A DNA stretch of 23,838 nt, from positions 1 through 23,838 of IMG/VR virus record IMGVR_UViG_3300047474_001057. One strand, written 5' to 3'. The stretch comes from a virus. The notes beneath the pieces are model-generated. The model was not told the DNA's origin and did no database searches. It saw only the letters and a list, made by a program, of their open reading frames with translations. Of the stretch, positions 1 through 23,838 are shown one piece after another. The position numbers and the translations under genes are program-made. Each line of letters starts with the position of its first letter. Position 1 is the stretch's first letter.

Positions 1-18
1 AGTAGCTCACTATTATAG

Positions 19-312
19 TTATAACTGTTGAAATAAGTTCCTTAATAAGAAAATCAATCCAACACCATTTAATAAAATTAAAGCTCTATCTCTCCAAATA
101 ATTGATACTACCAACCATAGTAGTATACCTACAGTAGATAACATTAAGTCATACGTGACCCAACTATCAATTCCTCTAAGAGACATCGCAGTTAAAACAA
201 ATCCTGATGCTACCCATTTAATATACCAATCTAAAGTATATTTTGGAGTAGCAGATTTAAAAATTCGCTTACTGTTTTTAATTTCTTCTTTATTAAATTC
301 TTGTTTAGTCAT
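19..312 (-). CDS. Small multi-pass membrane protein, unknown function
   Basis: A 97-aa protein of unknown function. About 25 charged N-terminal residues are followed by three hydrophobic stretches at roughly residues 30-44, 54-69 and 77-93, which would cross the inner membrane two or three times. The N-terminal part (Lys/Glu-rich, then a Tyr-Thr-Leu-Asp-Trp-Tyr stretch) would be cytoplasmic. The ATG lies inside the last codons of the dCMP deaminase gene (8-bp overlap), so the two are probably translationally coupled; no strong ribosome binding site is visible. It is the last gene of the nucleotide-metabolism operon in this window. I do not recognise a named family, and a role in lysis or membrane modification would be a guess. 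Confidence 0.7.
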   Translation of the reverse strand: MTKQEFNKEEIKNSKRIFKSATPKYTLDWYIKWVASGFVLTAMSLRGIDSWVTYDLMLSTVGILLWLVVSIIWRDRALILLNGVGLIFLLRNLFQQL

Positions 313-751
313 ATTTTACTAGCTCGTATTTTATACCAGCTTCATCAAAAAATTTGTTTGTTAACTCAAAAGAATCTTCCCATTTTTTTGGCATATCTTT
401 CATCCATGGCGATATGACTCTTTTGATCCCAACTTGAATAACAGCTTTAGCACATTCATGACATACTGGTAATCCATAAACAAACAGATCTGCTTTATCT
501 AAAGATACACCATTCCATGAAGCATTGTAAATACAATTCATTTCTGCATGAACTATTTTTTTATATTTTTCTTCACGATTATCATAGTCAGTATCATCCA
601 TGCCTCGAGGATATCCATTATACCCTTGAGCTAAAATTTGTCCTTTAGTTCCAACAGCAATAGCGCCAACTTGAGTACTTGGATCTTTACTCCAAGTTGA
701 AACCTGTTTTGCAATACCAAGATATCTTGGCCACCACGTTGAATCTTTCAT
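305..751 (-). CDS. cd: dCMP deaminase (T4 Cd-like)
   Basis: Zinc-dependent deoxycytidylate deaminase that converts dCMP to dUMP and so feeds thymidylate synthesis. From the ATG chosen here (148 aa), the zinc and catalytic motif His-Ala-Glu is at about residues 68-70 and the Pro-Val-Cys-x-x-Cys motif at about 95-100, the order and spacing of the cytidine/dCMP deaminase fold. The reading frame is open to a GTG at 763, but the ATG at 749-751, 9 nt after the stop of the upstream hydroxymethylase gene, gives the N-terminus expected for the family and has a GTGAG sequence ahead of it. The gene follows dCMP hydroxymethylase, so both enzymes compete for dCMP, as in T4. Confidence 0.93.
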   Translation of the reverse strand: MKDSTWWPRYLGIAKQVSTWSKDPSTQVGAIAVGTKGQILAQGYNGYPRGMDDTDYDNREEKYKKIVHAEMNCIYNASWNGVSLDKADLFVYGLPVCHECAKAVIQVGIKRVISPWMKDMPKKWEDSFELTNKFFDEAGIKYELVKYD

Positions 752-759
752 AGTATTAC

Positions 760-1419
760 TCACTTAACTAATTTAAAATGACGATCATATACATGCAAAT
801 TTTGTACTTGCCAATGGATATCACCTACATCTAGATGAAGTTCCCATGCCATTTTTTCAAGGATATGTCGTTGCCAAGCCCAATCGTTTCTATAACCAAA
901 GATTACATCATTTGAACGCATTTGTACTACACAATGTAATACATCATCACGAATATAATATGTAACTGAATTAGTACAGATAAAATCATTTTTACCATTT
1001 TCATTATACTCTTGCCAAATACTTGGACGAGTATAAATCATAGAAGCTCTTCGACTATCTGGATTATTTTCAAGTTCAGCTACAGCATTTTCGTATTGTT
1101 CAAAATATTTTTCAGACCAAATTAGATGGCCATAATTTGAATTGATTTCACCATGAATATTAGCTGTCATTTGCCACGCTTGAGGAGGTTCTTTATCTCC
1201 TTCAGGGTAGATATCAGTAATATTAGTCGATTCAGATTCATACCATTTGATTTCTGCATCAATATAATCCCAGTTTGGTTTGCCAAAGATTGCAGGTTCA
1301 TCTGCAATAAATGAAGCACCAATCATTTCAATTGTTTTACCACCATTTCGATCTTCGGTAAAGTTTTCGTTATATAATTCATTTCTGAAATATTCACGTA
1401 CTGCTTCAATCGTTATCAT
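760..1419 (-). CDS. 42: dCMP hydroxymethylase (T4 gp42-like), short C-terminus
   Basis: Makes 5-hydroxymethyl-dCMP from dCMP and methylene-tetrahydrofolate, the first step toward hydroxymethylcytosine DNA. It belongs to the thymidylate synthase superfamily but matches T4 gp42 along its length, including the N-terminal IEMIGASF block. The catalytic Cys falls at residue 148 and the Asp of FGYRND at residue 179, the same numbers as in T4 gp42; thymidylate synthases carry Asn at the second position, so this Asp points to dCMP as substrate. The ATG at 1417-1419 is preceded by AAAGGA; an in-frame upstream codon at 1503 would only extend into the neighbouring gene. At 219 aa it lacks about 25 C-terminal residues of T4 gp42 (246 aa), ending just after the conserved HVYDRHF segment. 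It overlaps the upstream Nmad1-like gene by 14 bp. Confidence 0.9.
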   Translation of the reverse strand: MITIEAVREYFRNELYNENFTEDRNGGKTIEMIGASFIADEPAIFGKPNWDYIDAEIKWYESESTNITDIYPEGDKEPPQAWQMTANIHGEINSNYGHLIWSEKYFEQYENAVAELENNPDSRRASMIYTRPSIWQEYNENGKNDFICTNSVTYYIRDDVLHCVVQMRSNDVIFGYRNDWAWQRHILEKMAWELHLDVGDIHWQVQNLHVYDRHFKLVK

Positions 1420-1744
1420 TAACTTGTCCTTTGATTGGTTTGTTAAACATATCACGATCAGGACTTTGACCTTCCATTTTACCACGAATGTATGATACTG
1501 CAAAAGATGAATAGTTAATTAGATCTTTGTAAGTATCTTCAAGGGATTCATAGTTAGGACTATTTCCAGATTCGAGAAGTGACGTTGCGCGCATGACTTT
1601 ACCAAGAATTACATCGTGAATAGTATCAACACCTCTACGATAATGCATCGATTGAGTTACATTTGAACCATCACTTTGATAATCTTGTGATTTTTTGGTT
1701 TGCATTTCTGCGCATTCTTTTAAGACTACTAGGCTTTCTTTCAT
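1406..1744 (-). CDS. DUF1599 / nucleotide-modification-associated domain 1 (Nmad1)-like protein
   Basis: A 112-aa, mostly helical protein. An N-terminal KKSQDY block, a central DVILGKVMRATSLLE helix and a C-terminal LEDTYKDLINYSSFAVSY segment resemble the DUF1599 family. That family is named nucleotide-modification-associated domain 1 because of its phage gene context; its biochemical role is unproven. It is the first gene after an early-type promoter (1768-1796) with AAAGGA ahead of the ATG, and it overlaps the dCMP hydroxymethylase gene by 14 bp. That placement fits a role in making or handling modified nucleotides, which is inference. Family assignment rests on recalled motif similarity only. 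Confidence 0.65.
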   Translation of the reverse strand: MKESLVVLKECAEMQTKKSQDYQSDGSNVTQSMHYRRGVDTIHDVILGKVMRATSLLESGNSPNYESLEDTYKDLINYSSFAVSYIRGKMEGQSPDRDMFNKPIKGQVNDND

Positions 1745-1767
1745 ATCGTTTCCTTTATAATATAGTT

Positions 1768-1796
1768 ATTATAACACAGTTTACTGTAAAAGTAAA
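1768..1796 (-). promoter_or_regulatory. Early-type promoter a (Nmad1-42-cd operon)
   Basis: On the minus strand: -35 TTTACT (1791-1796), 17-bp spacer, -10 TATAAT (1768-1773) with upstream TGTGT giving an extended -10. It resembles T4 early promoters read by host sigma-70 RNA polymerase. An A/T tract lies upstream. It sits about 25 bp before the ATG at 1744. Confidence 0.85.
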
Positions 1797-1820
1797 CAAT
1801 TATTTTACTTTTTTTTACAA

Positions 1821-2249
1821 TTAATGAGTAATTTTCCATTCTTTATTTTTCCACTCATATCTATTATAGAATGAGTATTCGTTTGAATCTTCAGGATTGA
1901 TAAAGATCATTAAATGATCAGGCCAATTCATCCACTCTTGATTTAACTTAATATCAGTAAACCGTTGTAGCATAATTGGAATATTTTCTTTCTTTCCAGT
2001 TACCTTAATTTCTACCGGTAATCCGTCTGGATCGATTACATCTTTATACTCTCTTGTATCATCATCCCATCCCAATACTTCTATTAAGTAAAGTTCTGCA
2101 GCATGGCCTCTACGAGTTTGGCGAATCAAATCTTCGTAAGTTCTACCACTCATTTTAAATGAAGTGTTTGTAGCTATTTTTTTAGCTTCGTTAGTTGCCC
2201 TATCATGAAGTTGAATAGGATTTATTTCGTTTACGTTAAAATTTATCAT
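1821..2249 (-). CDS. Putative PD-(D/E)XK nuclease-like protein
   Basis: A 142-aa protein of uncertain function. The pattern GHAAELYL (Glu52), then Asp70/Asp73, then Glu80-Ile-Lys82 fits the E ... D ... ExK active-site layout of PD-(D/E)XK nucleases, with the last two in a predicted beta-hairpin. The C-terminal third is rich in Trp and Tyr. The ATG overlaps the stop of the upstream hydrolase gene as ATGA, so it is likely translated by coupling; no good ribosome binding site is seen. It is the last gene of the Sm-like/MazG/primase-like/SleB operon and lies just upstream of promoter a. If real, a nuclease would fit host DNA degradation or repair. The assignment is motif-level only. Confidence 0.5.
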   Translation of the reverse strand: MINFNVNEINPIQLHDRATNEAKKIATNTSFKMSGRTYEDLIRQTRRGHAAELYLIEVLGWDDDTREYKDVIDPDGLPVEIKVTGKKENIPIMLQRFTDIKLNQEWMNWPDHLMIFINPEDSNEYSFYNRYEWKNKEWKITH

Positions 2250-2764
2250 TTGTAAAATATATGGTTCTCAATAGTTATGACTCTAGTTAAGTGATCAGCC
2301 CAATATGGGTAAACATAATCTGCATGGTACCAAAGAGCACCATCAGTTATATCTATAGTCTTTTCATTTAAGACCATATCAGCAATTCGAATTGATTCAA
2401 CCCAAGTCCTTGAATCCTTTGGTTCATCGGATTTTCCATCGCAATACCAACTAAATTGGCACATTCCTATTACAGGAACTTTATTACCAGTCCAAGATTC
2501 ATAATATGCTTTTGATTGATATACTACATCACATATAGTTTCCGGAAATTGTAAATCTTCAACTCTATTTAGTGTTACATTAGCTACAGCTATTTTTCCA
2601 GCTAAAGGTTGATTTCCAGCTTCAAAATAAATGTTTTGAGCTAAGCAAAGTCTATCTCCGTTTTCATCTGATCCATAAACTTTCTGCGCGAAAAACGCTA
2701 ATAGCAAAGGTAAAGATATAACTATTGCTATTTTTAAAATGTTATCATATAACCATTTTTCCAT
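2246..2764 (-). CDS. SleB-family cell wall hydrolase, probable endolysin
   Basis: Probable peptidoglycan hydrolase. An N-terminal hydrophobic segment at about residues 10-29 (Ile/Leu/Ala-rich, after a Lys) could be a signal anchor or SAR-type export signal. The rest matches the SleB/Hydrolase_2 family: NIYFEAGNQP with the presumed catalytic Glu48, then GKIAVANVTLNRV, then the Cys-containing CQFSWYCDG segment, then ALWYHADYV. Family members cleave peptidoglycan in spore germination and in phages that use them for lysis. The ATG has TAGGAG ahead of it. It follows the primase-like gene by 9 bp. No holin is recognisable nearby, so a SAR-type endolysin that exports itself is plausible but inferred. 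Confidence 0.82.
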   Translation of the reverse strand: MEKWLYDNILKIAIVISLPLLLAFFAQKVYGSDENGDRLCLAQNIYFEAGNQPLAGKIAVANVTLNRVEDLQFPETICDVVYQSKAYYESWTGNKVPVIGMCQFSWYCDGKSDEPKDSRTWVESIRIADMVLNEKTIDITDGALWYHADYVYPYWADHLTRVITIENHIFYK

Positions 2765-2773
2765 AATATACTC

Positions 2774-3673
2774 CTATATATTTTTACTGAAAACAAATTC
2801 AATTGCTCTTTCAGCTTCTTTATCTATCGGTCTTTTTAAGTACCAATTACCACACTCTGAATCTAAATCTCTTATAAGATGTTCAACTTCTTTTGCAGTA
2901 ATGGGATAACCTTTAGATATCGCGTTACCGGCAATAGAAACCATAAGCTGGTATAATGCATAGTACCAACCATCAGTTAATAGTTTATAATCTGCAATTT
3001 TTTTCTGATTAACAAATGGACAATCCTTATATCCAGTCCAAGTGTAATGTTTATTGTTTAGTTGATTTTTTCTATGGTCCATAAGACCTTGTTTAATAGC
3101 TGGAGGTAGTTTATCAAAGAAGCTACCTTCTGGAGTTACGTATTTATGTTTCTCCATAAGTGCTGTAGGATCTAATAATTTACCTTCATTTTTGTGTATG
3201 AAGTTGTTTGCACCATCATATTTAGCTGGTATATAATACATACGAGATAAATCTTTAGTTTGAGCATCACCTATTTCACCTAACTCTTTATTTAAAGCAA
3301 ACCAAAAATGTTTGATTTCTTCTTTGTCAACATAACGAGTTAATGGAAATACTAATCTGAATTTTGGTAGTGTTTTAGTAGAAGATGCTGTACTGTATTT
3401 AATGTGATAGTATTTATTCCAAGGTTCTTCATTAACCTCAATATCAACATCAACTGCACACCAGCCAGCCCATGCAACTACACCGTCATTACAACGAGTA
3501 GAATCTTTTTTATAGATTGCTGGACTTATAAGAGGAGCATCCTTTTTTGTAGGATACTTTGTGCTTTCTGATAATTTAAACAATACAGCTTCAAACTCAT
3601 CAAAAGAATCATAATCCATCCTTTGATGAGTTTTATTATCGTATATGTTATTAAATATCGTTAAACTTGCCAT
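2774..3673 (-). CDS. Primase-like protein (archaeo-eukaryotic primase fold, putative)
   Basis: A 299-aa protein that looks like a primase-polymerase type enzyme. From the chosen ATG, an AVDVDI strand carries the DxD metal-binding motif at about residues 75-77, preceded by AWAGW. A KYSTAS segment, a KFRLVFPLTR strand at about 104-112 and a DLSRMYYIP motif at about 141-150 follow, the pattern of AEP/PrimPol domains in mobile-element replication proteins. The C-terminal 60 residues (PITAKEVEHLIRDL onward) resemble the helical PriCT region. The ATG at 3671-3673 has CAGGAA ahead at good spacing; an earlier ATG at 3685 does not. It overlaps the MazG-like gene by 23 bp. T4 uses the DnaG-type gp61 instead. 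The assignment is from motifs and could be a degenerate or Rep-like relative. Confidence 0.55.
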   Translation of the reverse strand: MASLTIFNNIYDNKTHQRMDYDSFDEFEAVLFKLSESTKYPTKKDAPLISPAIYKKDSTRCNDGVVAWAGWCAVDVDIEVNEEPWNKYYHIKYSTASSTKTLPKFRLVFPLTRYVDKEEIKHFWFALNKELGEIGDAQTKDLSRMYYIPAKYDGANNFIHKNEGKLLDPTALMEKHKYVTPEGSFFDKLPPAIKQGLMDHRKNQLNNKHYTWTGYKDCPFVNQKKIADYKLLTDGWYYALYQLMVSIAGNAISKGYPITAKEVEHLIRDLDSECGNWYLKRPIDKEAERAIEFVFSKNI

Positions 3674-4052
3674 GGTTTCCTGCATGACTTGGAGCTGTCC
3701 AACCTTCTGGTTTAATTAAATCTGGAACTCCAAGTGGATTTGGTCTTGATGGTTTTTCACCAACTTCTTTATTCATATTAGCTTCAAGTACAGCATCCCA
3801 AGCTTTATAAGGATCTACTCCAAAAGCATCAAGTGTACCAATAGCTACTACACATAAATCAATAAGTCCATCAACAATTTCTTCAGCATCATTGTTAGTT
3901 AATGCTGCTTGTGTTTCCATTAATTCTTCTTTTAGAAAATCAACTCTAAACTCAAGAAACTTTTTTAATTTCTCTGGATTATTGTCAACCCATTGTCTTG
4001 TTAGATATTTAGCTTGCATTATGTGAATATCTTTTACCCAATCTTTACTCAT
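3651..4052 (-). CDS. MazG-like all-alpha NTP pyrophosphohydrolase
   Basis: A 133-aa all-helical protein. The metal-binding signature of all-alpha NTP pyrophosphatases is visible as EELME at residues 42-46 and ExxD at 58-61, followed by a helix with GVDPYKAWDAVLEANMNKE. That layout matches MazG/phosphoribosyl-ATP pyrophosphohydrolase relatives, which hydrolyse nucleoside triphosphates to monophosphates. The C-terminal 35 residues are Pro/Gly/His-rich and probably flexible. AAGGAAT precedes the ATG, which overlaps the stop of the upstream Sm-like gene as TAATG. T4 gp56 (dCTPase) is also an all-alpha pyrophosphatase; this gene could fill that role and supply dCMP to the hydroxymethylase, which is inference. 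Marine phage MazG proteins have also been linked to ppGpp or dNTP control. Confidence 0.78.
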   Translation of the reverse strand: MSKDWVKDIHIMQAKYLTRQWVDNNPEKLKKFLEFRVDFLKEELMETQAALTNNDAEEIVDGLIDLCVVAIGTLDAFGVDPYKAWDAVLEANMNKEVGEKPSRPNPLGVPDLIKPEGWTAPSHAGNHGKFNDI

Positions 4053-4348
4053 TATGTTATGATTCCTTTTCCTGCACTGCTAGCTGATAGATCAATACTA
4101 GAAGTAGCTTGTTGATGTTGATTTTTTAGATCATCAATTGGTTCTACCACAAACATAACATGTTGTTTAGGTATGTCAACACCTTCAGATGATTTAGTAT
4201 ATGGCATCCAAGGCATAAATCCAAGTTTACCTTCTCCAGCTGGAATCATTACAATAGCATCTTCAACTCGCCAAGAGTCATCTTTGTCAGCTACGTTACC
4301 AATGATTTCTTCACCGGATGTTAATCTTAGTAGTTGTATATTTTTCAT
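4052..4348 (-). CDS. Sm-like fold small protein 1 (unknown function)
   Basis: A 98-aa protein beginning with LLRLTSGEEIIGNVADKDDSWRV, a short beta-barrel pattern like LSm/SH3 folds (TSGEEIIG, then a D-rich turn, then an IVMIP strand), followed by a GFMPWMPY motif and a polar, Ser-rich tail. A second gene at 19395-19778 has the same layout (LLNGEEII ... PWFAF), so these are two members of one phage family. It is the first gene after early-type promoter b and is followed directly by the MazG-like gene (TAATG overlap). RNA or nucleotide binding would be typical for the fold but is not shown here. Confidence 0.7.
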   Translation of the reverse strand: MKNIQLLRLTSGEEIIGNVADKDDSWRVEDAIVMIPAGEGKLGFMPWMPYTKSSEGVDIPKQHVMFVVEPIDDLKNQHQQATSSIDLSASSAGKGIIT

Positions 4349-4368
4349 TTTTTCTCCATATATGGTAT

Positions 4369-4397
4369 ATTATAACACAGTTTTATATAAAAGTAAA
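4369..4397 (-). promoter_or_regulatory. Early-type promoter b (Sm-like/MazG/primase-like operon)
   Basis: Minus strand: -35 TTTACT (4392-4397), 17-bp spacer, -10 TATAAT (4369-4374) within TGTGTTATAAT. It lies between the end of the polymerase gene and the first gene of the next operon, about 20 bp before the ATG at 4348. Confidence 0.85.
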
Positions 4398-4402
4398 CAA
4401 CT

Positions 4403-6928
4403 TTATGCAAAAAAATCATTTAAAGTTGCTACTTCTTTTGAAGACCAACCAATCGCTTCAAGGATTGGATCGATCGCGTCTAGAAAAGTTTTTTGGAATT
4501 GTAAGTCATAATCAATGTACCTGTGAAGACCAAACTCTTCTGGCAAATATTCAGGAAAACTAATAACGTTTTCCTTGAGAACATTTGGTGTTTTTAGATA
4601 GACGAATTTAATTTTTTCGCCATTTCCAATTTGTTGATGTTTTTTCTGTAAAGATAAATCAATAAGCATCTTATTATATAGTAATCCACCACGAGCATGA
4701 ATTGGTGTACCTTTTTTATAGATTGTTTGATTGTCTTTGAATGCAGATATTTTACTGATTCCACGTGGAAAAGCAATTTGATCTGGTGGTAAAGTTTTGA
4801 AATATGTTTTGAATTGATCAATAGATTTTTGAACTTGTGATTCTGAACCTGAAACAATTTCTGTAAATATAGCTTTAAGAGCATCACGACATGGCATAGG
4901 AGTAGAAGATTTAATAGCTTCAATACCCATGATTTTTAGTTTGGGTTCAGAATAACGAACACCTTCATTATCTTGTACATTAAGAATATATCGTTTTTTA
5001 GCTGTCCATATGCCAACATCAGCAATAACTTCACGACCCATGACCATTTTGTTTTCAATACCGCCAAGCTTATCAAATAGCTTTTGGTAATTATCAGCCA
5101 ATACCGGTTCTAGTTTGTCATTACATACTGCATCAAGAAAATCAGTTGTATTTGTTGGATTAAACTTTTTAACAAGATCATCTAAGCTAACATACACACT
5201 GTCCGTGTCGATTGCAATAACATAATCCTTGGGATTACCTTCTGCTTTAGGGTTAAGCAATCGATTGAGATAATCATTGACTGCTTTTTCTGCCCATCGT
5301 ATTGTAAGTTGGCCAGTAAGAGTAATTCCTTCTGCGATTCGTTGGTCGAAGAACCTGAAGTACTTGTTGCCCAAAGCACCATAAAGAGAATTAAGGAGAA
5401 TTTTAATAGCCATTTGCCTGTTCTCACTAATCGATATATCTCTTTCGATTCTGTATATGTCTTGTTTGTCATTTTTATCTACCTTTTGTAACTCTTTTTG
5501 CGACTTAAGCATTGATTGTTTTATTTCTACACGTTCTGCATATAAGTCGCCAATAATTTTTGGTAGAACACCTTTTTTACTTGTATTGAAATGTTGACCA
5601 CCAACTGAAACACATTCATCTTCGCTTCTATCTATATTTAAATTGTATTCGATAACATTGTCAACAGTCACATGAGGAGAGACAATACCCTCTTTAATAG
5701 TTTCTGGTGACATATTATATTGCATAATTAGTGATGGATATAGTGAATTAAGATCAAAAGAAACAACATTTCTGTGCAATCCAACAATAGGTTCCTTAAC
5801 GTAACCACCTGGATATGGTGTTTTAATCTTATCTTCTGAGAATGGTATGGCAACTTTATTTGCATAAAGATCACGATATATAATTGTGTCCCATATTGCA
5901 GTAGTGCCAAATGTGTCACCATAATTAACACCACCCTTGTAACCTATAGTCATTGCAAGAGTAATAAGACCAGTTTTATCTTCGATACGATCAACCAATT
6001 CAACATCTTTTATGTTATAGTCAATAAACTTTTGATAATCAAACTTATAAAGACTAAACAAATCTCCATGTTCTTCATAGGAAAGTTTCTTTTCGCCAAG
6101 TACAACATGAGAGATGTGATTAAGTGAATATGATTCTTGTGGTCCATACGAATATCCAAACTTTTTAAATAGTTCTAGATAATCAAGGTGTTCAATACCA
6201 CCAATTTCATATGTTTGTTGTTTACGTTGGAATGAATTAATGATTCTTTCATCGACCATACCCCATGGTGATAACTTTTTATGAGCACCAGGAATGAGAC
6301 GATTTATACGATTTACAAGATAAGGAATATCAAAGAACCTAGAATTCCAACCAGTAATTACATCAGGAGTTTGCGATGGTGTAGACCAATGGTCAAGAAA
6401 CTTTTGAAGCAACATAGCTTCGTTTAGACATTTAATATAAACAACTCGATTAGTTTTCATAAGAGCTTTGTTTACATCATAATCACCAACGCCAAAAACA
6501 TAATAGGTATTATCCACATTATTTTTAAGACAAATAGCTGTGATTTCTTTTGAAGCTTCTTCTGGTTCTGGGAATCCATCATCAGAAGCAACCTCAATAT
6601 CGATAGTAGTTACGTTAATAAGATTACGATCGAATTTAATTGTTCCAGGGAAGTATTCATTAATGAAACTTGATATATAACGAGTGTTGCCAAAGATCTT
6701 TCTACCAGCAACTTCTTTGTTTTGTTGAACCCATTCTTTAGCTTCACGCATAGTATCAAATTTAACTGGTGCGCATTTGTCTCCAGACAAAGATGTCCAA
6801 TCACCTTTTGGTGTTGATACAAAGAGAGTGGGAGCGTATTTAATTTTGTGACTTACTTTTTTACCGTTTTCATATCCACGATAAAGAATCATATTTCCAT
6901 ATCGAGTGACGTTAGTGTAAAAGTTCAT
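4403..6928 (-). CDS. 43: Family B DNA polymerase (T4 gp43-like)
   Basis: Replicative DNA polymerase with 3'-5' proofreading, 841 aa from the ATG used here (T4 gp43 is 898). The exonuclease I motif DIEVASDD is at about residues 110-117, and the later exonuclease residues include GWNSRFFDIPY. Polymerase motif A (SFDLNSLYPSLI) is near residue 390, motif B (KILLNSLYGALGN) near 510 and motif C (AIDTDS) near 572. The C-terminal LNDFFA tail is consistent with a clamp-binding peptide. An in-frame TTG at 6934 is less likely than the ATG at 6926-6928, which has GGAA upstream. The gene has its own early-type promoter (c) and lies directly after the small membrane-protein terminator. Confidence 0.97.
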   Translation of the reverse strand: MNFYTNVTRYGNMILYRGYENGKKVSHKIKYAPTLFVSTPKGDWTSLSGDKCAPVKFDTMREAKEWVQQNKEVAGRKIFGNTRYISSFINEYFPGTIKFDRNLINVTTIDIEVASDDGFPEPEEASKEITAICLKNNVDNTYYVFGVGDYDVNKALMKTNRVVYIKCLNEAMLLQKFLDHWSTPSQTPDVITGWNSRFFDIPYLVNRINRLIPGAHKKLSPWGMVDERIINSFQRKQQTYEIGGIEHLDYLELFKKFGYSYGPQESYSLNHISHVVLGEKKLSYEEHGDLFSLYKFDYQKFIDYNIKDVELVDRIEDKTGLITLAMTIGYKGGVNYGDTFGTTAIWDTIIYRDLYANKVAIPFSEDKIKTPYPGGYVKEPIVGLHRNVVSFDLNSLYPSLIMQYNMSPETIKEGIVSPHVTVDNVIEYNLNIDRSEDECVSVGGQHFNTSKKGVLPKIIGDLYAERVEIKQSMLKSQKELQKVDKNDKQDIYRIERDISISENRQMAIKILLNSLYGALGNKYFRFFDQRIAEGITLTGQLTIRWAEKAVNDYLNRLLNPKAEGNPKDYVIAIDTDSVYVSLDDLVKKFNPTNTTDFLDAVCNDKLEPVLADNYQKLFDKLGGIENKMVMGREVIADVGIWTAKKRYILNVQDNEGVRYSEPKLKIMGIEAIKSSTPMPCRDALKAIFTEIVSGSESQVQKSIDQFKTYFKTLPPDQIAFPRGISKISAFKDNQTIYKKGTPIHARGGLLYNKMLIDLSLQKKHQQIGNGEKIKFVYLKTPNVLKENVISFPEYLPEEFGLHRYIDYDLQFQKTFLDAIDPILEAIGWSSKEVATLNDFFA

Positions 6929-6955
6929 AGGCAAATTTCCATAATGTAGAGTAAT

Positions 6956-6984
6956 ATTATAACACAGTTCTCATAAAAAGTAAA
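6956..6984 (-). promoter_or_regulatory. Early-type promoter c (DNA polymerase)
   Basis: Minus strand: -35 TTTACT (6979-6984), 17-bp spacer, -10 TATAAT (6956-6961) in TGTGTTATAAT. It starts 10 bp after the T-run of the terminator at 6994-7026, so gene 43 appears insulated from upstream transcription and driven separately. Confidence 0.87.
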
Positions 6985-6993
6985 GGACTTTTT

Positions 6994-7026
6994 GAAAAAA
7001 GTTTGAGGGGAAATTTCTTTCCCCTC
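6994..7026 (-). terminator. Rho-independent terminator
   Basis: On the minus strand a perfect 9-bp stem (GAGGGGAAA with TTTCCCCTC) closes a GAAA tetraloop and is followed by AAAC and a run of six T. It ends the Hsp20/small membrane protein unit, 14 bp after the stop at 7041. Confidence 0.93.
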
Positions 7027-7040
7027 GATGTTGCGTCAGA

Positions 7041-7190
7041 CTAAATACCAAATTGATTTGAAGCTACCCATACTAACATTGGTGCAGTGCCTAAGCATAC
7101 AAATGTTATTAATACAGGCTCCATAACTCGGTATAAGGTCTTAGCGATGTCTTGATGATTTGCCATTACAGCTTTTATTGTTGTCATCAT
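7041..7190 (-). CDS. Small single-pass membrane protein, 49 aa
   Basis: A short gene encoding 49 aa: a polar N-terminus (MMTTIKAVMANHQDIAKTLY) and one hydrophobic segment at about residues 26-43 (VLITFVCLGTAPMLVWVA). GGAG stands 4 nt before the first of two tandem ATGs, a good ribosome binding site. It lies 56 bp after the Hsp20 gene and just before a strong terminator, so it is the last gene of that unit and probably shares the late-type promoter upstream of Hsp20. Function is unknown; size and topology would suit a small membrane effector, but nothing in the sequence establishes this. Confidence 0.72.
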   Translation of the reverse strand: MMTTIKAVMANHQDIAKTLYRVMEPVLITFVCLGTAPMLVWVASNQFGI

Positions 7191-7246
7191 TAATCTCCAG
7201 TAAAAAGTTTGTAACTATCTACTGAGTTTTCGCTAATTGAGAACTC

Positions 7247-7699
7247 CTACTCTTGCAAGAATTCTTTCTTTGTTGATGCCCCAGCAGACCCTATTTCGAT
7301 CTTCCTAGGACGCTTCTCTTTAGGGAGTTCAACTCTAGCATACACTACAAGTATTCCATCCTTCAGATCAGCACCGTCTATTACGACAAATTCAGAGAGT
7401 CGGAAGGACTTCTCAAATTTGCGGGACGATATACCTTTATACGCAAATTCACGTTCGTCCGTCGGCATTTCACCTTTGACTTTCAATATTCCATCCTTAA
7501 CCTCGACTGAAATGTCTTCTTGTTTGAAGCCGGCCAAAGCCATTTCGATTAAAAATTTCTCTTCATCGATCTTCACAACATTGTGTGGGGGATAGTTATC
7601 GTTAGTACGACCATTAGAATGAATTCTTTCCAATTCATCCAATAAAGGCTCAAAGCCTACGAATAAAGAACGTGGTACGTTCATAGTATTTCTTACCAT
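7247..7699 (-). CDS. hsp20: Hsp20-family small heat shock protein
   Basis: ATP-independent holdase chaperone of the alpha-crystallin family, 150 aa. The alpha-crystallin domain spans about residues 38-138: YPPHNVVKIDEEKFLIEMALAG at the start, KVKGEMP, then RKFEKSFRLSEFV and DGILVVYARVELP. The C-terminal IEI anchor motif (RKIEIG), used in oligomer assembly, is present. AGGAGG stands just before the ATG. Hsp20 genes are common in marine T4-like phages and are presumed to aid capsid or tail protein folding; that is family knowledge. The late octamer at 7765-7772 upstream suggests late expression, consistent with an assembly role. The gene is less AT-rich than its neighbours. Confidence 0.93.
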   Translation of the reverse strand: MVRNTMNVPRSLFVGFEPLLDELERIHSNGRTNDNYPPHNVVKIDEEKFLIEMALAGFKQEDISVEVKDGILKVKGEMPTDEREFAYKGISSRKFEKSFRLSEFVVIDGADLKDGILVVYARVELPKEKRPRKIEIGSAGASTKKEFLQE

Positions 7700-7764
7700 T
7701 TTTATTTCCTCCTATTAAATAGCAAGGTGAGCGAGATCCGGTCCAATACCGCAATCTTCAGTTA

Positions 7765-7772
7765 TATTTATA
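7765..7772 (-). promoter_or_regulatory. Late-type promoter (TATAAATA) for Hsp20
   Basis: An exact match on the minus strand to the T4 late -10 octamer, recognised by gp55. The predicted start near 7759 leaves a 60-nt leader before the Hsp20 ATG. The flanking 12-mer TATAAATATAAC recurs at 8502-8513. Confidence 0.7.
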
Positions 7773-7815
7773 CAACTTATTACTTCAACTATGTTACATT
7801 TGTGTTACAAAGTTA

Positions 7816-7823
7816 TATAAATA
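7816..7823 (+). promoter_or_regulatory. Plus-strand late-type octamer TATAAATA
   Basis: Exact late octamer on the plus strand, divergent from the Hsp20 late promoter 44 bp away. With the T4 spacing (octamer at -13 to -6) transcription would start at 7829, the A of an ATG that opens a 30-codon frame, and would run antisense into the 3' end of regA. Chance occurrence in AT-rich DNA is possible. Confidence 0.4.
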
Positions 7824-7828
7824 CTATT

Positions 7829-7921
7829 ATGCAATATTTAAAATTAAAATTAAAAAAATTACACAAATTAATGAAAGCAGGACGAATTAATAAAGTTTGC
7901 AACTTAATGCTAACTGATTAA
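7829..7921 (+). CDS. Possible 30-aa basic peptide on the plus strand
   Basis: A short plus-strand frame of 30 codons beginning MQYLKLKLKKLHKLMKAG, strongly basic and potentially amphipathic helical (Leu and Lys alternate). Its ATG coincides with the predicted +1 of the plus-strand late octamer, so it would be leaderless; no ribosome binding site is present. Its TAA overlaps the regA stop codon in convergent orientation. The frame is open upstream to 7727 but that part crosses the Hsp20 promoter. It is the only plausible plus-strand gene in the window. It may equally be a non-coding antisense RNA or nothing at all. Confidence 0.25.
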   Translation: MQYLKLKLKKLHKLMKAGRINKVCNLMLTD

Positions 7922-8301
7922 TCTTTCGTACTGTTTCCTATATTATATTTAGGACATAGTTCCCATTGTGACTTATCTTTAAAAGGTATTACCTTTATTT
8001 GTCTTAGCGGAGCTACGTCTTTGGCCGCTTCTGGACTCATTATAGATATTAGTCCCCAATCAGCAAGTAATACTGCAATAGTATTACGTCTTTGAACGTC
8101 GTTTTCTAGTAGATTACTAGGTTTTCCGTCCAATAAAAATAATTCTTTAAAATGCACAATAAAGTATCTACCTTGTTTGTGCAATATATGACATGATTGG
8201 AATAACTTATTATCTCTTCTAGAAGCAACACCAATTCTAGTTAGTGTTTCTCTTACTTTGAGAAAGTCATCCGGTTCGTTGAGCGTAATTTCCAGCATCA
8301 T
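7918..8301 (-). CDS. regA: RegA translational repressor
   Basis: Sequence-specific RNA-binding protein that represses translation of early phage mRNAs at their start sites. Similarity to T4 RegA (122 aa) covers the whole protein: LEITLNEPDDFLKVRETLTR at the N-terminus, then QSCHILHKQGRYFIVHFKE, LLADWGLI and the C-terminal WELCPKYNIGN. The start was set at the ATG pair at 8296-8301 because T4 RegA begins M-I-E-I-T-L; the frame is open to a GTG at 8340 with AAAGGA upstream, which would add 13 residues. The gene follows 62 directly, as in T4. Its 3' end meets the plus-strand small frame, with stop codons overlapping. Confidence 0.92.
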   Translation of the reverse strand: MMLEITLNEPDDFLKVRETLTRIGVASRRDNKLFQSCHILHKQGRYFIVHFKELFLLDGKPSNLLENDVQRRNTIAVLLADWGLISIMSPEAAKDVAPLRQIKVIPFKDKSQWELCPKYNIGNSTKD

Positions 8302-8314
8302 ATCTGGCTGCCAA

Positions 8315-8704
8315 TTACTTATTTGCTTTTGTTCTTCCACCTTTATAAATCCTTTGTTTCAAATCTTCAATCTGATTAATACTTAATAATGATAAAACAG
8401 ATTTAGCTTTTTCATTGCTATACCCATAATATTCTTTTATAACATTAAGATTTTCATCATCTGTGGCTTTAAACCACTTCGAAAATCTTTTCTTCTTTCT
8501 AGTTATATTTATAAGAAAATCAAATTGAAGGCGGCCATCTAAGTGATGTGCCCTATTCATTTCATTGGCATATAGAACAGTATCTGCAAAATAAGATAAT
8601 CCACGATTAACCATAAAAGCATTATAATCTTTTTCAGATATATCATCAACCATGATATCTTTCTTGGTTGAATTAATTGCATTTAAATAGTCAAACGGAT
8701 TCAT
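8315..8704 (-). CDS. 62: Clamp loader small subunit (T4 gp62-like)
   Basis: Small subunit of the sliding-clamp loader, which with gp44 opens gp45 and loads it on primer-template DNA. At 129 aa it is shorter than T4 gp62 (187). It has the phage-type pattern NPFDYLNAIN, then KDYNAFMVNRGLSYF, then LDGRLQFDFLINITRKKKRFSKWFK. The position between gp44 and RegA supports the call. Of the candidate starts, MNPFDYLN at 8704 fits the family best and follows GGAG closely; ATG at 8713 and further upstream are alternatives. A TATAAATA octamer at 8506-8513 lies inside the gene. The gene overlaps the upstream 76-aa gene by 14 bp. Confidence 0.85.
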   Translation of the reverse strand: MNPFDYLNAINSTKKDIMVDDISEKDYNAFMVNRGLSYFADTVLYANEMNRAHHLDGRLQFDFLINITRKKKRFSKWFKATDDENLNVIKEYYGYSNEKAKSVLSLLSINQIEDLKQRIYKGGRTKANK

Positions 8705-8921
8705 CTTCTCCATACCTTCCACGTGTTTCATTACCATCAAAGTTTAGTTCAGTCATTGACTTTTGTTTCATCTTTTGATCAAAATGCTCGTCAACTTCAT
8801 TCCTATACTTACTTTTATATTTATTCAATTCTTCTGTAAGGACTCCAATTCGCGTATATGCTGCTTGTAATTGTCCTTGCAATTCTTTTACTGTGCTTTC
8901 TAAAATGTTTTTATCATTCAT
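8691..8921 (-). CDS. Small coiled-coil protein, unknown function
   Basis: A 76-aa hydrophilic protein. Residues about 3-37 have a heptad-like pattern (ILESTVKELQGQLQAAYTRI onward) consistent with a coiled coil; the rest is charged, with GNETRGRYGEDES at the end. AAGGAG precedes the ATG, which overlaps the upstream stop as TAATG. It lies between gp44 and gp62, within the clamp-loader operon, so it is expressed with the replisome. I do not recognise a family, and a replisome-associated role is suggested by position only. Confidence 0.72.
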   Translation of the reverse strand: MNDKNILESTVKELQGQLQAAYTRIGVLTEELNKYKSKYRNEVDEHFDQKMKQKSMTELNFDGNETRGRYGEDESV

Positions 8922-9139
8922 TATAGTTCTCCTTTATGTACACAATCTTCAAACGTACTAAATAGTCTTTGAAATCTTAGTTCAGCTATGTGTTTAAGAC
9001 CAAGGAGTTGATTTTGTAAGTTGTCACAATCCTTTGCACTTAATTTTAATTTATCAGTATTATGATATATCAAATCTATATCTTCTACGGTATTCCAAGC
9101 ACTCATTATGTCTTGTTCTAAATCAAATCTGTTTCTCAT
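8921..9139 (-). CDS. Small helical protein in clamp-loader operon, unknown function
   Basis: A 72-aa protein, probably all helical, starting MRNRFDLEQDIMSAWNTVED and continuing with CDNLQNQLLGLKHIAELRF. Similar short proteins occur near clamp-loader genes in marine T4-like phages, but I know of no assigned function. The ATG overlaps the gp44 stop as ATGA and the stop overlaps the next ATG as TAATG, so it is fully embedded in the operon. CAGGAG stands 10 nt upstream of the ATG. Confidence 0.75.
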   Translation of the reverse strand: MRNRFDLEQDIMSAWNTVEDIDLIYHNTDKLKLSAKDCDNLQNQLLGLKHIAELRFQRLFSTFEDCVHKGEL

Positions 9140-10071
9140 TTAAATTTTACTCCTGCCATAACCTCAGTTAGACATGCCACTGTGTTGAGTTCATGATCAG
9201 CTACAAACGCGTTTTTATACTGGTAATCAGCTAGTATAAGAACAAGCTGTGGTATAGAAGCAGAATCAACATGATCATTCATATTATCATAGATCTTACG
9301 ATAAAGCGCAGCAGGTTCACTATCCATATTTTCAGCAACCCACTTACGAACCTGTTTAAAGTTCTTTTCTTTAAGGAACGAAATTAAACCATTGAATGAT
9401 ATATCAGATAATTGAACCAATATACCTGAATCAATAGTACCACTTACAGAATATCTTTGCAATTCATTAAGAACTTTACGCCAATCAGGCATATGTTTCA
9501 TAATCAATTCAGCAAGAATTTGTTTCTCATATTGTACATTGTTCACTTTAAGAATCATTTCGCAACGTTCTAGAAATGCCATTGCTAGTGGAGCTGCATT
9601 TTTCTTTGAAACATTAAATTCAATTGTTGTACAACGTGAATGAAGTGGTTCAATAATTCGATTTTTAAAATTACATGTTAGGATAAACCTACAATTAGAA
9701 CTAAACTCTTCAATAAATCCACGAAGAGCTGGTTGTGTTGATTGAGGATTTAAATAATCAGCCTCATCCAATATAACTACTTTGTATCCACCTTGTAATG
9801 AAACAGTAGATGCAAAGTGTTTAATCTTATTACGAAGAGTATCAATACCAGATTCTTCTGATCCATTAATCAATAAGTAATCAAGATCTAGTTCATTACA
9901 AAGAGCTTTTGCGGCAGTGGTTTTACCGGTTCCTGCAGTGCCCGTTAAGAGCATGTTTTGCAGTTCCCCATGTTTTAATACCTTCTTAAAATTAGATTTT
10001 AAGTCATCAGGCAAGACGCATTCGTCAATTGTTTTTGGCCGATATTTTTCAACCCATAAAAATTCATTCAT
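9136..10071 (-). CDS. 44: Clamp loader large subunit, AAA+ ATPase (T4 gp44-like)
   Basis: ATPase subunit of the clamp loader. From the ATG at 10069-10071 (311 aa; T4 gp44 is 319), the N-terminal WVEKYRPKTIDE is the RFC-type box II. Walker A GTAGTGKT is at about 44-51, Walker B with DEAD at about 102-105, and the SRC arginine-finger motif (LHSRCTTIEF) at about 145. The ATG has GGAAG just upstream and overlaps the stop of the WYL_2-like gene as ATGA; an in-frame TTG at 10083 is disfavoured. It works with gp62 and gp45 encoded on either side. Confidence 0.97.
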   Translation of the reverse strand: MNEFLWVEKYRPKTIDECVLPDDLKSNFKKVLKHGELQNMLLTGTAGTGKTTAAKALCNELDLDYLLINGSEESGIDTLRNKIKHFASTVSLQGGYKVVILDEADYLNPQSTQPALRGFIEEFSSNCRFILTCNFKNRIIEPLHSRCTTIEFNVSKKNAAPLAMAFLERCEMILKVNNVQYEKQILAELIMKHMPDWRKVLNELQRYSVSGTIDSGILVQLSDISFNGLISFLKEKNFKQVRKWVAENMDSEPAALYRKIYDNMNDHVDSASIPQLVLILADYQYKNAFVADHELNTVACLTEVMAGVKFK

Positions 10072-10325
10072 AGTACTTCCCAACCCTCAACAGTATCTAA
10101 TCGAAAAGCACGCCAAGCATTCTTATCTAATGACCAAACAGGAAATGCTTCCATATTTTGTGGTTCATAGTTAATAGTTGTTTTTACTTGATTTGCTTCC
10201 AGGACTGCTGGATTGAGAGTGCAGGGCATAACTCTAAGTTCCCCTGTATCTATTTTTCGAAAAGTAACAGTTACTGTACCTTTCTTAAGAGCTTCCAATA
10301 AAGCTTTTTGTTCAGTTGTATTCAT
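10068..10325 (-). CDS. WYL_2-like (DUF2693) Sm/SH3-fold small protein
   Basis: An 85-aa protein. ALLEALKKGTVTVTFRKIDTGELRVMPCTLNP, then FPVWSLDKNAWRAFRLDTVEGW, matches the pattern I recall for the phage WYL_2 family (formerly DUF2693): an N-terminal helix, a small beta-barrel of Sm/SH3 type and a WR-F-R motif. Function is unknown; nucleic-acid or ligand sensing is proposed for related WYL domains. It directly precedes gp44 (ATGA overlap) and follows the terminator of the acidic late gene. That terminator lies only 17 bp upstream of its ATG, so transcription of 44 and 62 from the gp45 side must pass or bypass it. Confidence 0.7.
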   Translation of the reverse strand: MNTTEQKALLEALKKGTVTVTFRKIDTGELRVMPCTLNPAVLEANQVKTTINYEPQNMEAFPVWSLDKNAWRAFRLDTVEGWEVL

Positions 10326-10341
10326 AATATAATCCTATAAT

Positions 10342-10371
10342 AAAAAAAGAGAGGGAGCCGAAGCTCCCTCT
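10342..10371 (-). terminator. Rho-independent terminator after the acidic 82-aa gene
   Basis: Minus strand: perfect 8-bp stem GAGGGAGC/GCTCCCTC with a TTCG tetraloop, followed by TC and a run of seven T. It starts 7 bp after the TAA at 10378 and lies inside the 45-to-44 operon, so early read-through may need antitermination or leakiness. Confidence 0.95.
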
Positions 10372-10377
10372 TCAGAG

Positions 10378-10626
10378 TTAAGCTTCTTCAGCTTCTACTT
10401 CCTCGACAACTGGAACGTCGCCTTCAGGAGCTTCACCTTCTTTTGGTTGGTTAGCTTCTAGGAATTTAACTACTCTTGATCTAAGACCACCAACTGCTTC
10501 CAGTTCTGGACCTTTAAATGCGCCTCTTTCAGAACACAAATCGATGATTTGCACTGTTGTTGCGATATCCCCAAGAGTTAGTTGAGGTGCTGCTTCTTCA
10601 GCAGCTGCGTTTACTTCTTCAGTCAT
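10378..10626 (-). CDS. Acidic late protein, 82 aa, unknown function
   Basis: An acidic protein with a defined middle (QLTLGDIATTVQIIDLCSER, then GAFKGPELEAVGGLRSRVVKFLEA), probably two or three helices, and a disordered Glu/Pro/Val-rich tail. AAAGGAG precedes the ATG at 10624-10626; an earlier ATG at 10644 lacks a site. It is a transcription unit of its own: late octamer at 10729-10736, a 97-nt leader with two hairpins, and a perfect terminator. That architecture and the higher GC content suggest abundant late expression, as for a structural or DNA-packaging-related protein. I recall similar proteins in marine T4-like phages only as hypothetical. Confidence 0.8.
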   Translation of the reverse strand: MTEEVNAAAEEAAPQLTLGDIATTVQIIDLCSERGAFKGPELEAVGGLRSRVVKFLEANQPKEGEAPEGDVPVVEEVEAEEA

Positions 10627-10658
10627 TTTATTTCTCCTTTGCAAAGTAGACTAATTAA

Positions 10659-10709
10659 GGAAGACCGGTAATCCGCACCTTCCACTTTATCCTCATAATA
10701 ATTTATGAG
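10659..10709 (-). other. Structured 5' leader of the acidic late gene
   Basis: The leader between the late octamer and the ATG contains a perfect 7-bp hairpin (CTCATAA/TTATGAG, 4-nt loop, 10692-10709) and a second imperfect one closed by GGAAG/CTTCC (10659-10683). Such hairpins near the 5' end can stabilise mRNA; this is inference. Confidence 0.45.
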
Positions 10710-10728
10710 AAATTCTTTTATGTACTTA

Positions 10729-10736
10729 TATTTATA
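10729..10736 (-). promoter_or_regulatory. Late-type promoter (TATAAATA) for the acidic gene
   Basis: Exact T4-type late octamer on the minus strand, overlapping the end of gene 45 (stop at 10732). The predicted start is near 10723, 97 nt before the ATG at 10626. It is the first element of a self-contained promoter-gene-terminator unit. Confidence 0.75.
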
Positions 10737-11424
10737 CATTAAACTCACTTGTTTTTTCCAAAGCAATAAAATAATTTACTGGATTTGCGCGTGAAACGTT
10801 AGTCCAATTACTTATAAGCTTTGAAGAAATACTAACAAAATAATCACCTGGTAGTAATTTTAGGTTTGCAATATTAAGTACAAATTTGAATTGATTCTTA
10901 CATTCATTATCGCCATCTAATTCCATAGAAAACGTATTGGCTGTAGAATCCCTTTCATCCAAAACAGTAGCAGTTACAGAACCATTATCACCGGTAAGTA
11001 CCAATTCATTATGGCCAAGAACAGCTGCAGCTTTACGGATTTTATCTAATACAGATTCAGTAAGAGAAATACCAAACTCACATTCAGGCATATTAATGTC
11101 TTTTTGTGGAGTTGTTAGAATTTCTGGTTCTGAAAAATAGTATTTGATTTTAGATCTCGCATCGCCAGTATTACTAATCGTAGTAAACTTATCATCAAAG
11201 CTTAATTCAGCTGGGGATACTAGATTCATAACCGACAAGAATTCATTTAAGTCATAGACTCCAAACTCTTGTGGAAAGTCTTCCACTATTTCTGCTGAAG
11301 CCATAATGTTTTTTGCTTCTGAGATCGTTTTAAGTTTTTGCCCAGGACTAATCACAATATTTGGATTAATCGAGGCAAAGTTTTTTAACACTTCAAGTGT
11401 TTCATCAGATATATTCATCATCAT
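10732..11424 (-). CDS. 45: Sliding clamp / late transcription activator (T4 gp45-like)
   Basis: DNA polymerase processivity clamp, 230 aa (T4 gp45 is 228). It matches gp45 in ETLEVLKNFASINPNIVIS at the N-terminus, GVYDLNEFLSVMNLV, GDARSKIKYYFSEPE, and the C-terminal FKFVLNIANLKLLPGDYFVSI and NYFIALE strands. It is a trimeric ring loaded by gp44/62. In T4 the DNA-tracking clamp also activates late promoters together with gp55 and gp33; gp55 is in this window and gp33 is not seen. GAGG stands before three tandem ATGs, the first overlapping the upstream stop as ATGA. Confidence 0.95.
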   Translation of the reverse strand: MMMNISDETLEVLKNFASINPNIVISPGQKLKTISEAKNIMASAEIVEDFPQEFGVYDLNEFLSVMNLVSPAELSFDDKFTTISNTGDARSKIKYYFSEPEILTTPQKDINMPECEFGISLTESVLDKIRKAAAVLGHNELVLTGDNGSVTATVLDERDSTANTFSMELDGDNECKNQFKFVLNIANLKLLPGDYFVSISSKLISNWTNVSRANPVNYFIALEKTSEFNV

Positions 11425-11711
11425 TCTTCCTCAAGATTTGCCTCGCGATCATCATGAACGCTTAACATAATTATAGTATAATGGAGTACTTTCATCAAAT
11501 CTGCTCGATTGTATCCATTCTTTTTTCCGTATCTTTGCGCATACTTAAGTATGTTTCCAATACAAAAACCTTCACCATGTCCACAATCAACAATAAACTC
11601 AGTAGACTGAAATTTATTTTTTGAATAGTGACCATCGTATGTTTTAGTTATATAGTCAAGGAGCTGCTCGCACAACTCCTTTTCATTAAATTTGTAATTA
11701 ATCTGATTCAT
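11421..11711 (-). CDS. DUF3310-like small protein
   Basis: A 96-aa protein whose central motif GFCIGNILKYAQRYGKKNGYNRADLMKVLHY matches the pattern of the phage DUF3310 family (F-C-x-G-N-x-x-K-Y-x-x-R-x-G-x-K, then a D-L-x-K-A-type helix). Family function is unknown, though it is common beside phage nucleotide-metabolism and replication genes. The ATG at 11709-11711 has AAAGGAG ahead of it and overlaps the end of the MoxR ATPase gene by 14 bp; an in-frame upstream start at 11744 lacks a site. Its TGA overlaps the ATG of gene 45. Confidence 0.75.
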   Translation of the reverse strand: MNQINYKFNEKELCEQLLDYITKTYDGHYSKNKFQSTEFIVDCGHGEGFCIGNILKYAQRYGKKNGYNRADLMKVLHYTIIMLSVHDDREANLEEE

Positions 11712-12855
11712 CAAACTCCTTTGGACCAAAGTCCTCATCATCATTAAATTGTACTCCAGAATCTACTTTAGTGTATAGATCCAAGAACGCTTCTTTCGTA
11801 TCATCATCAAACCTAGCAATACATAAGTTAATTGCTTTCATTCTATCATTAAAGATAGAGTAAGTTTGTACAATGTGACACAACCTTCTAGTTGAAATTA
11901 CTTCATCAACACCATCATCAAAGAAAGTCTTTCTGATAATGTCAGCCCAGTTAATTAGGTTGTCGGTAAATTCCAAAACATCACTATCAAGATCCATTCC
12001 AAACTTTTCGAAATGCTTAGTAACAATCTTTTTCTCAATTGACTGAGAAGGATAGTTTTGATCAATTGAAATAGTAAACCTTTCAAGGAAAGCTTCATCA
12101 ATAATCGAAGCAGCAGTAAACCTACCATCTTCTGAACCTTTACCTTTAGTATTTGCAGTAGCAATAATGTTGAATCCTGGAGCAGGTTCTACAACTTCAC
12201 CAGTCTTTTTAACTAGAACTGGCTTACCTTCAAGGATTCCTTGGAGACACATAATTTTATTTGTAGCTCTATCAACTTCGTCTAGAAGAAGAATAGCTCC
12301 ATTTTCCATAGCTTTTAAAACAGGACCTTTGGAGAATACTGTCTCTCCATTTACTAGCCTGAAGCCACCAATTAAATCATCCTCATCAGTTTCAGGATTA
12401 ATTTGAACTCTTATGAATTCTCTACCAAGCTTTGCACAAGCCTGTTCAACCATAAAAGTCTTACCATTTCCAGATAGACCTGAAATGTAGATAGGGTAGA
12501 ACATTTCTGACTGAACTACTTTTTTCAAATCAGCAAATGGTCCCCATGGAACAAATGTAGGATCGACTTTTGCATAATGCTTTTCACTATTTACAACAGA
12601 TTGTGGTGCCATAGCTACTACATTGTTTAAAGGTTGATTGACTACAGTTTCCACTGGTTGAATCATTTGAGATAAATCATATGTACCTCTTTTGATTTTT
12701 GTGGCTGTATTAAAGATTGGATTCCAGTCTTTGCCGGAATATCCAAGTGATTGGGCAGCATCTTTAACTTCTGCTGTCCTGAATTCCGTTTTATTTGGAA
12801 ACCTTGTGGCTAATTCCTCAAGGATTTTTTGACTTGATATTTTCAATTCATTCAT
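11698..12855 (-). CDS. cobS: MoxR-type AAA+ ATPase (phage CobS-like)
   Basis: AAA+ ATPase of the MoxR/CobS type, 385 aa. The N-terminal 60 residues look like a helical DNA-binding or adaptor domain (TRFPNKTEFRTAEVKDAAQS). Walker A GLSGNGKT is at residues 126-133, then INPETDEDDLIGGF, Walker B ILLLDEVD at 188-195, sensor-1 IIATANT and an arginine-bearing LERFTISI region. Marine T4-like phages carry this gene under the name cobS, but cobaltochelatase needs CobN, which is absent here. Pairing with the VWA/peptidase protein upstream fits a MoxR-VWA remodelling couple. AAGGAG precedes the ATG, and early-type promoter d lies 43 bp upstream. The acidic C-terminus ends EFDESD. Confidence 0.9.
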   Translation of the reverse strand: MNELKISSQKILEELATRFPNKTEFRTAEVKDAAQSLGYSGKDWNPIFNTATKIKRGTYDLSQMIQPVETVVNQPLNNVVAMAPQSVVNSEKHYAKVDPTFVPWGPFADLKKVVQSEMFYPIYISGLSGNGKTFMVEQACAKLGREFIRVQINPETDEDDLIGGFRLVNGETVFSKGPVLKAMENGAILLLDEVDRATNKIMCLQGILEGKPVLVKKTGEVVEPAPGFNIIATANTKGKGSEDGRFTAASIIDEAFLERFTISIDQNYPSQSIEKKIVTKHFEKFGMDLDSDVLEFTDNLINWADIIRKTFFDDGVDEVISTRRLCHIVQTYSIFNDRMKAINLCIARFDDDTKEAFLDLYTKVDSGVQFNDDEDFGPKEFDESD

Positions 12856-12878
12856 AATATAGACTCCTTATCTAATTC

Positions 12879-12953
12879 AATTATTTAATATATGTATATT
12901 CTATCACAGTTTTCAGTAAATGTAAAGGCTTTTTTTCATTTTTTTTCATTTAT
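12879..12953 (-). repeat. Promoter cassette copy 1 (near-duplicate of 15369-15441)
   Basis: About 74 bp that match 15369-15441 almost base for base: a shared AATTATTTAATA leader, the extended -10 region, the -35 TTTACA and an upstream array of A-tracts spaced 10 bp apart. Differences are a 2-bp insertion in the leader and a few changes in the spacer. Both cassettes precede genes of the MoxR-VWA pair. Confidence 0.8.
12898..12926 (-). promoter_or_regulatory. Early-type promoter d (MoxR ATPase and downstream replication operon)
   Basis: Minus strand: -35 TTTACA (12921-12926), 17-bp spacer, -10 TAGAAT (12898-12903) in TGTGATAGAAT. Phased A-tracts lie immediately upstream. No other early-type promoter is seen between here and regA, so it may serve DUF3310, 45, 44, 62 and regA as well. 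Confidence 0.83.
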
Positions 12954-12970
12954 TTGCACTTTTTTGTACC

Positions 12971-12997
12971 ATAAAGTGTTATATGTATACACTTTAT
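12971..12997. repeat. Inverted repeat, 9-bp arms
   Basis: ATAAAGTGT and ACACTTTAT separated by 9 bp; the inner bases partly extend the symmetry. No T-run follows on either strand, so it is not a standard terminator. It lies 45 bp upstream of promoter d, where an operator could sit. Confidence 0.6.
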
Positions 12998-13001
12998 TGC
13001 A

Positions 13002-13026
13002 CCTTTAATTAAAGGCTACCTTTAAT
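13002..13026. repeat. Palindromic CCTTTAAT repeats
   Basis: CCTTTAATTAAAGG at 13002-13015 is a perfect 14-bp palindrome, and a second CCTTTAAT at 13019-13026 makes an 8-bp hairpin with ATTAAAGG (13008-13015) around CTA. The two folds are mutually exclusive. Confidence 0.6.
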
Positions 13027-13103
13027 AATATACATGGTGCGTCAGCGTCACTTTCCACAGCGAAGCAAGGGGTTAACCTTGCCATATTCACGCTGTGTAC
13101 CAT
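13005..13103 (-). CDS. Possible 32-aa peptide coupled to the VWA/peptidase gene
   Basis: A 32-codon frame starting MVHSVNMARLTPCFAVESDA whose ATG overlaps the stop codon of the VWA/peptidase gene as TAATG, the arrangement used for translational coupling elsewhere in this window. GGAG stands 10 nt upstream. However, the same bases form nested hairpins (13034-13103) and the product resembles no family I know, so the segment may be a structured RNA rather than a gene. Confidence 0.3.
   Translation of the reverse strand: MVHSVNMARLTPCFAVESDADAPCILLKVAFN
13034..13103 (-). ncRNA. Candidate structured RNA element downstream of the VWA/peptidase gene
   Basis: Nested complementary arms: ATGGT/ACCAT (13034-13038 with 13099-13103), CACAGCG/CGCTGTG (13056-13062 with 13091-13097) and GCAAGG/CCTTGC (13065-13070 with 13077-13082, loop GGTTAA). 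GC content is higher than in the surroundings. There is no T-run, so this is not a simple terminator; an mRNA 3'-end stabiliser, processing site or small RNA is possible. Confidence 0.4.
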
Positions 13104-15352
13104 TATGCTACTACTCCACCTAACTGTTTCATCAATACTTTGTTGTTTCTCTTATTCTTTGAATACTTCTTAAAACTATTTCTAATTTGAGAGGTAGTCA
13201 TATCGCCAGTATCAGTTTCAGAGAATTCTTGATTTTCAGCTTCAAGTTGCTTACCTGGCTTAAGCAAAAAGAACTTATCATAACCTAAAGTATTGTTAAC
13301 AACCGCTACTTTATTCTTTTGATATTGTCTTTGAAAGTCTTTGTAAATTGGCGAACTAGTATCAATCCACTCTTGTCCAGATATCTGCGAAATTTTACCT
13401 TTCCAATCTCTAGAGTCTTGAGCAATAAAGAATCCTAGGGTAGTAACTCCATATCTAGATTTAAGATTATCTAGTAAAGCTTTAGTAGCACCAATTCTTC
13501 TTCCTTGAATTTTGATCTTTTTACCATCAACGATAGCATCAATTTTTCCTTCATAAGAACTAACTGTATCAGCATGGTGATCTCTTAATTTGTGATCTCT
13601 TACAACTTGAAGAGCATTTGAATCTCCATCAGAAAGAACCACTAAGTTCATTTTTTGTACACCATGCTTTTTAACAAATTGCTTAACTAAGTGGTGACTA
13701 GTTACAAGAGCAGCATTAAGTGGAGTACCACCAAAGTCCTCTTCAGGTGCTATGACAGCATCATCACTATACCACTTGTCATAATCATATGAGTATCTAG
13801 CAGCACATGTTATTTTTCTAATGTATAATTGCTGTAATGCTTCTTCGTAATGTGCTTTACTTAGTGAAGAAGATATTAATTGCGGCATTGATATATCATC
13901 AAAATCAATTTCACCATCCTTTGCTTTATACAAAGAAATAGGATCTGATTTCCAAGTTGTTGTAAATGCATACACATCAAAGGGAATATTAACAGATTTA
14001 CAAAAAGTAACTAGGTGAATTAACTGATCAAGAACCTGTGGTAATGTTGAAGCCATTGAACCTGAATAGTCAATTAGCATAATCATACCATGGTTTTTAG
14101 CATCAGCCAAATTTGTAACTCTTTTGAAAATATCATCATGAGTTTTGTATTGATGTAACGAATTAGTATCTAGTACACCAGTTTTTGCTGAAGCAGCTCT
14201 TTGCCACTGAAATGCTGCTTTCTTCATTTCAAATTCTTTAACAGCAACATTAACAGATTTCTTTACGCTTTTTAGATATTTTGGATAATCATTTAAGATA
14301 TCTTTATGGCTTTCAACTACAAAATCTTCTTGTTCAGACCATTTTTTAGCTCTCTTTTCTCTTAGTATTGAGTAGGGAATAGTAGTAGAAGTAATTGTTT
14401 TCTTACCTCTATCTCTAGCAACAATTGTTTGCTGGCCAAATTGATTTGTATCTAAAAGTCTTTCTTCTGAACTTCTGTATAAAACATCAGTAATAGAAAT
14501 ATCAGCATCCTTTTTAGAATCTGGTGTTTTACTAGCTTTTACTGTTCCTTCACCAGAAGTTTCTTCTTCGGTTTTATCAGTACTGGAATCTCCTTCTTGC
14601 TCTTGGGATTCTTTACTGTCGTTCTCTTCAGTTTTCTCTGATGAGTCCTCTTGGTCACTGCTATCTCCTTGTGGTTTTTCGTAATCGTCATGACCTTGCG
14701 GTAAGTCAGAAGTAGATGATTCGACATCTTCTTGGCTTGAGCTCTCAGTCTCATCCGTGGAGCTTGAACTTTCATCTACCTCTGGTTGTTGAATTAGCTC
14801 AGGTGTATTGTCCTGAGTGTATGATAAAATTTCTTTTACAACTTCCAACACTTCTTCAAAAGTTTCAGTGTTCATAGTTTTATTAAAAAGAGTAGCTTCT
14901 TCTGTATTAAAAGGTACATCAATAAGAGTATTGAGTTTAGCTTTTAAGTTAATTTTATCTATAAGCTTAATTTGGTCCCAATCCGGATTTGAAATATCTC
15001 CAAAGAATTCTTCAGTAGATAATTTTTTGTATCCTCTGGACATTGGACCAACAAGACCAGGATAAGCTCTCCTGATCATTTTTTCAATCCTAGCATCTTC
15101 AACAACATTAATGTAAGACCTAGGACAACCTTCTAATTTTTCAGGAGTATCATGCCACCCTTCGTAAGGTGTATATAAAGCATGTCCAACTTCGTGGCCA
15201 ACTAAAAGATCATGAACATCTTTACCCATATCTTTCCATAGAGGTAATCCTAATGTTCTTGATTGAATATCAAACCAAGCAGTATTGTAGTTACCATATT
15301 GAACTTCAATATTCTCCTTAGCTAGTAGTTTGGCGACTGTGGTATTGTGCAT
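13103..15352 (-). CDS. VWA-domain protein with N-terminal metallopeptidase motif (phage CobT-like)
   Basis: A 749-aa three-part protein. Residues 53-57 are HEVGH, a zinc-peptidase HExxH motif, followed by NVVEDARIE (82-90), whose acidic residue could be the third zinc ligand. Residues about 190-275 form an acidic Ser/Glu/Asp-rich linker, likely disordered. The C-terminal half is a von Willebrand A domain with a complete MIDAS: DYSGS (428-432), the Thr of GGTPL (543) and the Asp of LSDGD (575). VWA proteins of this kind are clients or adaptors of MoxR ATPases, and the MoxR gene is the next protein-coding gene downstream. CobT-like naming reflects the VWA domain only; cobalt insertion is not supported. 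AAGGAG precedes the ATG, and the gene has its own early-type promoter e. Confidence 0.85.
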   Translation of the reverse strand: MHNTTVAKLLAKENIEVQYGNYNTAWFDIQSRTLGLPLWKDMGKDVHDLLVGHEVGHALYTPYEGWHDTPEKLEGCPRSYINVVEDARIEKMIRRAYPGLVGPMSRGYKKLSTEEFFGDISNPDWDQIKLIDKINLKAKLNTLIDVPFNTEEATLFNKTMNTETFEEVLEVVKEILSYTQDNTPELIQQPEVDESSSSTDETESSSQEDVESSTSDLPQGHDDYEKPQGDSSDQEDSSEKTEENDSKESQEQEGDSSTDKTEEETSGEGTVKASKTPDSKKDADISITDVLYRSSEERLLDTNQFGQQTIVARDRGKKTITSTTIPYSILREKRAKKWSEQEDFVVESHKDILNDYPKYLKSVKKSVNVAVKEFEMKKAAFQWQRAASAKTGVLDTNSLHQYKTHDDIFKRVTNLADAKNHGMIMLIDYSGSMASTLPQVLDQLIHLVTFCKSVNIPFDVYAFTTTWKSDPISLYKAKDGEIDFDDISMPQLISSSLSKAHYEEALQQLYIRKITCAARYSYDYDKWYSDDAVIAPEEDFGGTPLNAALVTSHHLVKQFVKKHGVQKMNLVVLSDGDSNALQVVRDHKLRDHHADTVSSYEGKIDAIVDGKKIKIQGRRIGATKALLDNLKSRYGVTTLGFFIAQDSRDWKGKISQISGQEWIDTSSPIYKDFQRQYQKNKVAVVNNTLGYDKFFLLKPGKQLEAENQEFSETDTGDMTTSQIRNSFKKYSKNKRNNKVLMKQLGGVVA

Positions 15353-15368
15353 AATTAACTCCTTATTT

Positions 15369-15441
15369 AATTATTTAATATGTATATTCTAACACAGTTT
15401 TGCCGAAATGTAAAGGCTTTTTTTCATTTTTTTTCATTTTT
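15369..15441 (-). repeat. Promoter cassette copy 2 with phased A-tracts
   Basis: Near-duplicate of 12879-12953. Upstream of the -35 the minus strand has runs of seven or eight A separated by TG or GTG at a 10-bp period (15418-15450), a pattern that bends DNA and can act as an UP element. The gap 15442-15461 up to the tRNA-Trp gene continues the T-rich tract and holds nothing else visible. Confidence 0.8.
15386..15414 (-). promoter_or_regulatory. Early-type promoter e (VWA/peptidase gene)
   Basis: Minus strand: -35 TTTACA (15409-15414), 17-bp spacer, -10 TAGAAT (15386-15391) in TGTGTTAGAAT, with phased A-tracts upstream. It begins about 35 bp before the ATG at 15352. Confidence 0.85.
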
Positions 15442-15461
15442 TTTCACTTTTTTCATTATTT

Positions 15462-15535
15462 TGGCTAGCCAGCACAGAATCGAACTGCAATTTTCGGTTT
15501 TGGAGACCGACGTAATACCATTATACCACTGACTA
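15462..15535 (-). tRNA. trnW: tRNA-Trp (anticodon CCA)
   Basis: A 74-nt cloverleaf with encoded 3' CCA. The acceptor stem TAGTCAG pairs with CTGGCTA (one G-T pair) with discriminator G. The anticodon stem TCGGT/ACCGA closes the 7-nt loop CTCCAAA, giving anticodon CCA. The T loop is TTCGATT. The D arm is short and AT-rich. Confidence 0.92.
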
Positions 15536-15541
15536 TTTGTT

Positions 15542-15617
15542 TGGCGCGCCTACAAGGACTCGAACCTTGAACACAAGTTTAGAAGACTCGGATGATATCC
15601 AGTTTCACCATAAGCGC
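15542..15617 (-). tRNA. trnR: tRNA-Arg (anticodon UCU)
   Basis: A 76-nt cloverleaf with encoded CCA. GCGCTTA pairs with TAGGCGC (two G-T pairs), discriminator G. The anticodon stem CGAGT/ACTTG (one G-T pair) closes loop CTTCTAA, giving anticodon TCT for AGA codons, which are common in these AT-rich genes. It is transcribed first, 6 bp before tRNA-Trp, from promoter f. Confidence 0.94.
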
Positions 15618-15637
15618 TTTATTCATTTTAGAAGTAT

Positions 15638-15666
15638 ATTCTATCACAGTTAGATAAGAATGTAAA
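15638..15666 (-). promoter_or_regulatory. Early-type promoter f (tRNA genes)
   Basis: Minus strand: -35 TTTACA (15661-15666), 17-bp spacer, -10 TAGAAT (15638-15643) in TGTGATAGAAT. It is placed just before the tRNA-Arg gene and after the end of gene 46. Confidence 0.85.
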
Positions 15667-15691
15667 ATAACATTTTGTTATATGCTTATAA

Positions 15692-17407
15692 CTATTTGAT
15701 CTTAGAGAAGTTACGATCTTTCCAAAACTCGATTTTAGACCTAAACTTATTTTCTAGTACATCACCTTTATGAGATATAATAAACACATTAGTATCATCA
15801 TCTAAAGTACTTAAAATTTTAGTTAGATTTTCAACACCATCTACATCCAAACTTGAATCAAATGTCTCATCTAAAATAAGCAAGTTTGTAGCGGCTGAGT
15901 TTTTCATCTTAGCAATTTGGCGCCAAGTGAATAGAAGAGATAAATCTATTCTTTGCTTTTCTCCTTCAGAAAAAGAAGCATAGTTAAATGTATCTCTATG
16001 ACGAGACCTAATAGTCTCATTAAAACTTTCATCTAAATGGAATGCCACAAAGAAGTCCAATATTTGTAAGTATTGATTTATGAATCTATTCATGACTGGT
16101 AAATATTGCTTAACTACTTTAGTTTTGATTCCAGTGTCTTTAAGCATTTCACCAATAACTTCGTTATAAGTTCTTTCTTCAACATGAGCTAGTTTACGTT
16201 CAGTTTCACTATCTTTTTGACCTCGTAAAGTATTGAGTTCTTTTTTAGCTCCTTTAATATCTCCTGACTGACCAGATAAAGAATTGATTTCTTTTTGAAT
16301 CTTATCAATTTCTTTTTGTAATAAACTAATTTGATCGTTATTCGAATTAATTTTATTTTGGCGTTCTCTTAGTTTTTCTATACTTTGATTAATAGATTTA
16401 GTTGTAGTATTAAGTACACTTAATTTTCTGTCAAGGTCGGCTTTTTCTTGCTGTATAGATGCTGCGTCTCTTTTAATTGCCTCAATCTTTGTTGTCTTCT
16501 TCGATTCCTCGATTGGTTGGTCGCACGTTGGACATTCATCATTCTCTTCATAAAATTTAGCTTCCTGAACTAGTGATTTAATTTTAGTGTTAAGTTGTTG
16601 ATCATGAGACTTATAACTAGAAATTTGATCTAGTTGCTTCTCATAATTAGTTTGTTCAGACTTTAAAGACGCTGCTAAATTAGTACCCAGCTTTTTAGAC
16701 TCTGAAAATATTTCTTTGATTCTACCCGAATGTTCTTGTACTGAAGCTTCTTTCTTTTCTATTTGGTCTTTATTTATAGCATTCAGATCTTTAATATACT
16801 TTTCTTGCCCTACCATTTTAGTTTTTACAAGGTCTAGGTTATGGTCTATATCAACTAGATTGTTTCTAATAGTGGCATTTCTTTCTTTTAAAATTTGATT
16901 CATCTTAGAAAATACATTAATATCTAATAGATCTTCAATGACTTCTCTACGAGACCAAGCTGGTAATTGCATAAATGGAATAAACGAACTAGAACCAAGC
17001 ACAACAATCTGATGAAAAGATTTATGATTTAACTTAAGTATATTTTGTTCTAGAAATTTTTGATGATCTCTAGCATTTGATGCCTGATTGATTTGTCTAC
17101 CATTCTGCCAAATTTCAAACTTACCTGGTTTAATGGCTCTTAATACTTTAAATTTTTGCCCACCAATTTCAAACTCAACTTCAACTACAGTTTGTTTCTT
17201 ATTAATAGAATTAATTAATTGATCTTTTTTAATATCTCTGTGAGCTTTACCAAATAGACCAAAAGACAAAGCGTCAAGTAAGGTTGATTTACCTGCACCG
17301 TTTTGTCCTACGATTAATGTTGATGGAGTTCTATCTAATTGGATTTCAATAAATTCATTGCCTGTGGATAAAAAATTCTTCCACCGTACGGCTTTAAAAT
17401 GGATCAT
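15692..17407 (-). CDS. 46: Recombination endonuclease subunit, Rad50/SbcC-like (T4 gp46)
   Basis: SMC-type ATPase of the gp46/gp47 complex, which resects DNA ends for recombination-dependent replication and host DNA degradation. The protein is 571 aa (T4 gp46 is 560). Walker A GQNGAGKST is at residues 34-42. Two long coiled-coil arms flank a zinc-hook CPTCDQP at about 291. The ABC signature SFSEGEKQR is at about 476 and Walker B LLILDETFD at about 507, with a His-containing ISHKGD switch after it. The ATG overlaps the gp47 stop as ATGA. A TATAAATA octamer at 16771-16778 inside the gene is probably chance. Confidence 0.96.
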   Translation of the reverse strand: MIHFKAVRWKNFLSTGNEFIEIQLDRTPSTLIVGQNGAGKSTLLDALSFGLFGKAHRDIKKDQLINSINKKQTVVEVEFEIGGQKFKVLRAIKPGKFEIWQNGRQINQASNARDHQKFLEQNILKLNHKSFHQIVVLGSSSFIPFMQLPAWSRREVIEDLLDINVFSKMNQILKERNATIRNNLVDIDHNLDLVKTKMVGQEKYIKDLNAINKDQIEKKEASVQEHSGRIKEIFSESKKLGTNLAASLKSEQTNYEKQLDQISSYKSHDQQLNTKIKSLVQEAKFYEENDECPTCDQPIEESKKTTKIEAIKRDAASIQQEKADLDRKLSVLNTTTKSINQSIEKLRERQNKINSNNDQISLLQKEIDKIQKEINSLSGQSGDIKGAKKELNTLRGQKDSETERKLAHVEERTYNEVIGEMLKDTGIKTKVVKQYLPVMNRFINQYLQILDFFVAFHLDESFNETIRSRHRDTFNYASFSEGEKQRIDLSLLFTWRQIAKMKNSAATNLLILDETFDSSLDVDGVENLTKILSTLDDDTNVFIISHKGDVLENKFRSKIEFWKDRNFSKIK

Positions 17408-18465
17408 ACTACCTCTAAATTTTGAGCTTCAGTATACAGCTCTCTTAATTTCACTTTAATGTGTTCTTTGTCTAGATCAGTGTCGACAGCTTCGACATAG
17501 GAGTCCAACAATTCAGTTGTATCTTCCAAAGAAACCTTTTCATCTTCTACGCTTTCACCAAGAAATTCTTCGAAGTTTTCAGCAATTTTAAGCTCATAAG
17601 TTTCAATTGATTGTAATTTATCAAGAAACCTGTCAAACATATAAAGGTCAGTTTTGTTTAGTACAATGATCTTTACAAATTTTTCTTTAAACTCAAGCAT
17701 ATCTATATTACTATAATCATGTTTTTCGTCGTCATATACAAATTTTTTAAACATAGTTATAGGATTACGAATTGGTGTTATTTCTCTTGTTTCAGTATCT
17801 AATACATGAAAATATTTTGGATCATCGACATCAGCCCAAGTAAATTCCATTTGAGAACCTAGGTAATGGATATTATCTCTACTTGATTTAGTATGAAAAT
17901 GGCCTGATAATACCATATCGAATCTATCAAATATATCAGCATTCATACCATGTGGATTAGGCATCCCTGCCATCATGTCAAATCCTTTTAACTCCAAATG
18001 AGCACCAAGTATATCAGCTTTACAATTAAGTGCAAAATCAGTATATTCTTTATAGTTTGAATTATTAATCCATGGTATAACTGCTACTCCTAAACCGTCA
18101 TAATCCAAGACCGTTGGTTTCATAACAATATTGATATTAGAAGTAAAATAACCTAGCAGTTCTTTGAGGCTACAAAGTTCGTTGGTGTTTTTAAAGTACA
18201 CATCATGATTTCCGGGTATAATATCCATGGTAATCCCTGCATCACGCATAGGCTCAAGAAAATGCTTACGATTAGCATTAAGTGCTTTAAAGTTAACGAA
18301 CTTCCTGTGTTCATAATAGTCTCCTAGGTGCAAGATATTTTTGATGTTATGTATTTTTAGATATGGAAAGAATATTTTTTCATAAAATCTTTCTTGATAT
18401 TTTAGAAATATATCTGACGAATTTCTTACACCGCAATGAGTGTCGTTTAAAATAGCTACTTTCAT
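17404..18465 (-). CDS. 47: Recombination endonuclease subunit, Mre11/SbcD-like (T4 gp47)
   Basis: Metallophosphoesterase nuclease partner of gp46, 353 aa (T4 gp47 is 339). Manganese-binding motifs appear in the expected order: LNDTHCG with Asp8 and His10, HLGDYYEHR with Asp49, PGNHD at about 84-88 and SGHFHTKS near 190. The C-terminal 100 residues are acidic and helical and would form the gp46-binding region. The ATG follows the stop of the 71-aa gene immediately, with no spacer, and its end overlaps gene 46, so the two subunits are probably coupled in translation. Confidence 0.96.
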   Translation of the reverse strand: MKVAILNDTHCGVRNSSDIFLKYQERFYEKIFFPYLKIHNIKNILHLGDYYEHRKFVNFKALNANRKHFLEPMRDAGITMDIIPGNHDVYFKNTNELCSLKELLGYFTSNINIVMKPTVLDYDGLGVAVIPWINNSNYKEYTDFALNCKADILGAHLELKGFDMMAGMPNPHGMNADIFDRFDMVLSGHFHTKSSRDNIHYLGSQMEFTWADVDDPKYFHVLDTETREITPIRNPITMFKKFVYDDEKHDYSNIDMLEFKEKFVKIIVLNKTDLYMFDRFLDKLQSIETYELKIAENFEEFLGESVEDEKVSLEDTTELLDSYVEAVDTDLDKEHIKVKLRELYTEAQNLEVV

Positions 18466-18681
18466 TTAATTATATGCCTCAATACAAAGAGATTCTTTAT
18501 CACTAAAATGATATCCCATTGCTTTCATAAATCCTTCAAGTACTTCAACCATATCATCTCGAGATAAATCTTTCTGCATTACATCAATTGTAATACGAGT
18601 GTTTACCGAAGTTTCATGTTCATATGGATTACATATTAGTTGTATGTACGGTTTATCCGTAGGCTTGTTATATCCCATCAT
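18466..18681 (-). CDS. Small protein between 55 and 47, unknown function
   Basis: A 71-aa protein: an N-terminal basic/polar stretch (MMGYNKPTDKPY), a strand-like NTRITIDVMQ, then a helix (RDDMVEVLEGFMKAMGY) and an acidic end. The size and layout suggest a small alpha/beta fold. Its start overlaps the gp55 stop as ATGA and its stop abuts the gp47 ATG, so it is expressed with the sigma factor and nuclease genes. I do not recognise the family; T4 has several unrelated small genes in this interval. Confidence 0.75.
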   Translation of the reverse strand: MMGYNKPTDKPYIQLICNPYEHETSVNTRITIDVMQKDLSRDDMVEVLEGFMKAMGYHFSDKESLCIEAYN

Positions 18682-19247
18682 ATCATAAATAACTCAAGTT
18701 TTTTTAATTTGGCCTTCTCTTCTTTAGCAAACTCTTTAATCGCTTGATCTTTATCTCTTACATTACCAATTCTTTGTCTTAAAGTGTCTACGTATGCCAT
18801 TGTTTGTTCTGCACCTTCTGAATCCATACCCATTTGTACAAAATCATCGATACCCATTTTTTCAATAAACTTAAACTTAATATCTTGTTGCCTTTTTTCT
18901 TTAGCAATTCTTCTGATAAAAGCAAAATAACAAATTTGAGTAAAGTAAGAGAATGCGTTTGGTTTACCTGTTCTAGTAGCAGTTTCAATTTTATAATTAT
19001 TGATTGCTCTTAAACAATTTTCTACAGCATCCATAACCATTTCTTCCCTATAAGTATACCTTACAAAATTTGGCCTTCGGCTCAAACCTTCGGATATCTT
19101 AAGAAAACACTCAGCAATATAATTTGTTACAGTTGGAACAGGTTTTTCTTCTGATTTAGCTTCGTTACATTTAGTAACATACTCTACTACAGCCAAAGAA
19201 AAATCTTTGTTATTAATATAGTGAGGTTTTTTGGTCTTTTCTGTCAT
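18678..19247 (-). CDS. 55: Late transcription sigma factor (T4 gp55-like)
   Basis: Sigma-like factor that directs host RNA polymerase to TATAAATA late promoters, 189 aa (T4 gp55 is 185). It matches T4 gp55 in HYINNKDFSLAVVEYV at the start, ISEGLSRRPNFVRYTYREEMVMDAVENCLRAINNY (the core-binding sigma-2-like region) and NAFSYFTQICYFAFIRRIAKEKRQQ. The ATG at 19245-19247 has GGAG 7 nt upstream and matches the T4 N-terminus; the frame is open to 19286 but that part crosses the promoter region. Early-type promoter g lies just upstream. Late octamers in this window are its expected targets. Confidence 0.93.
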   Translation of the reverse strand: MTEKTKKPHYINNKDFSLAVVEYVTKCNEAKSEEKPVPTVTNYIAECFLKISEGLSRRPNFVRYTYREEMVMDAVENCLRAINNYKIETATRTGKPNAFSYFTQICYFAFIRRIAKEKRQQDIKFKFIEKMGIDDFVQMGMDSEGAEQTMAYVDTLRQRIGNVRDKDQAIKEFAKEEKAKLKKLELFMI

Positions 19248-19268
19248 GATTATTCTCCATAATGTTCT

Positions 19269-19297
19269 ATTATAACACAGTTTCACATAAAAGTAAA
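19269..19297 (-). promoter_or_regulatory. Early-type promoter g (55-47-46 operon)
   Basis: Minus strand: -35 TTTACT (19292-19297), 17-bp spacer, -10 TATAAT (19269-19274) in TGTGTTATAAT. A plus-strand promoter of the same class begins 34 bp away, back to back with this one. Confidence 0.87.
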
Positions 19298-19330
19298 CGG
19301 TTTTTTTATTGAAAATAAATGAAAAAGTCC

Positions 19331-19359
19331 TTTACATTTCTCAAAATCTGTGATATAAT
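19331..19359 (+). promoter_or_regulatory. Orphan plus-strand early-type promoter
   Basis: Plus strand: -35 TTTACA (19331-19336), 17-bp spacer, -10 TATAAT (19354-19359) in TGTGATATAAT, with an A-rich stretch upstream. It matches the minus-strand family as well as any member, but no gene lies downstream on this strand. A transcript starting near 19366 would carry AACC-GGGGA-GGTT, a purine-rich GGGGAGG stretch and a 10-codon frame at 19398, then run antisense to the Sm-like gene and uvsW. Confidence 0.7.
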
Positions 19360-19394
19360 AATATAGTCAACCGGGGAGGTTAGAGGTATACTAA

Positions 19395-19796
19395 TTAATG
19401 TATAGTTTCAATTTCTTTATATTCTTCTGATGCTAGTTCAGCATCCATTTCTTCAGCAAGTTCATTCATTAATTCATCCGCTGATCTTAGTTTAGTTTTA
19501 GGCCGAGGTCTCATTCCATCCTTAGCCAGTTTAATATATTCTTCTTTAATATCTTCATCTATTTCTACATGATATATGATCTTACCTTGATGTAGCTTAA
19601 ACAATTTTTGAGAAGAGAACGCGAACCATGGTACAAAGTAAAAACCGCCGATCATTCCATAATTAATCTTAAACGGTCTTTCTATAATATAAGAACCAGA
19701 CTCTGTCTTCTCGCTCACAAGAGCGATAATCTCTTCCCCATTAAGTAGCTTAAATTGTCTTATGTTTAAAGAATTCATATTTTTATTTATATCCAT
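19395..19796 (-). CDS. Sm-like fold small protein 2 (unknown function)
   Basis: Second member of the family seen at 4052-4348. RQFKLLNGEEIIALVSEKTESGSYII matches the TSGEEIIG strand-turn-strand of the first, and YFVPWFAF matches its PWMPY. A helical, acidic C-terminal tail (ELMNELAEEMDAELASEE) is extra. Two starts are possible: ATG at 19796, one base after the uvsW stop, or ATG at 19776-19778, which fits the family better. The second coincides with the predicted +1 of a late octamer at 19784-19791, which lies in the first codons of the longer form. No ribosome binding site is clear for either. RNA binding would suit the fold but is not shown. Confidence 0.72.
   Translation of the reverse strand: MDINKNMNSLNIRQFKLLNGEEIIALVSEKTESGSYIIERPFKINYGMIGGFYFVPWFAFSSQKLFKLHQGKIIYHVEIDEDIKEEYIKLAKDGMRPRPKTKLRSADELMNELAEEMDAELASEEYKEIETIH
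19784..19791 (-). promoter_or_regulatory. Late-type octamer TATAAATA at the start of Sm-like gene 2
   Basis: Exact octamer on the minus strand. With T4 spacing the start site is 19778, the A of an in-frame ATG. It also forms part of the first codons of the longer gene model, so it could be coincidental. Confidence 0.4.
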
Positions 19797-19797
19797 A

Positions 19798-21297
19798 CTA
19801 TATGTTTATATCATAAACTTTAAATTTAAACCGCTCTTTTGAATATATTTTAATTCTTTCAGCTGCATGGTTTAAGGTGTAGTTTTTTGTGCCTTTCCAA
19901 TGTAAATCATCTGCAATATCGTATACCTTAGTATTTATATCATCTCCAGACAGTCTTAATCCACGGCCTATAGACTGAAGTACTCTGATTTGAGATTTAG
20001 ATGGACTCGCAAAAATTATGTTGTGAAGTCGTTTGATATTAATACCAGTTGAAAAAGTACCCAAAGAAGCAACGATAATTGCGTCGTTCTGTTCTTCGGT
20101 AATCGCTCTAATATTTTCTCTATCGTCAACTTTAGTTTCTCCGGAAACATAGAATAACTTCCTGTCTTTCTCTATCTTTTTACTTAAGATATCATGTAAT
20201 GGTTTACCATGTTTTTCTACATAGTTAAATAACACTAATGTATTTCCCTTTTGATCTAAAGCTAGATTACTAATAAATGTATTTCTTGGACCATACTTTA
20301 CAATAAAATCGATTTCTTCTTGATACTTAAACTTTGATACAGTTTTACAATACTCATCTTGATATTTTAACAGCAATATCGATATATCCATTTGAGCCAA
20401 AGCATTACTATCCATAAGATCTTTAGTGGTAGTAACCTTATATACTGGTCCAAATAATCCTTCTAATACTAACTGATGAGTTTGCGTACCGTCCAATGTT
20501 CCAGTAGTACCAATCTTAAATGGCGCATTAACGCATTTTTCTAGTATTGAAGTTAATGATTTAGCTTTAAAGTTATGAGCTTCATCACCTATTACCATAC
20601 CATATTCTGTAAACCAATCTCCACTAAATTTATGAATAGATTGCCATGTACTTATTATAACTCTTTGCGGTATGTTGATCTTATCTTTGCCAGAATATAT
20701 CCTATGGCATTCTTCATTAGCATTCCATAAATCATCAAGTTTAGAATAGTCATCAAAATCACTGTACATTTGTTCTACTAGGGAAGTTGTAGGGACAATG
20801 ATTAATACCTTACCTTCAAAATATTTAAGAAAATATCTTAATGCCATGTATATAATTAAACTCTTACCAGACGCTGTCGGGCTTAAAAGCAATCTCTTTC
20901 CATCTTTTATGGTGCGCGAGAGTGCATCGATTTGATAGTCCCTGGGTATTATACCTACTCCGTTCACGCTAGGGCCCAATTCGGTGATAAAGGCCTCTAA
21001 ATCAATATTTTCAGTGATATGACTGTCACTTAAACCATTGATATAGTGCTCTTTTATCTGATACCCTCTTTCCTCACAGAATTGTTCTAGATACTTGACA
21101 AGACCACAATATAAGGTTTTATCCCTCATATTGAATAATCTGATCTTTCCATCCCACATTCTGTTACGATATGCCGGCATAAACTTATATCCGGGTACGT
21201 AAAAGCAAAAATGCTCAGATAACTCTTGACCTGTGCTAGCTTCACATTCAATCTGTATAAGAGTTTCGTTTAATTTTGTATAAGTAATTACTTCCAT
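19798..21297 (-). CDS. uvsW: Recombination DNA-RNA helicase (T4 UvsW-like)
   Basis: Superfamily 2 helicase that unwinds branched DNA and R-loops; in T4 it shuts off origin replication and drives recombination-dependent replication. The protein is 499 aa. It matches T4 UvsW in the N-terminal domain (YRNRMWDGKIRLFN), motif I SPTASGKS at about 139-146, motif Ia IIVPTTSLVEQM, motif II DEAH at about 238-241, motif III-like TGTLDG, and motif VI QSIGRGLR. The ATG at 21295-21297 overlaps the oxygenase stop by 10 bp; a GTG at 21315 is open but less likely. In T4 uvsW is expressed late. Here it follows uvsY and the oxygenase, with an additional late octamer inside its 3' end at 19932-19939. Confidence 0.95.
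   Translation of the reverse strand: MEVITYTKLNETLIQIECEASTGQELSEHFCFYVPGYKFMPAYRNRMWDGKIRLFNMRDKTLYCGLVKYLEQFCEERGYQIKEHYINGLSDSHITENIDLEAFITELGPSVNGVGIIPRDYQIDALSRTIKDGKRLLLSPTASGKSLIIYMALRYFLKYFEGKVLIIVPTTSLVEQMYSDFDDYSKLDDLWNANEECHRIYSGKDKINIPQRVIISTWQSIHKFSGDWFTEYGMVIGDEAHNFKAKSLTSILEKCVNAPFKIGTTGTLDGTQTHQLVLEGLFGPVYKVTTTKDLMDSNALAQMDISILLLKYQDEYCKTVSKFKYQEEIDFIVKYGPRNTFISNLALDQKGNTLVLFNYVEKHGKPLHDILSKKIEKDRKLFYVSGETKVDDRENIRAITEEQNDAIIVASLGTFSTGINIKRLHNIIFASPSKSQIRVLQSIGRGLRLSGDDINTKVYDIADDLHWKGTKNYTLNHAAERIKIYSKERFKFKVYDINI
19932..19939 (-). promoter_or_regulatory. Late-type octamer TATAAATA inside uvsW 3' end
   Basis: Exact octamer on the minus strand, predicted start near 19926, about 130 nt before Sm-like gene 2. 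It may give late transcription of that gene, or be chance. Confidence 0.3.
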
Positions 21298-21797
21298 TGT
21301 GGTCCAACAACCCACCCTACGATAGATCTTCTATGCCCTTTTATTATAGGCGTAATCCTATGATATAAAATGGATGGAAATATTATAATAGTACCTTTAT
21401 CTCTAGAATAAGTCATATCGATGTTATTAGCATCTCTAAACTCAAAATTTCCACCTTCATATTCTTCTTTATCAGTTAACTGTAATATATATGTAAATTT
21501 TCTATGTAACTTTCTATTCCATAAAACATCTTGGTGCCAATCATATTTTCCACCAGGACTATATTTTAATAGCTTAGTTTCATTAATTTTATTAATATCG
21601 TAAACTAAATTTAAATTTTTTATAAACGAAAATACCTTTACATCTAACCAATTAAATGTACCGGTTATATCATATGTATTAACAACACGAGAATCTGAAG
21701 AATCATTTGTAGTACCTTCAACCCACCATTGATTATTGGGTTGTACAACATTAATTTTTGCTAATTCTTCTAAAGATAAAAAATCTTTATATACCAC
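21288..21797 (-). CDS. 2OG-Fe(II) oxygenase (prolyl-4-hydroxylase-like)
   Basis: Non-haem iron, 2-oxoglutarate-dependent dioxygenase of the P4H type. Counting from the GTG chosen here (169 aa): iron ligands His88 and Asp90 in YDWHQD, then the YILQLTDKEEYEGGNFEF strands, the distal iron ligand His146 in LYHRITP and the 2-oxoglutarate-binding Arg156/157 in GHRRSIVGW. The frame is open to a TTG at 21818, but GTG at 21795-21797 follows GGAG and reduces overlap with uvsY to 11 bp; the choice is uncertain. Such genes are frequent in marine T4-like phages. The substrate is unknown and could be a protein or modified nucleotide. It lies between uvsY and uvsW with overlaps on both sides. Confidence 0.88.
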   Translation of the reverse strand: MVYKDFLSLEELAKINVVQPNNQWWVEGTTNDSSDSRVVNTYDITGTFNWLDVKVFSFIKNLNLVYDINKINETKLLKYSPGGKYDWHQDVLWNRKLHRKFTYILQLTDKEEYEGGNFEFRDANNIDMTYSRDKGTIIIFPSILYHRITPIIKGHRRSIVGWVVGPQWK

Positions 21798-22230
21798 TAG
21801 TAAACTTTCTCCATTCAATCATATTTTTAATATTTTGGTGTCTCCATTTAATATTGTCTAATATTTCTTTTAGAGTATTAACTACTTCTCCATTGTATGC
21901 CATTTTTCTCTGATGATCTTGAATAATTTCATCGGCGTCATACCATTTATCTAGGTCTCCTTTCAGTACAGTAAGACCATCTAATGGATCATAATCCCAA
22001 CCTTTTCTATCAATTTCTTCTTTACTTAATTTTCCATTATAATGTTTAAACTTATCTCTAAGGATTACTTTAAATTTAAGTTCCAAATCTTTTTGTTTGA
22101 TTTTTGCGACTGAATATAAGTCTAGGTATTTTGAGTGTAATTTTGCAGAATCTCGAGATGCTTCGTCCAATTGAACTTCGTCAATTTCGGCATCTTTTTT
22201 CCACATTTCTAAGATTGATTCTAAATTCAT
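21787..22230 (-). CDS. uvsY: Recombination mediator (T4 UvsY-like)
   Basis: Loads the UvsX recombinase on gp32-coated single-stranded DNA. The protein is 147 aa (T4 UvsY is 137), all helical, starting MNLESILEMWKKDAEIDEVQLDEAS, with SKYLDLYSVAKIKQKDLELKFK and the C-terminal KNMIEWRKF helix in the same places as T4 UvsY. GGAG stands 10 nt before the ATG, and early-type promoter h lies about 30 bp upstream. UvsX and gp32 are not in the window. Confidence 0.88.
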   Translation of the reverse strand: MNLESILEMWKKDAEIDEVQLDEASRDSAKLHSKYLDLYSVAKIKQKDLELKFKVILRDKFKHYNGKLSKEEIDRKGWDYDPLDGLTVLKGDLDKWYDADEIIQDHQRKMAYNGEVVNTLKEILDNIKWRHQNIKNMIEWRKFTSGI

Positions 22231-22260
22231 GATATATTATCTCCAGGCATATAGTTATAT

Positions 22261-22289
22261 ATTATAACACAGAATGCCTTAAATGTAAA
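22261..22289 (-). promoter_or_regulatory. Early-type promoter h (uvsY-oxygenase-uvsW operon)
   Basis: Minus strand: -35 TTTACA (22284-22289), 17-bp spacer, -10 TATAAT (22261-22266) in TGTGTTATAAT. The -35 lies 6 bp from the tail-tube-like stop at 22295, marking the switch from late structural genes to early genes. Confidence 0.84.
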
Positions 22290-22294
22290 GGAGT

Positions 22295-22765
22295 TTATTC
22301 GAACTCAAATGATGTATATTTAAATGATACGTCAGCTTGTAAGTACTCTACTTCAGTAGATTGCGAGTTAAACTCAACTGCGGTTAAACTAGTTGGAAAG
22401 ACATCTTTAAACCTAATAGATTTGTTTAGATTATTATGAGAAGACATGATCATTAGTGTAGCATCAAATTTATACTGATTTTCAGTACCACCTGTTGTGA
22501 TAATATTGTGCATCCAATCAAATATTTCAACATAGTTTTCCATGTTTTCAGTAACATTAAATCGTATAGCTAAATCTTCAAAAGTAAGTCGATCTCCTGT
22601 CATAGCAAGATTTAAACCTCTATATGGTACTACAGCCTCTGAAATACTAATTCCAGGCATAGTAACCTGAGTACAAAAATATTCTGTATTTGCAAAGTTA
22701 GTCGCATCAAGCTTAAATGTAAAGCCTACTGGACTTAAAAAGTTTTTATTCGTCGTCAGTGCCAT
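22295..22765 (-). CDS. Tail tube protein family (T4 gp19-like)
   Basis: A 156-aa mostly beta protein. FCTQVTMPGISISEAVVPYRGLNLAMTGDR, FEDLAIRFNVTENMENYVEIFDWMHNI and the C-terminal FKDVFPTSLTAVEF ... FKYTSFEFE follow the order of T4 gp19 (CKATALPAG, AGDRTFDDW, WQSIA, IKGLWPTNVG, LALDYWE). It would form or cap the tail tube. In T4 gp19 lies before the capsid genes, not after 23; in some marine T4-like phages the gene after 23 is annotated as gp3 (tail completion), so a gp3 or tube-paralogue identity is possible. GAGG precedes the ATG, and a late octamer lies about 70 bp upstream. Confidence 0.7.
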   Translation of the reverse strand: MALTTNKNFLSPVGFTFKLDATNFANTEYFCTQVTMPGISISEAVVPYRGLNLAMTGDRLTFEDLAIRFNVTENMENYVEIFDWMHNIITTGGTENQYKFDATLMIMSSHNNLNKSIRFKDVFPTSLTAVEFNSQSTEVEYLQADVSFKYTSFEFE

Positions 22766-22829
22766 CTTCTTCCTCGTCTTCTAATAATCCCCACCAGTTC
22801 CATCTACCATCTTCGGTTTTTTCTTCCAT
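22746..22829 (-). CDS. Possible 27-aa acidic leader peptide
   Basis: A 27-codon frame, MEEKTEDGRWNWWGLLEDEE and more acidic residues, between the late octamer and the tail-tube-like gene, overlapping its start by 20 bp. Its ATG is at the predicted transcription start (22829), so it would be leaderless. The Trp-rich centre in an acidic frame is unusual. It may be a leader peptide, a small structural protein or non-coding leader. Confidence 0.35.
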   Translation of the reverse strand: MEEKTEDGRWNWWGLLEDEEEDGTDDE

Positions 22830-22834
22830 ACATC

Positions 22835-22842
22835 TATTTATA
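22835..22842 (-). promoter_or_regulatory. Late-type promoter (TATAAATA) for the tail-tube-like gene
   Basis: Exact late octamer on the minus strand, 21 bp after the T-run of the gene 23 terminator. The predicted start is 22829, about 64 nt before the ATG at 22765. The position between a terminator and a structural gene makes function likely. Confidence 0.75.
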
Positions 22843-22862
22843 AGGTTACAAATGCTAGGTAT

Positions 22863-22890
22863 AAAAAAAGGGACTCCGAAGAGCCCCTTT
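22863..22890 (-). terminator. Rho-independent terminator of gene 23
   Basis: Minus strand: 10-bp stem AAAGGGGCTC/GAGTCCCTTT (one G-T pair) with a TTCG tetraloop and a run of seven T. It begins 25 bp after the gene 23 stop. Confidence 0.95.
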
Positions 22891-22915
22891 AGTCGAATTA
22901 GAATTAACTAATGGA

Positions 22916-23838
22916 TTACTCCATGATTCCGTCAACTCTGAAGATTCTGAAGTATGGGTTAGCACGGTCAGTACCAGTACCGTCTGCAGCGACGAACGGG
23001 TTAGCAACCATTCCATATCTTGTTTTGAATCCGATTCTAGGTTGGAAGTCCTCTTCACCAATAGCCTTGACCATAGTCAAAGGAACGTATGGGCAATAGA
23101 ACATACCAGCGTCATAAGGATTAGCACCTCTGTATCCAACACAGACAAAGTCGCCTGTTGCATACGGATCGATGTATACCTTAATTCTTCCATTAAGAAC
23201 ACCAGCAAAAGTATTACCAGTATCATCAACATTCAAAGAAGTTGACAATGCAGGTGAATAGTCCAACATGCCTGAAGCAGCCAAAGCTGAAGCAACATCA
23301 GAAGAAACGATAACATAGTTACCTTTTCCACGTCTTGTTTCTTTAGCAATAACGTTAGCTTCTCTTTCGATTTGCATGATAAGACCTTTGAACTTCTCAG
23401 CCATCCATCTACCGTCTGAATCAGTTTCTAGATCAAAAGCACCTTTAAGAGCTACGTTTGATTGTAGAGCACCAATTTTAGCTTTAGAAAGAACTGTTCT
23501 AACAACTTCTCTGTTGATCTCAGCTAGGATCTCAGCAGATAGGATATTAGCTAGTTCGCCTTCAGCGTCTAGACCATGCACAGCTTTAAGATCTTGTGCA
23601 AGTTCCATGGTGTATTCAGCTTTAAGAGCTCTTGACTTAGCAGTTACAGTAGATTTCTCAATTGAGAAAGCCATTTCACCAAAAGCCGCACCAGCACCAC
23701 CTGACATACCACGTTGTTCCGCAGTTGCAGTTGGAAGACCAGAACCGAATGTTGATAAAGTATCAGAATCAGTAGCTAGAGAGCCATCAGCAGGTGATGA
23801 ACCATCTGTAGCACCAACTAGACCAGTAGGATCTGCTT
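22916..23838 (-). CDS. 23: Major capsid protein (T4 gp23-like), 5' part outside window
   Basis: C-terminal 306 codons of the T4-type major capsid protein; the frame is open through the right edge, so the N-terminal part, including any propeptide cleavage site, is missing. It matches T4 gp23 in GGAGAAFGEMAFSIEKSTV, KSRALKAEYTMELAQDLKAV, the EILAEINREVV helix, TRRGKGNYVIVSSDV, FAGVLNGRIKVYIDPYA and FQPRIGFKTRYGMVANPF. The part upstream of the MSGGAG segment (Gly/Ser/Thr-rich, ending TAEQRG) also reads as gp23. Higher GC and regular codons suggest high expression, as does the strong terminator. It forms the hexameric capsid lattice after prohead protease cleavage. Confidence 0.96.
   Translation of the reverse strand, partial: ADPTGLVGATDGSSPADGSLATDSDTLSTFGSGLPTATAEQRGMSGGAGAAFGEMAFSIEKSTVTAKSRALKAEYTMELAQDLKAVHGLDAEGELANILSAEILAEINREVVRTVLSKAKIGALQSNVALKGAFDLETDSDGRWMAEKFKGLIMQIEREANVIAKETRRGKGNYVIVSSDVASALAASGMLDYSPALSTSLNVDDTGNTFAGVLNGRIKVYIDPYATGDFVCVGYRGANPYDAGMFYCPYVPLTMVKAIGEEDFQPRIGFKTRYGMVANPFVAADGTGTDRANPYFRIFRVDGIME

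Follow-up and report, generated by a model that had tools for sequence, protein, structure and literature searches.

Genomic context of the orphan promoter

The stretch of DNA analysed here (the window) is an IMG/VR record of 23.8 kb from a T4-like marine myovirus, with a GC content of 33%. On its minus strand, the genes follow in the order gp23, gp19 (tail tube), uvsY, a 2OG-Fe(II) oxygenase, uvsW, an Sm-like gene, gp55, a 71-aa ORF, gp47 and gp46, the last two being SbcD- and SbcC-like, respectively. The uvsW helicase gene (19798–21315, minus strand; PHROG 16, E 2.5e-99) is followed by the Sm-like gene (19395–19796, minus strand; 133 aa; PHROG 527/471), the final gene of the uvsW operon. The AlphaFold model of the Sm-like protein (pLDDT 81) has an Sm fold, and its closest PDB entry, 3by7 (TM 0.88 by target), is described as resembling Sm/Lsm RNA-binding proteins in structure. 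The protein ends, after a variable acidic tail, in a near-invariant Thr-Ile-His (19395–19406), like a C-terminal docking peptide. Late-type TATAAATA boxes occur twice on the minus strand, at 22835–22842 before gp19 and at 19784–19791 within the initial codons of the Sm-like gene.

All long ORFs in this region are on the minus strand. Against them points a single early-type promoter, here called the orphan promoter (19331–19359, plus strand). It consists of a −35 box TTTACA (19331–19336), a 17-nt spacer ending in TGTGA, with an extended −10 TG at 19351–19352, and a −10 box TATAAT (19354–19359). The transcription start predicted from the sequence is G19366, the seventh base after the −10 box, and a G followed by a T recurs at this place in most of the sequences compared. 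This start lies 29 nt past the Sm-like stop codon, with transcription directed into the Sm-like gene, so that the promoter both opposes a gene and reads into that gene, as a cis-antisense promoter does. On one side it adjoins the gp55 promoter (19297–19269, minus strand), its divergent neighbour. On the other side it converges with an early-type promoter before uvsY (22289–22261, minus strand), across uvsY, the 2OG oxygenase, uvsW and the Sm-like gene.

A general sigma70 scan of the window gave no excess over chance (36 hits against 37), and therefore a stricter family pattern carries the case. This pattern, TTTAC[AT]-N14-TG-N-TA[TG]AAT, has nine exact matches in the window, compared with 0.005 expected under a first-order Markov model of the window. 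Eight of them are on the minus strand, each upstream of genes, and the ninth is the orphan, which shares all family features: TTTACA or TTTACT, the 17-nt spacer, and TG before TATAAT or TAGAAT. One of the minus-strand members (15666–15638) precedes a tandem pair of tRNA genes (15465–15617, minus strand). The initial annotation had described the orphan as a full-quality member of an early promoter family that opposes every neighbouring gene and is most similar to the MoxR promoter, and both points held: the MoxR promoter (12926–12898) shares with it CCTTTACATTT and TGTGATA, with 85% identity across about 50 nt. Judged by its sequence, the orphan is a genuine promoter of the early family.

Conservation in marine T4-like phages

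The stretch upstream of gp55 was compared in three sets of IMG/VR gp55 relatives, namely 80 from the window's own group, 80 retrieved with a cyanophage query and 80 with a query from Pelagibacter phage HTVC008M. In the window's group, 79 of 80 loci have a promoter oriented like the orphan, its spacer being exactly 17 nt, and the remaining one (L017) has it farther from gp55, at the Sm-like stop. TTGACA-16/17-TATAAT-like promoters occupy the equivalent place in the cyanophage and HTVC008M sets. Among isolates, orphan-type promoters are present in C48C1, Mosig, HTVC008M, ACG-2014a, ACG-2014b, P-SSM4, P-HM1 and S-H9-1, and a weaker one in Melnitz.

For scoring, we asked for a promoter with at least 10 of 12 matches and a start within 75 nt of the Sm-like stop codon. 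This threshold was passed by 226 of the 233 scorable IMG/VR loci with an Sm-like gene. Of 583 other gene ends, taken from four complete genomes, only 39 carry such a promoter. The median distance from start to stop codon is 29 nt in two groups and 20 nt in the cyanophage group. Four of the seven failing loci miss on the distance filter or the stop assignment alone. Upon inspection of the sequences, a promoter is visible in L141, L147, L150 and L157, is uncertain in L161, and appears to be absent at the Sm-like gene end in L171 and L172. Stricter scans return few antisense promoters of this kind per genome, and in Mosig and HTVC008M the one at uvsW ranks with the strongest of them. A second strong antisense promoter in HTVC008M (L262), at 92439, lies 24 nt from a gene end, and its start region contains GGGCGGCGATTAAGCCGCCC, a dyad that is possibly part of a terminator.

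The promoter follows the uvsW operon, not gp55

Loci with rearranged gene orders reveal to which neighbour the promoter belongs. In 12 loci, the Sm-like gene and gp55 are split by an additional gene, and the promoter remains 26–41 nt from the Sm-like stop, at a distance of 240–980 bp from gp55. In eight loci (L197, L210, L213, L214, L229, L231, L238 and L247), the interval from the orphan promoter to gp55 contains a gene for an 81-aa hydrophobic protein (MKIRFYKRLDG...). Seven further loci (L344, L347, L349, L352, L355, L356 and L364), some from a third group retrieved by means of uvsW, have an added gene whose reading frame overlaps the stop codon of the Sm-like one, and the promoter sits right after the added gene. 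In five of these (L344, L349, L355, L356 and L364), the operon-extending gene encodes a protein of about 211 aa (MSFLVHPL..., EYLYD) with no assigned function. In L201, neither an upstream Sm-like gene nor the orphan promoter was found.

Whichever gene closes the uvsW operon, the promoter is found behind it, and we therefore assign it to the 3′ end of that operon. The back-to-back arrangement with the gp55 promoter, pointed out in the initial annotation, is real as a position, yet in the loci compared it is incidental: a functional pairing was rejected as unsupported, because the orphan departs from gp55 and tracks the uvsW operon, and we see no evolutionary link between the two promoters. This linkage also sets an antisense or insulating role apart from a role as divergent partner of gp55. 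Within one phage, the bases beside the −10 box of the orphan match those of the gp55 promoter in 43 of 80 cases (shuffled mean 21), as if one polymerase serves both, although this agreement could partly come from relatedness. In cyanophage loci (L092, L098 and others), the −35 boxes of the two promoters interleave (TTGACAnnnTTGTCAA), which indicates that the promoters overlap and may exclude each other.

A conserved start region

The first bases of the predicted transcript form a dyad, AACC-GGGGA-GGTT (19369–19381, plus strand), with arms at 19369–19372 and 19378–19381 and the block GGGGAGG at 19373–19379. It is followed by the purine-rich motif AGAGGTATAC (19382–19391, plus strand), conserved in the window's group, with AGAGG and CAGAGG as variants after the dyad. 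Conservation is strong to about +20 to +30 and then drops: in the window and cyanophage groups, the first 20–30 nt hold about 0.5–1.25 bits per position, compared with 0.1–0.4 further down.

The short dyad exceeds shuffled sequences in all three groups (Wilcoxon p 3e-8, 2e-4 and 4e-11, with relatedness ignored). Its arms covary, as AACC/GGTT, ATCC/GGAT, GTCC/GGAC and TGGC/GCCA in the window's group, and as AACGG/CCGTT, CCGG/CCGG, GGTCT/AGACC and AGGC/GCCT in the HTVC008M group. As a guide to the strand on which the dyad acts, T.G mismatches in the arms outnumber those of the A.C type, but independent events are few. The hairpin and the GGGGAGG block noticed by the initial annotation are thus both present, but the hairpin of the window phage is weak alone (−4.0 kcal/mol, z −0.3; mean z of folding energy −0.7), and selection on the dyad is visible only through comparison. 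Furthermore, the dyad falls within the predicted RNA in the window's group, whereas in the cyanophage and HTVC008M groups it is centred on the predicted start, a poor fit to a simple RNA hairpin. The G-rich start is lost in Mosig-like phages.

An operator common to other promoters may be conceivable in cyanophages, where leaders within a small-gene cluster of P-SSM4 (L365; 51160 and 52490) have an AACC-TGT-GGTT start-region sequence nearly identical to that of the orphan. In HTVC008M and Mosig, the start-region sequence of the orphan is single-copy, which speaks against such an operator.

Searches of Rfam in gathering and E-value modes gave no match for the start region, and no conserved intrinsic terminator was present in the first 500 nt of the predicted antisense transcript, where a plus-strand terminator had been proposed as something to look for. 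No conserved ORF follows the orphan promoter either. An ATG complementary to a His codon of the Sm-like gene seemed at first sight a conserved start codon of a coding leader. This candidate was rejected, as its spacing is not constant and relatives do not preserve the reading frame; the ATG appears conserved because the Thr-Ile-His end of the Sm-like protein is.

Transcription of uvsW in the sense direction

Among 62 relatives with enough sequence, 41 have an early-type promoter upstream of uvsW, and 15 have a late-type TATAAATA within 400 nt upstream of it, mostly within 50 nt. In the window, no late-type TATAAATA was found in these 400 nt. Given the early-type promoter before uvsY, uvsW is not kept off through a missing early promoter, and an antisense brake would need to act against the transcript from the uvsY promoter. 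T4 expresses UvsW from a late promoter, and the R-loops at its origins are unwound by this protein (PMC3016281), which is a reason for keeping UvsW low early in infection.

Discussion

The sequences show that the promoter is present, that it is conserved and linked to the operon end, and that its start region is conserved as well. The main new result is that, across the loci compared, the promoter lies where the uvsW operon ends and is directed back into that operon. Antisense transcription of the Sm-like gene and uvsW had been proposed in the initial annotation, and a promoter that keeps to the uvsW operon and not to gp55 matches what an antisense role predicts. Marine T4-like phages probably make an early antisense RNA at the uvsW operon end. 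In the window, the predicted transcript would cover 19366–19796 (plus strand), spanning at least the Sm-like gene, its predicted sense target, and it may continue into uvsW, the target deeper in.

As best explanation, to which we give a probability of about one half, we propose that a genuine early promoter behind the last gene of the uvsW operon yields an antisense RNA that dampens the uvsW/Sm-like operon until late in infection. From the sequences we infer that RNA is produced, how long it is, when it is made and that it represses. The orphan promoter would fire early with the unmodified host polymerase, and the RNA would begin about 30 nt past the last stop codon of the operon and cross the Sm-like gene in the direction of uvsW. 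Head-on collision of the two transcription events, together with pairing of the RNAs, would then lower the early expression of both genes, against the early transcript from the uvsY promoter. Once the polymerase switches to late promoters, the orphan would fall silent and the brake would be lifted. Some observations speak against such a brake. In the window, uvsW is apparently behind an early promoter, and its early expression may be normal. In addition, antisense pairing alone leaves the conservation of the first 25 nt unexplained.

The same position would also suit an insulator, in which head-on collision stops run-on from the uvsW operon into the downstream genes gp55, gp47 and gp46, with the RNA as a by-product. 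The promoter is always at the operon end, where run-on would start, and shifts with it, and an intrinsic terminator for the sense operon was not found in the gap of the window. A terminator would be the simpler device, though, and the conserved start region would be left unexplained, so that we regard insulation as unlikely. A short trans-acting RNA, the alternative named in the initial annotation, would carry the dyad at its 5′ end, followed by the purine-rich motif, and would perhaps work with the Sm-like protein. Conservation of the first 20–30 nt in the window and cyanophage groups, a dyad above shuffles in three groups and the Sm fold of the neighbouring protein argue for it. This alternative came out weaker than the antisense reading and is unlikely in our view: conservation fades at about 25–30 nt, short of an RNA body, a conserved terminator within 500 nt and an Rfam family are both lacking, and in the cyanophage and HTVC008M-like groups the dyad straddles the predicted start, leaving one arm outside the transcript. 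A more speculative idea, with a low probability, is that marine T4-like phages share an antisense early promoter at this operon end whose RNA, carrying a 5′ dyad that changes fast but stays paired, acts jointly with the Sm-fold protein from the opposite strand. RNA and chaperone would then control one another and set the timing of UvsW.

Antisense RNA could also have the opposite effect and shield the uvsW/Sm mRNA from RNase E, raising expression. Such mRNA protection, which counts against a brake, was proposed for the antisense RNA of another cyanophage (cited in the passages found of PMC10976474). With an early promoter here and a late UvsW in T4, we consider a protective role doubtful. A start of replication, with the transcript priming an R-loop origin, is very unlikely. 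The models would be the early promoter at T4 oriE, which is apparently early-promoter dependent, and the middle promoter at oriF, which combines a promoter with an A+T-rich unwinding element (PMC3016281). A purine-rich start would presumably favour an RNA–DNA hybrid. The window is A+T-rich throughout, so that the unwinding element of a T4-type origin would not stand out in it. Mosig-like phages lack the G-rich start, and GC skew is unchanged at the site in the complete genomes of HTVC008M, C48C1, P-SSM4 and Mosig, which gives an origin no support; a skew change marks only some T4 origins. Hardly credible is a promoter for an unannotated small protein. AGAGG could be a ribosome-binding site, with an ATG about 11 nt later in the window, yet the ORF from this ATG has 10 aa, several relatives have an immediate stop (ATGTAA), the spacing to the ATG ranges from about 8 to 24 nt, and the longest ORF that begins near the promoter has a median length of 27, 0 and 23 aa, by group.

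In phage lambda, antisense transcription from paQ and the OOP RNA delays or lowers a regulator, as proposed here for the orphan. The lambda systems act in the lysis–lysogeny switch with their own regulators, whereas we know of no lambda-type regulator in the orphan system. Antisense transcripts are already known in phages, cyanophages included. A close example in the passages found is cfrI at psbA of cyanophage S-PM2 (Millard 2010, cited in PMC5931967), an antisense RNA of a marine T4-like phage that, like the one predicted for the orphan, arises on the 3′ side of the gene it targets. It differs in concerning another gene, in S-PM2, with expression shown, while the orphan is a sequence-predicted antisense promoter present in nearly all relatives. 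Antisense transcription at T4 gene 32 (Belin 1987, as cited in the passages of PMC3014915) likewise concerns a T4-like phage and a different gene. T4 oriE (PMC3016281) resembles the proposed orphan role in that an early promoter serves something besides mRNA; the orphan differs by its site at the uvsW operon end, without a skew change. Antisense transcription is also mentioned for Kyanoviridae in the passages found of PMC10976474. Within the passages found, from a search that lacked the most relevant transcriptome papers, the orphan promoter is not reported.

Regulation in abundant ocean phages has been described mainly via early and late promoters. An antisense promoter that is kept at one operon end in phages of cyanobacteria, Pelagibacter and others, including Kyanoviridae and their relatives, and that moves with this operon, suggests that antisense transcription is under selection at this site. 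It would bear on the timing of UvsW, the protein which in T4 shuts down origin replication.
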